Below, piece after piece: positions 1 through 52,827 of a DNA stretch of 52,827 bases. A program made the position numbers and the translations under genes. Below the pieces are notes generated by a model. The model did not search any database. It had not been told where the DNA came from and saw nothing but the letters and a program-made list of their open reading frames with translations. Source of the stretch: a virus. The DNA lies in the IMG/VR virus record IMGVR_UViG_3300027852_000046, positions 1 through 52,827 of that record. One strand, 5' to 3'. Numbering within the stretch: the stretch's first letter is position 1; each line of letters opens with the position of its first letter.

Positions 1-4735: not shown

Positions 4736-5004
4736 TCTGTGCCGGTACTTACTCTTATAGCGCAAACATCAATAGGTTTTAGTGTTTTCGCCAACTCTCC
4801 CATAGCTAAGCACGAGGCAGCGTTTGCTTGTGCCTGCGCTAACAATGCCTTAGCCAGAGTTTTCGTGGCCCCGTCTGCCTCAAGGCTCATGTTAACTACA
4901 GTGTCCTTTATTAGAGCCTCTGGTGGTTTGGCCTTCTCATTCTTTAACTCTAACTTTAGAGCTTTTATGGTAACTTCTAATTCATTCTTCGTTGTCATTT
5001 TCAT
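4729..5004 (-). CDS. cassette protein, 91 aa, helical
   Basis: It starts MKMTTKNELEVTIKALKLEL, has a charged N-terminal helix and then an Ala-rich stretch (LAKALLAQAQANAASCLAMG). It is probably soluble and coiled-coil-like; no family is recognised. AGAGA precedes the start, with two possible Met (5004, 4998). It is the first gene after the promoter embedded in site 12. Confidence 0.65.
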   Translation of the reverse strand: MKMTTKNELEVTIKALKLELKNEKAKPPEALIKDTVVNMSLEADGATKTLAKALLAQAQANAASCLAMGELAKTLKPIDVCAIRVSTGTDT

Positions 5005-5017
5005 TTCTCTGTTGTTT

Positions 5018-5084
5018 GCCTAACATAGCGCTTAATATTAGACCTATTATATCAATCATTTGCTATAGCGTCAACCTGTTATTT
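5018..5084 (+). repeat. attC-like site 12 carrying a promoter
   Basis: The left end is GCCTAACATAGCGCTTAAT; the right end is weak (CCTGTTATTTACG). The centre is replaced by a minus-strand promoter (5046-5074). It marks the start of the 2774-5084 array, downstream of the replication block. Confidence 0.55.
5046..5074 (-). promoter_or_regulatory. sigma70-type promoter inside site 12
   Basis: TTGACG (5074-5069), a 17-base spacer and TATAAT (5051-5046) point left into the 4729-5004 gene and the cassette array. The spacer contains TAGCAAATG, shared with the hub promoters, so common control is likely. Confidence 0.7.
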
Positions 5085-5090
5085 ACGAAT

Positions 5091-5636
5091 CTATGACAAT
5101 CTCGCATGTTCAGCACAATACCAAGTGTCAGAACCTTTTAAGCTCCCTGTTAACGCTCCCGCTTTGCGGCAATGGTTAACTGCACAATTAGCATTAGCGC
5201 CCCTTGAAATTGATCTTATCAAGCCCTTGCGAATATCTTGGGCTATTAATTGGTGATGCCTTTCTAATAATAGATCATGGTCAGTCGCGTTCTCGCCTAG
5301 TTGGGCCTTTGCTAGTTCTTCGATAACATCGATATCATGCGTTGGCGGTGGTAATACTGCTTTCTTTTCGGCCTCTAATCTTTCCGCGTTTTCTTTTTGT
5401 GCTTTCTTGTGAAGAATCGATATTTCTTTTAATGCCTCTATGATATCGGCAGGCTTAGGGCAATACTTTGATTCTAGCGAGTGCTTACCAAAGGCTGCTT
5501 TGATATTCGCTAGGTCAAAACTACTTAATAGCTTCCACCATGCCCTTTTAACTTCGATATCAGGGCAAGACTTGTTATATAGCTTGAAGTTAGTGTCTAG
5601 TAATTTTTGGAATTCCGTTGAGTCATTATCATTCAT
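5091..5636 (-). CDS. replication protein P-like (helicase loader type)
   Basis: This 181-aa protein has the opening pattern FQKLLDTNFKLYNKSCPDIE, then VKRAWWKLLSSFDL and YCPKPADIIEAL, typical of phage replication proteins annotated as helicase loaders or P-like. The C-terminus carries CAVNHCRKAG..WYCAEHA, a possible metal-binding site. These proteins bring host DnaB to the origin bound by an O-like initiator. The gene follows an O-like gene and closes the 5091-6725 block. The stop is TAG, unlike the cassettes. Assignment is by pattern and context. Confidence 0.6.
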   Translation of the reverse strand: MNDNDSTEFQKLLDTNFKLYNKSCPDIEVKRAWWKLLSSFDLANIKAAFGKHSLESKYCPKPADIIEALKEISILHKKAQKENAERLEAEKKAVLPPPTHDIDVIEELAKAQLGENATDHDLLLERHHQLIAQDIRKGLIRSISRGANANCAVNHCRKAGALTGSLKGSDTWYCAEHARLS

Positions 5637-5663
5637 TGCTTAAATCCTTACTAACTTAATAGT

Positions 5664-5900
5664 TTATTTTTCAATTCTTCTAATAGGGTACTCGACTAGA
5701 GTTTCGTTATGCTCCTCAAGCCTAAAATTACCGCATCTTTCGCAAGGCGGGTTCCATGTAAGCCAAAGCCCAGCAGGTAGCGAATCATTTGAAATAAAGT
5801 CGCAATCAGAGCCAGCAGGGTAATGATTCCCGCTAATCTGTGCTATATTACCTTTCCCGCAGCCTGGGCAAATCCACCTGACATCAGTACCAACAGCCAT
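5664..5900 (-). CDS. zinc-ribbon protein, 78 aa
   Basis: CPGCGKGN (residues 11-18) and CERCGNF (about 53-59) form a plausible zinc ribbon. GGGAGTTAATT precedes the ATG at 5900, only two bases after the stop of the O-like gene. Function is unknown; it is part of the replication block. Confidence 0.65.
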   Translation of the reverse strand: MAVGTDVRWICPGCGKGNIAQISGNHYPAGSDCDFISNDSLPAGLWLTWNPPCERCGNFRLEEHNETLVEYPIRRIEK

Positions 5901-5902
5901 AA

Positions 5903-6256
5903 TTAACTCCCAACTTGAATAATTTTATCGCTCTTCATATCGAAACAGCTTGGCTCGTTTAACTCGTCGGCTGTTGCGTGAGTTTCTACTGTGCTTTCTG
6001 CAAAGAATTCCACCTTCTCACCGCTTCTGCAAATTAACTCTATACTATTGAACGCCTTGCTTCGTGGGTTATCACCCATTGACCACGCATCCTGCCGACA
6101 ACCGCTTATAGCGTCCTTAATGTCATCAACCTCGTAACCTTCTTTAAGTCGGTCAGTAATAGCTTTCTTGCGCTTAGGTGTTAGTTTGCACTTGTTTGGG
6201 TTCTTATCCATCGCAGCAACCCAATAATCAAAAATGTCTTTTACTTCGTCTTTCAT
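5903..6256 (-). CDS. replication protein O-like / conserved C-terminal domain, 117 aa
   Basis: The segment VKDIFDYWVAAMDKNPNKCK then LTPKRKKAITDRLKEGY and DDIKDAISGCRQDAWSMGDN matches the C-terminal domain shared by many phage replication initiators (family of TIGR02220 type: iF.yW......K...T..R...I..RL.EG...ed...aI.g...d.f..G). The usual N-terminal winged-helix part is absent, so this is a stand-alone domain. The start at 6256 is chosen for CGGAGTTAAT. It lies directly upstream of the zinc-ribbon and P-like genes. Confidence 0.65.
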   Translation of the reverse strand: MKDEVKDIFDYWVAAMDKNPNKCKLTPKRKKAITDRLKEGYEVDDIKDAISGCRQDAWSMGDNPRSKAFNSIELICRSGEKVEFFAESTVETHATADELNEPSCFDMKSDKIIQVGS

Positions 6257-6344
6257 ATTAACTCCGTTAGTTAATCCGTATAAAAAGTTTGCGGCGCTGA
6301 GTACGGTTCTCAATGTTCGGTAATTAGCCTAGCCGCAACCTAAG

Positions 6345-6557
6345 TCATTCATATTTATTAATTAGGTCAGCACACTTTACCGCGCCTCTCGTAACCTTCT
6401 GAATTTCAACCGCGATACATAACCCAGCTTGTCTATGCCCTGTGCATAATTTACTAATATATGACGGTGATGTTTTAACGTTACCTGACTTCCTTAATTT
6501 ATCAGAGAATTCAGCGTTAGTTATATTTTTCTTTATTAGATATTCTTTTAACTTCAT
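6345..6557 (-). CDS. Cro-like HTH regulator 2
   Basis: This 70-aa protein has a helix-turn-helix (NAEFSDKL...SPSYISKLCTGHR) followed by QAGLCIAVEIQKVTRG. It is clearly paralogous to the regulator at 2536-2751. It is the second gene of the replication block behind the leftward hub promoter, the classical position of cro. It probably binds the hub operators (inference). Confidence 0.8.
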   Translation of the reverse strand: MKLKEYLIKKNITNAEFSDKLRKSGNVKTSPSYISKLCTGHRQAGLCIAVEIQKVTRGAVKCADLINKYE

Positions 6558-6566
6558 TTTGCATCC

Positions 6567-6725
6567 CTATTTCTTATTGAAGTCGTCATCGCCAAAATAC
6601 ATCCAGCACCTATCACATAAGCCGTCATGGTTTGCACTAGCGTCATGTTCTCCGCATTCTTTGCATATTGAGCCTTTAAGGACAACTATAAGCAATATCA
6701 CCAAGAATATTAGTAAGTACCACAT
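6567..6725 (-). CDS. small membrane-anchored zinc-ribbon protein, 52 aa
   Basis: An N-terminal membrane segment (WYLLIFLVILLIVVL) is followed by CKECGEH and CDRCWMYFG, a likely zinc site. AGGAGAAAGGAT precedes the ATG at 6725. It is the first gene of the replication block, just downstream of the 24-bp repeat. Function is unknown. Confidence 0.65.
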   Translation of the reverse strand: MWYLLIFLVILLIVVLKGSICKECGEHDASANHDGLCDRCWMYFGDDDFNKK

Positions 6726-6745
6726 ATCCTTTCTCCTGTTATTGA

Positions 6746-6769
6746 TTTGTTCCGCTTATTACGCTGTTA
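6746..6769 (-). repeat. 24-bp array-end repeat, copy 3
   Basis: TAACAGCG..AAGCGGAACAAA on the minus strand. It holds the stop codon of the 6767-6958 gene and precedes the replication block. Confidence 0.85.
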
Positions 6770-6958
6770 GCTGGAACTCCAGCCGTTATCTTTAGAGCAA
6801 GCCTCGACTCTCTCAAAACGTCGGTCCTTATAGTTCTTGTTTAATGAATCGCTTAATTTATCCATTGCTTCTAACTCGACGTGCATAAGAGCAACCCGCA
6901 TATCTTCATTACTTGCTGTTTTATACCAGTCGTCTTTCATTATTTTTTCTATATTCAT
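6767..6958 (-). CDS. cassette protein MNIEKIM family, copy 1, 63 aa
   Basis: It starts MNIEKIMKDDWYKTASNEDM and is almost identical over about 30 residues to the product of 7637-7957 on the other side of the hub, then diverges (AMDKLSDS against AIDALNNS). GGGAGGCTAGT precedes the ATG. It is the first gene after the leftward promoter. Function is unknown; the mirrored placement suggests that both are made first after infection. Confidence 0.7.
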   Translation of the reverse strand: MNIEKIMKDDWYKTASNEDMRVALMHVELEAMDKLSDSLNKNYKDRRFERVEACSKDNGWSSS

Positions 6959-6969
6959 ACTAGCCTCCC

Positions 6970-7003
6970 AGCTAACAAGTTTTTCAACATGATCTCATTG
7001 TAA
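6970..7003 (+). repeat. attC-like half site 13 at the leftward promoter
   Basis: CAGCTAACAAGTTTTTCAAC fits the left half of an attC; no right core follows. The leftward -10 box begins within it. This promoter-proximal half site would be the array entry point. Confidence 0.55.
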
Positions 7004-7025
7004 CTAGCATTTGCTATTATGTCAA
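6997..7025 (-). promoter_or_regulatory. leftward hub promoter (PL-like)
   Basis: TTGACA (7025-7020), a 17-base spacer and TACAAT (7002-6997). The spacer contains the palindrome TAGCAAATGCTA. It would transcribe 6958 and onward: replication block, cassettes and nin block. Confidence 0.75.
7005..7016. promoter_or_regulatory. operator-like palindrome in PL
   Basis: TAGCATTTGCTA, a perfect palindrome around AT, sits between the -35 and -10 boxes. A relative, TAGCAAAAGCTA, abuts the rightward -35 box. It is a candidate site for one of the Cro-like proteins. Confidence 0.55.
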
Positions 7026-7547
7026 ACAATAAAAAAAGGCTTAGCCAAAAAACCATCACTTGAAACGTGGAGTTGATAATGACCAAGCCTTAGTTTATAC
7101 TGCAATCTAATCAGCGGGAGGCTAACCCCGCTGATTAGTTAATTGAGGTGTTAGAGGACCTGCAATTAAGTTGAATGTATTTTAATTCAATCCACCCCTA
7201 AAGGTCAAACCCTAAATAAGTGTTTAGATATCTTGACTGAATTACTCAAAGATCATGCTGAAGAGCTTTAACCTTAAAAAGTTTGTGTAACTGGGGGCTA
7301 GGCTGACCCAACGCTTTAGCAAGCGACCGAAACGTCCGTTATGTGATTTTGCTGTACGGGTACGATGCTTACCATTTAGTCTACGATCACAAGTAGGCGA
7401 AAAGCAGGACGTAATTAGTTGCACATTCAAAACCAATAGCTAGTTGGCATAAGCAATATGATGAAAGGTTTAATATATATTTATATATCACAAATCGGTC
7501 TAAATGATAGTTATTGCCTAAAACAAATAAACAAAGTTAAATTAATA
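7026..7547. other. divergent intergenic region with hairpins (possible origin or RNA)
   Basis: No convincing gene is seen in this stretch. A 12-bp perfect stem (7107-7118 with 7127-7138, loop AGGCTAAC) and a 7-bp pair (7036-7042 with 7085-7091) are visible. The part 7460-7550 is very AT-rich (ATATATATTTATATATC). Its place between divergent promoters and next to replication genes fits a replication origin or a structured transcript; neither can be proved by eye. Confidence 0.4.
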
Positions 7548-7559
7548 TAGCAAAAGCTA
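7548..7559. promoter_or_regulatory. operator-like palindrome upstream of PR
   Basis: TAGCAAAAGCTA directly abuts the rightward -35 box. Its half sites TAGC/GCTA match the palindrome in PL (7005-7016). Confidence 0.55.
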
Positions 7560-7587
7560 TTGACATACTATTCATCCTTGCTAAGAT
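7560..7587 (+). promoter_or_regulatory. rightward hub promoter (PR-like)
   Basis: TTGACA (7560-7565), a 16-base spacer and TAAGAT (7582-7587). It would transcribe the 7637 cassette, the RNA cassette and the recombination block. Confidence 0.7.
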
Positions 7588-7603
7588 AGAGCCATATCAA
7601 AGC

Positions 7604-7626
7604 AAGATTGAAAGACTTGTTAGCTG
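7604..7626 (-). repeat. attC-like half site 14 at the rightward promoter
   Basis: GATTGAAAGACTTGTTAGC is the left half of an attC read on the minus strand. It is followed by GGGAGGC, the ribosome site of the 7637 gene. It mirrors half site 13. Confidence 0.6.
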
Positions 7627-7636
7627 GGAGGCTATT

Positions 7637-7957
7637 ATGAATATAGAAAAAATAATGAAAGACGACTGGTACAAAACAGCAAGCAATGAAGATATGCGGG
7701 TTGCTCTTATGCACGTCGAGCTAGAAGCGATTGACGCATTAAATAACTCGTCAAATCAAAACTATAAGGATAGGCGTAGCGAGCGTGTTGAGGAATGCTC
7801 TAAAGAGATAGGGGCGGATGGGGTTGCTAGCAGGGTTGCTCGAATGAATGAGCAGGCTCAGAGTGAATCTAAAATATTAGCAGGTGTGATAATGACAGAC
7901 TATAGCGCCGCAGAAATGAACAGTGATATTGTCGTGACTAAGACCGACAACACATAA
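7637..7957 (+). CDS. cassette protein MNIEKIM family, copy 2, 106 aa
   Basis: The N-terminal 30 residues are nearly the same as in 6767-6958; the C-terminus is longer (EIGADGVASRVARMNEQ to VVTKTDNT). GGGAGGCTATT precedes the ATG. It is the first gene after the rightward promoter, and its stop overlaps the core of site 15. Function is unknown. Confidence 0.7.
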   Translation: MNIEKIMKDDWYKTASNEDMRVALMHVELEAIDALNNSSNQNYKDRRSERVEECSKEIGADGVASRVARMNEQAQSESKILAGVIMTDYSAAEMNSDIVVTKTDNT

Positions 7958-8036
7958 CGCATTAATTCAGTGGCGGCATGACCAACCTAAAACAAGGCGC
8001 AAACAGTGAGCCGTCCACTGCAATGCCTTGTTATGT
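7952..8036 (-). repeat. attC-like site 15
   Basis: Read on the minus strand: CATAACAAGGCATTGCAGTGG on the left and CCACTGAATTAATGCGTTATG on the right, with CAGTGG/CCACTG pairing and a longer loop. It separates the 7637 gene from the RNA cassette. Confidence 0.82.
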
Positions 8037-8055
8037 TGCGGAGGAAAGCAGAATA

Positions 8056-8235
8056 CTTAAAGCGTGGGCTACCATGTGAACCCTGAGCAGGTAGCATCTG
8101 TCCCAGAAAGGTGGGGATGTAAGCCCCACCACCTATTCTCGCCTGATGAGCGTTAGGCGAAACCGCTAGCAGTAGCGGTAGCGCGGAGTGGGCACAGCTG
8201 GGGAATAACTGTCCACCAGGGGTTCACGCTTTAAG
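8056..8235 (+). ncRNA. structured RNA cassette with hammerhead-type core
   Basis: There is no coding frame between sites 15 and 16. A closing helix pairs CTTAAAGCG (8056-8064) with CGCTTTAAG (8227-8235). GCTACC (8068-8073) pairs with GGTAGC (8090-8095), and the loop GTGAACCC (8076-8083) pairs with GGGGTTCAC (8219-8227), a pseudoknot. Further hairpins are 8110-8130 (GGTGGGG/CCCCACC) and 8188-8216. CTGATGA (8143-8149), GAAA (8159-8162), a 7-bp stem III (8162-8168 with 8173-8179) and A8180 fit every conserved hammerhead position; stem II is short (two pairs) and stem I is 8140-8142 with 8181-8183 and beyond. CGCCT/AGGCG (8140-8158) is an alternative fold. I do not recognise a named RNA family. 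Confidence 0.7.
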
Positions 8236-8246
8236 TGTTTTGAGCA

Positions 8247-8375
8247 ATATAACGCTTTAGTTGTACAGCCTGCGGGAATTAAACAAAGGAGCTATAAAAA
8301 TGCAAGAAGATACGCGAACCAATGAAACTGAAAGCGGCACGGAAGTAGCAGGTCAGGACGAACGACTTGTTATAC
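8247..8375 (-). repeat. attC-like site 16, leader-encoding (MQE type)
   Basis: On the plus strand it runs from ATATAACGCTTTAG to GACTTGTTATACG. The centre carries AAAGGAGC and the leader start at 8300. It follows the RNA cassette, so the core here borders RNA, not a stop codon. Confidence 0.85.
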
Positions 8376-8395
8376 GAATTAGGGCGACAACATGA
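8300..8395 (+). CDS. attC-encoded leader peptide, 31 aa
   Basis: It begins MQEDTRTNETESGTEVAG, passes through QDERLVI at the attC core and ends RIRATT. AAAGGAGCTATAAAA precedes the ATG. The stop overlaps the start of the methyltransferase-like gene (ATGA at 8392-8395), so it would act by translational coupling. In three related sites the same leader is fused in frame to the cassette protein. Confidence 0.65.
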   Translation: MQEDTRTNETESGTEVAGQDERLVIRIRATT

Positions 8396-8985
8396 AAATA
8401 TTAGTTGCATGTGAATACAGCGGGAAAGTGAGGGATTCCTTTAATAAGGCAGGCCATGATGCAATAAGCTGTGATTTATTGCCAACAGACGCGCCTGGTA
8501 ATCACTACCAAGGTGATGTTTTTGATATTATAAATGATGGGTTTGATCTTATGGTTGCCCATCCTCCATGCACATATCTAACAAATGCCGGAGTCTCGCA
8601 TCTTCATAAAGACGCAAAACGATGGTTAGATTTGTTTGAAGGGGCGGACTTTTTCAAGAAGCTGTTAAATGCGGATATCCCGAAAATAGCGATTGAAAAC
8701 CCGATAATGCACAAATACGGGAAACGTTTAATAGGTGATATTAAACAGAGCCAGGTTGTGCAGCCCTGGATGTTTGGGCATACAGAGCAGAAAGCGACTT
8801 GCCTCTGGTTGAAAGGACTACCTAAATTAACAGAGACAAGAAATGTTAAGGAGGAAATGATGCTTTTACCAAAAAACAAACGGGAACGACTCCATTATTT
8901 GCCCCCATCTAAAGACAGATGGAAGTTAAGAAGTGAAACGTACCAAGGGCTTGCCGATGCAATGGCTTCGCAGTGGGGCGTATAA
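8392..8985 (+). CDS. methyltransferase-like phage protein
   Basis: This 197-aa protein has ILVACEYSGKVRDSFNKAGH at the start (SAM-motif-I-like) and AHPPCTYL at residues 56-63 (PPC, motif-IV-like of C5-methyltransferases), and ends with RWKLRSETYQGLADAMA..W. Many phages carry such proteins, annotated as DNA cytosine methyltransferase-like; the full C5 motif set is not present, so activity is uncertain. A role in DNA modification and restriction evasion is inferred. It is a cassette: attC-like site 16 in front, stop in the 24-bp repeat behind, coupled to the leader at 8300. Confidence 0.7.
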   Translation: MKILVACEYSGKVRDSFNKAGHDAISCDLLPTDAPGNHYQGDVFDIINDGFDLMVAHPPCTYLTNAGVSHLHKDAKRWLDLFEGADFFKKLLNADIPKIAIENPIMHKYGKRLIGDIKQSQVVQPWMFGHTEQKATCLWLKGLPKLTETRNVKEEMMLLPKNKRERLHYLPPSKDRWKLRSETYQGLADAMASQWGV

Positions 8986-9006
8986 CAGCGCAATAAGCGG
9001 AACAAA
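8983..9006 (+). repeat. 24-bp array-end repeat, copy 4
   Basis: TAACAGCGCAATAAGC then GGAACAAA, one mismatch from the common form. It contains the stop of the 8392 gene and precedes the recombination block. Confidence 0.82.
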
Positions 9007-9030
9007 CACAATTAACGAAGGAGTAATAAC

Positions 9031-9657
9031 ATGATTGACTTAACAAAATACTTACTTAAAGAGCTACAAAATAAGATTAAAAAGACTGTTGGTGGTGACG
9101 ATGTAGAAATCTATGCAATACATAAAGATCAAGAATATCCAATATTAGGGTCACGTTTAGATGGTGGTCAGCGAATTCCTGATAGCTGGAAAAATACTGG
9201 TGAATATATAAGAGATAATAAATACAATCTATGTCTATCAGCCTTCACGCCAGAAATAGACTATAACCAATTGCCTGTTGATACGCTTATAGAAGTTGAA
9301 GGCTTAGGGAAGAGATATACTGCGTGCTGGCCTCTAGATGATAGTAATTTAGTCAGATTCTATGATGAGGGAAGCGACAGCAACACAGGATCTATTTACA
9401 TAAGCATAAACAAGAAAAAATGCAAACTAATAACTAACTCACGTAAAGGCTGGTTCGGAGGTGAAGTCGGTATTCCTGACGGGGTTAAATTGAGAGTATG
9501 GGAAGTAAATACAAATGGAAGCGCTTTAATAAGCACTAATTACATCGCAATTATGCAGGGCTATCTCAGGGATATTTTTGACTCAAGTGGAGGCGGTTTA
9601 GGAATAACAAGCTACCAAATACTAGGTGAAGATTATAAAGAAGGAGATGAATTATGA
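9031..9657 (+). CDS. phage protein, 208 aa, unknown
   Basis: CGAAGGAGTAATAAC precedes the ATG. The product starts MIDLTKYLLKELQNKIKK and contains LDGGQRIPDSWKNTGEYI and an extended beta-rich middle (LPVDTLIEVEGLGKRYTACW). No domain or catalytic motif is recognised. It heads the recombination block, overlapping the next gene by ATGA. Confidence 0.6.
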   Translation: MIDLTKYLLKELQNKIKKTVGGDDVEIYAIHKDQEYPILGSRLDGGQRIPDSWKNTGEYIRDNKYNLCLSAFTPEIDYNQLPVDTLIEVEGLGKRYTACWPLDDSNLVRFYDEGSDSNTGSIYISINKKKCKLITNSRKGWFGGEVGIPDGVKLRVWEVNTNGSALISTNYIAIMQGYLRDIFDSSGGGLGITSYQILGEDYKEGDEL

Positions 9658-9782
9658 TAGACCAAAGAAGAAATTGCGAACAAAGAGACATTAGAAAAAT
9701 GCGAACCTTAGAGCTTGCTCTTTACTCGGTATTAGCTATTAGCACCTTGGCTATCACTCACACTATTTACGCAGCGCTATGA
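9654..9782 (+). CDS. small membrane protein, 42 aa
   Basis: It starts MIDQRRNCEQRDIRKMRTLE, then a single membrane segment (LALYSVLAISTLAITHTIYA). It overlaps the upstream and downstream genes by four bases each. Function is unknown. Confidence 0.6.
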   Translation: MIDQRRNCEQRDIRKMRTLELALYSVLAISTLAITHTIYAAL

Positions 9783-10120
9783 GTCAAGTGCAAGGTATGC
9801 CGTGCCATATAACTGAAATGGGTGACGAGTTTGATAATCATAATTCTGTTGAGATTGATGCTGATAAAGAAATCTCAATTATCAAAGAGGCTTTGTTAAA
9901 CGGTGATAGATTCAACACTTACGGCAATCACATTGTTGACTTTAGTAACGTCGTAGATGATGAACTTTGCTGTAATGCTGAATTTGGCAATGCTTTGAGG
10001 AAGCTAATGATAGGTGACAAAGATCAGGCCGTTAACGAATTAAGAATGATAGTTAACAAAGAAGCTGGAAAATTAGCTGAGTTGATTCACATGGAAAGAG
10101 AGGCTGCTAAAGATGAATAA
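9779..10120 (+). CDS. phage protein, 113 aa, unknown
   Basis: This is an acidic protein with EISIIKEALLNGDRFNTYG and a helical C-terminus. Its stop overlaps the start of the next gene by eight bases. No family is recognised; the context is recombination. Confidence 0.6.
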   Translation: MSQVQGMPCHITEMGDEFDNHNSVEIDADKEISIIKEALLNGDRFNTYGNHIVDFSNVVDDELCCNAEFGNALRKLMIGDKDQAVNELRMIVNKEAGKLAELIHMEREAAKDE

Positions 10121-10355
10121 AACAATCGATATATCTTACGATGAATCATTTGGTGAAGAAACATTTGAGTTGACTTACTCAATCAAAGAAATAGGCGATG
10201 AACAGCCATTAATTGAGATAGTTATGCTTAAAGACGATCAGGGACATGATGTAACGAGTGATGTAGTTAACCCATGCTTAGATAATGATTTACGTCAGTG
10301 CTGTATAAGGCATGCTATTGAGCATGAAGAAATATTAAACGGAGAAATAAAATGA
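10113..10355 (+). CDS. phage protein, 80 aa, unknown
   Basis: It starts MNKTIDISYDESFGEETFEL and is acidic. It overlaps the SSB-like gene by ATGA. No domain is recognised. Confidence 0.6.
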   Translation: MNKTIDISYDESFGEETFELTYSIKEIGDEQPLIEIVMLKDDQGHDVTSDVVNPCLDNDLRQCCIRHAIEHEEILNGEIK

Positions 10356-10852
10356 CCGAGAAAACACACTACAGAAAAGCTTTTAACTCGCCTTATTTAT
10401 CTAGCGCTGATATTGTGGGGCCAACTATCCTCACTATTTCAAGTGTTAGCTTAGAGCCTGACGAAACAAAGAAAACAAAGGATTTATTTAATACCGCGCA
10501 TTTCAAAGAGCAGTACATCCGTGAAGGCGAAAAACTTAAACCAATGATATTGAACGCGCACAACTCAAAGATAATGAAAGACCTTGCAGGCTCTCATTTT
10601 ATTGATGATTGGGTGAATATCCCTGTAACGATATATGTTGACAGTAACGTGCGATTCGGTAGGGACACTGTAGAAGGGTTAAGGATAAGCCCACAAAAAC
10701 CAGTTACAACAAAGCCTGAGCTAACACCAGCTAACAAAACAGCTTGGGCTAATGCTGTAGCAGCCTTTAAACGTGATGGAAGCTTAGACGCAGTATTAAA
10801 ACGCATGAGCATATCTGAAGAAAACCAAGCAGCTATTAAGGAATCTGAGTGA
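10352..10852 (+). CDS. single-stranded DNA-binding-like protein
   Basis: This 166-aa protein starts MTEKTHYRKAFNSPYLSSAD, with HFIDDWVNIPVTIYVDSNV and GLRISPQKP. These features fit phage OB-fold proteins that often lie next to a YqaJ exonuclease (DUF2815-type). It would coat ssDNA during exonuclease-driven recombination. Its stop overlaps the GTG start of the exonuclease (GTGA). Confidence 0.55.
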   Translation: MTEKTHYRKAFNSPYLSSADIVGPTILTISSVSLEPDETKKTKDLFNTAHFKEQYIREGEKLKPMILNAHNSKIMKDLAGSHFIDDWVNIPVTIYVDSNVRFGRDTVEGLRISPQKPVTTKPELTPANKTAWANAVAAFKRDGSLDAVLKRMSISEENQAAIKESE

Positions 10853-11484
10853 TTTTTACATTCCATGATGTTGAGCAGAATACCGATGAATGGTACCACC
10901 TACGAGGTGGTAAATTCACCAGCTCTAACGCTGGTAAAGTGATGGCTAATCTTGGTAAAGCGTTTGGTGAGCCTGCCAAGAAATACGCAGTTAATATCGC
11001 CATTGAACAGATAACAGGTAAGCCAATTTCCAGCGATTATACTAATGCCCACATGGATCGAGGCCATGAGCAAGAACCTGTGGCCAGAGCATTATATGAA
11101 GATAGAATTTTCGGTGATGTTGATAACGGTGGTTTTTTCGGTTCTGATTTTATCGGCTGTTCACCTGACGGGCTTGTGTATTCTTATGGTGTCATCGAGA
11201 TAAAATCAGTTATAGCATCCGTTCACTTTAACAACATTAAAAGAGGCACGGTTGATCCTGCTTATAAATGGCAATGTATCTGCAACTTATTGTTCACTGG
11301 TAGGGACTGGATTGATTTTGTTAGTTATTGTTCGGAGTTTCCACTAGATAATCAGCTTTACATTTACAGGATGAATAAAGAAGATTATCAAGAAGAGTTT
11401 AAGCAGGTAAATGATAGGCTTGATGAATTTAAAGAGTTAGTAGATTTAACTAGGCTAACAATCATAAATAGCAAGGCAATATAA
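10849..11484 (+). CDS. YqaJ-type viral recombinase/exonuclease
   Basis: This 211-aa protein starts with GTG. WYHLRGGKFTSSNAGKVM (residues 16-33) is the family's N-terminal signature. The catalytic PD-(D/E)XK set is visible: D107 in GCSPDGL and E117/K119 in VIEIKS. Such enzymes are lambda-exonuclease-like 5'-3' nucleases that make ssDNA for annealing. It pairs with the SSB-like gene upstream; no RecT/Beta annealase is recognised in the window. Confidence 0.85.
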   Translation: MIFTFHDVEQNTDEWYHLRGGKFTSSNAGKVMANLGKAFGEPAKKYAVNIAIEQITGKPISSDYTNAHMDRGHEQEPVARALYEDRIFGDVDNGGFFGSDFIGCSPDGLVYSYGVIEIKSVIASVHFNNIKRGTVDPAYKWQCICNLLFTGRDWIDFVSYCSEFPLDNQLYIYRMNKEDYQEEFKQVNDRLDEFKELVDLTRLTIINSKAI

Positions 11485-11949
11485 ATGAATAGTAAATGTG
11501 GATGGTGTGACGGGCAAGCAAGAAAAGATAGTAAATATTGCTCCGATGAATGTAAGGCGCTATCAAAAGCACAATTAAGAAAAGAAGCTGCTAATGATAA
11601 ATATGGTGAAGGTTGGGATGATGACCGACCATGCGCCTCGGAAGGATGCGACAAACTCATAACAATGGAAGGAAGAGATGGTATTGCTCCTTCTGCTTAT
11701 ATTAGGATTCAATATCACTCAGCTTCGTGCGCTCAAAAGAGTATCGCCAAGATCAAGAAACTAGGCATTAAGAATCTTGACGGATTAAACAAAGACATCA
11801 AAAAGTCGATGTTTAATCTACGTGAAAAGAGTGCTAAAGCTGCTGCTGAAGAAAGAGCAGAGCGGATAGCTTTCACCAGAAGCCCCGCTAACTTTACTAA
11901 TTTACCGCCTGAAGAAATGATTGTTTTTAAAGCGCTGAAGGCAAAATGA
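11485..11949 (+). CDS. zinc-finger-like phage protein, 154 aa
   Basis: CGWCDGQARKDSKYCSDECK (residues 5-24) is a zinc-knuckle pattern, followed by CASEGC..HSASCAQKS. The C-terminal half is basic and helical (KKSMFNLREKSAKAAAEERAE). It starts one base after the exonuclease stop and closes the recombination block. Function is unknown. Confidence 0.6.
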   Translation: MNSKCGWCDGQARKDSKYCSDECKALSKAQLRKEAANDKYGEGWDDDRPCASEGCDKLITMEGRDGIAPSAYIRIQYHSASCAQKSIAKIKKLGIKNLDGLNKDIKKSMFNLREKSAKAAAEERAERIAFTRSPANFTNLPPEEMIVFKALKAK

Positions 11950-11977
11950 TTTGGTGATATTGGGAATATAGTTAGTT

Positions 11978-12006
11978 AATGGCTCAATTTGGGCGACTTG
12001 TTATAA
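11978..12006 (-). repeat. attC-like half site 17 at block boundary
   Basis: CTCAATTTGGGCGACTTGTTATA is a left half (minus orientation); no AACGC right core lies at the end of the preceding gene. The third array starts here. Confidence 0.55.
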
Positions 12007-12024
12007 CTTTTATTAGGAATTGAT

Positions 12025-12213
12025 ATGAATTTGAACCCTTGGCAGGAAAAACCTTTGTCGGAATGGGCTATTTGCGGAATGAATCACTACCATGTGGGCG
12101 GTGAAAGATTTCTTTTTGTTTCGATGGTAAAAGATGGAAAGTGTATTACTGAGGAGGGAAAAGATGACGAACATCTTTGGAGCAGAATACGAATCAAGGC
12201 TACTGAGTTATAA
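12025..12213 (+). CDS. cassette protein, 62 aa, unknown
   Basis: It begins MNLNPWQEKPLSEWAICGMN and ends RIRIKATEL. The ATG is preceded by TAGGAATTGAT. The TAA stop overlaps TAACGC of site 18. No family is recognised; WQEKPLSEWAICGMNHYHV is compact and aromatic-rich. Confidence 0.65.
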   Translation: MNLNPWQEKPLSEWAICGMNHYHVGGERFLFVSMVKDGKCITEEGKDDEHLWSRIRIKATEL

Positions 12214-12270
12214 CGCTTTAGTTAAAGAGGCGGGTGTTTTTACCCGCTCTATTTTAAACGCCTTGTTATA
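12208..12270 (-). repeat. attC-like site 18
   Basis: On the plus strand: TTATAACGCTTTAGTTAAAG to GCCTTGTTATA. The centre is a GAGGCGGGT-GTTTT-TACCCGCTC hairpin. Confidence 0.85.
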
Positions 12271-12285
12271 TTTTGGAGGTTGAGA

Positions 12286-12552
12286 ATGAAATACAGAAGA
12301 CCAAAGGTGACTGAAGGCCAGATAAAAATGCAAAGAGGACGTATAGATGGAGAAACTGATATGTGCATTTTTTTTGGTGACGACGTTCCGCGATGTGACA
12401 GAGCACTAGTTATGAGTGCGATTTGCTCAGAAAGGCAATACACCGACTTTTCTACAATGAAGCCTCGTTTTGATCCATCGCTAATAGATGAGCTTGAGAA
12501 CAGAGGTTATGACATTGACACGTTACGATTTTCTATTGATCGAAAAATATAA
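12286..12552 (+). CDS. cassette protein, 88 aa, unknown
   Basis: It begins MKYRRPKVTEGQIKMQRGR and contains CIFFGDDVPRCDRALVMSA. TTGGAGGTTGAGA precedes the ATG. The stop codon overlaps TAACGC of site 19. Function is unknown. Confidence 0.65.
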   Translation: MKYRRPKVTEGQIKMQRGRIDGETDMCIFFGDDVPRCDRALVMSAICSERQYTDFSTMKPRFDPSLIDELENRGYDIDTLRFSIDRKI

Positions 12553-12629
12553 CGCTCTAGCTAACCAGTGAGGAGCGAAATGAGCAAAGCGAATGAAGAG
12601 ACGAGTCAGGTTGGGCGCCTTGTTATACG
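12548..12629 (-). repeat. attC-like site 19, leader-encoding (MSK type)
   Basis: On the plus strand: ATATAACGCTCTAGCTAACC to GCCTTGTTATACG, with GAGGAGCGAA and an ATG at 12580. It is almost the same as site 6 on the other arm, though it precedes a different gene. Confidence 0.85.
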
Positions 12630-12648
12630 AATTAAACACAGGAGATAA
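12580..12648 (+). CDS. attC-encoded leader peptide, 22 aa
   Basis: MSKANEETSQVGRLV plus IRIKHRR, then TAA two bases before the next ATG. GAGGAGCGAA gives it a good ribosome site. The first 15 codons are site-encoded, as at 3343, where they are fused to the gene. Confidence 0.6.
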   Translation: MSKANEETSQVGRLVIRIKHRR

Positions 12649-12650
12649 AG

Positions 12651-12902
12651 ATGATTACAAATGTTAAAAAGATTAGTGAACTTGACTTCGATTCAGTCGA
12701 CTTCGATTCAGGTGGCTGGGGATGGAGTTTTCGTGGTGGTCTGATAGCTGAAGATGGTCTATTTTCAATATTGACCATAGACGATGATGGTAATGAAATT
12801 AGATACGATATACCTAAGTGCATATGCGAAATACTGATGAAGCAATATGATGATGGCAGGATGGACGCTAAACGAAAAATATGTGAGGCACTTGGCGTAT
12901 AA
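12651..12902 (+). CDS. cassette protein, 83 aa, acidic
   Basis: It starts MITNVKKISELDFDSVDFDS; the residues LDFDSVDFDS form a short internal duplication. Many Asp and Gly occur (DDDGNEIRYDIPKC). The stop TAA is in the core of site 20. Function is unknown. Confidence 0.65.
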   Translation: MITNVKKISELDFDSVDFDSGGWGWSFRGGLIAEDGLFSILTIDDDGNEIRYDIPKCICEILMKQYDDGRMDAKRKICEALGV

Positions 12903-12957
12903 CGCCCGATATTAAGCCGCCGAGGTACGAGGTCGGCTTGAATTTCTTGTTAGCTGT
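12897..12957 (-). repeat. attC-like site 20
   Basis: On the plus strand: GTATAACGCCCGATATTAAG to GAATTTCTTGTTAGC. GCCGCCGAGGTACGAGGTCGGC forms the core stem. The loop resembles those at 20388 and 22180. Confidence 0.88.
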
Positions 12958-12968
12958 GGAGGCTGGGG

Positions 12969-13154
12969 ATGACAATGACATTAGATGGACAGACTTATGA
13001 GCAATGGCTTGCAACTTTGAAAATAAAAGCAGAAGAAAGCGGCCTTGAGTTAGAGTTGCAGCGGTTTCACTATAGGTCTTGGTTTTCACACGGCTATACG
13101 CCGGAAGCCGTTGTTGACGATATGCTAGAGACTATCGCCGGAAGCGACAGCTAA
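12969..13154 (+). CDS. cassette protein, 61 aa, unknown
   Basis: It starts MTMTLDGQTYEQWLATLKIK and ends DDMLETIAGSDS. GGAGGCTGGGG precedes the ATG. The stop is in the 24-bp repeat, so it is the last cassette of this array. No family is recognised. Confidence 0.65.
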   Translation: MTMTLDGQTYEQWLATLKIKAEESGLELELQRFHYRSWFSHGYTPEAVVDDMLETIAGSDS

Positions 13155-13175
13155 CAGCGTAATAAGCGGAACATT
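13152..13175 (+). repeat. 24-bp array-end repeat, copy 5
   Basis: TAACAGCGTAATAAGCGG then AACATT. It contains the stop of the 12969 gene and its GCGGAA lies just upstream of the ninG ATG (13179), probably acting as its ribosome site. Confidence 0.82.
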
Positions 13176-13178
13176 TTG

Positions 13179-13772
13179 ATGGCGAATAGTAAGAAAGCAT
13201 GTAAATACTGCGGTGATTATAGGCCAGTAGACGAGCTAATGAGGTTCGGTAAGAGTTTATTTTGTGACATTGACCATGCAATGCTATGGCTAAAGGATAA
13301 GCAGCAGGCCGATAAAGAAAAAACGGTTAAGAAGGCCGCTAAAGAGGTTAAGCAGAAGAACGCAAAGCAGAAGCGTGAGTTTTACGACAATGATGTTAAG
13401 ACTAGGAAAGCAGCAGCAAAGGCGGCTTGTCATAAGTACATAAGAGAACGCGACAAGCTAAGCGGCTGTATATGCTGTGATAGGCAACTAGGCAATAAAT
13501 TTGATGCGGGGCACTTCTTAGAATCAGGGAATAACTCGTTTCTAAGGTATAATGAGGACAATATTCACGCTCAAAGCGTACATTGTAACCAGTATAAAGG
13601 CGGCGACTCAGGAGACTATGAAAGGAATCTACGACTGAAGATAGGTAATGATAGAGTGGATTATCTTTTAGCCAACAAAGGCGGCGTAGTTAAGCGCAAA
13701 GCAGAAGATTACAAAGAGATCGAAAATTATTACAAAGAAAGGCTAAAGAAATTGAGAAATGAGACAAGCTAG
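13179..13772 (+). CDS. ninG: NinG-like recombination protein
   Basis: This 197-aa protein has CKYCGDYRPVDEL near the start, a basic helical middle and CICCDRQLGNKFDAGHFL..G....LRYNEDN..AQ..HCNQYKGG, the conserved NinG (Rap) zinc-binding core. Rap cleaves and directs recombination intermediates in lambda. The ATG at 13179 is preferred over the TTG at 13176. It heads the NinG-to-terminase block. Confidence 0.88.
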   Translation: MANSKKACKYCGDYRPVDELMRFGKSLFCDIDHAMLWLKDKQQADKEKTVKKAAKEVKQKNAKQKREFYDNDVKTRKAAAKAACHKYIRERDKLSGCICCDRQLGNKFDAGHFLESGNNSFLRYNEDNIHAQSVHCNQYKGGDSGDYERNLRLKIGNDRVDYLLANKGGVVKRKAEDYKEIENYYKERLKKLRNETS

Positions 13773-14010
13773 AGCGTTACTACGAAAAGAAGCAGGTAGA
13801 TATAAAGCAGAGAAGCATATATGCGGATGCCAATACACGTTATTCGATAAATCTACGAGAGTAGGGTTAGTGATTCAAGGTGACAAAGTATGTGATTGGC
13901 CTTCAGGACATCCCGCTGTCTATATGCCTAGCAGAAACACAGTAATGAGTGGTGCTGCGCTTCAGATGTTCTATGATATGATAAGTTGCGCGAAACGACA
14001 GAAAGGATGA
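13759..14010 (+). CDS. phage protein, 83 aa, unknown
   Basis: It overlaps ninG by 14 bases. CGCQYTLFDKST, with a later VCDWPSGHPAVYMPSRN, suggests a small globular protein. Function is unknown. Confidence 0.6.
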   Translation: MRQARALLRKEAGRYKAEKHICGCQYTLFDKSTRVGLVIQGDKVCDWPSGHPAVYMPSRNTVMSGAALQMFYDMISCAKRQKG

Positions 14011-14013
14011 TAA

Positions 14014-14391
14014 ATGACTTGGCTAACATTAGATCAAGCGGTTCAGAAGTTTTGGGAGCATAGAAAGTCCGGAGTTCATGTTTTTTATCACCCAGATAAA
14101 GACAGATTTAATATGGTTAGAGATAGCAGAAACGGGGAGTATGCTGCCTATCGGATAATGAAGGACTATAAATATTATCACGGCTTCAGAAAAGACATAA
14201 AGAAATGTAGTTTCAGGCGACAAGAAGAATTCTTATGGACACCTATTGCGATAGCCGATGACCTAGTTAGCATCCTAGAGAGCGAGATCAAAGTACACAG
14301 AAATACGATAACGAATGCGTGTATTATTGATGATAACTCTATTATCTCAAGGAAAGCTCAGTATGAGTATCGAACGGATAAGCCTCGATAG
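14014..14391 (+). CDS. phage protein, 125 aa, unknown
   Basis: It starts MTWLTLDQAVQKFWEHRKSG and is basic and aromatic-rich (DYKYYHGFRKDIKKC). It follows the previous gene after three bases. A 27-codon frame at 14363-14446 overlaps its end and the start of the next gene; whether it is real is unclear. Confidence 0.55.
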   Translation: MTWLTLDQAVQKFWEHRKSGVHVFYHPDKDRFNMVRDSRNGEYAAYRIMKDYKYYHGFRKDIKKCSFRRQEEFLWTPIAIADDLVSILESEIKVHRNTITNACIIDDNSIISRKAQYEYRTDKPR

Positions 14392-14438
14392 TTTAAGTAA
14401 GGTATTGAGTAAGCGGATCAGACAAAAGGAATTAATCA

Positions 14439-16247
14439 ATGTATAAGAAAAACACAGCAGTCGTAGGTTTCCCCGTTGGGCTGAGAGCAACCTCTGGTAA
14501 CTCGGACATAACGACAGGGACTCCGGTAGGTTATGTTACTCTCGACGGTGGCACACAAACAGCTATTGCAGACGTAACGCCAGTGCATAAAGGTAATGGG
14601 CAGTGGACATTTAACCTAACAGCCGCAGAAATGAATGGTGATACGGTAGGGCTGGTGTTTACTCATGCTTCAGCAATAACAGAGCATATTATTTTAAAGA
14701 CAGAGATAATAACGACACTGGCAACCGGTACTAGCTCAATATCAACCGCAGCATCAAACTCAACAATAACCGTAGGGAGTGAAACGCTCACTTTTGCGGC
14801 AACAACTCAATTAGATGGCTTATACCACGAGATATCAGATGTGGGCGGTCAGATAGATAGCACATATCATTTTGATGTTGGTGGCGCAGGTATTGGCACA
14901 GAGGTTACATTCACAGGTAGGTTGAACGGGTCGAATGACGTTTTAGGTCTATTTGCTTATAATTGGGACGGGGCATCATGGGATCAAATAGGTAGCATAC
15001 AAGGCGACAATTCGACAGTGGACGTTGCGGGTGAGTTTAATATCTTAGCTTCTCATACAGGCACAGGTGTAAATTCTGGCAAGGTAGATATAAGGGCCTA
15101 TACAGCCAGCGGATTAAGCTCCGCAACAATGTATTTAGATCAAGTCTATCTAAGTTACGCAGTAGTATCTCAGACGGTTGGATATGCACTTGGTAGGATT
15201 TGGGTGAATACAGATGCGGCAAATACAAATACAGAATTGTATGTTGATGGTGTAGCGGATAATCCAGTTGGTACGATGGCAGCAGCTAAAGAGATTGCTG
15301 ATAACATGGGCATCAAGGATTTCCATATAACATCTAATTCGTCAATAACTCTCATCGCTCCGCTTTCTGGTTACAATGTATTTGGAGTTGGTTATTCTTT
15401 AGACTTTGGTGGGCAAGATGTAGGTGGCACTCACTTTTATCATTCTAGCCCTAGTAATGGAGTTGCAGAAGTATCAATAGATCATTTGGATCATTTAGAT
15501 TCGATAATCAATAACGTTACATCTGACGACGCCCATCATACAAACTGTATATTCATTGGTACTTATACGTTCGGTACAGATGGAACAGCGGTAGTCGAAG
15601 CTAACACAAATCACTGTAAATCAGGTATAGCGGGTTCATCTTCTCCGATATTCACAAAGACAGCAGGTTCAACGTTAACGTGGTCAGTACGTGATTGGAA
15701 GGGCGGCATGACAATCAACGGACTTGAAGCAGGAGACAAGGTTACGATAGGTGGGGGAGAGCTTGGCACTATTACATTCAACGGAGCAGATGCAGAAGTA
15801 GAAGTTCGAGGGATAGCTAAGGCAGTCACTAACAACCTAACAGGTTCACCAGCAATTAATCTTGATGGTCTTGTAATAGCGTCAGATGTAGATGATATTA
15901 AAACAACAATAGGAATAGCCGGAGCAGGCTTAACTAGTGTGCCCAAAGTAGATGCAAATATTGTTGAGATAGGTGGCAGTACTGATTCAGCCAATAACTT
16001 GAAGGCAAGCGCATCTGGAATTGTAGTGAGTAGCGTTAATGATGCAGCAGGATCAGTTACTAGCTTTATTATAGATTCAACTGTAACTGTTGATAACCAC
16101 TTCGGCGAAAGGCTGTTAATATTTACTTCAGGCTTGCTAGCCAATCAAGCAACCAGTATTGAAGACTATGACGGAGAAACAAAGAGAGTAACGGTCACAG
16201 CATTAACAAGTGCTCCTGCCAATGGAGTAAGCTTTGTCATCGTCTAG
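14439..16247 (+). CDS. virion fibre/appendage-like protein, 602 aa
   Basis: The N-terminal domain (residues 1-75: GLRATSGNSDITTGTPVGYV, then VHKGNGQWTFNLTAAEMNG) is a beta-sandwich repeat seen in many phage appendage proteins. The rest is Gly/Thr/Ser-rich beta structure, with a middle part fitting beta-helix repeats (residues 290-470). It is probably a head or tail fibre. Oddly, it lies upstream of the terminase genes, away from the tail module. A short TTG-started gene overlaps its stop. Confidence 0.55.
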   Translation: MYKKNTAVVGFPVGLRATSGNSDITTGTPVGYVTLDGGTQTAIADVTPVHKGNGQWTFNLTAAEMNGDTVGLVFTHASAITEHIILKTEIITTLATGTSSISTAASNSTITVGSETLTFAATTQLDGLYHEISDVGGQIDSTYHFDVGGAGIGTEVTFTGRLNGSNDVLGLFAYNWDGASWDQIGSIQGDNSTVDVAGEFNILASHTGTGVNSGKVDIRAYTASGLSSATMYLDQVYLSYAVVSQTVGYALGRIWVNTDAANTNTELYVDGVADNPVGTMAAAKEIADNMGIKDFHITSNSSITLIAPLSGYNVFGVGYSLDFGGQDVGGTHFYHSSPSNGVAEVSIDHLDHLDSIINNVTSDDAHHTNCIFIGTYTFGTDGTAVVEANTNHCKSGIAGSSSPIFTKTAGSTLTWSVRDWKGGMTINGLEAGDKVTIGGGELGTITFNGADAEVEVRGIAKAVTNNLTGSPAINLDGLVIASDVDDIKTTIGIAGAGLTSVPKVDANIVEIGGSTDSANNLKASASGIVVSSVNDAAGSVTSFIIDSTVTVDNHFGERLLIFTSGLLANQATSIEDYDGETKRVTVTALTSAPANGVSFVIV

Positions 16248-16503
16248 GTTAGGGCTTATAGGGGTCGCAAGGACTGCACAAACGTTTGATCCTAAAGGCC
16301 CTAGTGAGGTAGTGCTACCCGTAGTAAGTAGACCAGTAATAAAGGCCAGCACCTTCAGACGCAAAAGCATAACAAGTCTAATGCAAAAAGCAGAGAAAGG
16401 CGCATACACTGAATATGATAGCTATAGATTCAGCTCAACATCATTTAGGATGAAAGATAAGATCGGTGGGCAACCGCTACCCGCTAAGAGACGTAGGCGT
16501 TAA
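16234..16503 (+). CDS. small basic phage protein, 89 aa
   Basis: It starts with TTG inside the end of the fibre gene. It contains FDPKGPSEVVLPVVSRPVIK and ends with a basic tail (PLPAKRRRR). Function is unknown; the start is uncertain because no clear ribosome site is seen. Confidence 0.5.
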   Translation: MSSSRLGLIGVARTAQTFDPKGPSEVVLPVVSRPVIKASTFRRKSITSLMQKAEKGAYTEYDSYRFSSTSFRMKDKIGGQPLPAKRRRR

Positions 16504-16527
16504 TCAAGCAAAGAAATAAGGTATAAT
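16499..16527 (+). promoter_or_regulatory. possible late promoter
   Basis: There is a perfect TATAAT (16522-16527) in the gap before the coiled-coil and terminase genes. The -35 region (around 16499) is only weakly TTAATC-like at a 17-base spacing. Confidence 0.35.
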
Positions 16528-16562
16528 ATCTATTTCAAACCTATCTTAAGGACGGTTTATAT

Positions 16563-17042
16563 ATGAAAACATGGAAAGCAAAGTATCTCAAAGAAAGAGA
16601 AAAACGACACTCTATGGCTAACGAGCTAAAGAGGCGACGAATAGCAGATAACAACATAGATGACTTGCTAATCGAGAACAATCTCTTAGAGCAGCAAATA
16701 CGAGAACTAGACATACCAACAGCCGCCGAGTTATTAGCGGCTATGAAGGGTAAGCCAGAAGGTTCAGTCGCAGCGTTAATCGAAAAGCATAAAGCAGAGA
16801 ATGATTCTTTGAGTAAGGAAGTAGTTAACTTAAAGAGCCAGGTTCATGGATTGAGGAATGAAGTATTCGATAGAGAGAAGTCATTAGCTAGTGAGCAAGA
16901 AAAGAATAAGGATCTGATAGCAAAGATTGGAGCGAATTTGAACCTCATTGAAGAAGGGATGAGGGATGGCGACTTTAATGAGGAAGGTGAGGTTATTCTG
17001 AAAGCTATCATCAGGCTACTAAGAGGGCTTAGTGGTGGGTAG
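16563..17042 (+). CDS. coiled-coil protein, 159 aa
   Basis: It is strongly helical and charged (KYLKEREKRHSMANELKRRR), with long heptad-like stretches at residues 75-125. No catalytic motif is seen. It lies upstream of terminase. AAGGACGGTTTAT precedes the ATG. Confidence 0.6.
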   Translation: MKTWKAKYLKEREKRHSMANELKRRRIADNNIDDLLIENNLLEQQIRELDIPTAAELLAAMKGKPEGSVAALIEKHKAENDSLSKEVVNLKSQVHGLRNEVFDREKSLASEQEKNKDLIAKIGANLNLIEEGMRDGDFNEEGEVILKAIIRLLRGLSGG

Positions 17043-17048
17043 GCTGAC

Positions 17049-17324
17049 ATGAGTATGTTAATGGCAAGATTCAATCAAATGGCTGAAGAGTTAAAAGCGT
17101 ATGAGTCAAATGAGAATGCTATGCGTGAAGAGATAGCTATTTTAGATAGAGAAATAAGAAGTTTGAACCTTTACATATCTACACTAGACGTAAGAGAAAC
17201 TCCGTCATTAATTAGAAGCGCAGAGAATATAAGCAGAATAATTAGAGAGAATAAGCAAAGCGAAGAGGTAAAGGCGAAGCTAGAATCAGTGTTAGCGGAT
17301 TTACGGGAGATAGCTCATGGGTAG
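17049..17324 (+). CDS. coiled-coil protein, 91 aa
   Basis: A helical product (MARFNQMAEELKAYESNENA), similar in style to the preceding gene. It overlaps the small terminase gene by eight bases. Function is unknown. Confidence 0.55.
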   Translation: MSMLMARFNQMAEELKAYESNENAMREEIAILDREIRSLNLYISTLDVRETPSLIRSAENISRIIRENKQSEEVKAKLESVLADLREIAHG

Positions 17325-17841
17325 GCCAATAGAGACTAAAAAGAAAGCCGCTTCTGCGAGAAGGAAAATGGGTCGACCTTCTAAATACACTCTAGCATTG
17401 GCAGATAAAGTATGTAGCTATCTAGCCAATGGTGAATCAATGAGAGAGGTTGAAAGGAAAAAAGGTATGCCTAGCATGGTAACTATCTTTGCTTGGATTA
17501 GAAAGCATCCTGAGTTTCTTAAGCAATACGAAATTGCAAAGCAAGAAGCTGCTGATGCAATGACAGAAGATATGCAAGACATAGCAGATAATCAGGTGAG
17601 CCAACCGCTTCTTATTGAAGGAAAACCTGTTGTTATAGAAGGTAAAACGGTAATGGTTACAGATTCAGCCTCCGTTGCCCATGCAAGACTACGGGTAGAT
17701 ACAAGGAAATGGGCGGCATCTAAGTTAAAGCCGAAGAAGTATGGCGACAGAATATCACAAGAGCATACTGGCTCATTAACAATCGGTGGAATACTCAGTG
17801 AGATAAGCGGTAAATCTAGCGGCTTACCTCGCGATGACTGA
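17317..17841 (+). CDS. terS: terminase small subunit
   Basis: This 174-aa protein has GRPSKYTLALADKVCSYLAN (helix-turn-helix region, residues 19-38) and MPSMVTIFAWIRKHPEFLKQ, typical of terminase small subunits that bind pac DNA. ARLRVDTRKWAASKLKPKKYGD is a further hallmark of the family. It overlaps the large subunit by eight bases. Confidence 0.85.
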   Translation: MGRPIETKKKAASARRKMGRPSKYTLALADKVCSYLANGESMREVERKKGMPSMVTIFAWIRKHPEFLKQYEIAKQEAADAMTEDMQDIADNQVSQPLLIEGKPVVIEGKTVMVTDSASVAHARLRVDTRKWAASKLKPKKYGDRISQEHTGSLTIGGILSEISGKSSGLPRDD

Positions 17842-19321
17842 AGAAGAACAAGCCTTAGCAATTAAAGACAAATTAGGCGATAGAAGCTGGCGGCTTGATA
17901 ATCTCTATTACATAACAGATAAGCGCGGAAATAAGGTACAGTTCAAGATGAATTGGGCGCAAAGGATAGCGTTCAATGATATGTGGTTTCTCAATATATT
18001 GCTTAAAGCTCGCCAGCTTGGTATGACTACATTCATTCAGTTATTCATCTTAGATGCCTGTCTATTCAATGATAATGTTAGGGCAGGGGTTATCGCCCAT
18101 AACAGGGAAGATGCTCAGAAGTTCTTTAGAGATAAGATTAAGTTTGCTTATGAGAACCTGCCTGATTGGTTGAGAAGCGAAGTAACGTCAACAAATGATA
18201 GAGCGCAGGAGCTAGTTTTTAGTAATGGCTCTTCTATATCAGTTGGTACATCAATGAGATCAGGTACGTTGCAATATTTGCATGTAAGTGAATTTGGTAA
18301 GATATGCTCTAAATATCCAGCCAAAGCACGAGAGATCGTCACAGGAGCCATAAATGCAGTGGAAGCAGGCCAGTTCGTCTACATAGAGAGTACAGCGGAG
18401 GGCCAAGAGGGCTACTTCTACGATTATTGCAAGATTGCTCAAAATGCTGAGCTAGAAGGTCGAGAGCTTACACCATTAGATTATAAATTCTTCTTTTTCC
18501 CTTGGTGGGGCGAGAAGAATTATAGGTTAACAGGTAATGTTATTATCAACGATACAGATAAGGCTTACTTTGAGGATTTAAGAAAAAGAGGCATTGAGTT
18601 AAGTATCGAGCAAATGAACTGGTATGTTAAGAAGAAATCTACTCAGGGCGATGATATGAAGCGTGAATATCCTTCAACACCCGAAGAGGCTTTCGAGCAA
18701 TCTGTAAGCGGTGCTTATTTCCATACTGAAATGCTTGATGTAAGGAGTGAGGGCAGAATACAGCGTATCAAGTATGCGCCTCAGTTACCTGTTCATGCCT
18801 TTATGGACTTAGGAAGAGATGATGCGACTAGTATTTGGTTTATGCAAGACTATTATTCACAGTACAGATTTATTAAGTATTATGAGAATAATGGCGAATC
18901 AATGCAGTTCTATTTAAAATATATGCAGCAGCTTGGGTATGTGTTCGGTGATATATATTTGCCGCATGATGCTAACGTAACTGACTATACACGGGCAGAC
19001 AATAAATCAAGGGCTGATATAGTAAGGTCAGCAGGATTTAGCGTAGTAGTAGTGCCAAGAGTGCCGCATAAGATTGAGGCAATACAAGCAGTCAGAGATA
19101 TATTGCCAAGTTGCTATTTTGATGAAGAAGGGGCAGAGCAAGGAATAAAGCATTTAGATAATCATCGTCGTGAATGGGATGATAAATACGGTCGATGGAA
19201 AGACAAACCGTTTCACGGGCCTGCATCGCATGGGGCAGATGCTTTTGAGCAGTTCGCTAGAGGATATGCAGATAATACGCATATGCAACAAAGCTTTGAA
19301 CCGGAGAATGATTACTTATGA
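17834..19321 (+). CDS. terL: terminase large subunit
   Basis: This 495-aa packaging motor has KARQLGMTT at residues 58-66 (Walker A variant), YLHVSEFGK at 148-156 (Walker B with catalytic Glu) and IESTAEG (coupling motif). The nuclease half has FMDLGRDDATS (D325) and a late HGADAFEQF. Length and motif order fit a headful-packaging type. The stop overlaps the next gene by ATGA. Confidence 0.92.
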   Translation: MTEEEQALAIKDKLGDRSWRLDNLYYITDKRGNKVQFKMNWAQRIAFNDMWFLNILLKARQLGMTTFIQLFILDACLFNDNVRAGVIAHNREDAQKFFRDKIKFAYENLPDWLRSEVTSTNDRAQELVFSNGSSISVGTSMRSGTLQYLHVSEFGKICSKYPAKAREIVTGAINAVEAGQFVYIESTAEGQEGYFYDYCKIAQNAELEGRELTPLDYKFFFFPWWGEKNYRLTGNVIINDTDKAYFEDLRKRGIELSIEQMNWYVKKKSTQGDDMKREYPSTPEEAFEQSVSGAYFHTEMLDVRSEGRIQRIKYAPQLPVHAFMDLGRDDATSIWFMQDYYSQYRFIKYYENNGESMQFYLKYMQQLGYVFGDIYLPHDANVTDYTRADNKSRADIVRSAGFSVVVVPRVPHKIEAIQAVRDILPSCYFDEEGAEQGIKHLDNHRREWDDKYGRWKDKPFHGPASHGADAFEQFARGYADNTHMQQSFEPENDYL

Positions 19322-19674
19322 TATTAATTGAAAGCATAAAATCTTATGAGATTGATTATGATGAAGCAATGATTGATAGGCACTCGTATAATGAGCCATT
19401 TCGGCTTGACGATGGAGGATGCGTAGATTATAGGATTGTTCAGGAGCTAGTTAGAGGTAGACGTTTCATTCGGCCCGATGGAGAGATGGTTGTTATCGGT
19501 TGTTCTGAACAGGTGGGTGATATAATTGACATACAGTATGAAGCATGGGATGAAGCTAATAGGCTTATTGAAGAATGGCGTACTCAATATGTCAATTTAA
19601 AGCTAGATTTCGATATAGTAAGAAGGGCAGGCTTTATAACACGTTTGAAGTGGTTATTCTTTGGGGTTGATTGA
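19318..19674 (+). CDS. phage protein, 118 aa, unknown
   Basis: It is acidic at the start (SYEIDYDEAMIDRHSYNEPF), with YRIVQELVRGRRFIRPDGEM. It is coupled to terL by ATGA. It is not related to known head proteins that I can see. Confidence 0.6.
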   Translation: MILIESIKSYEIDYDEAMIDRHSYNEPFRLDDGGCVDYRIVQELVRGRRFIRPDGEMVVIGCSEQVGDIIDIQYEAWDEANRLIEEWRTQYVNLKLDFDIVRRAGFITRLKWLFFGVD

Positions 19675-19676
19675 TT

Positions 19677-19880
19677 ATGATTAAAGTAACTCATAGAAAG
19701 TGCGGAGCACAGATAGGCTGGTATAAAGGTATTAAAGGTATGCAAGTAAGGGCTGCTGACTTTATAAGAATGGACGGCTCTTCGCCAAAACCCAATGATC
19801 GCGTTAGAGAGAAGTGTATCGGGTGTGGAGACGTTATAACTAGCCTTTATGATTTTGATATGGTTAAGGAAGATGATTAA
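19677..19880 (+). CDS. zinc-ribbon protein, 67 aa
   Basis: It starts MIKVTHRKCGAQIGWYKG; KCGAQ and CIGCGD form a likely zinc site. An upstream TTG is possible, but the ATG two bases after the previous stop is preferred. Function is unknown. Confidence 0.6.
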   Translation: MIKVTHRKCGAQIGWYKGIKGMQVRAADFIRMDGSSPKPNDRVREKCIGCGDVITSLYDFDMVKEDD

Positions 19881-20094
19881 TATAATAGACTGGAACGACC
19901 CCGTAATAAAAAAAGCGCTTAGGTTATCAAAGGATTTGAATGATCACTGCCAAGAGCATGGCCCACCTAAGATGTTAATCCTTGATGGTGTAGCGCATAA
20001 TTCTAGCGCTATTTGGAACGCAGCCTTAGAATCAGCTAAGGAAGAGGTAGATGACGGGTATCATATGGCGCTTGATGATCTAAGGGGGCAATAA
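19873..20094 (+). CDS. phage protein, 73 aa, unknown
   Basis: It starts MINIIDWNDPVIKKALRLSK; an AAGGAAG precedes the ATG, which lies inside the end of the zinc-ribbon gene. Function is unknown. Confidence 0.55.
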   Translation: MINIIDWNDPVIKKALRLSKDLNDHCQEHGPPKMLILDGVAHNSSAIWNAALESAKEEVDDGYHMALDDLRGQ

Positions 20095-20096
20095 TT

Positions 20097-20285
20097 ATGG
20101 ATATGAAAATTGAGGTGAATGTCGATCTCGGTGACTTTATTGAGAAATGGGGTGACGATACATTGGAAGAGTTTATCAAAGACGAGATAAAGAGCGATGT
20201 TTTAAGGGCGGTTAAGGCATCAAGAAGATATAAAAGAATAGTGGCGGAGCGTCAAGCCGAAATGTTACGCATGCTTGATGAGTAA
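20097..20285 (+). CDS. phage protein, 62 aa, unknown
   Basis: It starts MDMKIEVNVDLGDFIEKWGD, with a charged helical end. It follows the previous gene by two bases. Function is unknown. Confidence 0.55.
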   Translation: MDMKIEVNVDLGDFIEKWGDDTLEEFIKDEIKSDVLRAVKASRRYKRIVAERQAEMLRMLDE

Positions 20286-20305
20286 CAAAACAGGGGAGGC
20301 TTGAT

Positions 20306-20371
20306 GTGCCCGAAGGAATGATTCCGCCAGCAACACCACTAAACATATCTTACGGAGAGGCTCAGGCTTAA
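20306..20371 (+). CDS. mini-protein, 21 aa
   Basis: A GTG start six bases after GGGGAGG encodes a 21-residue peptide, PEGMIPPATPLNISYGEAQA after the initiator. The good ribosome site and compact frame suggest it is real. It is the last gene before the third right-arm array. Confidence 0.5.
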   Translation: MPEGMIPPATPLNISYGEAQA

Positions 20372-20418
20372 GGTAAAGCGCCGAGGTACGAGGTCGATTT
20401 TGACCGACTTGTTATACG
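20368..20418 (-). repeat. attC-like site 21 (right core lost)
   Basis: On the plus strand it starts TTAAGGTAAAGCGCCGAGG and ends GACCGACTTGTTATACG. It matches site 25 (GGTAAAACGCCGAG), though without its TAACGCTTTA end. It opens the array inserted between terminase and portal. Confidence 0.65.
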
Positions 20419-20443
20419 CCTAACATAAATAAAGGTATTAGAA

Positions 20444-20683
20444 ATGCAACTAAAAGAACTAAAGATTGAGAGAAAATCATGGGGAAAGGACGAAGGGAAA
20501 CACGTTGGAACAGCCTCTTTTGATAATGAGCTTGGACTTGTAGCAATAAAGCTTACTCCTGAGTTATGTAATGAGCTTTTTAGACTGTGCGCTGATGGAA
20601 TAGTAAGCACCGCAAAGGAAGCGGCTAAAGAATTGACGTGCTCAGTAATTGAGCACCAAGCTAAGTTAGAAGATGGCGTATAA
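20444..20683 (+). CDS. cassette protein, 79 aa, unknown
   Basis: It starts MQLKELKIERKSWGKDEGKH, with FDNELGLVAIKLTPELCNEL. Its shape resembles small phage proteins of unknown role that affect host physiology. The stop is in the core of site 22. Confidence 0.65.
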   Translation: MQLKELKIERKSWGKDEGKHVGTASFDNELGLVAIKLTPELCNELFRLCADGIVSTAKEAAKELTCSVIEHQAKLEDGV

Positions 20684-20738
20684 CGCTTTAGTTAAGCCGC
20701 CGCGCTTTTCGCGGTCGGATTGAAAGACTTGTTATAAA
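20678..20738 (-). repeat. attC-like site 22
   Basis: On the plus strand: GTATAACGCTTTAGTTAAGC to GATTGAAAGACTTGTTATAA. The stem is AAGCCG.CCGCG with CGCGG.CGGATT. It is the clearest right-arm site; its reverse complement matches class-1-type attC ends. Confidence 0.9.
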
Positions 20739-20752
20739 CCGGAGTTTAAAGA

Positions 20753-20950
20753 ATGACAGAAGTTGAAGCAGTTGAAAAACACAAAGAGCTATATGACCGT
20801 GCCGGAGCTGTTGGCCTGACACTAAAAACCAACGGCGAGTGGTTTGAATTTAATATTAAGCAAGCTAATGGCTTGATTTCAAAAAAGACACTGGCTGAAA
20901 TTGAAGTTTTTATTTGCGGCTATGAGCTTGGATACCATGCAGGTTTATAA
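20753..20950 (+). CDS. cassette protein, 65 aa, unknown
   Basis: It starts MTEVEAVEKHKELYDRAGAV and ends FICGYELGYHAGL. It is probably a small soluble protein. CCGGAGTTTAAAGA precedes the ATG. The stop overlaps the core of site 23. Confidence 0.65.
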   Translation: MTEVEAVEKHKELYDRAGAVGLTLKTNGEWFEFNIKQANGLISKKTLAEIEVFICGYELGYHAGL

Positions 20951-21006
20951 CGCCCGTTAATAAGCCGTGAGCGTAGCGAGTCGGCTTAATAAACTTTGTT
21001 ATATTT
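20945..21006 (-). repeat. attC-like site 23
   Basis: On the plus strand: TTTATAACGCCCGTTAATAAG to TTAATAAACTTTGTTATAT, with AAGCCGTGAGCGTAGCGAGTCGGCTT as the stem-loop (given here as AAGCCG..CGGCTT pairing). Confidence 0.88.
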
Positions 21007-21025
21007 AAAATACTGGAGATGAAAA

Positions 21026-21358
21026 ATGAAAGATTGGATTAAAAGAAAACTAGGAATTACAGCTCTTGAAAAAGAAAACGAAATGTTACGAATTGCCCTG
21101 AAAAATCATCGTAAATTTGTACAAAACAAGGTTTCAGAGCTGAAAGATTATACCCGTGTTGATGCTGATGTGGGGGCTAGGGGAAATAACACAATAGTGC
21201 TAACAGGCGTGTATAAAAAAAATGCATTTGTAAGGTTTTATGACATTGGTGACGGTCAATTTGAACAGCTTGTAAACCAAATGAGGAGCATGAAAGACCA
21301 TTGCTTAATTAGAAATATAGATATGCCTCCACAGTTCAAAGGCATGTTTGAAATATAA
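21026..21358 (+). CDS. cassette protein, 110 aa, unknown
   Basis: An N-terminal helix (LEKENEMLRIALKNHRKFVQ) is followed by a beta-rich half (NNTIVLTGVYKKNAFVRFYD). The form resembles a phage-borne protein with a coiled-coil head. The stop is in the core of site 24. Function is unknown. Confidence 0.65.
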   Translation: MKDWIKRKLGITALEKENEMLRIALKNHRKFVQNKVSELKDYTRVDADVGARGNNTIVLTGVYKKNAFVRFYDIGDGQFEQLVNQMRSMKDHCLIRNIDMPPQFKGMFEI

Positions 21359-21480
21359 CGCTTTAGTTGTACAGCCTGCGGGAATTAACAAAGGAGCTAT
21401 AAAAATGCAAGAAGGTACGCGAACCAAAGAAACTGAAAACGGCACGGAGTTAGCAGGTCAGGACGAACGACTTGTTATAT
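21353..21480 (-). repeat. attC-like site 24, leader-encoding (MQE type)
   Basis: On the plus strand: ATATAACGCTTTAGTTGTAC to GAACGACTTGTTATAT, with AAAGGAGC and an ATG at 21405. It is closely similar to site 16. Confidence 0.85.
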
Positions 21481-21677
21481 TGCCGCGCCCATGCCCTTGG
21501 TGCAATAGCAAAAGTATTGATCTTAGTTTTGCGCGAGGCTTTACTGCTGGGGACAAAAGAAGGCCAATTATCGGTGCTGGTTGTTCTAATTGCGGTGCAG
21601 TTGGCCCTATGGTGGAATTTGACTCAATAAATGGATATGAAGAATCTCAAAAAGCTTGGGATGACAGGGCAATATAA
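21405..21677 (+). CDS. Lar-like restriction-alleviation protein with attC-encoded leader
   Basis: This 90-aa protein begins with the site-encoded MQEGTRTKETE..AGQDERLVI (25 residues), then LPRPCPWCNSKSIDL, GCSNCGAVGP and EESQKAWDDRAI. The body has the Lar pattern (PCPFCGS, C..CGA.GP, A...WN.R) of small zinc proteins that counter type I restriction or act in related ways. The family is known; this copy's role is inferred. In-frame fusion to the leader appears intended, since no internal start precedes PCPWC. Confidence 0.75.
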   Translation: MQEGTRTKETENGTELAGQDERLVILPRPCPWCNSKSIDLSFARGFTAGDKRRPIIGAGCSNCGAVGPMVEFDSINGYEESQKAWDDRAI

Positions 21678-21735
21678 CGCTTTAGGTAAAACGCCGAGCG
21701 GCAGCGAAGGTCGATTTTGACCGACTGGTTATATT
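21672..21735 (-). repeat. attC-like site 25
   Basis: On the plus strand: AATATAACGCTTTAGGTAAA to GACCGACTGGTTATATT. The left core has GGTTATA, where others have TTGTTATA. Confidence 0.82.
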
Positions 21736-21755
21736 ACGATTACTGGAGAACTAAG

Positions 21756-22157
21756 ATGGAAAGAGTATTTTTAGGTGGAACATGTAACGAAAGCACCTGG
21801 AGAAACCAGATGATGGTATATCTGAGTGACTTTGGAATGGAGTATTTCAATCCCGTGGTCGATGACTGGGATGATAACGCACAAGCTAATGAGCTGCGGG
21901 AGCGAGAAGAATGTGATTTCTGTCTTTATACAATTACACCAAAAATGACAGGCACGTATTCAATCGCCGAAGTGGTAGACGACAGCAACAAAAGGCCAAT
22001 GAAAACAGTAATGGTGTTGTTGCGAGATGACGATGGTAGCAAATTTACAGAGGGGCAATGGAAATCATTAGGATCTGTAGCAAATATGGTTAAGCGCAAT
22101 GGTGGGCAAGTATTTGACAACCTACGCCTTGCTGCAACCGCGATTGCCGGAAAGTAA
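21756..22157 (+). CDS. nucleoside 2-deoxyribosyltransferase-like protein
   Basis: This 133-aa protein has VFLGGTCNESTWRNQMMVYL at the start, YFNPVVDDW and CDFCLYTITPKMTGTYSIAE with a conserved VVDDSNKRP.KTV end. These are hallmarks of the Nuc_deoxyri_tr2 family (Rossmann-like; related enzymes cut or exchange nucleoside bases or bind nucleotides). It could change nucleotide pools or nucleotide defence signals. The ATG at 21756 follows CTGGAGAACTAAG. It is a cassette with TAA three bases before the core of site 26. Confidence 0.78.
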   Translation: MERVFLGGTCNESTWRNQMMVYLSDFGMEYFNPVVDDWDDNAQANELREREECDFCLYTITPKMTGTYSIAEVVDDSNKRPMKTVMVLLRDDDGSKFTEGQWKSLGSVANMVKRNGGQVFDNLRLAATAIAGK

Positions 22158-22218
22158 TATAACGCCCGTTAATAAGCAGCCGAGTTTACGAGGTCGGCTT
22201 GATAAACCTTGTTATAGC
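22155..22218 (-). repeat. attC-like site 26
   Basis: On the plus strand: AATATAACGCCCGTTAATAAG to GATAAACCTTGTTATAG. It has an AGCCGAG..CTCGGCT-like stem. Confidence 0.85.
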
Positions 22219-22236
22219 TGAATAGGATAATTAATT

Positions 22237-22410
22237 ATGCAATGTAGTGAATGCGGTGGTCTCGTTGAGTGGCAAGGTCAGTTAAGCAATTTAACTCATA
22301 CTGAATGCCTTTCTTGCGGTGCTATTAACAGTCAATTGCCTGAAAATATTGATGAATGTGAGTGTGAAAACTTAGGCAGTGAATGTCATAGCTGTGAAGT
22401 TGAGTTATAA
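22237..22410 (+). CDS. cassette Cys-rich protein, 57 aa
   Basis: CSECGG (residues 3-8), CLSCGA (24-29) and a CECE..CHSC cluster near the end suggest one or two zinc sites. AGGATAATTAATT precedes the ATG. The stop is in the 24-bp repeat, so this is the last cassette of the array. Function is unknown. Confidence 0.65.
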   Translation: MQCSECGGLVEWQGQLSNLTHTECLSCGAINSQLPENIDECECENLGSECHSCEVEL

Positions 22411-22432
22411 CAGCAGTAATAAGCGGAACAAA
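22408..22432 (+). repeat. 24-bp array-end repeat, copy 6 (25 bp)
   Basis: TAACAGCAGTAATAAGC then GGAACAAA, with one extra base compared with the others. It precedes the portal block. Confidence 0.8.
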
Positions 22433-22509
22433 TGGAGGCATTTAGCCACTCCACAGTTTTTAGACCATAAAATAAGCTATGCTCTCTAAAACTATTCAGT
22501 GAGTCGTGA

Positions 22510-22863
22510 ATGATTGAGCAAATGAGTAAAGCAGAAATGCAAGAGGCAGTAGCTAACGACAGTTACTGTAAGCGTCTTGGTATAGAGCTGTTTAAATCGA
22601 ACCCAAGCCGCAAGTGGTACTTAGAGGTTGTGGATCACGGCAAGATAGCAGTCGTTAAGATTCCTGATATCAGCATGAAGTACGGCAATATCGTACACCT
22701 GACTCAATCCATAGAAGATGATATTAAGCGAGTTATATTCGCAGGTGCAGAGCTATTGGAAAGATTCAACCTTACCCGTGGCAAGAGTGATAACTACGAC
22801 TTAATGAGCTTAGAGCGTAACCAAGAAGGTGTCATTGGTGCTAAAGCTGGTGAGTTAACGTAA
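22510..22863 (+). CDS. phage protein, 117 aa, unknown
   Basis: It starts MIEQMSKAEMQEAVANDSYC and contains a KWYLEVVDHGKIAVVKIPDI strand-rich part. It overlaps the portal gene by one base (TAATG). It may be a head-associated accessory protein; no family is recognised. Confidence 0.55.
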   Translation: MIEQMSKAEMQEAVANDSYCKRLGIELFKSNPSRKWYLEVVDHGKIAVVKIPDISMKYGNIVHLTQSIEDDIKRVIFAGAELLERFNLTRGKSDNYDLMSLERNQEGVIGAKAGELT

Positions 22864-25049
22864 TGATGAATGACGCTGATACGTTTGAAGATATGTCAGA
22901 AGAGAGGACGCTGGAGGATTCTCAAGCAGTTATAGAGCAGAATAGACTGAATGGATGGCTAGAGCAGTCAAGACATGCCTATCAAGCATCTACTGATTAT
23001 GTCGAAAGCTCCGTTCGCAGACAGTGGGAAACTAACCTATATAACTTTCAAGGTCGACACAAAGACGAGTTAGACCGAAAGAAGAAGATATTCAGGCCAA
23101 AAGTACGCTCATCACTCAGGTCACATGAAGCGGCACTCGCAGCGGCCTTATTCACAAATAACGATGTGGTTAACCTGACCGGTGCAAATCCTAACGACAG
23201 ACTCCAAGAAACATCAGCCAAGCTAAATAAAGAACTACTTCAGCATAGGCTAGACAAAACAGTGCCATGGTTTCAAACTTCATTAGGTGCATATCAAGAT
23301 ACGAACGTGTATGGCGCGTGCATTTCCAAAACATACTGGGAATATGAAACCAAAGAAATCACAGAGATTCAGCCTATTCTCGACGAACAAGGCGATTATA
23401 TCCTTGATGAAGAAGGCAATGCTGAAGCTGAAGAGGTCGTAATAGGAATTGACGTTATTAAGGATGAACCAGTAATTGACTTATTAGCACCTGAAAACTT
23501 CTTATATGATCCAAATGCTGATTGGCGTAATCCAGTTGAAGATAGCCCCTATCTAATCGAAGTCATGCCTATGTTCGCTGGTGATGTGCTAGAGCGCATG
23601 GGTAAAGAAGATGATAAGACAACCGCTCCGACATGGTATGAATACACCTTAGAGCAGATCATATCATCAGCAAGCACGGATGATAATGAGTCGGTAAGAC
23701 AGGCAAGAGAAGGTCAAAGAGCTGACCCAGTTGACATAAACACCAAGAACGAACATCAAACCGTTTGGGTTCACTTTAATATCATTCGTAAAGATGGTTT
23801 GGATATGGCGTTTTACACGCTTGGCACTACATTATTACTAAGCGAGCCAATGCCGCTTGATAATTACTACCGACTAGGCCGTGAGACATACACAGTCGGC
23901 GTATCAATCATTGAGGCACATAAGAACAACCCTCAGTCATTAGCGGAGCTTGGAGAGAATCTACAGCGTGAAGCTAACATCATTGCTAATCAACGCATTG
24001 AGAATGTAAAGCTTGTACTGAACAAGCGATACTTTATTAAGCGGCAAGGTAATGTTGATCTAGGTGCTTTAATGCGTAACGTTGCCGGTGGCGGCGTAAT
24101 GCTCGATGACCCGCAAAACGATGTGAATATAGTCAACACACCCGATATCACTAGCTCAAGCTATGCTGAGCAAGACCGATTGAATATGGATATTGATGAG
24201 ATACTTGGCTCATTCAGTCAATCGACCATCGCGGCTAACAGATCGTTGAATGAGACCGTTGGCGGTATGAATTTAATGGCTACTGCGACAAATACGGTGC
24301 AAGAGTACATGATGCGTACTTTCATCGAAACATGGGTAGAGCCGGTAATGCGAGCTATGTTAAAGCTTGAGCAATTGTATGAGACTGATCTAACGATGAT
24401 CTCACTAGCTGGCGATAAAGCTGGTGTTAGAGATGAATTGATAAGGTTAGCTGGCTCTCAAGAGCAGTTAGACGATTTAATTCAGCAAGACTTAATCTTA
24501 AAAGTTAACGTTGGTATGGGTAATACCAGCCCTGACCAGAAGCTAAAGCGACTAATGATGGCAATTAACACCGTTTCAGGCATGCCAGATGCGGCAGTAA
24601 AAACTGATTGGGACGAAGTAGTTAAGGAAGTTTATGCTTATGCTGGATATGGTGATGGTGAGAGATTTTTGAAAAAAGAAGATCAAGAGCAGCAACCGCC
24701 ACAATTACCTCCTGAAGTACAAATAGAGCAAATGCGTCAAGAGTTCGAGATGCAGAAGTTACAAATGGTTCAGGAGTTCGACGCGCAAAAAGAAAGCCAG
24801 AACGCACAGCTTAAGCAAATGCAAATCGAAGCAGATATGCAAACACAGGTCATGGAAAACAACAGTAAACGTGAATTGGAATTAATAAAACTCGCAGAGA
24901 GTAAAGGTATTAAGTTGGAAGAGCTTAGAGCTAAGGTTCAGATAGAAAGCAGTAAGGATAAGACTAAGCGAGAAGTCGAAGCATTAAAGGCATCAATGTT
25001 TAATAGAGAGCTTGGATTCAAAATGACAAGTAACAGAGACGGAATTTAA
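22863..25049 (+). CDS. portal protein
   Basis: This 728-aa protein is within the size range of P22-like and Bcep22-like podovirus portals. Typical parts include an N-terminal YNFQGRHKDELDRKKKIFRP followed by KVRSSLRSHEAALAAALF, LLAPENFLYDPNADWRNP near residue 215, and a Gln/Glu-rich coiled coil from residue 610 that may enter the barrel or bind internal proteins. It forms the dodecameric gate for DNA. Confidence 0.88.
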   Translation: MMNDADTFEDMSEERTLEDSQAVIEQNRLNGWLEQSRHAYQASTDYVESSVRRQWETNLYNFQGRHKDELDRKKKIFRPKVRSSLRSHEAALAAALFTNNDVVNLTGANPNDRLQETSAKLNKELLQHRLDKTVPWFQTSLGAYQDTNVYGACISKTYWEYETKEITEIQPILDEQGDYILDEEGNAEAEEVVIGIDVIKDEPVIDLLAPENFLYDPNADWRNPVEDSPYLIEVMPMFAGDVLERMGKEDDKTTAPTWYEYTLEQIISSASTDDNESVRQAREGQRADPVDINTKNEHQTVWVHFNIIRKDGLDMAFYTLGTTLLLSEPMPLDNYYRLGRETYTVGVSIIEAHKNNPQSLAELGENLQREANIIANQRIENVKLVLNKRYFIKRQGNVDLGALMRNVAGGGVMLDDPQNDVNIVNTPDITSSSYAEQDRLNMDIDEILGSFSQSTIAANRSLNETVGGMNLMATATNTVQEYMMRTFIETWVEPVMRAMLKLEQLYETDLTMISLAGDKAGVRDELIRLAGSQEQLDDLIQQDLILKVNVGMGNTSPDQKLKRLMMAINTVSGMPDAAVKTDWDEVVKEVYAYAGYGDGERFLKKEDQEQQPPQLPPEVQIEQMRQEFEMQKLQMVQEFDAQKESQNAQLKQMQIEADMQTQVMENNSKRELELIKLAESKGIKLEELRAKVQIESSKDKTKREVEALKASMFNRELGFKMTSNRDGI

Positions 25050-25062
25050 AAGGAGCAAGGAA

Positions 25063-25296
25063 ATGGCAACAGGTTTATTAGGCGTAACAGAGAATCTAAC
25101 ACCAAGCGACTCAAGCGGTGATGACGTAAGATTTGATTACTTCATGGTGACGGGTGCTACAGGGACAGTAAGAATTATATTGCGTGGTGGTGAAGTTGAT
25201 CTGGTCGATGTTCCAGTGGGTGTTTGGATTCCCATGAGTACAGGCGTACGAATATCAGCAACAGGAACTACCGCAACAGGCTTTATGGGTTACTAG
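25063..25296 (+). CDS. small virion protein, 77 aa
   Basis: It starts MATGLLGVTENLTPSDSSG and is beta-rich; AAGGAGCAAGGAA precedes the ATG. The position between portal and tailspike suggests a structural role. Confidence 0.5.
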   Translation: MATGLLGVTENLTPSDSSGDDVRFDYFMVTGATGTVRIILRGGEVDLVDVPVGVWIPMSTGVRISATGTTATGFMGY

Positions 25297-25300
25297 TAAA

Positions 25301-27892
25301 ATGAATATCGCGCAGCAGTTCATCAATATTATGGGCGCTAAGGGAGTTGGCGGCATTGTAGAGCCACCAGTAGCAACAGGAACGTTTAATCTTCTGGATT
25401 CACCAGTTGGCACACTATACAACTACCAAACTTCCTCGTTATTCACAGGCGGCACTCCTGCCTCGTATGAATGGGCAGGGACTCCACCGACTTGGGCAGC
25501 TTTAGACCCACTCACAGGTGAGATTGTTGGTGTCTCTACTGAGGGCACTTGGGCTGGCTATGCAGTGGTAGCTCTTAACTTAGCAGGCAGTGCAACCACC
25601 AATACTGACACAATAACGGTATCTGTATTTGGTAATTATGGCGCAGCGGTAGATGCAGGGCAAGTTGATGATGGTGCTACGTATGCTGGTGAAGTTTACT
25701 ACGTTGATGCGACAGGTGGTGATGATGCGAATGATGGACTAACGCCAGCTACAGCGTGGCAGACGATGATTAAGGCGAACACAAAGCTGCAAGTTGGGTA
25801 TTGGGACACAGTACCGCCCAATAACAACACTATCCCAGCACAACACGAGCCTTGGACAGCAGCACCAAGCGGTTCGGCTATCTTGTTTAAGCGTGGTGAG
25901 ACGTTCGCAGGATCACTATACGTTCACGGTTGGTCAGCTTCCGGTTACAGTGAAAATATAACAATTGGTGCTTACGGTACTGGCGCTAGACCCACTATTA
26001 ATATCAATGATGACGAAGGTGGCAGGTATAGAGGCTCTGGTATTGGCACTAATAAAAATGAAGTGCATATAAAGAACTTGAATATTCAAGGCGATGGTGT
26101 ACTTGTCGGGAATGGTATTGGCTGTAGCGAGGCAATAAATAGCACGATAACAAATACAGTGGTCGGGAATAACTGGTTGGATGGTATTTACGCTGAGCAC
26201 GCAGACGGGCTAGTGGTTGATGGATGTACAATAGTAGACAATCAATTAGCAGGCGGTAATGGTGGCGGTCTTGCTGGTGGTGGTGATGGCTTCTCTATCC
26301 TAAACTCTACCTTTAGGGATAACGGGCGTAACCAGATACACGCTCATAATATCTATGCTAGACATTTAACTAACGCCTCATTCTCAGGTAACTTGCTTGA
26401 GGGGGGTAGTAACATGGGGCTTGTTGTGCATGGGGCTTGTTACAATGTCGATATTATCGGCAACCTGATGACTGGCAACAGTAATGGGCTTAATATTGCT
26501 GGTGGGTACGCTGAAGTAGAGGTATTCGATAACTTTAACGTATCACGCAACATAATCAGAGATAATGGGCTGAGAGCAGGTGAGCAAGGTTACGGCATGA
26601 TACTGTCAAGCATGACAAATTCTATCGTCGCTAATAACCTAGCCTACGGAAACAAATCAAGCACGATGGTGTTCTCCGCCAACGTGACAGGCAACACACC
26701 TTCAGCTAACACCCTAATAAGTAGCAACACCCTTATTGAAACTGTTACTGGGTACGGGTTCACGTTAAACGGCGCAGGAATGTCAGGGATAGTATTGCAG
26801 AATAATATTCTTAGTTCACCTTCATCAAACACGTTGTTCACTAAAGCAAGTGATGTTAATGAGGCGGATTACACGCTCGACAATAACCTTTACTTTGCAC
26901 CTAATGCACCTAACGGCAAGCCGTTTAAATTCAATAATGTTGATTACGACTTAGCAGGTATCAGGTCTAATTTCAATGTGGAAGCTAATGGCATAGTGAG
27001 TGATCCTTTGCTGGATTCAGAATACAAGCTGACATCAGGATCACCAGCAATCGGGGCAGGTGTTCTAAACGCTGTTGTTACTGATTTTGACGGTACAGCA
27101 AGAGCTAATCCTCCTAATATGGGTTGTTTCGCTGGTGGGGCTGCTGTAGCAGGATTCTTAGTAGAGAATTCATCTTACGTTAGTCAGAGCAGTCTTTTTG
27201 TATCTCCTGTGATATACGGTTACCAGTGGTCACCTGACGGCATGTTTGTTTATTGCGCTACAAATACGAGCTTCATACATAAGTACGCTGCAACAGTGGC
27301 GTACGACCCAGAAACCATAAGTAATACACCTGTTGGGAGTATTGATGTAGGGCAGACACACTTTGATGTATGGGTAAGTGATGATGAAACTGCCCTTCAA
27401 TTTATGGGGGTCGACAAGAAAATATACCAGTGGACAATGAGTGTGGCGGGAGATTTAACATCTGCTACAGATGACTTAAGTCCATCTATTGTAGTAGTAC
27501 CCGTATTCTTCTGGGGCTTTGATTGGTCACCTGATGGCTTGAGTCTCTACGTGCCTGATAGATATAACGATTATCTAATTCAGCATACTTGTTCTGTTGC
27601 AAATGACCCATCAACTATCACGGCAACGACTAACGGAGTTGATCTATCAGCAGAGTCGGGTGAGTCTGACGTTATAGAAATTGTTGATGAGAACACGGTT
27701 CTGTTGACATCACGCGGAGCTATATCATCACCAGTATACCAATATTCAATGATAGGCGGTGATGTAACGGCGATGGAGCTTGTTAGCACTTATGCACCAG
27801 CTATCGCAAGTTCTATATACGGGCTTGAAGTAATCGGTAGTGATTGGTACTCGCTGTCTGGTAATAGATTCAATAAATATGAGGTGGTTTAG
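25301..27892 (+). CDS. tailspike with right-handed beta-helix
   Basis: This 863-aa protein has an Ig-like N-terminal domain (residues 20-110: PVGTLYNYQTSSLFTGGTPA..EWAGTPPTW), a beta-helix (about 135-610: repeats such as NSTFRDNG, SFSGNLLEG, VDIIGNLMTGN) and a C-terminal propeller-like part with YQWSPDGMFVYCAT and FDWSPDGLSLYVPD (from 635). It probably binds or degrades host surface polysaccharide. It is unusually located between the portal and scaffold genes. Confidence 0.8.
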   Translation: MNIAQQFINIMGAKGVGGIVEPPVATGTFNLLDSPVGTLYNYQTSSLFTGGTPASYEWAGTPPTWAALDPLTGEIVGVSTEGTWAGYAVVALNLAGSATTNTDTITVSVFGNYGAAVDAGQVDDGATYAGEVYYVDATGGDDANDGLTPATAWQTMIKANTKLQVGYWDTVPPNNNTIPAQHEPWTAAPSGSAILFKRGETFAGSLYVHGWSASGYSENITIGAYGTGARPTININDDEGGRYRGSGIGTNKNEVHIKNLNIQGDGVLVGNGIGCSEAINSTITNTVVGNNWLDGIYAEHADGLVVDGCTIVDNQLAGGNGGGLAGGGDGFSILNSTFRDNGRNQIHAHNIYARHLTNASFSGNLLEGGSNMGLVVHGACYNVDIIGNLMTGNSNGLNIAGGYAEVEVFDNFNVSRNIIRDNGLRAGEQGYGMILSSMTNSIVANNLAYGNKSSTMVFSANVTGNTPSANTLISSNTLIETVTGYGFTLNGAGMSGIVLQNNILSSPSSNTLFTKASDVNEADYTLDNNLYFAPNAPNGKPFKFNNVDYDLAGIRSNFNVEANGIVSDPLLDSEYKLTSGSPAIGAGVLNAVVTDFDGTARANPPNMGCFAGGAAVAGFLVENSSYVSQSSLFVSPVIYGYQWSPDGMFVYCATNTSFIHKYAATVAYDPETISNTPVGSIDVGQTHFDVWVSDDETALQFMGVDKKIYQWTMSVAGDLTSATDDLSPSIVVVPVFFWGFDWSPDGLSLYVPDRYNDYLIQHTCSVANDPSTITATTNGVDLSAESGESDVIEIVDENTVLLTSRGAISSPVYQYSMIGGDVTAMELVSTYAPAIASSIYGLEVIGSDWYSLSGNRFNKYEVV

Positions 27893-27933
27893 ATGTTATT
27901 AAATAATGTAGCAGCAGGAGATTGGGCTTAACT

Positions 27934-28254
27934 ATGGATAAAACAGAAATAACACCAGAAGATATTACACCTCAGTTCAATAACGAGACTGAAAAGGAAT
28001 TATTCTCACAAGCTCAGGATGGTTTAGCAGCCGACAGTTTTTTGAATAGCGCAACTGGTAGAATGGTTATAGAGAGGTCACAGGAAGAAGTTGATAAGAT
28101 ATCTTTAGAGCTAGTTAGTGCAAAGATTGAGGACGTAACAGAATTGCAGATGAAAGCAAAAATAGCAGTACAAGCATTAGCATGGATAGCAGATGTTGTA
28201 GCGAAAGGCGAAATGGCGCATCAACAACTGAAGGAAATGAACGATGGCAAGTAA
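27934..28254 (+). CDS. phage head-region protein, 106 aa
   Basis: An acidic helical protein (MDKTEITPEDITPQFNNETE, with a KIAVQALAWIADVVAKGEMA end). The start at 27934 is chosen; the region upstream has a 12-codon frame at 27893. Function is unknown, but it is located before the scaffold. Confidence 0.55.
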   Translation: MDKTEITPEDITPQFNNETEKELFSQAQDGLAADSFLNSATGRMVIERSQEEVDKISLELVSAKIEDVTELQMKAKIAVQALAWIADVVAKGEMAHQQLKEMNDGK

Positions 28255-28426
28255 CGAAGAAATGCAAGATGTTATTAGTGATTACGGTAATGACTACCTA
28301 GTGATTGATGAGTCAACGCTTGAGAAGATAATTAACTTTTACGCAGAGAAGCATTACGGATCAACAGCGACACAAATCGAAACAAAAGATAACGGTGAAA
28401 TAGTGGTGCAGCTAGAGCCATTATAA
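28244..28426 (+). CDS. phage protein, 60 aa, unknown
   Basis: It starts MASNEEMQDVISDYGNDYLV, is acidic, and overlaps the previous gene by 11 bases. Function is unknown. Confidence 0.55.
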   Translation: MASNEEMQDVISDYGNDYLVIDESTLEKIINFYAEKHYGSTATQIETKDNGEIVVQLEPL

Positions 28427-28477
28427 TTAATTAACTAGCATGCTCACGGACGAGCAATTAAACATAAGGATATGAAA

Positions 28478-29575
28478 ATGACAAAAGAAGCTATCAAGGA
28501 TGAAGTAATCCAAGACGTTTCTACCGATGCTGAACTGGCTAACGTAGAGACACCTGAAATTGAGGTTGAGCTACAGGAGAAAGAGAAGGTTGAGCCGAAA
28601 TTGTCTGCGCGTGATCGTAAGATGCAGGAAATCGTAGACGCTCAACAAGCCGCGCTAGATGATAATCATGGCGAACCAATAGTAGATCGTGATTTTCAGC
28701 AAGTAGGTAAGCCAGAGGACGAAGAGACACCGGATGCTGATGAACCCATCGAGCCTGAAAAACCAGCATCACCATTCTATCTGAATGATAATGATGAATA
28801 TGTAATGAAGCTGAAGGTGAACGGTCAGGAGATCGAACGTTCAGTAGAACAAATTAAGGTGATTGCTCAAAAGAATGAATCGGCTGATGTAAGACTACAA
28901 TCAGCTAATCAACGTGAGCAGGCGTTACAAGAGTATGAGACAGAGTTACGTGCTAAAGAGCAGCGACTTATGTCTTTACAAATCACTCCCCAGCCATCCA
29001 ATAAACAGGACGCAGGGAGCGAAGATAACTCATTAGCTTTGAAAGAAGTTATTGAGAGTATCTATGACGGTGAGACTGAATCAGCGGTCGAGAAGCTATC
29101 AGAGCTTATGCAAGGGCGGCAAGAGCCTACCCTAGATATGAGTCAGTTAGCATCAATGGCTAAAGAAGAGGCATTAACCGTTATGCGCGAGGAAGCAAGG
29201 CAAAGTGCTTATGCTGAATCGCTGCAAAGAGGTACGGAGTGGATTAACGAACATCATAGCGAAATTATGGATGATCCTACGATGCGTAGCATTGTGGATT
29301 CCCAGACTACCGTTATTATGCGAGAAAACCCACAACTGCCGCCAGAGGAAGTGATTAAACAAGCTACGGAGAAAGTGCTATCGGTAACACGTAAGGAACA
29401 AACAACCGAAAGCAATCGCGCCTTGACTAAATCACAGCTTCAAAGTCATCCAAAGCGACAAGCAAGTAAGCGTTATACCCCACCAAAAGAACCTGTTATT
29501 GATACAAGTCCAGCGGCGGTTATAGCGCGAATAAAGGCGAGTCGTGGAAATATGGCGAAGAGACGTTCTGTTTAA
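28478..29575 (+). CDS. scaffolding protein
   Basis: This 365-aa protein is acidic, helical and Gln/Glu-rich, typical of scaffolds, with FYLNDNDEYVMKLKVNGQEI (residues 107-126) and a Lys-rich end (KRQASKRYTPPKEP) fitting a capsid-binding tail. It lies immediately before the capsid gene. The start is placed at 28478, seven bases after TAAGGA. Confidence 0.78.
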   Translation: MTKEAIKDEVIQDVSTDAELANVETPEIEVELQEKEKVEPKLSARDRKMQEIVDAQQAALDDNHGEPIVDRDFQQVGKPEDEETPDADEPIEPEKPASPFYLNDNDEYVMKLKVNGQEIERSVEQIKVIAQKNESADVRLQSANQREQALQEYETELRAKEQRLMSLQITPQPSNKQDAGSEDNSLALKEVIESIYDGETESAVEKLSELMQGRQEPTLDMSQLASMAKEEALTVMREEARQSAYAESLQRGTEWINEHHSEIMDDPTMRSIVDSQTTVIMRENPQLPPEEVIKQATEKVLSVTRKEQTTESNRALTKSQLQSHPKRQASKRYTPPKEPVIDTSPAAVIARIKASRGNMAKRRSV

Positions 29576-29628
29576 CGGTGTCAGGAAGATACCAACAGAT
29601 ATATTAATTTAATTAAAAGGATTTAATT

Positions 29629-30570
29629 ATGGCTGGACAATTATGGCAAGCAGCGAACGGGTACATGGCTACCCCGACGTTATCAGAGGAGTTGCGAAAT
29701 GATTTGCAACCCGTATCACGGTTCACACAATTTTGTGATGTTGAAGCGGCAATCGGTAAGAACGCAGGCGAGGCTTACACTTGGAATGTTTATAGTGACG
29801 TAGCAGACGAAGCGAGCGACATTGTGGGCTTGAATGAGAACGCTAGGATGCCGGAAGGTAACTTTGATGTAACTCAAGGTTCATTAACTGTTAAAGAATT
29901 TGGTAAAGCTGTTCCTTATTCTGGTTTATTCGATGACCTTTCAGAGCATCCTGTTCGTGAGATTGTTAATAAATCGCTAAAGAACCACGCGGCTCGTACT
30001 TTAGACCGTTTGGCTCATGCAGCGTTCGATTCAACAATTCTTCGTATGACTTCAACATCGGCAACAGCAGCAACGTTGACTGATGACGGTGTTGCTTCAG
30101 GTGTTGCGTCTAACGCACTGACTAAGGCTCATATCCGCGATATCGCTGTGACAATGGAAGAGCGTAATATTCCTACATATGACGGTGAGAACTACATTGC
30201 GATTATGCGCCCCGCTACCTTTGAGCCGGTTGGTTTAGAGCTTGAGTCAATTAATCAGTATGTTGATGCAGGATGGGGTCAGATCATCAATGGCGAGAAA
30301 GGTCGTTACAACGGTATTCGCTTTGTGACTCAAACTAACTCAGCTTCTGAAGGTTGGGCTAATACAGACGCGGCTTATTTTTTCGGTAGTGATACCGTAA
30401 CCGAAGCCGTTGCGTGTCCTTTAGAGCTACGCGGTAAGATTGCAGATGACTATGGTCGCGGTAAAGGTATTGCTTGGTATTATTTAGGAAACTTTGGCAT
30501 TACTCATGCTGACCAAACCAGTGCTGAAACCAGGGCGCAAGCACGTGTCATCAAATGGGATAGCTTGTAA
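29629..30570 (+). CDS. major capsid protein, N4-gp56-like
   Basis: This 313-aa protein has LSEELRNDLQPVSRFTQFCD and AYTWNVYSDVADEAS, with a later YVDAGWGQIINGEKGRYNG and VTQTNSASEGWANTDAAYFF. This order fits the N4-gp56 family of HK97-fold coat proteins. AAAAGGATTTAATT precedes the ATG. Confidence 0.85.
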   Translation: MAGQLWQAANGYMATPTLSEELRNDLQPVSRFTQFCDVEAAIGKNAGEAYTWNVYSDVADEASDIVGLNENARMPEGNFDVTQGSLTVKEFGKAVPYSGLFDDLSEHPVREIVNKSLKNHAARTLDRLAHAAFDSTILRMTSTSATAATLTDDGVASGVASNALTKAHIRDIAVTMEERNIPTYDGENYIAIMRPATFEPVGLELESINQYVDAGWGQIINGEKGRYNGIRFVTQTNSASEGWANTDAAYFFGSDTVTEAVACPLELRGKIADDYGRGKGIAWYYLGNFGITHADQTSAETRAQARVIKWDSL

Positions 30571-30598
30571 GCTAACCTTAACTAAAAAGGAGAAATAT

Positions 30599-30958
30599 AT
30601 GAGTTATTCAACACCAACAACAGCGACTTATAAATTCCCAGCGGCAACTTTATCCGCTGCGGCGATTGTAGGGCGCATTCAAGCACCTTCAGGAATGAAA
30701 GGTCGTGTCGTAGATGTATCTTGCGTAACTACAACTGCTACTACGGTAGCGGCTTGTACGGTTGACGTAGGTACGGCTGGTGATGAGGCCGCTTATGCAA
30801 CTCAAGCAATACCTGTTACAGCTATTAATTTAGGTGTAAACGGTAATACAAGCGTTGCAGGGCATGAAATCCCTGAAGGCACACTGGTTGAAGTATCTGC
30901 AAATGGCGAGTGTACCGCTGGCGCAGGTGACTTAACTGTAATCATTGACTGGTACTAG
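30599..30958 (+). CDS. capsid-associated protein, 119 aa
   Basis: A Thr/Ala/Val-rich beta protein directly behind the capsid gene (MSYSTPTTATYKFPAATLSA). AAAAAGGAGAAATAT precedes the ATG. It is probably a decoration or head protein (position-based inference). Confidence 0.6.
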   Translation: MSYSTPTTATYKFPAATLSAAAIVGRIQAPSGMKGRVVDVSCVTTTATTVAACTVDVGTAGDEAAYATQAIPVTAINLGVNGNTSVAGHEIPEGTLVEVSANGECTAGAGDLTVIIDWY

Positions 30959-30967
30959 GAGATAGTT

Positions 30968-31105
30968 ATGAGTTTAGAAGATGGAACATCAAGTAAAGAG
31001 AGCTTCAAAGCTAAAGATCAATCACCCAAGCTAGGCGCTAAAACACAGCGCCCTTTGGATAATGGTCGTATAGGCGGAAAAAGCACGAAAGGCACTAAGA
31101 AGTAG
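30968..31105 (+). CDS. small basic phage protein, 45 aa
   Basis: MSLEDGTSSKESFKAKDQSP with a basic end (GGKSTKGTKK). AGGAGATAGTT precedes the ATG. It is the last gene before a terminator-like hairpin. Confidence 0.6.
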   Translation: MSLEDGTSSKESFKAKDQSPKLGAKTQRPLDNGRIGGKSTKGTKK

Positions 31106-31111
31106 GAGCTG

Positions 31112-31139
31112 AAGGGGTGGCTAATGTCACCCCTTTATC
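31112..31139 (+). terminator. rho-independent terminator-like hairpin
   Basis: AAGGGGTG (31112-31119) pairs with CACCCCTT (31128-31135) and is followed by a T-rich end (TTTATCT). It closes the capsid gene cluster. Confidence 0.65.
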
Positions 31140-31154
31140 TACATAGGATTAATT

Positions 31155-31334
31155 ATGAACAAAATACATTTAAGCATGATTGATATGGAAGATTACGATG
31201 ATGGAGAAAGAGAAGTTTCTGTCAAAGATGGTGTATGTAGCCGCCATGTTGTTCAGCCTCACGAAAAGCAACGTAGATTTAGTAAGAAAATAAATGAAAA
31301 CACAAAAGGGAAAGATGATGACTACTCTAAATAA
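31155..31334 (+). CDS. small phage protein, 59 aa
   Basis: It starts MNKIHLSMIDMEDYDDGERE and has charged halves, acidic then basic. Its 3' end overlaps the next gene's start by 20 bases. Function is unknown. Confidence 0.5.
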   Translation: MNKIHLSMIDMEDYDDGEREVSVKDGVCSRHVVQPHEKQRRFSKKINENTKGKDDDYSK

Positions 31335-31509
31335 GAATGAAAGCTTTGCTACACATATCGGCACATTAACGAACGGTATTAAATATGAGCAAGGTGGTTA
31401 TGCCTTCAGTCCTTCTGGTGAGTGCTTAGGCGAAATGAAGAGCGGTAAGCTGGTTAAACTTAAAGTAGAACCAAAGCCTAAAGCGGCGACCGAACCAAAG
31501 GTCGGCTAA
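31315..31509 (+). CDS. phage protein, 64 aa, unknown
   Basis: It starts MMTTLNKNESFATHIGTLTN and has a Lys/Pro-rich end (VEPKPKAATEPKVG). GGGAAAG precedes the ATG; an earlier start would overlap the previous gene further. It is coupled to the gp4-like gene by TAATG. Confidence 0.5.
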   Translation: MMTTLNKNESFATHIGTLTNGIKYEQGGYAFSPSGECLGEMKSGKLVKLKVEPKPKAATEPKVG

Positions 31510-32171
31510 TGAACAGGTTGCAGCTCGTTAATGCGCTGAGTGTTGAATCTAGTATCGCTGGTAATGGTGTAACCACAACAACTGAGCAGACAGGCGAGAA
31601 TCAACGGCTTGTTAGTTGGATAGATCAAGCCTATGAAGATGTGCAGAATGAATATTTCGATTGGAATTTTCTACGTGCGAAAGGATCATTTGTAACACAG
31701 ACTAACACTAATATAATCCAGCCGCCTTCTGACCTAAATATATGGGATAAGAAGCGAGTTTACGATGATGGGAGATTAAATATTCAGGTCACTGACTATG
31801 ATGATTGCATGGATTGTGTTGATGAGTCTGTGACCGGTAAGCCTAACGAATTGTTGCTTAATACTGATAATACGTTATTAGCCTACCCTTACCCTGATAA
31901 GGCTTACACTTATACGTTTGACTATTTCAGGCGACCTTACGTGATGACTGCTGATACGGATGAGCCAGCATTTCCTTCACAATTTCACAGGGTTATTATT
32001 GGTCGAGCACTTATTTACTACGGAAATTATGAATCCGCACCGGAAATGATCTCGCAAGGCAGTCAAATTTACACGACAGTTATGCGTGGACTCACTGCCA
32101 GTCAAGCAGGCGGTAAGCGTGGCTATTATGGTTTATCGGATGCTTCTGATATACAGGTGGTCGCTCAATAA
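31509..32171 (+). CDS. head-to-tail adaptor, P22 gp4-like
   Basis: This 220-aa protein has VSWIDQAYEDVQNEYFDWNF (residues 36-55), FVTQTNTN and DYFRRPYVMTADTDEPAFPS then FHRVIIGRALIYYG, matching gp4-type tail accessory factors that dock below the portal. It overlaps both neighbours slightly. Confidence 0.72.
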   Translation: MNRLQLVNALSVESSIAGNGVTTTTEQTGENQRLVSWIDQAYEDVQNEYFDWNFLRAKGSFVTQTNTNIIQPPSDLNIWDKKRVYDDGRLNIQVTDYDDCMDCVDESVTGKPNELLLNTDNTLLAYPYPDKAYTYTFDYFRRPYVMTADTDEPAFPSQFHRVIIGRALIYYGNYESAPEMISQGSQIYTTVMRGLTASQAGGKRGYYGLSDASDIQVVAQ

Positions 32172-34225
32172 TGTTGGGTAAAGTCAAAACAAAAACAATT
32201 AAACTTGGCGGTGGATTAGATTTAGAAACTCCACCTATCGCCGTTGCTGAAGGGTTCGCATTAGAAGCAAATAACATTGAGCCTAATCTCAATGGAGGGT
32301 ATCGCAAGATGCTAGGTTATGAAGCCTTAGACGGACGCGCTAAACCTTCAGATGCAATCCTCTATACAATAAGAGTTGACGATGCAAGTTTAGAAGCAGT
32401 TGATACAGATATCACAGGAAGTATATCTGGTGCAACAGCAAGAATAATAGCCGTTGATGCGACTGAAAACATAATAGGAGCTACCAATCTATCAGGAAGC
32501 TTCGTTGCGAACGATGTTTTGGATGGCGGCGCTGTAGTTGAAGCAACACAGATATTATCCGGTCATCCTGACATGGAGACTGGTTACGATTGGCTTTATT
32601 TAGCCCAAGAATATTATCGCGGATTAATACAAGAAGTAACGGGAACTGGTGATGTTCTTGGGGTATGGAAATATAACAATAATGCGTATGCTTTCCGTAG
32701 TAATGGGCTAGTCGTAAAAATGTTTAAGTCGTCGTTAGCGGGATGGGTGGAGGTGACTCACTACAACGTATTAAAATTCGATGCTGGCGTAGGCGCAGAT
32801 GGTGATATAAGTCAATCTACGGTTGTAGATGGTGGCACAAGTGGCGCTCAAGGTACTGTTAAGCGTGTCATTAAAACATCTGGCACATGGGGAGTCGACG
32901 CAGCCGGTTATCTTGTTATCGATGTAACCACAGGTGCTTTTGTAGATAACGAGCCACTTAATGTATCAGCGGTCACTAAAGCTACTACCGATGGTGTGGA
33001 TGAGGCTATTGAGCTTTCATTAGGTGCTAATAAATTCAAGTTCATTAACTTTAATTTTAAAGGGAGTGAAGATAGTTATTATATGTATGGCTGTGATGGA
33101 ACTAATAATGCGTTCCAGTTCGACGGTACAATATTAACGCCTATATACACAGGGATGGTGAATGATGCACCTAGCAGCATTGAAGCTCATAAAAATCATT
33201 TATTCCTTGCCTTTGATGGCGGCTCATTACAGCACTCGTCTATTGTTGATCCTTTGCTTTGGAGTCCAGTATTAGGTGCTGGTGAGATAGGGCTTGGGTA
33301 TAACATAGAGAGCTTAAAATCAGTAGGTGGCGATGCATTATTAATCTCAACTAATCGGAACGTCAGTGGTCTTTATGGAACGTCAGCGGCAGACTGGGTG
33401 TTATCTCTAGTAGCAGCAGACACGGGAGACGCAGGGAGCACGCTTGATGTTATTGGTACTCCGCTAATGGTTACTAAACGTGGGATTGTTCGGCTAGACG
33501 CTAGCTTAAAGTATGGTAACTTTGAAAGCTCAACTACGTCACGAAGAATCAACCCGCTATTGGATGAGTACTTAGCGACTAAAGCACTAGTTGGGGTTAA
33601 TTTAGTTAGAGATAAGAACCAGTATCGTATTTATTTCGATGATGGGAGAGGAATCGTATTAGCACAAGACCTGTTATTTAATACTGGTGCGTTACCGCAT
33701 TTTACAACATTTGAATATATTGTATTTCCGCGATGCTTAGCTAGTACGGTTTGTGAATTAGGTGAAGAGGCGGTTCTTTTTGGTGCAAGCAATGGATTCG
33801 TGTATCAGGAAGAACGCGGTAATAACTTTGATGGGTTAGTAGCTGGCTTCTCATTAAAACTGCCTTACCACCATTTAGGATCACCTTCTTTGAGAAAATC
33901 ATTTAAGTGGTTAAATGTTGAAATAGTAACAAGTCAGTCAGTCTCATTAAGAATGACTTATGAGTTTTCAGATGGTCAAACGCATACAAATACAAGTCAA
34001 GAAACGAACTACAATGTTTCTATAGGTGCGGCGGCAAAATGGGATGCGGCAAAATGGGATCAATTCTCATGGAGTAGTATCTCTAATGCCAGTCCAAATG
34101 TAAGCCTTCGAGGGACAGGTAATAATCTATCTTTGTTTTTCTATGGTGAGGGTATTAATGATGCTCCGTTTACATTAGGTAGCATAACCTATCAATACAT
34201 ACCAAGAAGGCTGTTACGTGGTTAA
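32171..34225 (+). CDS. tail nozzle/stabilisation-like protein
   Basis: This 684-aa protein has KLGGGLDLETPPIAVAEGFA at the start, and LNGGYRKMLGYEALDGRAKP. Similar openings mark large tail proteins of Bcep22-like podoviruses that serve as nozzle or DNA-stabilisation proteins. The middle has YYMYGCDGTNNAFQFDG and HKNHLFLAFDGGSLQHSS repeats of beta-propeller type. Confidence 0.7.
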   Translation: MLGKVKTKTIKLGGGLDLETPPIAVAEGFALEANNIEPNLNGGYRKMLGYEALDGRAKPSDAILYTIRVDDASLEAVDTDITGSISGATARIIAVDATENIIGATNLSGSFVANDVLDGGAVVEATQILSGHPDMETGYDWLYLAQEYYRGLIQEVTGTGDVLGVWKYNNNAYAFRSNGLVVKMFKSSLAGWVEVTHYNVLKFDAGVGADGDISQSTVVDGGTSGAQGTVKRVIKTSGTWGVDAAGYLVIDVTTGAFVDNEPLNVSAVTKATTDGVDEAIELSLGANKFKFINFNFKGSEDSYYMYGCDGTNNAFQFDGTILTPIYTGMVNDAPSSIEAHKNHLFLAFDGGSLQHSSIVDPLLWSPVLGAGEIGLGYNIESLKSVGGDALLISTNRNVSGLYGTSAADWVLSLVAADTGDAGSTLDVIGTPLMVTKRGIVRLDASLKYGNFESSTTSRRINPLLDEYLATKALVGVNLVRDKNQYRIYFDDGRGIVLAQDLLFNTGALPHFTTFEYIVFPRCLASTVCELGEEAVLFGASNGFVYQEERGNNFDGLVAGFSLKLPYHHLGSPSLRKSFKWLNVEIVTSQSVSLRMTYEFSDGQTHTNTSQETNYNVSIGAAAKWDAAKWDQFSWSSISNASPNVSLRGTGNNLSLFFYGEGINDAPFTLGSITYQYIPRRLLRG

Positions 34226-34290
34226 CGCACAGTAAAAAAGATGGTTAAAATGATAGTATGAAGAAAAACAACACATAGACGGTACGACAC

Positions 34291-35922
34291 ATGGCAAACA
34301 GCTATTACACAAGGACTTACGCATTTGCATCTAACACGACTGCTAGAGGCTCTGAGGTTAAGGCAGAGTTCGATGGATTAGTAGCAGGAATGGATGTCGT
34401 TGAGGCAGATACAAAGCGATCAATAAAGATGCCATCAGGGGCAGATGTAGAATTACCAGCAGTTCCAGCAGATAGATCACTTAAAGTAATTGGATTTGAC
34501 GCGAATGGCGATGTGGAGATTCAATCTGGTGTTGGGGCGTTCCGAGGTGATTGGGCAGCAGGCGCAGATTACAAGATACGCGACATAATAACAGATGCTG
34601 GCGGCGCGTTAGGATTAGATAACGTTTATATTAGTAATAAAGATCATATATCGAGTGCCGGACTTGTTACAGATGTAGCGAATTGGGACTTAATGATTGA
34701 TGTTACAGACGTTAAGGCATCTGAAGTAGCAGCAGCGGCAAGCGCGGCAGCAGCACTAGCTAGCGAAGGACTAGCAGATGCAAACGCGACAGCTACAGCA
34801 GCGGATAGAGTTCAAACTGGATTAGACGCAGCGTCCACAGCGGCAAATTTAGTCGCTACCAATCAAGACTCAGTTGATACCGCAGCAAACTTAGCGGCTA
34901 CTAATCAAGATACAATCGACACAGCAGCCGATGTTGTAACGACTAATGCCAATGTTGTACTAACGGGTTTAGACGTAACGAGCGCAGAAAATGCTAAGAC
35001 AGCAGCAGAGGCGGCTCAAGCAGCTTCAGAGGCTATCTATGATGATTTCGATGATAGATATCTCGGTTCATTTGAGACAGTAGGCGAACCTACTTTAAAT
35101 AATGACGGTGACGCACTGTTAGACGGGGCATTGTATTGGAACAAAACTGTACCAGAACTAAGAGTGTACGATCTAACCGGCACGGCATGGGTAAGCATAA
35201 ATAACTACACTCACCCTAATGATGGCGGCGGAAATCAAACTGCATTGACTGGCGTTTCAGTTTATTCAGACATAGAGATAAACGCAGCAGGTCATGTAAC
35301 CAGCACTTCAGTAAGAACGCTTACTAAAACTGATATTGATTCCTTGGGTGTGGATGCGGAATCATTGGATGGGTATGATAACACTGGATTTCTGAAGAGT
35401 GACTCATCTGACATAGTTAGCCAACTAGAAGCTGAGGCCGGTGTATCTGCCACAGCCAGAGCATGGAGCGCTTTACGAGTTAAGCAGGCTATTCAAGCAT
35501 TGGTGCAAGCGGCTACTGAAACGGTGGCAGGAATTGTCGAGCGTGCAACGCAGCCCGAGGTTGATGCAGGGATTGATGATGCACGGTATGTATCTCCAAA
35601 AAAATTGCGGTTTGGTTTTTCAATCCTCTTGGCGGCTAATGGCTATATCGTTTTTCCGTCGTGGATGAAAAGCTTAATTATTCAATGGGGGTTCATCCCG
35701 AATATTGCTACTATTGGGGATAAATCTGAAACTGTCGTATTTCAACTGGCTTTCCCGAATGCGGCTTTTTATGCAGCTGGAACGGTTGAGTCTATTGCGC
35801 TTTCACAAAATATAGGGGTATATGTAACCGGAAAATCAACAACAGGCATGACAGTAGTACTGGACAAAGACGCGACGAGTACAGTGACAGTCGGCCTCCA
35901 TTATGTAGCTATAGGACACTAA
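34291..35922 (+). CDS. tail fibre
   Basis: This 543-aa protein has N-terminal virion-attachment-type residues (AFASNTTARGSEVKAEFDGL), an Ala-rich coiled coil with NLVATNQDSVDTAANLAATN repeats (about 160-250), and a C-terminal gp53-like receptor domain (GYIVFPSWMKSLIIQWGF to VGLHYVAIGH). It is followed by a chaperone-like gene. Confidence 0.8.
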   Translation: MANSYYTRTYAFASNTTARGSEVKAEFDGLVAGMDVVEADTKRSIKMPSGADVELPAVPADRSLKVIGFDANGDVEIQSGVGAFRGDWAAGADYKIRDIITDAGGALGLDNVYISNKDHISSAGLVTDVANWDLMIDVTDVKASEVAAAASAAAALASEGLADANATATAADRVQTGLDAASTAANLVATNQDSVDTAANLAATNQDTIDTAADVVTTNANVVLTGLDVTSAENAKTAAEAAQAASEAIYDDFDDRYLGSFETVGEPTLNNDGDALLDGALYWNKTVPELRVYDLTGTAWVSINNYTHPNDGGGNQTALTGVSVYSDIEINAAGHVTSTSVRTLTKTDIDSLGVDAESLDGYDNTGFLKSDSSDIVSQLEAEAGVSATARAWSALRVKQAIQALVQAATETVAGIVERATQPEVDAGIDDARYVSPKKLRFGFSILLAANGYIVFPSWMKSLIIQWGFIPNIATIGDKSETVVFQLAFPNAAFYAAGTVESIALSQNIGVYVTGKSTTGMTVVLDKDATSTVTVGLHYVAIGH

Positions 35923-35924
35923 AT

Positions 35925-36470
35925 ATGAAAAAAATCACATTAAAAGAAAATAATACTTTCGCGCATTGGGTAATATCAGGGCATCCACAGCCACCTGGTA
36001 AATTAGTCGAGGTCTCTGATGCTGTGGCTATGGAGTTATCACAAAACAGGCAATCAAAAAAATATGATGTCGGCATCAAATCGACAATTAATTATGTGCC
36101 GGATTTTGTAATAGCCGATGCTAAGGCGGCAAAACTTAGTGACATAAACACTAGATCAACAGATGCATTGTCAGCAATAACTACGCTATACACGCGCTCA
36201 GAAATTGACAGCTGGTCAACTCAAGAAGCCGAAGCAGTCGCGTGGAATGCCGACAATACAGAGCAAACACCATTGATAGATGCAATAGTCGCTAATCGGC
36301 ATAGCGTTGATAAGGCCACGTTGGTTAGTCGAATACTAACCAATGCAGCTGATTATAAGGCGCTATCAGGCGTTGTTATTGGTAAGCGGCAAGCATTTGA
36401 GGATGAGTTAAACGCCTTAAGTGATGTCGCAACACAGGCAGAAGTTGACGCAATAGTGGTTACTTTTTAG
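35925..36470 (+). CDS. tail fibre assembly-like protein (DUF4376 type)
   Basis: This 181-aa protein starts MKKITLKENNTFAHWVISGH, with KLSDINTRSTDALSAITTLY and WSTQEAEAVAW, resembling DUF4376-type assembly proteins that follow fibre genes. It starts two bases after the fibre stop. Behind it, 36480-36527 is a 15-codon frame with a good ribosome site. Confidence 0.6.
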   Translation: MKKITLKENNTFAHWVISGHPQPPGKLVEVSDAVAMELSQNRQSKKYDVGIKSTINYVPDFVIADAKAAKLSDINTRSTDALSAITTLYTRSEIDSWSTQEAEAVAWNADNTEQTPLIDAIVANRHSVDKATLVSRILTNAADYKALSGVVIGKRQAFEDELNALSDVATQAEVDAIVVTF

Positions 36471-36554
36471 GGGGATACTATGTTTATTCTATATTGGGAA
36501 ATGAACCCAATAAAAAATATAAGTTAAATTAACCCAATAACTCAAGGAAGAGAC

Positions 36555-37445
36555 ATGGGATTACTAGACGGGGCAATCGCCCCAACAATCGACACATACG
36601 AACAAACACCAGTTCAAAGCACATCAACGGGATATGACGCAGTGCAACTAGGGCAGCCTGCTACTACGACTGCTAATACTTATGATGCAACTCGGGCGAC
36701 CGCCGCGACCTATGATCCAGTTAATGTTGAGGATAGGCTAACTGGCCTACTGAACAAAGACAGCGACTACATGAAGGCAAATACGACTAAGGCCCTTCAG
36801 ATGTCAAATAATAGAGGGTTAGCTAATAGTTCAATGGCGGTTGGAGCAGGTCGGTTAGCAGCGATTGAATCAGCGTTACCTATTGCGACTCAAGATGCGG
36901 CCGCGCAAAATCAAGCGGGTCAATGGAACTCAAATGCCGTTAACCAATTCGGGCTAGCCAATCAAGCTGCAAATAATAGGGCGAGCTTTGACAACGCTAA
37001 TTTCTTAAATACGTCAGATCAATTTAACGCAACAGCTCAGAATCAAGCTGACCAGTTAAATCAGCAAGCGCTAAATCAAGCCAGTCAATATAACTCAACG
37101 GTTGAGAATGAATTTGCTCTAAAGAACCAAGATGCATTTAATCAATCAGCAAAGGATTTTGCAGCAGCTAATAACACAGCATCATTACAAAACGCAGAGA
37201 ATAACATGCGTATATTACTAGCCAATGCTCAAGAAGGGTTATCTAATTATTCTACCGATATTCAGCGTAAAACGGCGCTAGATCAGATTGCATCTACTTT
37301 GGTTCAGTCAGGGGTTAGTAATGGAATATTTGCTACAAGTGATGGAGCGGCTAACTGGCTTAGCATGATTGGTGACTTGTACCCTGATATGGGATTATCA
37401 GTAACGACGCAATTATCATCAGCAGCAGCGGCATCGGTCGTTTAG
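36555..37445 (+). CDS. internal virion protein, Gln/Asn/Ala-rich
   Basis: This 296-aa protein carries NQAGQWNSNAVNQFGLANQA-type repeats (residues 115-210), a low-complexity helix that may form an internal-core or ejection protein. It is the first of six consecutive genes ending with the 2911-aa protein. Confidence 0.6.
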   Translation: MGLLDGAIAPTIDTYEQTPVQSTSTGYDAVQLGQPATTTANTYDATRATAATYDPVNVEDRLTGLLNKDSDYMKANTTKALQMSNNRGLANSSMAVGAGRLAAIESALPIATQDAAAQNQAGQWNSNAVNQFGLANQAANNRASFDNANFLNTSDQFNATAQNQADQLNQQALNQASQYNSTVENEFALKNQDAFNQSAKDFAAANNTASLQNAENNMRILLANAQEGLSNYSTDIQRKTALDQIASTLVQSGVSNGIFATSDGAANWLSMIGDLYPDMGLSVTTQLSSAAAASVV

Positions 37446-37446
37446 T

Positions 37447-39402
37447 ATGAGTGCCAAATCTAGGTACATACAGGCAGCAAAACAGACTGCTTATCATAAT
37501 GAGATAAAGAAAGCCCTTGATGAGAACACAGGGGCTTCACTCACTAGGATGAGTTCACCAGATTATCTAAGGATGCTTATTAATGAAGGTGTCTTAAGTG
37601 AGCCTCCTACGCCACCGGATTACAGTAACTTAACAAAAGCTAACGCAAAGAACTTTAAAGCCGATAGCAATGCTTGGGCTAAATGGGAGCAGTCAGCACT
37701 AAAGAAAATATCGACGTTTGGGGTAACGGGGTCATCGTTAACCCCGGGGTACGATAAGAAGAGGAAGATTTTTACAGATGCGATATCGAATGGAGGCGGA
37801 GGCTTTGCAGGCCATAGTGGATTAGTAGTCGCGCCAAAGGAAGAAGGAGGATATTTGCAAGGAGCGTTCGGTGCGTGGATCAACCCTGTAAGTAATACGC
37901 TATCAAACGGGGACTATAAATCGCCTTGGACTCACTTAGGTGGTTTTGATGTTCTCGATAGGATAAATAAAAATGGTCAAGGCACTGAAGAGGAGTACGA
38001 GAAGAAGCTTTATCAAGCTGCCTATGACCGGCAGAATGGTGTTAACGAAAATGTATGGGGTAGTGCTGCGAACTATAAACCTATCAAATTTTGGAATACA
38101 ACTTTAAGCCAAAAAGACGCACGTAAATTACCTTTCTATAAAAAGAAAAACACTAATAATTACACATTCGATAAGTGGAGAGAGGAGCATTATCAACGCG
38201 AATGGCAGAGCACAAGGCACAGGCTTGGGCTTTCCTCTAATATTGTTAATAAAACGAGTAATTGGCCTAATAGCTTAAAGAACATAACAACAAAAGCAGA
38301 AGTGCCTAATATCTCAACAATACAGGATTATCTTGCTAATAAGGATGTATTCGATGATATGAACGCATACGCAGCCATGATGCGTAGCAATAAGAATTTC
38401 TTTGATATAAAAACAGGCAAGCCAAAAGGAGGCGCTAACGTAGGTTTCAATAACTTCAATGAATGGAGGAACTTATCTCCTGACCAGCAGCGTAATTCTG
38501 ACAGCAGGATAAGAGTCTATGAGGATTACTATGCAGCTAAGGCGTTCGAGGCAAGCAAATTAAGATCATATAAATCTAGCGTGAAAAGCAAGGCCAATAA
38601 GACATTGGGGTTATCCGCTATTGCTACAGTAGTGACAGGCGGGTTATTCGCAGCTAGTGGATTATCGGCAGGGATTTCCTCTTCATTGGGTGGAGCGTTA
38701 AGCTCAGGCGTAGTTACGGGCGCAGCGGCAGGCGCAGCAGGCGGCGCGGTAACAGGCGGGTTTGAAGGCGCTCTAAAAGGCGCGTTAGTAGGTGGTTTGG
38801 GTGCTGGTATATCAGAGACTATCAGCGGGACTGCATCGAGCGGATTAGCGGACAGTACATCGCTAGAAAATCAATTTTATAACAGCACTGCCGATCAATT
38901 TGGTAATGCAATAACTCCGGCATCATTAACGCCGAACTTAGGAAATAATTTAATTAATGGCGAAATAATAAGGTCAGGTAGTGGGTTATTAGGGCAATTT
39001 TCCGACAGTACAAATCAGGCGTTCTCGGATGCAATTACACCTGATTCTTTATCGCCCAATCTAACGGGTAACGCTTCAACAGGATCAACATCTGGTAATG
39101 ATTTACTAGCCGATAATATAGGTGATAACGTTGCCTCACAGATAGTAGACTCAGTATCAGGTGATAATAACGGTCAGTCAAACCAAAATAACACTGCACC
39201 CAATAGTGGGCAGGCTAGTGCCCCTTCAACCACTAGCCCACCCATTAGGACAGGCGGAATTTTTGGAGGCAAGAGAGCACGGGGTACAGGGTTTAATTAC
39301 GCAAGCTCGAACCAAACGCAAGCACCAAGTTATAACTCAGGAATAAGGTTGAATAAAGTAGAAAGCAACGGCCTATTACAACAACAGCAGAAAAGGATTT
39401 AG
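37447..39402 (+). CDS. internal virion protein with Gly-zipper, 651 aa
   Basis: The N-terminal half is soluble and charged, with W/Y-rich parts. Residues 390-470 are Gly/Ala/Val-rich (GGLFAASGLSAGISSSLGGA), a glycine-zipper membrane-inserting segment, as in ejection proteins. After it come two similar repeats (ADQFGNAITPASLTPNL and NQAFSDAITPDSLSPNL) and a Ser/Asn-rich end. Confidence 0.6.
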   Translation: MSAKSRYIQAAKQTAYHNEIKKALDENTGASLTRMSSPDYLRMLINEGVLSEPPTPPDYSNLTKANAKNFKADSNAWAKWEQSALKKISTFGVTGSSLTPGYDKKRKIFTDAISNGGGGFAGHSGLVVAPKEEGGYLQGAFGAWINPVSNTLSNGDYKSPWTHLGGFDVLDRINKNGQGTEEEYEKKLYQAAYDRQNGVNENVWGSAANYKPIKFWNTTLSQKDARKLPFYKKKNTNNYTFDKWREEHYQREWQSTRHRLGLSSNIVNKTSNWPNSLKNITTKAEVPNISTIQDYLANKDVFDDMNAYAAMMRSNKNFFDIKTGKPKGGANVGFNNFNEWRNLSPDQQRNSDSRIRVYEDYYAAKAFEASKLRSYKSSVKSKANKTLGLSAIATVVTGGLFAASGLSAGISSSLGGALSSGVVTGAAAGAAGGAVTGGFEGALKGALVGGLGAGISETISGTASSGLADSTSLENQFYNSTADQFGNAITPASLTPNLGNNLINGEIIRSGSGLLGQFSDSTNQAFSDAITPDSLSPNLTGNASTGSTSGNDLLADNIGDNVASQIVDSVSGDNNGQSNQNNTAPNSGQASAPSTTSPPIRTGGIFGGKRARGTGFNYASSNQTQAPSYNSGIRLNKVESNGLLQQQQKRI

Positions 39403-39404
39403 TT

Positions 39405-40109
39405 ATGGGATTATTAGATACGGCTACAGGGGCTTTTACTTCATTAGATGATTATGTCGGTGACTTCTTCACAAGTTTCTCACCTGACTTCTTAACAAGT
39501 GGGCAAACATCATTTATGTCAGACGTGCTAGGTGGCGCGGTAACAGGCGGGGCGATTGCTGCGATATCAGGTGGTGACATAGGCGAGGCTGCTCTTTATG
39601 GAGGAATAGGCGGCTCAATGAATGACAGTAATTTCGGACAGTATGGAAATGAAATAGGCGGCGCGATTCAAGGTTATGGTGTCGGAGGTGTCGGCGGAGC
39701 AGTAGGCGGTGGATTATCAGCATACGCTAAAGATTCAGGCGCATTCAGCGGTAATGGGTCAGAAGATAATAACAGCTCAGGTGAACAGGTAGACGCTTCT
39801 CAAGTTGGTGCTAACGGTGGCTTGCCTGTTAATCAAGTGAGTGAAGGTGGTGGCGGTTTGTTAGCAGACAAACTAAAATCATTTGGACTGATGAAAGATA
39901 ACGGTGATGGAACATTGCTAGGCAAGGGATTAATTGCCGGTATTGGGAACATGGCTAGTGAGGCATCGCAGAATGACATGATGGACAAGAAGCAAAAGAT
40001 AGAGGAAGAGAATTACCGTAACCGCGCAAGAATAGATGATGAGCAAGAACAGCGTAGGATAGGAGCTTTTTCTAATCAACCAACTTTTAAGGTACAACGA
40101 AATGGATAA
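39405..40109 (+). CDS. internal virion protein with Gly-zipper, 234 aa
   Basis: Residues 35-110 (GGAVTGGAIAAISGGDIGEA and GYGVGGVGGAVGGGLSAY) form a glycine-rich segment that may insert in membranes. The N-terminus, MGLLDTATGAFTSLDDYVGD, resembles the opening of the 36555 product (MGLLDGA). Probably an ejection protein. Confidence 0.55.
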   Translation: MGLLDTATGAFTSLDDYVGDFFTSFSPDFLTSGQTSFMSDVLGGAVTGGAIAAISGGDIGEAALYGGIGGSMNDSNFGQYGNEIGGAIQGYGVGGVGGAVGGGLSAYAKDSGAFSGNGSEDNNSSGEQVDASQVGANGGLPVNQVSEGGGGLLADKLKSFGLMKDNGDGTLLGKGLIAGIGNMASEASQNDMMDKKQKIEEENYRNRARIDDEQEQRRIGAFSNQPTFKVQRNG

Positions 40110-40740
40110 TCAAACCAAACAAGAAATAGATCAAGCTGTCGAACAGGGTATTACTGAAGAAGATTTAAAGCTGATGGCATCTAATGGAGTTCCAGATGAT
40201 GAGATAGAGTATGCGAGAAGTCTTATTAATGGAGAGGCTGAGTCGACACAAGATAACGAGCAACAAGGAGGCCAGATGCAAAGTGGCGATCAGCAAGCCG
40301 GTCAGGCTCAAGAAGGCTATTCTCCTGAAGATAAAGAAACGGTTGAGCGTTTTGTATTTAACGCAATGAATATAGCCAGTGGCGAGCATTACGATAAAAT
40401 GATTGCAATGGCAAAATCAGCTAAGGGCAATAAAGCAGAAGGCGTGGGTCGGGCGATATTCTTTGTGCTTAGCGCTGTAAAGAAAGGAATGAATGATAAA
40501 GGTGTTAAAATAAACCCTGATCTTTGGTTAGAGGATAACGGTTTGATAGAGCAAACATCTAAAATTGTAGCTATTTTATTGGATGGGGCGGGGCTTGGTA
40601 TTACTCAAGAAGATGTTCAAGGTGGTATGGCGTTAGCCGCTGAAAGCTTAGGGATGGAAGAAGATAATAGTCAGCAGCAAGCGCAAGGCGAAATGCAGCC
40701 ACCACAGCAAGTAATGCCACAACAGTTAGGAGCACAGTAA
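40102..40740 (+). CDS. virion-associated protein, 212 aa
   Basis: Acidic and Gln-rich at both ends, with a central helical domain (FVFNAMNIASGEHYDKMIAM) of a type found in podovirus internal proteins. It overlaps both neighbours by a few bases. Function is unknown. Confidence 0.5.
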   Translation: MDNQTKQEIDQAVEQGITEEDLKLMASNGVPDDEIEYARSLINGEAESTQDNEQQGGQMQSGDQQAGQAQEGYSPEDKETVERFVFNAMNIASGEHYDKMIAMAKSAKGNKAEGVGRAIFFVLSAVKKGMNDKGVKINPDLWLEDNGLIEQTSKIVAILLDGAGLGITQEDVQGGMALAAESLGMEEDNSQQQAQGEMQPPQQVMPQQLGAQ

Positions 40741-41390
40741 TGAGTTTACTATCAGGATTCGCAACAGGAGCAGCACAAGGCGTACAAAGTGGGTGGGCTG
40801 ATAATAGAGCCGCAGCTATGGAGCAGGCTAAAGAGCAGATGCAGATGCGGTTACTTAACCGTAAAGCTGACATTAATACTAAAGCCGCTGAAGTGCAAAA
40901 TAACAATCAAGTAAGAGCCGCCGAAGTTCAGACCAAAAACCAAGAAAAGGCAGCGGGATTACTAAATAGTAATAGAGTTGAGGCTGCGCGAGTCGAGAAT
41001 GCAAATAAGCTAGGAGATAAGCTGATGTTTCCTGATGGTCAATACTTTGTGAACGAAGAGGGCAATGAGGTATTTGTAAACAAAGGAGATACACCGCCTA
41101 AAGGAGCGCGTAGGGCAGCAAGTGGTTCTGGGGAAAGCGGTGAGAGAGGAAGAAAAATTGTGTCTCTAGGTAAAGAGATTGAGGGTTTAAGGAAGTCTAT
41201 TGCTGACTACACTAGCGACGAGCAGAAGGCAAGTGACGAGAAGTTACTGCAAATAAGGGTAAGGCAGTTAGACTCTCTCCGAGGAACGCAAATACCAATG
41301 AATAGCGACTCAGCAAGCACGGGAAGAATAGGCGCAACTAAAATGACGCCATCAGCAGAACTACCAGCAGGGTTTTCCATCATAAAATAA
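40740..41390 (+). CDS. virion-associated protein, 216 aa
   Basis: It starts MSLLSGFATGAAQGVQSGWA, followed by a coiled coil with AAEVQTKNQEKAAGLLNSNR. Helix-rich, it is probably a structural partner of the giant protein. Its stop lies 12 bases before the next start. Confidence 0.55.
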   Translation: MSLLSGFATGAAQGVQSGWADNRAAAMEQAKEQMQMRLLNRKADINTKAAEVQNNNQVRAAEVQTKNQEKAAGLLNSNRVEAARVENANKLGDKLMFPDGQYFVNEEGNEVFVNKGDTPPKGARRAASGSGESGERGRKIVSLGKEIEGLRKSIADYTSDEQKASDEKLLQIRVRQLDSLRGTQIPMNSDSASTGRIGATKMTPSAELPAGFSIIK

Positions 41391-41401
41391 GTGAGGTTGA
41401 T

Positions 41402-44400
41402 TTGAACTATTACGAAGAAGTAGCGAAGAATGAGCAAGGTGATAGATTATATTTAAAGGATGGAAAATGGACTGACCAGCCCGTTATAGCTGCTGACGAA
41501 GATGGTAGCCAAATGTATTATAACGGTGATGGGTGGCTACCTTATGAAGCACCTAAAGACATTGAGCCGCCTACCGTTCAAACAGATGAAACGGATGGCG
41601 ATATCATACGTGGTGGGCAAAACGTACTTACTTATGCGTCTATTGTTGGCAATGGTTTAACAGGTGATAAAGACTCAATAGCGACTAATATCTTTGAGCA
41701 CAATGCCTATACTAAGGCCAATCCTGCCTCAAAAGATCAGCAAAATATGATGCGTGAATTTGATGCTGCCGATGGCCTATGGGATTCAGCGAAAGTTTTA
41801 TTGACTAATCCTTCTGGCACTATTGATATGACGCAAGAGCAGTTTGCTCAATATGGCCTGACTATCCCCATGATGAAAGCTGGTGCTTTAACGGGTGGGC
41901 TAATAGGGTCGGTAGCAACACCAGCAGGAACAGGAGTAGGTACGGTAATCGGTGGTGTTGCCGGCGGTTATGAGGGTGCGGCTTTATCATCGGCTGTTAT
42001 AGAGTATGGTGCAAATGTAATGCAAGACGTTAATAGCTATCTTGCTGACAAAGGACTTGAGCCAAGTCAAGAGAATATACGCAAAGCACTAGATACTGAT
42101 ATCCTAGAACGAAACGTTATGCCGGCAGTCACAAAAGGGCAAATACTGGGTTTATTTGATATTGTTGGCCTAAAAGTTGGTCATGCCTTAAAGCTAGGTA
42201 AGCCAGCAAGGGAGCTGGAGAAAGCGTCTGCCTCGGCGATGAGAAAGTTTGATTTAACACCAGCTCAATTACCACGTAGCGCGGCAGCTCAAGCCGAATT
42301 AAAACCATTCGTTGACGCAGTAAAGAACGACTTGGCAACAACAGCGACTAAAGTCAAAAGAGGCGCGGGAGCAGTTGGAGTTGGTGGGCTATCAGAAGGT
42401 TCAGGTGAATACGTTGGTCAAGGATTAGCCTATGACGAGTGGGATGCTAAGAACGCGTTACTAGAAAGCGTTATTGGTCTAGGCGGTGAAGTTGCACAGG
42501 TAGGACTATCAGGAACATTAGTAGGCGCTGGAAAGGCAAAAGAGGCGGCAGATAATCTATTAAGAAGCAAGAGATTCGATAAGGCAGGCGAAATATCAGA
42601 AGATACTTTGGCTAAATCGAAAGCAGCCGTAGAGGAGATTGTAGCCTCAGAAGAAGCGCAAAAGTCACAACAGCAAGCAGAGCAAGTAAACGCTGAAGTC
42701 GAAGCAGTTGTACAGGAAACAGTGCAGGCAACAGAGCAAGCCGGCGGTGATGCTTTAGATCAAGCGCAAGCTGAAATCGATATACGAATAAGTACGGACA
42801 AGGTATCTATTGAAGCGAATCAAACCGCTCAAGACAATAGAATTAAACTTGAAAAAACTAGGCTTGAACGTCAACGCAAATTACAAGACAGCTTAAACCA
42901 AACAAACAGTATTCTTGATACTACTCAACAACAACCAGAAGGAGCGGATGCGAAAGGACTTAAAGGTGATGCCAAAGCGAATGAACAAACAGGTGTTGCG
43001 AATGACGGTCAAGTATATGAACAAAATGGGCCACAAATTCCCGTCAAACTTGGTGATAACAATACCTTGGCAGGAGAAGCCGCATCAAACACCGAGAATA
43101 AAGGCAGTATACCCGCAGAAACAGCGCAAGGAACAACGATAAACCCTGAACCTATAGCAGAGGCAGGGTTAGAGAATAAAGCCATGGAATCAGCCGTTAA
43201 TAGCGATGTTAATTCTATGTCGCAAGATGACATTAAAAGCGAAATAGATAAAATTGGTAAGAAGATAGAGGCGGCTAGAAATGAACTAGCTAAAGATAGT
43301 CCTACACCTCCTGAATTAATACCTAATGATTTGGATTTGCTATCACCGAATGACGTGGCTAGACTTCAAGAATTAAAACAAGCGTTGCCTTCTAGTGCTC
43401 AAGAAGCTATTGATGCAAAGGCGCGTAACAAAGCAAGAATAGCAGAGAGAAATAAGAAACGGGCGGAAGCAAATACCGAAGTCCTACCTAGCCAAGATGA
43501 GGTTGCTGATGTAGGTATCATAGCTAAAAATAAATATAAACCTACCGCTTATGCTGATTTATCGCAGGATGATAAAGTTGCCATTGCACAAAAATGGAGC
43601 AATGAGTTAACAGAAGGTGGAGGTATTGCTTACACGACTGACGAGAACGGTAATATAGACGGGAAAACATCATCATCTAACCCTGATTGGTTTAAAGATG
43701 GATCAATGGGGGTAATGAATCTTAAAGGCGATAATGTCCTGTCTACACAACCAAGCGTTAAGCGTGTAAAAGATACTGTTTCTAAATTAACAAAAGGCGA
43801 CACATTAACCAAAAGAGAAGAACGAATCATTGAAGCTTTAGTCGATCAAGATAACGCTAACGCAGAAGAAGGCAGCGAACAAGCAACATTTCAAGAGCAA
43901 GATAGAATAGATGGAAGCTATGACGAAACGACCTTAGAAGCCGCCAGCGAGACGCTCGATTCGTTAATCGAAGAAGGTGTGCTGACTGAAGATATGTTAT
44001 TAACCATGAGTCCAGCGGAAGTAGACTCAGCCGAGAGGGAGTATTATGAGCAAGAAAAAGCTAAACAAGATGGAGCTAATGGAGAAGTTTCAAGCGTTTC
44101 CAAAGAGCGTAAGGATAGTGGCAATCAAAAAGAAGCAGAAGGAGCTAAGGAAGAAAGCCTCTTAACTGATTATTCACAAGATGATCTAAACGCTAAAGAA
44201 GAAGCTGAAATCAAGCAAGCTAAAGAGAAGGCCGCTAGTGACAAGAAAGCTAATATTGATGCAGATGCTGATAACTTCACGTTAACAGGCTCAGATCGTG
44301 CCGCAGATGCTAATACTGGGCAATCTGACGTATTTAGTGAGGCCGTTAAGAAAGAAAACGATCCAAATGCAGATAAAGCTAATGTCACCGATAATGACGA

Positions 44401-47400
44401 GACAATAGCTAAGCAGAATCAGGAGAAGATAGAGGATTTTGGCGAGGTACTTCATGGTGCGGCTAAACATACCTACCATAAGCTAGATAAGGCATTAGGG
44501 GGCGATATTGATGTAGCTACCGTTCCTTTAAGTAAATCATTCCCTTTGCCGGACTACGTTAAGATGATAGCTGATGGCGTAGACCCTTTAGTGGTTACTG
44601 CTATTGCACAACTTAGGGCCGAGATAAAACCGAAGAAACGCAAGAGGATAACTAAGAGCTGGATAGATAGCGTCAACAGCGCGAGAGCAAGGACTAAAGC
44701 ATTGTTGAGTGGGGTTTTAAAGCCTGAAGATATTTATAAGGAGTCAGTAAAAGACGCAAAAAGTGACTTAAATAAGTTAGGTTCTGAGATATTGCCAGAG
44801 CAGATAAAGGCACTGGCTGAATTTGAAGTGCATAAGCATTTATTTAACCTATTTAAAGGCGAGAAAGATGTTATTAAATGGACGGTCAGCAAAGTTCATA
44901 GCGGGTCGATGTTTGGTGCAGAGGCGCATTTTGACACAAAAAAAGAGGCTCTATCTCACGTAAAGTCGCGTGTAGCCGATGTTAATGAGAAAACCGGCAA
45001 GGCTCAAACTAAGCTAGATATGTGGAGTGAGCGAGGTAAGAGCGGCGTGTTCTTAGGTAAGAAAGTTGCCTCACGTAAATTCATTGAACTAAAGCATTTT
45101 GACACGCAGAAAGAAGCTACAGAATATCGCGATAGCCACTATGACGAGTTAATTCAACTATTAGCAGAAAAGAAGAAGCTAAGGGCTATTCGCCGCATAG
45201 ACAACAATCCGCGAGTAGGCGTTGATTATCGTGATGGGGAGGACGTTACAGCAGAATTATTCGCTGATACATTCGGTTTTAGGGGCGTTCAATTCGGCAA
45301 TTGGGTTGAAGGTGGGCGCAGACAACAAGATTTAAATAATGCTTATGACGCTCTTATGGACTTGTCAGGGATAATTAATGTCCCACCTAAAGCCCTTTCG
45401 CTTAACGGTACACTTGGCCTAGCTTTTGGTGCTCGTGGCAGGGGAGGAATTGATCCTGCTGCTGCTCATTATGAATCTGACAATCTTAATATTAACCTAA
45501 CAAAGATTAACGGTAGCGGTTCATTAGCGCATGAGGTGTTCCATGCAATTGATAATTATTTCGGGAATATGGATAAGTCCACCGAGTTCTTATCAGAGGG
45601 CGGTCGCCCTATTCGCAAGCAGAGCAAGCATCCTGATGGTTACGTCAAAATGGTTAAGACTACAGGCGAGGACTTTGGTGTTAGGCAAGAGGTCTACGAT
45701 GCTTGGAAGAAACTTACTAAGGCGATAAAAGATGAAACTAAACTCGTCGAGCGCTCTATTAGAAGAGATAACGTAAAAGGTAAGGATTACTGGTCAACTG
45801 TCAGAGAAATGACAGCAAGAAGTTTCGAGCGTTATGTTATTGATAAGCTGGAAGCTAAAGGGTATTCCAGCGACTACCTTGCTAATATAGTGAGCGAGAA
45901 AGAACATAACAAGATTAACGAGATACTTGGTGATGATGAGGCTTACGCCTACCCTCTTGATTCAGAGATGGAAGCAGTAAATAACGCCTACGACAAACTG
46001 TTTAGCGTATTAGAGACAAAAGAAACAGATAAAGGTGTAGCACTATTCTCTAAAAAACCCACTAATCCCACCACCAGCCTTAGTGTAGATGCAGTAGAAG
46101 CCATCGTCAGTAATTTTAGGCGCAAGGTCAAGGGTGTTGGTATCACGGTTCATGCGAGCGAGTCTACGCTTCCAAAAGTAATACGCGATGCCGCAAAGAA
46201 ACAGGATGCCGAGGGCACAATATACGGGGTTTATTACGATGGTGAAGTTCATATCATTGCCTCTAAAATGCGTTCTGAAAAGGACGTAGAAGGTGTTATA
46301 TTCCACGAAGTATATGGGCATTATGGCGCGAGAATATTCTTTGGTAAAGACTTAAAGCCAGAATTTAATAGATTGTATCTACAATTGCAGTCTAAAGGCG
46401 TTCAGAAAATAGCAGAAGATAACGGTATTGATATGAACACATACCTTAGAGCTGCCAAAGATATGCCTTATGAACAACGTGCCCAATATTTAGTCGATGA
46501 ATTACTGGCCCACTTACAAGAGAAGTCCGTTACTGATTCATTGCCGGTTAAGGCGGTTAAGGCCATTAAAGCCTTCATTGGAGCAATCAGGGCACAGCTA
46601 CGCAAATTAGGTTTTGCTAAGTTATCCGAAATAGGCGAGACAGATTTATTTAACGTTCTTAATAAGATGAAACAAGCCGCTGAAGAGGGCGCGAAGAATA
46701 AGAGAGGTAAGCGTTCTGATCCTTTGTTTATGGTGGCTTATCACGGTAGCCCACACGACCTCAATAAATTCGACTCAAGCAAAATAGGAACAGGTGAAGG
46801 TGGTCAAGCGTATGGTTATGGGCTTTATTTTGCGGGAAAGAAAGAAGTGGCTGAACATTACAAGGAGGTGTTAGGCGGTGATGAGTACGTGCACACCGTT
46901 GACGGGGTTGAAATATTAGAAGATGAGCTGCGCGATATGGGATGGGCAAGCAAGAATGCAATTAATGCTCTTGGGCGACCTGATATTTACCAGCCTGAAA
47001 CAATGGTCGATAGGCTTCTTGATGACGGAGCAAGCAAGGAGAAGGCCGAAGAATTGTCGGCTGCATTAGAGAAGTACGCTGGCAAGGTTGAGTTCAAGCG
47101 AATCCTGAAAGGCACTCTATACCAAGTTGACCTAGCACCCAAAGAAACCGAATACTTATTGTGGGATAAGCCGTTATCTGATCAGAGTGAGTTCGTAACG
47201 AAGGCGCTGGAAAAGCAATTTTCACTAGCATCTTTCAATGAAGATTTCCGAACTGCAGGAGAGTTCTATAACTCAAGACGCAGAGGGCGTGATAACGGTG
47301 AAAAGGCGAGTAAGCAACTGCAATCACTAGGCATACGTGGCATTAAATACCTTGATGGCTCAAGTCGTGGCGCAGGCGAAGGTGATTACAACTACGTTAT

Positions 47401-50137
47401 CTTCTCAGACGACGACATTACTATCACCCACAAGAATGATGAGTCATTATTCTCACGCGAATCAGAAACCAAAGAGGCACACGCTACAGCACAAAAGAAC
47501 GCAGCCTTTGACCCAATGAAAAAGGACAGTCCTGATTTGTTGTTTAGCCGTAAAAGCAAAGTAGGTAAAAATACATCGTGGAGAGATGAAAAGGGCTATG
47601 AAGATGTAAGCGAGGGTCAGTTAGACGCGTTAAGCAAGTTCAGTGCGCCACCTAACCCACCTCTAGTTAATAAGGTGAAAGAGAAGTACGAGGACACTAA
47701 GGACAGGTTCGGCACAAAGTTTAGGCAGGAGGTATTAGATCAATACGATTCTATAAAATCAGTATTGGATGATAAGAGGGCGTGGATGCTTGCTCAAATG
47801 GCTGGCTCGGCTGGTGGCGCAATAGAAATGGTTATCCAGAAAGGACATTTATTATTAGACAAATCAGGTGTGTTATCAATAGACACAGCTAAGAAAGGCT
47901 TGGCTGAAACACTAGCTCCGTTAGGTGACGAGTCTAATCGCTTCTTGCAATGGGTGGCCGCTAATCGAGCTGAACGCTTATGGGCTGAAGATAAAGAAAA
48001 TCTATTAACAGAGACAGATATTCAAGAGCTACTAAATCTAAATAAAAGTACCACTGAAGGCCCTAACGCATGGCCCGAAAGAGAGCAGGTTTACGCTGAA
48101 GTATTGAAAGACTTTGAGGCATTACATAATTCAGTTGTTCAGGTGGGTGTTGATTCAGGATTAATCAGTAAAGAAGATGCGGCATTATGGGCAGAGCAAG
48201 GGTTTTATGTGCCGTTCTACCGGATAGCTGAAGAGGATGGCGATAGTCACGGCATATCAAGTGTTAGCGGCATGGTTGGTCAGGAAGCATACAAAAAGCT
48301 CAAAGGCGCAAATATGCAGCTCGAAGACTTGCTATTAAACACGGTAATGAATTGGGAGCATATTGCTACAGCCTCATTAAAAAACCAAGCGGCAACAGCA
48401 GCATTAGATAGCGCCGCTAAGATGGGGCTTGCGCGAGAAGTAGAGGGAGGTAAGCCGCCGAAGGTAGGTAAGAACCATGTCTATGTCAGAGAAAATGGAC
48501 AAGAGAAATGGTATTACATAGAGGATTCAACCGAGGGTAAGTTAATTATTCAATCTCTAGGTGCTCTTAATTTCACAGGTTTAAATAACGCGCCCATGAA
48601 GGTCTTGCGTAAATTCAAGAGATTGTTAACTATTGGTGTTACAGCAAGCCCTGAATTTAAGATAGCTAACCTTATTCGTGACACGATACAAGCTATTGCG
48701 GTCGCTCCTATGAATACTAATTTTCTTAAGAATATACACCAAGGCTGGGGCTTAACTGAGGAAATGTCGCAAGAGCGCATTCAAGCAGTTGCAGCGGGTG
48801 GTTTATTCGGTGATTCAGGCTATATCAATGGTGGCGACCCTGATGCAATCAAGATGGTGATGGCTAAGGGAATAGGTCAAGCTGAAATACTTGATACGGA
48901 ACATAAGGTTAAGAAGTGGTGGAATAAATACCAAGACTTAGGTGCAAGATTAGAGAATGTTAACCGATCTGCAAATATCCAACAAAGCATTGATAAAGGA
49001 AAAGATAAGCTTACTGCTAACTTTGAAGGGCGCGACCACTTGGACTTTCAACGCAGTGGGGCGAATGTTGCTGTCAGGGTATTAACACAAACAATACCGT
49101 TCCTAAATGCTCGTGCTCAAGGCTTAGATAAGCTAGGTCGTGCTTTAGCTGATCCAGCGCAACGTAAGCAAGCTATGGCGGTTATCGGCGCGTATGCAAT
49201 GGCCTCCGTCCTTTTGTATCTATACATGAAAGACGACGATGATTACAAAGAAGCAGAGCAATGGGAGAGAGATACTTACCATCTGATTAAGCTGCCAGCA
49301 ACCGATAAGATCGTACGCATACCAAGGCCGTTTGAGGTTGGCGCATTAGCTAATATTGTAGAACGTGGTGTTGAACAGTTTGTAGACAAAGACGCTGATA
49401 TGAGTTTATTCTATGAGCGTATGTCTCACATGCTAACAGAGACGTTGGCTTTTAGTGTGTTGCCGCAAGCATTAGCACCAGCCATGGACATAAGAGCGAA
49501 CAAGAGTAGCTTTACTGGTAGGCAGATAGAATCACTTGCCATGCAACGTCTATCACCCACTAACAGGGTCAAGCCTTGGACAACTCAAAGTGCAATCGGT
49601 TTAAGTAAACTATTGTCGTTGCCAATGGGAGATAGTGGATTAAGCCCGATACAGATAGACTTTCTTGTTAAGCAGTATACAGGTTGGATGGGCGCAACAA
49701 TACTTAATGGAGTTGACCTTATTGCGCGTCCAGCGACGGGTAAGGCTTCTCGTCCAGAAATGAAAATTCAGGACTATCCAGTTATCGGTAGATTTATCAG
49801 AGAAGGAGAGGGCCGCAACTCTAAATACATCACAGAGCTTTATGATAATAGAGCATTTTTAGCTCAGAAGTTCGCTGATATTAAACACTATAAAGCGAAT
49901 AAAGAGATGGATAAATTTAAATCGGCAAGAGAGAAATACGGTAAAGATTTAAGGCATCGCAGTCGTTACAACAAGGCTTCATTGAAACTGAGTAAACTAT
50001 CTAATGAAATTAAAAAGATTACTGATAGTAAGATATTTTCTGCATCAGAAAAAAGTCGCAGGATAGATAGAATTAATAGTCAGCGACTTATGATTGCAAG
50101 GCGTTTAGTCCTAAGCGCGAAACTTGAAAATAACTAG
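41402..50137 (+). CDS. giant polyvalent internal virion protein, 2911 aa
   Basis: A TTG start follows GAGG. Parts seen in order: a Gly-rich membrane segment (161-201); a long charged linker (400-1050); an LPD5-like domain with RVGVDYRDGEDVTAELFADT and FGARGRGGIDPAAAHYES before HEVFH (1377-1381), a polyvalent metallopeptidase; a second metallopeptidase with HEVYGHYG (1635-1642); an ADP-ribosyltransferase-type domain (YHGSPHDLNKFD at 1780, GYGLYFAG, then IRGIKYLDG near 1977); and an LPD38-type C-terminal region with a membrane segment (2591-2613). Polyvalent proteins are carried in virions or mobile elements and delivered to host cells, where they may act on host proteins. Confidence 0.85.
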   Translation: MNYYEEVAKNEQGDRLYLKDGKWTDQPVIAADEDGSQMYYNGDGWLPYEAPKDIEPPTVQTDETDGDIIRGGQNVLTYASIVGNGLTGDKDSIATNIFEHNAYTKANPASKDQQNMMREFDAADGLWDSAKVLLTNPSGTIDMTQEQFAQYGLTIPMMKAGALTGGLIGSVATPAGTGVGTVIGGVAGGYEGAALSSAVIEYGANVMQDVNSYLADKGLEPSQENIRKALDTDILERNVMPAVTKGQILGLFDIVGLKVGHALKLGKPARELEKASASAMRKFDLTPAQLPRSAAAQAELKPFVDAVKNDLATTATKVKRGAGAVGVGGLSEGSGEYVGQGLAYDEWDAKNALLESVIGLGGEVAQVGLSGTLVGAGKAKEAADNLLRSKRFDKAGEISEDTLAKSKAAVEEIVASEEAQKSQQQAEQVNAEVEAVVQETVQATEQAGGDALDQAQAEIDIRISTDKVSIEANQTAQDNRIKLEKTRLERQRKLQDSLNQTNSILDTTQQQPEGADAKGLKGDAKANEQTGVANDGQVYEQNGPQIPVKLGDNNTLAGEAASNTENKGSIPAETAQGTTINPEPIAEAGLENKAMESAVNSDVNSMSQDDIKSEIDKIGKKIEAARNELAKDSPTPPELIPNDLDLLSPNDVARLQELKQALPSSAQEAIDAKARNKARIAERNKKRAEANTEVLPSQDEVADVGIIAKNKYKPTAYADLSQDDKVAIAQKWSNELTEGGGIAYTTDENGNIDGKTSSSNPDWFKDGSMGVMNLKGDNVLSTQPSVKRVKDTVSKLTKGDTLTKREERIIEALVDQDNANAEEGSEQATFQEQDRIDGSYDETTLEAASETLDSLIEEGVLTEDMLLTMSPAEVDSAEREYYEQEKAKQDGANGEVSSVSKERKDSGNQKEAEGAKEESLLTDYSQDDLNAKEEAEIKQAKEKAASDKKANIDADADNFTLTGSDRAADANTGQSDVFSEAVKKENDPNADKANVTDNDETIAKQNQEKIEDFGEVLHGAAKHTYHKLDKALGGDIDVATVPLSKSFPLPDYVKMIADGVDPLVVTAIAQLRAEIKPKKRKRITKSWIDSVNSARARTKALLSGVLKPEDIYKESVKDAKSDLNKLGSEILPEQIKALAEFEVHKHLFNLFKGEKDVIKWTVSKVHSGSMFGAEAHFDTKKEALSHVKSRVADVNEKTGKAQTKLDMWSERGKSGVFLGKKVASRKFIELKHFDTQKEATEYRDSHYDELIQLLAEKKKLRAIRRIDNNPRVGVDYRDGEDVTAELFADTFGFRGVQFGNWVEGGRRQQDLNNAYDALMDLSGIINVPPKALSLNGTLGLAFGARGRGGIDPAAAHYESDNLNINLTKINGSGSLAHEVFHAIDNYFGNMDKSTEFLSEGGRPIRKQSKHPDGYVKMVKTTGEDFGVRQEVYDAWKKLTKAIKDETKLVERSIRRDNVKGKDYWSTVREMTARSFERYVIDKLEAKGYSSDYLANIVSEKEHNKINEILGDDEAYAYPLDSEMEAVNNAYDKLFSVLETKETDKGVALFSKKPTNPTTSLSVDAVEAIVSNFRRKVKGVGITVHASESTLPKVIRDAAKKQDAEGTIYGVYYDGEVHIIASKMRSEKDVEGVIFHEVYGHYGARIFFGKDLKPEFNRLYLQLQSKGVQKIAEDNGIDMNTYLRAAKDMPYEQRAQYLVDELLAHLQEKSVTDSLPVKAVKAIKAFIGAIRAQLRKLGFAKLSEIGETDLFNVLNKMKQAAEEGAKNKRGKRSDPLFMVAYHGSPHDLNKFDSSKIGTGEGGQAYGYGLYFAGKKEVAEHYKEVLGGDEYVHTVDGVEILEDELRDMGWASKNAINALGRPDIYQPETMVDRLLDDGASKEKAEELSAALEKYAGKVEFKRILKGTLYQVDLAPKETEYLLWDKPLSDQSEFVTKALEKQFSLASFNEDFRTAGEFYNSRRRGRDNGEKASKQLQSLGIRGIKYLDGSSRGAGEGDYNYVIFSDDDITITHKNDESLFSRESETKEAHATAQKNAAFDPMKKDSPDLLFSRKSKVGKNTSWRDEKGYEDVSEGQLDALSKFSAPPNPPLVNKVKEKYEDTKDRFGTKFRQEVLDQYDSIKSVLDDKRAWMLAQMAGSAGGAIEMVIQKGHLLLDKSGVLSIDTAKKGLAETLAPLGDESNRFLQWVAANRAERLWAEDKENLLTETDIQELLNLNKSTTEGPNAWPEREQVYAEVLKDFEALHNSVVQVGVDSGLISKEDAALWAEQGFYVPFYRIAEEDGDSHGISSVSGMVGQEAYKKLKGANMQLEDLLLNTVMNWEHIATASLKNQAATAALDSAAKMGLAREVEGGKPPKVGKNHVYVRENGQEKWYYIEDSTEGKLIIQSLGALNFTGLNNAPMKVLRKFKRLLTIGVTASPEFKIANLIRDTIQAIAVAPMNTNFLKNIHQGWGLTEEMSQERIQAVAAGGLFGDSGYINGGDPDAIKMVMAKGIGQAEILDTEHKVKKWWNKYQDLGARLENVNRSANIQQSIDKGKDKLTANFEGRDHLDFQRSGANVAVRVLTQTIPFLNARAQGLDKLGRALADPAQRKQAMAVIGAYAMASVLLYLYMKDDDDYKEAEQWERDTYHLIKLPATDKIVRIPRPFEVGALANIVERGVEQFVDKDADMSLFYERMSHMLTETLAFSVLPQALAPAMDIRANKSSFTGRQIESLAMQRLSPTNRVKPWTTQSAIGLSKLLSLPMGDSGLSPIQIDFLVKQYTGWMGATILNGVDLIARPATGKASRPEMKIQDYPVIGRFIREGEGRNSKYITELYDNRAFLAQKFADIKHYKANKEMDKFKSAREKYGKDLRHRSRYNKASLKLSKLSNEIKKITDSKIFSASEKSRRIDRINSQRLMIARRLVLSAKLENN

Positions 50138-50167
50138 TAGCTTGATAAACCCCAATTAGAGGAAAGA

Positions 50168-50305
50168 ATGAATAATATAATGATAGTTGTCCAAAAGCCT
50201 TCTTTAGACATAAAGAATAAGGCTATTCTGGCAATCATATTTGATAATATGCGAATCATTCATCAATTATATCACTTTAGGCACACAGAAATTAAGCTCG
50301 GATAA
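50168..50305 (+). CDS. small protein, 45 aa, unknown
   Basis: AGAGGAAAGA precedes the ATG; the product starts MNNIMIVVQKPSLDIKNKAI. No family is recognised; the good ribosome site argues for a real gene. Confidence 0.5.
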   Translation: MNNIMIVVQKPSLDIKNKAILAIIFDNMRIIHQLYHFRHTEIKLG

Positions 50306-50321
50306 GAGGTATCATTACTAC

Positions 50322-50747
50322 ATGAATTTAATAATTACACGTTATCAATCAGATGGTTTAGGCTCTTTCGGAAAGCTAGAGATATCAGGACATGATGAAA
50401 TTCTAGCAACCGTTGAAAAGCCATGGCGTAATAATAAACGCTTTATATCGTGCTTGCCTGCTGGTAAGTACAGGTTAGTGCCTTTTTCTTCGCCAAAATA
50501 CGGTGATGTTTTATGTATTGTGAGCGACGACGGAAGCGTAGTAATGTATGAGTCTGAGGGTTGCGACAGATATGCATGCTTATTCCATGTCGCTAATTAT
50601 GCAAGAAACGTTAAAGGCTGTGTCGGTATAGGTCAGCACCATCATAATAATATGGTGACTAATTCTAAGAAATCACTTGAGAAGCTTTTTAGCATGGTAA
50701 ATCCACAAGAAGAGCATAGCTTGATTATTCAATGGGGCGAAAAATGA
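50322..50747 (+). CDS. DUF5675-type phage protein, 141 aa
   Basis: It starts MNLIITRYQSDGLGSFGKLE, with TVEKPWRNNKRFISCLPAGKY and FHVANYARNVKGCVGIGQHH, the known pattern of DUF5675 proteins that occur in lysis or tail regions. Function is unknown; possibly host-wall related. It overlaps the holin-like gene by ATGA. Confidence 0.75.
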   Translation: MNLIITRYQSDGLGSFGKLEISGHDEILATVEKPWRNNKRFISCLPAGKYRLVPFSSPKYGDVLCIVSDDGSVVMYESEGCDRYACLFHVANYARNVKGCVGIGQHHHNNMVTNSKKSLEKLFSMVNPQEEHSLIIQWGEK

Positions 50748-51163
50748 GTTTTTTTAGCTGGTTATCATCAAGCCCTAAAGTAATTGATGATGTATTCGAT
50801 AAAGACAAAGGGTTGCTTGCCAAGACAGGCGAATGGATAGGTAACTCTAACTTTACTGACGAGGAAAGAGCGGAGCTAAACACTGCTAATATGGAGAGTA
50901 TTAGGAGGTTTGTTGCTGATACATTAGAAGAGAGCACCGATAGATCAAGGGCGCGTAGAGAGATAGCTGTATTTTTTATAAAGTTCTATTCAATAATGCT
51001 CTTTATGGCGGGGATGACCTATCCGTTTAATAGTGGGTGGTCAGAAGTATGGTTTAACATCGCAACAAGCGGAAGTGTCGGCGGTCTTGTCATAGCTATA
51101 AGCATCTTCTTTTTCGGATCGCATGGCATGGTAAGATACAACAACAGTAAAAAAGGAAATTAA
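50744..51163 (+). CDS. holin-like protein (3TM holin type)
   Basis: This 139-aa protein starts MSFFSWLSSSPKVIDDVFDK, with FTDEERAELN (residues 40-49), then two membrane segments (FFIKFYSIMLFMAGMTYPF and GGLVIAISIFFFG). The order fits holins of the GTA 3TM type, with ARREIAVFF joining them. It permits or times lysis; no dedicated endolysin is recognised nearby. Confidence 0.65.
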   Translation: MSFFSWLSSSPKVIDDVFDKDKGLLAKTGEWIGNSNFTDEERAELNTANMESIRRFVADTLEESTDRSRARREIAVFFIKFYSIMLFMAGMTYPFNSGWSEVWFNIATSGSVGGLVIAISIFFFGSHGMVRYNNSKKGN

Positions 51164-51165
51164 AT

Positions 51166-51228
51166 ATGTCAGGAAGAAATACTAAGAAAGGTAAAACTAA
51201 GCCAATTCCTAAGAAGAAGAAAAAGTAA
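51166..51228 (+). CDS. Lys-rich mini-protein, 20 aa
   Basis: AAAAGGAAATTAAAT precedes the ATG; the sequence starts MSGRNTKKGKTK and ends KKKKK. The stop is joined directly to the next ATG. Such basic mini-proteins occur in phage late regions. Confidence 0.5.
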   Translation: MSGRNTKKGKTKPIPKKKKK

Positions 51229-51651
51229 ATGGATATCTACGGCCTCTTTGATTTAATAGCAATCATACTCGGGTTGTCCACCGCTATTTATTTAAAAACA
51301 TACGAAAGCATATTACTTGCTGCTTTCTTTATAGCAACATCGATATCATCTTTAATATTATTTCAAACTGAGTATTATTACTACTTTGATTATGTATTTG
51401 TTTTCTTATCAATGGTATTCGGGCTATCCAGTAAGAAGCATCCTGTAATACTTGGCTATATTGGCTATCTAGTTCTAGTTGGTTTAAACACCGTGCATGA
51501 TGTTATGTTCTACAGCGCATACGTTTATGCAATATATATTTATCAGCTATGGGTAGTGAGATATGCAAAAGTGCATAGTAGGATTGGCTGTATCTGGCGT
51601 AATAATATTAGTTCGTCACGTCATCATAAGCATAAGGAAAAAGCGATCTAA
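51229..51651 (+). CDS. membrane protein, 140 aa, holin/antiholin candidate
   Basis: Four hydrophobic segments are visible within the first 110 residues (LIAIILGLSTAIYL, ILLAAFFIATSISSLILF, VFVFLSMVFGL, YIGYLVLVGL), followed by a basic tail (RHHKHKEK). It lies in the lysis cluster. Function is inferred from position. Confidence 0.5.
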   Translation: MDIYGLFDLIAIILGLSTAIYLKTYESILLAAFFIATSISSLILFQTEYYYYFDYVFVFLSMVFGLSSKKHPVILGYIGYLVLVGLNTVHDVMFYSAYVYAIYIYQLWVVRYAKVHSRIGCIWRNNISSSRHHKHKEKAI

Positions 51652-51983
51652 TGAGCGAGGAGATATTTAATATTCTATTTGATTATGTTTATATGCCTTT
51701 CGCTGGGTCAATGGTTGTTGGTATGGCTTTTTTTTGGAGACTACGTGAAAAAGACAGGGCGGTTATGTTAGCTGAGATCAGCAAAGTAGATGAGAGGCTG
51801 AATGAAGGGATATCACACAGCGAAGCCAAAGAAATGATTGATGATAGATTCGATCAGCTAGACAAAGACTACGAGAGGCAAATAAAAGTTCTAATGGAGA
51901 TAAGAAGGAACACAGCCGCCGCCGATACTTTTCTTGCTAGAATCGACGAGCGGCTTAAATCAGTTGAGAGTAAATTGCCTTAG
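51651..51983 (+). CDS. membrane-anchored coiled-coil protein, 110 aa
   Basis: One membrane segment (MPFAGSMVVGMAFFWRL, residues 14-30), then a charged helix (MLAEISKVDERLNEGISHSE). The arrangement resembles spanin or Rz-like proteins or phage membrane accessories. It overlaps the previous gene by one base and is the last rightward gene of the late operon. Confidence 0.5.
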   Translation: MSEEIFNILFDYVYMPFAGSMVVGMAFFWRLREKDRAVMLAEISKVDERLNEGISHSEAKEMIDDRFDQLDKDYERQIKVLMEIRRNTAAADTFLARIDERLKSVESKLP

Positions 51984-51994
51984 ATAGTTAACTC

Positions 51995-52324
51995 CTAAAA
52001 CTGTATCTCATCATCAAAATTATCCGCAGTCGGTTGACCCGTAGTAGCATTAAAATTGCTATTCTGCGCTGTGCTATTTTCTGATTTTCCACCTTCTTTA
52101 AAGAACACCTTTACATTTCCCAATATCTCGCCACGTACACCCTGTTCACGCTCTTCTTTGCTAACTGATTGAGCGATGAAACCATTGTTTCCGTATTGGT
52201 CAACATTGTTAACATCAATGAATACAGTCGAATCTAAATATGTTCCCTTTTCGCCTTTGTGCAATCTAGCTTTATCAATCTTTGTTACATCAATATTAAG
52301 GCTCACGCCTATTTTATTTGTCAT
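51995..52324 (-). CDS. SSB-like protein with acidic tip
   Basis: This 109-aa protein has IGVSLNIDVTKIDKARLHKG, TYLDSTVFIDVNNVDQYG and a C-terminal DDEIQF, like the DDDIPF tip of SSB proteins. It is an OB-fold candidate for ssDNA binding. It forms a one-gene block after the 24-bp repeat, convergent with the late operon (12-base gap). Confidence 0.65.
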   Translation of the reverse strand: MTNKIGVSLNIDVTKIDKARLHKGEKGTYLDSTVFIDVNNVDQYGNNGFIAQSVSKEEREQGVRGEILGNVKVFFKEGGKSENSTAQNSNFNATTGQPTADNFDDEIQF

Positions 52325-52355
52325 TTTGCTTTTCCTTTTTTGTTAAAAATTTGTG

Positions 52356-52379
52356 TTTGTTCCGCTTATTACGCTGTTA
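52356..52379 (-). repeat. 24-bp array-end repeat, copy 7
   Basis: TAACAGCG..AAGCGGAACAAA on the minus strand. It contains the stop of the 52377-52658 gene and precedes the SSB-like gene. Confidence 0.85.
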
Positions 52380-52658
52380 TGTTTGCTTACAGCTTCTCAA
52401 TAATTCATATAAACCATTCAAAGCGGATAATGCTATAGGGTCGCTTTTGTCGTGCATCATTAACGTATTAATCGCATTTGCATAAAACGCAGCATTGTCG
52501 CCTCGTATAAAAATTCCTGCCCAATCATCACCAAACTGAATTGAACCAGTTTCTACGCGATGTTTATTTTCAGGTATTGGCAACATAACAAGTCGTTCGT
52601 CCTGACCTGCTACCTCTGTGGCTTTTTCAGTTTCTTTGGTTCGCTTATCTTCTTGCAT
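52377..52658 (-). CDS. cassette protein with attC-encoded leader, 93 aa
   Basis: The ATG and AAAGGAGC are inside site 27, and the first 25 residues are the leader (MQEDKRTKETE..AGQDERLVM). The body starts LPIPENKHRVETGSIQFGDD and ends LYELLRSCKQT; it includes GIFIRGDNAAFYANAINTL. Function is unknown. In the circular form it is the next gene after 520-813 on the minus strand. Confidence 0.7.
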   Translation of the reverse strand: MQEDKRTKETEKATEVAGQDERLVMLPIPENKHRVETGSIQFGDDWAGIFIRGDNAAFYANAINTLMMHDKSDPIALSALNGLYELLRSCKQT

Positions 52659-52710
52659 TTTTATAGCTCCTTTGTTAGTTCCCGCAGGCTGTACAACTAG
52701 AGCGTTATGC
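52583..52710 (+). repeat. attC-like site 27, leader-encoding (MQE type)
   Basis: From ACATAACAAGTCGTTCG to CTAGAGCGTTATGC. It is very similar to site 2. In the circular form it takes the place of site 1 (443-524) in front of the same cassette. Confidence 0.85.
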
Positions 52711-52827
52711 CCTAAATCTAAAGTCTTCCGTCATCATCCTCTCGAAATCATCTGTATTTTTCGCGGCAATAAACCAGCTCTTGCGCTTCCAGTTGCCTTT
52801 GAGGTTTGTGAAGACAACAGAGCATCC
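52701..52827. repeat. 127-bp exact repeat (copy B, window end)
   Basis: Identical to 516-642. It begins one base into the attC right end (52700 is the last mismatch) and stops at the window edge. Confidence 0.9.
52705..52827 (-). CDS. 3' end of the 520-813 cassette gene (partial copy)
   Basis: The last 40 codons of the 97-aa leader-fused protein are repeated here, cut by the window end. It is most simply explained by circular closure of the genome. Confidence 0.8.
   Translation of the reverse strand, partial: GCSVVFTNLKGNWKRKSWFIAAKNTDDFERMMTEDFRFRA

Follow-up and report, generated by a model that had tools for sequence, protein, structure and literature searches.

A structured RNA between two phage genes

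The window analysed here is a stretch of 52,827 bases from the virus of IMG/VR record IMGVR_UViG_3300027852_000046, in which a Pfam scan of ten ORFs identified an SU10-type portal gene and one protein has its best matches in Vibrio phages. No tRNA genes were found in the 52,827-base window. At positions 8056-8235 lies an RNA unit, situated between an ORF at 7637-7957 and an ORF at 8392, all on one strand. An earlier note on this DNA had described the unit as lacking a reading frame, and we indeed found no ORF of at least 60 aa and no convincing short ORF within it. A good sigma-70-like promoter (TTGACA-16-TAAGAT) is located at 7560-7587 (+), upstream of the ORF at 7637-7957, which the RNA follows on the same strand. 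Sigma-70-like sites are no more numerous in the window than in shuffled background.

Both flanks of the RNA carry attC-like sites. The 5′ site is an inverted repeat at 7952-8036 (+; ACATAAC/GTTATGT) with paired inner arms, and the 3′ site at 8248-8375 (+) is one of four copies of a 126-bp repeat, the others lying at 740-864, 21352-21479 and 52585-52708 (90-95% identical). These two sites are well paired, while a relaxed scan of the whole window for attC-like sites was near background (26 sites versus 15-25 after shuffling), and the attC-site count of the earlier note was not confirmed. Families of attC-like and other intergenic repeats (60-126 bp, ~84-95% identical) are dispersed across the whole phage genome in both orientations, with further examples beyond the first 8 kb at 12550-12626, 20948-21006 and 22160-22215. 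In addition, two 200-bp segments at 6789-6987 and 7608-7806 are ~85% alike in opposite orientation, as seen through an identical contig (L026), and are possibly a duplicated cassette.

The RNA element, a pseudoknotted shell with an embedded hammerhead module, occupies 8056-8235 on the + strand, as do all of the parts described below. A family model places it at 8054-8236 with a cmsearch score of 59.4 bits, the window sequence itself being part of that model's alignment, and the minimum free energy of 8045-8245 corresponds to z = -6.6. A base-by-base check agreed with every helix and core base previously stated for this RNA. The proposed 9-bp closing helix, P1, is formed by nine perfect pairs between 8056-8064 and 8227-8235. 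A conserved [N]CGUGGG lies at 8062-8068; in 94 of 100 family members (73/76 with a hammerhead, 21/24 without) it begins with the same base as [N]CGYGGAG, which starts just past the predicted cut. Hairpin P2 spans 8068-8095 (8068-8073/8090-8095; 99.2% of cells paired, five of six pairs changed on both sides). Its loop, 8076-8083, pairs with 8220-8227 to form the pseudoknot PK, in which 8/8 pairs are present here, 77.8% of cells are paired in relatives and double changes occur in 8/8 columns. The stretch 8100-8106 holds the 5′ strands of a 2-bp helix (8100-8101/8194-8195) and of P3 (8102-8106/8198-8202; 98.9% of cells paired), with pair 8101-8194 covarying between G-C and U-A (35 and 8 sequences). 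Helix P4, within 8188-8216 (8188-8193/8211-8216; 98.1% of cells paired, double changes in 4/6 pairs), is interlocked with P3. The pseudoknot of the earlier note is thus present, but there are two rather than one: PK and the P3/P4 interlock. The strand GAAUAAC at 8203-8209 is nearly invariant in an alignment of 44 shells, and G8066-C8209 is an isolated tertiary pair that covaries between G-C and U-A (37 and 7 sequences; alignment columns 13 and 85). An extra hairpin at 8110-8130 (GGTGGGG/CCCCACC, 7/7 pairs) occurs in this copy and in its close relative L018.

The earlier claim of a complete hammerhead core also held. Stem I pairs 8140-8142 with 8181-8183 (C8142-G8181, G8141-C8182 and C8140-G8183), one pair fewer than in most relatives. 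It is followed by the core CUGAUGA (C3-A9) at 8143-8149, a 2-bp stem-loop II at 8150-8158 (G8150-C8158, C8151-G8157), the core GAAA (G12 A13 A14 A15.1) at 8159-8162, and a 7-bp stem-loop III at 8162-8179 (8162-8168/8173-8179) that includes A15.1-U16.1. Cleavage is predicted between A8180 (H17) and G8181, and the predicted new 5′ end, [N]CGCGGAG at 8181-8188, is an imperfect direct repeat of 8062-8068. The layout is that of a type I hammerhead, with stem I open and stems II and III closed by loops. A descriptor requiring the core and stems I, II and III of at least 3, 2 and 5 bp matched once in the window, at this core, versus four times in 300 dinucleotide-shuffled windows (0.013 expected per shuffled window). 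The Rfam hammerhead score of this copy is 19.8 bits against a threshold of 56.3 bits, a gathering threshold being a detection limit and not a ribozyme trait.

A phage RNA family with an optional hammerhead

Weak blastn matches led to relatives in an Enterobacter phage, the mycobacteriophages Gaia and phiGD24-3, and an Aquitalea plasmid, all four of which share a downstream motif, GGAGU-N-CYGGGGAAUAAC, and carry a hammerhead core at the same place. Pattern scans of IMG/VR yielded at least 119 distinct family members, with further named carriers in Arthrobacter phages Karkharias and Constance and Microcystis phage Mwe-JY26. A hammerhead-pattern scan of genome contigs gave mostly coding-sequence false positives, and strict filters left one weak match in 665 cellular genomes, which is only suggestive of the RNA being rare there.

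The fold of the shell was evaluated in the alignment of 44 shells, with the hammerhead removed and the pseudoknotted structure counted. Across ~110 nt, 92.8% of cells are paired, compared to 71.0% after shuffling and at most 51.5% with slid partners, and 21 of 29 pairs show changes on both sides. None of 500 shuffles reached the paired fraction or the covariation score of the shell; the sequences are related, so that shuffles overstate significance, while the slid control preserves relatedness and falls far short. At the level of sequence comparison, the P3/P4 interlock, the loop-to-3′-end pseudoknot and the isolated G-C/U-A pair are all supported by strong covariation. The shell matches no family in Rfam 15 at gathering and E-value thresholds; the family is absent from that release, and an earlier description may exist, the literature covered being open-access only. 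A match to skipping-rope RNA was seen at 3589-3683 (-) of L075, ~150 nt downstream of a family member, but this sub-threshold match (28.5 bits versus 36.7) is outside the element, and skipping-rope was rejected as the shell's family.

Comparative folding of the homologues, proposed earlier as a check on the hammerhead, shows that the core and all three stems are kept through compensatory change. The type I core test (C3 U4 G5 A6 N7 G8 A9, G12 A13 A14) agrees with the window and with 87/87 parsed relatives, the members with a large insert, all of which read CUGANGA...GAAA with U16.1; the core parser favoured CTGA/GAAA, so that only the base at H17, the stem pairing and the scarcity of exceptions are fairly bias-free observations. 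H17 is C in 60, A in 22 and U in 5 of these cores, and never G. Across the 87 relatives, 96, 89 and 98% of cells in stems I, II (inner part) and III are paired, versus 79, 46 and 64% in shuffled sequences. Position 10.1/11.1 is G-C in 46, A-A in 28 and U-U in 9 members, and U-U mismatches at this position occur in natural hammerheads (PMC3088659). Three departures from the core are known: phage Gaia has a U3-A8 combination, L023 carries an extra base behind A6, and the copy in L028 is decayed. Covariation of U3/A8 has been described in natural hammerheads that are active in vitro, whereas the A6a insertion gives low activity (PMC3088659). A covariance search against Rfam likewise returned hammerhead families as the best matches of several members, at scores below the thresholds (for example, Hammerhead_1 for L014 at 28.7 bits versus 34, and HH9 for L300 and L005) and with the shell unmatched.

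The hammerhead occupies one fixed site in the shell, the P3/P4 junction. It is absent from 24 of the at least 119 members, and four other shells carry unrelated short inserts at the same site. The shell of a Microcystis phage at 2944-3055 of L442 has no hammerhead. The earlier note held that homologues keeping the other helices and losing the core would speak against a ribozyme, and formally these 24 shells are of that kind; the module is missing from them in its entirety, not through the loss of individual core bases, which marks it as optional rather than spurious. Because 24 of about 119 members do without it, the module is not essential to the shell. Its presence and absence are scattered on the shell tree, where supported branches require at least 6 to 8 state changes and many forks are unresolved. 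Judged from its sequence, the hammerhead is a genuine, selected and optional module of a phage RNA family.

The family also moves between genomic settings. L018, an unrelated phage, carries a copy that is 88% identical over 8059-8229 only, and since the flanks do not match those of the window, the RNA moves as its own unit. The earlier description of the RNA as moved in a cassette is therefore accurate for its travel as a unit, here between attC-like repeats, and not for its nature, as the relatives examined reside in tRNA arrays or at other intergenic sites; cassettes are one vehicle of this RNA. Among 34 members with any tRNA at the locus, 32 have a tRNA within 500 nt, all on the same strand, compared to 10% of random positions at all loci. 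Large tRNA arrays are present at L044, L062, L095 and L097, and several hammerhead-less copies lie within long arrays.

In Enterobacter phage SDFMU_EhYP, E. coli prophages and Pectobacterium phage Pappous the order is circularly permuted, with the hammerhead and the 3′ half of the shell preceding the 5′ half. These copies keep the pairing partners, which covary when Pappous is compared with the rest. Of 5426 E. coli genomes, 15 carry a permuted copy; the one examined (L448, at 3930-4560, in strain CFSAN061763) is located in a lambdoid prophage, with the Q gene on one side and the holin gene on the other, immediately past the position annotated as pR′ and tR′ in phage HK75. There the RNA fills the interior of a hairpin, AAGAGCATTG/CAGTGCTCTT, inside which strain C41(DE3) has another sequence. 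In Pappous (L450) the permuted RNA at 2535-2651 is annotated as a 38-aa hypothetical protein, and a tRNA-Met begins 6 nt after the match.

A proposed self-nicked RNA and competing explanations

Our analysis makes it probable, from sequence comparison, that the element is a double-pseudoknot phage noncoding RNA with an optional type I hammerhead at its P3/P4 junction, and that self-cleavage gives a nicked, assembled RNA. In this mechanism, the ribozyme would cut its own transcript at 8180/8181 and leave a 5′-OH at G8181. The two halves would remain paired through the closing helix, the pseudoknot between the P2 loop and the 3′ end, and P3, yielding one nicked assembly instead of two transcripts. 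In the permuted form, where the hammerhead precedes both halves of the shell, this cut would produce the same [N]CGYGGAGU 5′ end, suggesting that the ribozyme serves to create this end or to open the chain at the junction. A role in trans during the expression of phage genes is probable for the RNA, which may often be made together with phage tRNAs. A broader reading, about which we are slightly doubtful, is that the shell represents a new class of functional phage RNA used as a self-nicked two-piece molecule, in which circular permutation moved the chain ends next to the same junction and the module was repeatedly gained or lost as phages transferred the RNA among tRNA arrays, lambdoid late leaders and cassette arrays.

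The window copy is the weakest case within the family. The earlier note had counted its short stem II and a rival CGCCT/AGGCG hairpin as points against activity, and both stand: stem II has 2 bp, stem I is also short at 3 bp, and in a nearest-neighbour model the rival 9-bp hairpin, UCGCCUGAU/GUUAGGCGA, is favoured over the hammerhead fold by 10.1 kcal/mol, which is tied worst of the 87 members (family median 0.6). Activity of this copy is accordingly less sure than that of the family. It is conceivable, if unlikely, that the family hammerhead is real and that this copy is inactive or held off, with the rival hairpin forming first in transcription and burying the core, either through decay or as a switch released by a binder of the shell. 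The same clade is affected more widely, with the rival fold better by 5.1 kcal/mol in L018 and 6.7 in L060 and stem I limited to 3 bp in both, and the 5′ strand of stem I has a second possible partner in the identical [N]CGU copy at the 5′ end of the shell. In hammerhead-bearing members this strand could pair with either [N]CG copy, an arrangement that might work as a switch; in hammerhead-less shells a search for a partner strand to account for the repeated [N]CG found none. However, this copy has its core, the 7-bp stem III and H17 intact, and core bases are the usual targets of decay. Folding programs also disregard hammerhead tertiary contacts, and in 66 of 87 members no more than 3 kcal/mol separates the active fold from the minimum free energy.

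The earlier note proposed that cleavage separates cassette transcripts. More generally, the ribozyme may divide polycistronic phage or cassette transcripts into individual messages, a role that has been proposed for gene-flanking hammerheads of prophages. Such a role accords with prophage hammerheads that flank genes and are active on ~2-kb transcripts (PMC3088659), with the position of the window RNA between two ORFs on one strand, and with the lambdoid form near the start of the late operon. The predicted cut is nevertheless in the middle of a conserved fold, where three helices hold the halves together and the closing helix would oppose their separation; the same internal site is found in cassette-free phages, and the shell persists in members that lack the module. 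Separation of transcripts is possible but fits this internal cut poorly, and we regard it as improbable. Still harder to credit is a chance or relic motif in an RNA whose shell alone matters. The shells without a hammerhead or with unrelated inserts would suit that idea, but 87 intact cores in one register, with no G at H17 and compensatory changes in all three stems, argue against it.

The family bears on a wider problem. Bacterial hammerheads are known but their role is not, and this family offers natural versions with the module, without it and permuted, through which the role can be tested. The shell itself defines a widespread, strongly covarying group of phage RNAs that is new relative to Rfam 15, and the permuted copies in E. 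coli prophages bring standard laboratory genetics within reach.

Relation to known ribozymes and mobile elements

The module shares with type I hammerheads (Rfam RF00163; RAGATH-1, RF03152; HH9, RF02275) all core positions, three covarying stems, A15.1-U16.1 and an H17 that is not G. It differs from them in being optional inside a conserved pseudoknotted RNA whose shell encloses the short stem I, in often having A-A or U-U at 10.1/11.1, and in scoring below the Rfam thresholds. The prophage hammerheads of Perreault et al. 2011 (PMC3088659), such as that of phage PaP3, are likewise intergenic in phages and include core variants such as U3-A8, but many are described as flanking genes, unlike the shell-embedded family. 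PaP3 was considered as a relative of the shell and set aside, as it gave no match to the shell model and its likely core lies outside any shell.

The topology of HDV is a nested double pseudoknot of P1, P2, P3 and P1.1. The helix order of the shell (P2, PK, P2′, P3, P4, P3′, P4′, PK′) differs from this, which led us to reject an HDV or theta identity. The HDV-like theta ribozymes of gut phages are also self-cleaving RNAs beside phage tRNA genes (PMC10879173), cleavage being predicted in our family. Theta ribozymes cleave within 5 nt of a tRNA, with a proposed role in tRNA 3′ processing (PMC10879173), whereas the spacing to tRNAs varies in the present family and the predicted cut is internal. 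Finally, integron cassettes and CALINs in phages (PMC9892861) resemble the window in having attC-like sites around short units of a phage genome, but the unit enclosed here is an RNA whose examined relatives are found outside cassettes.
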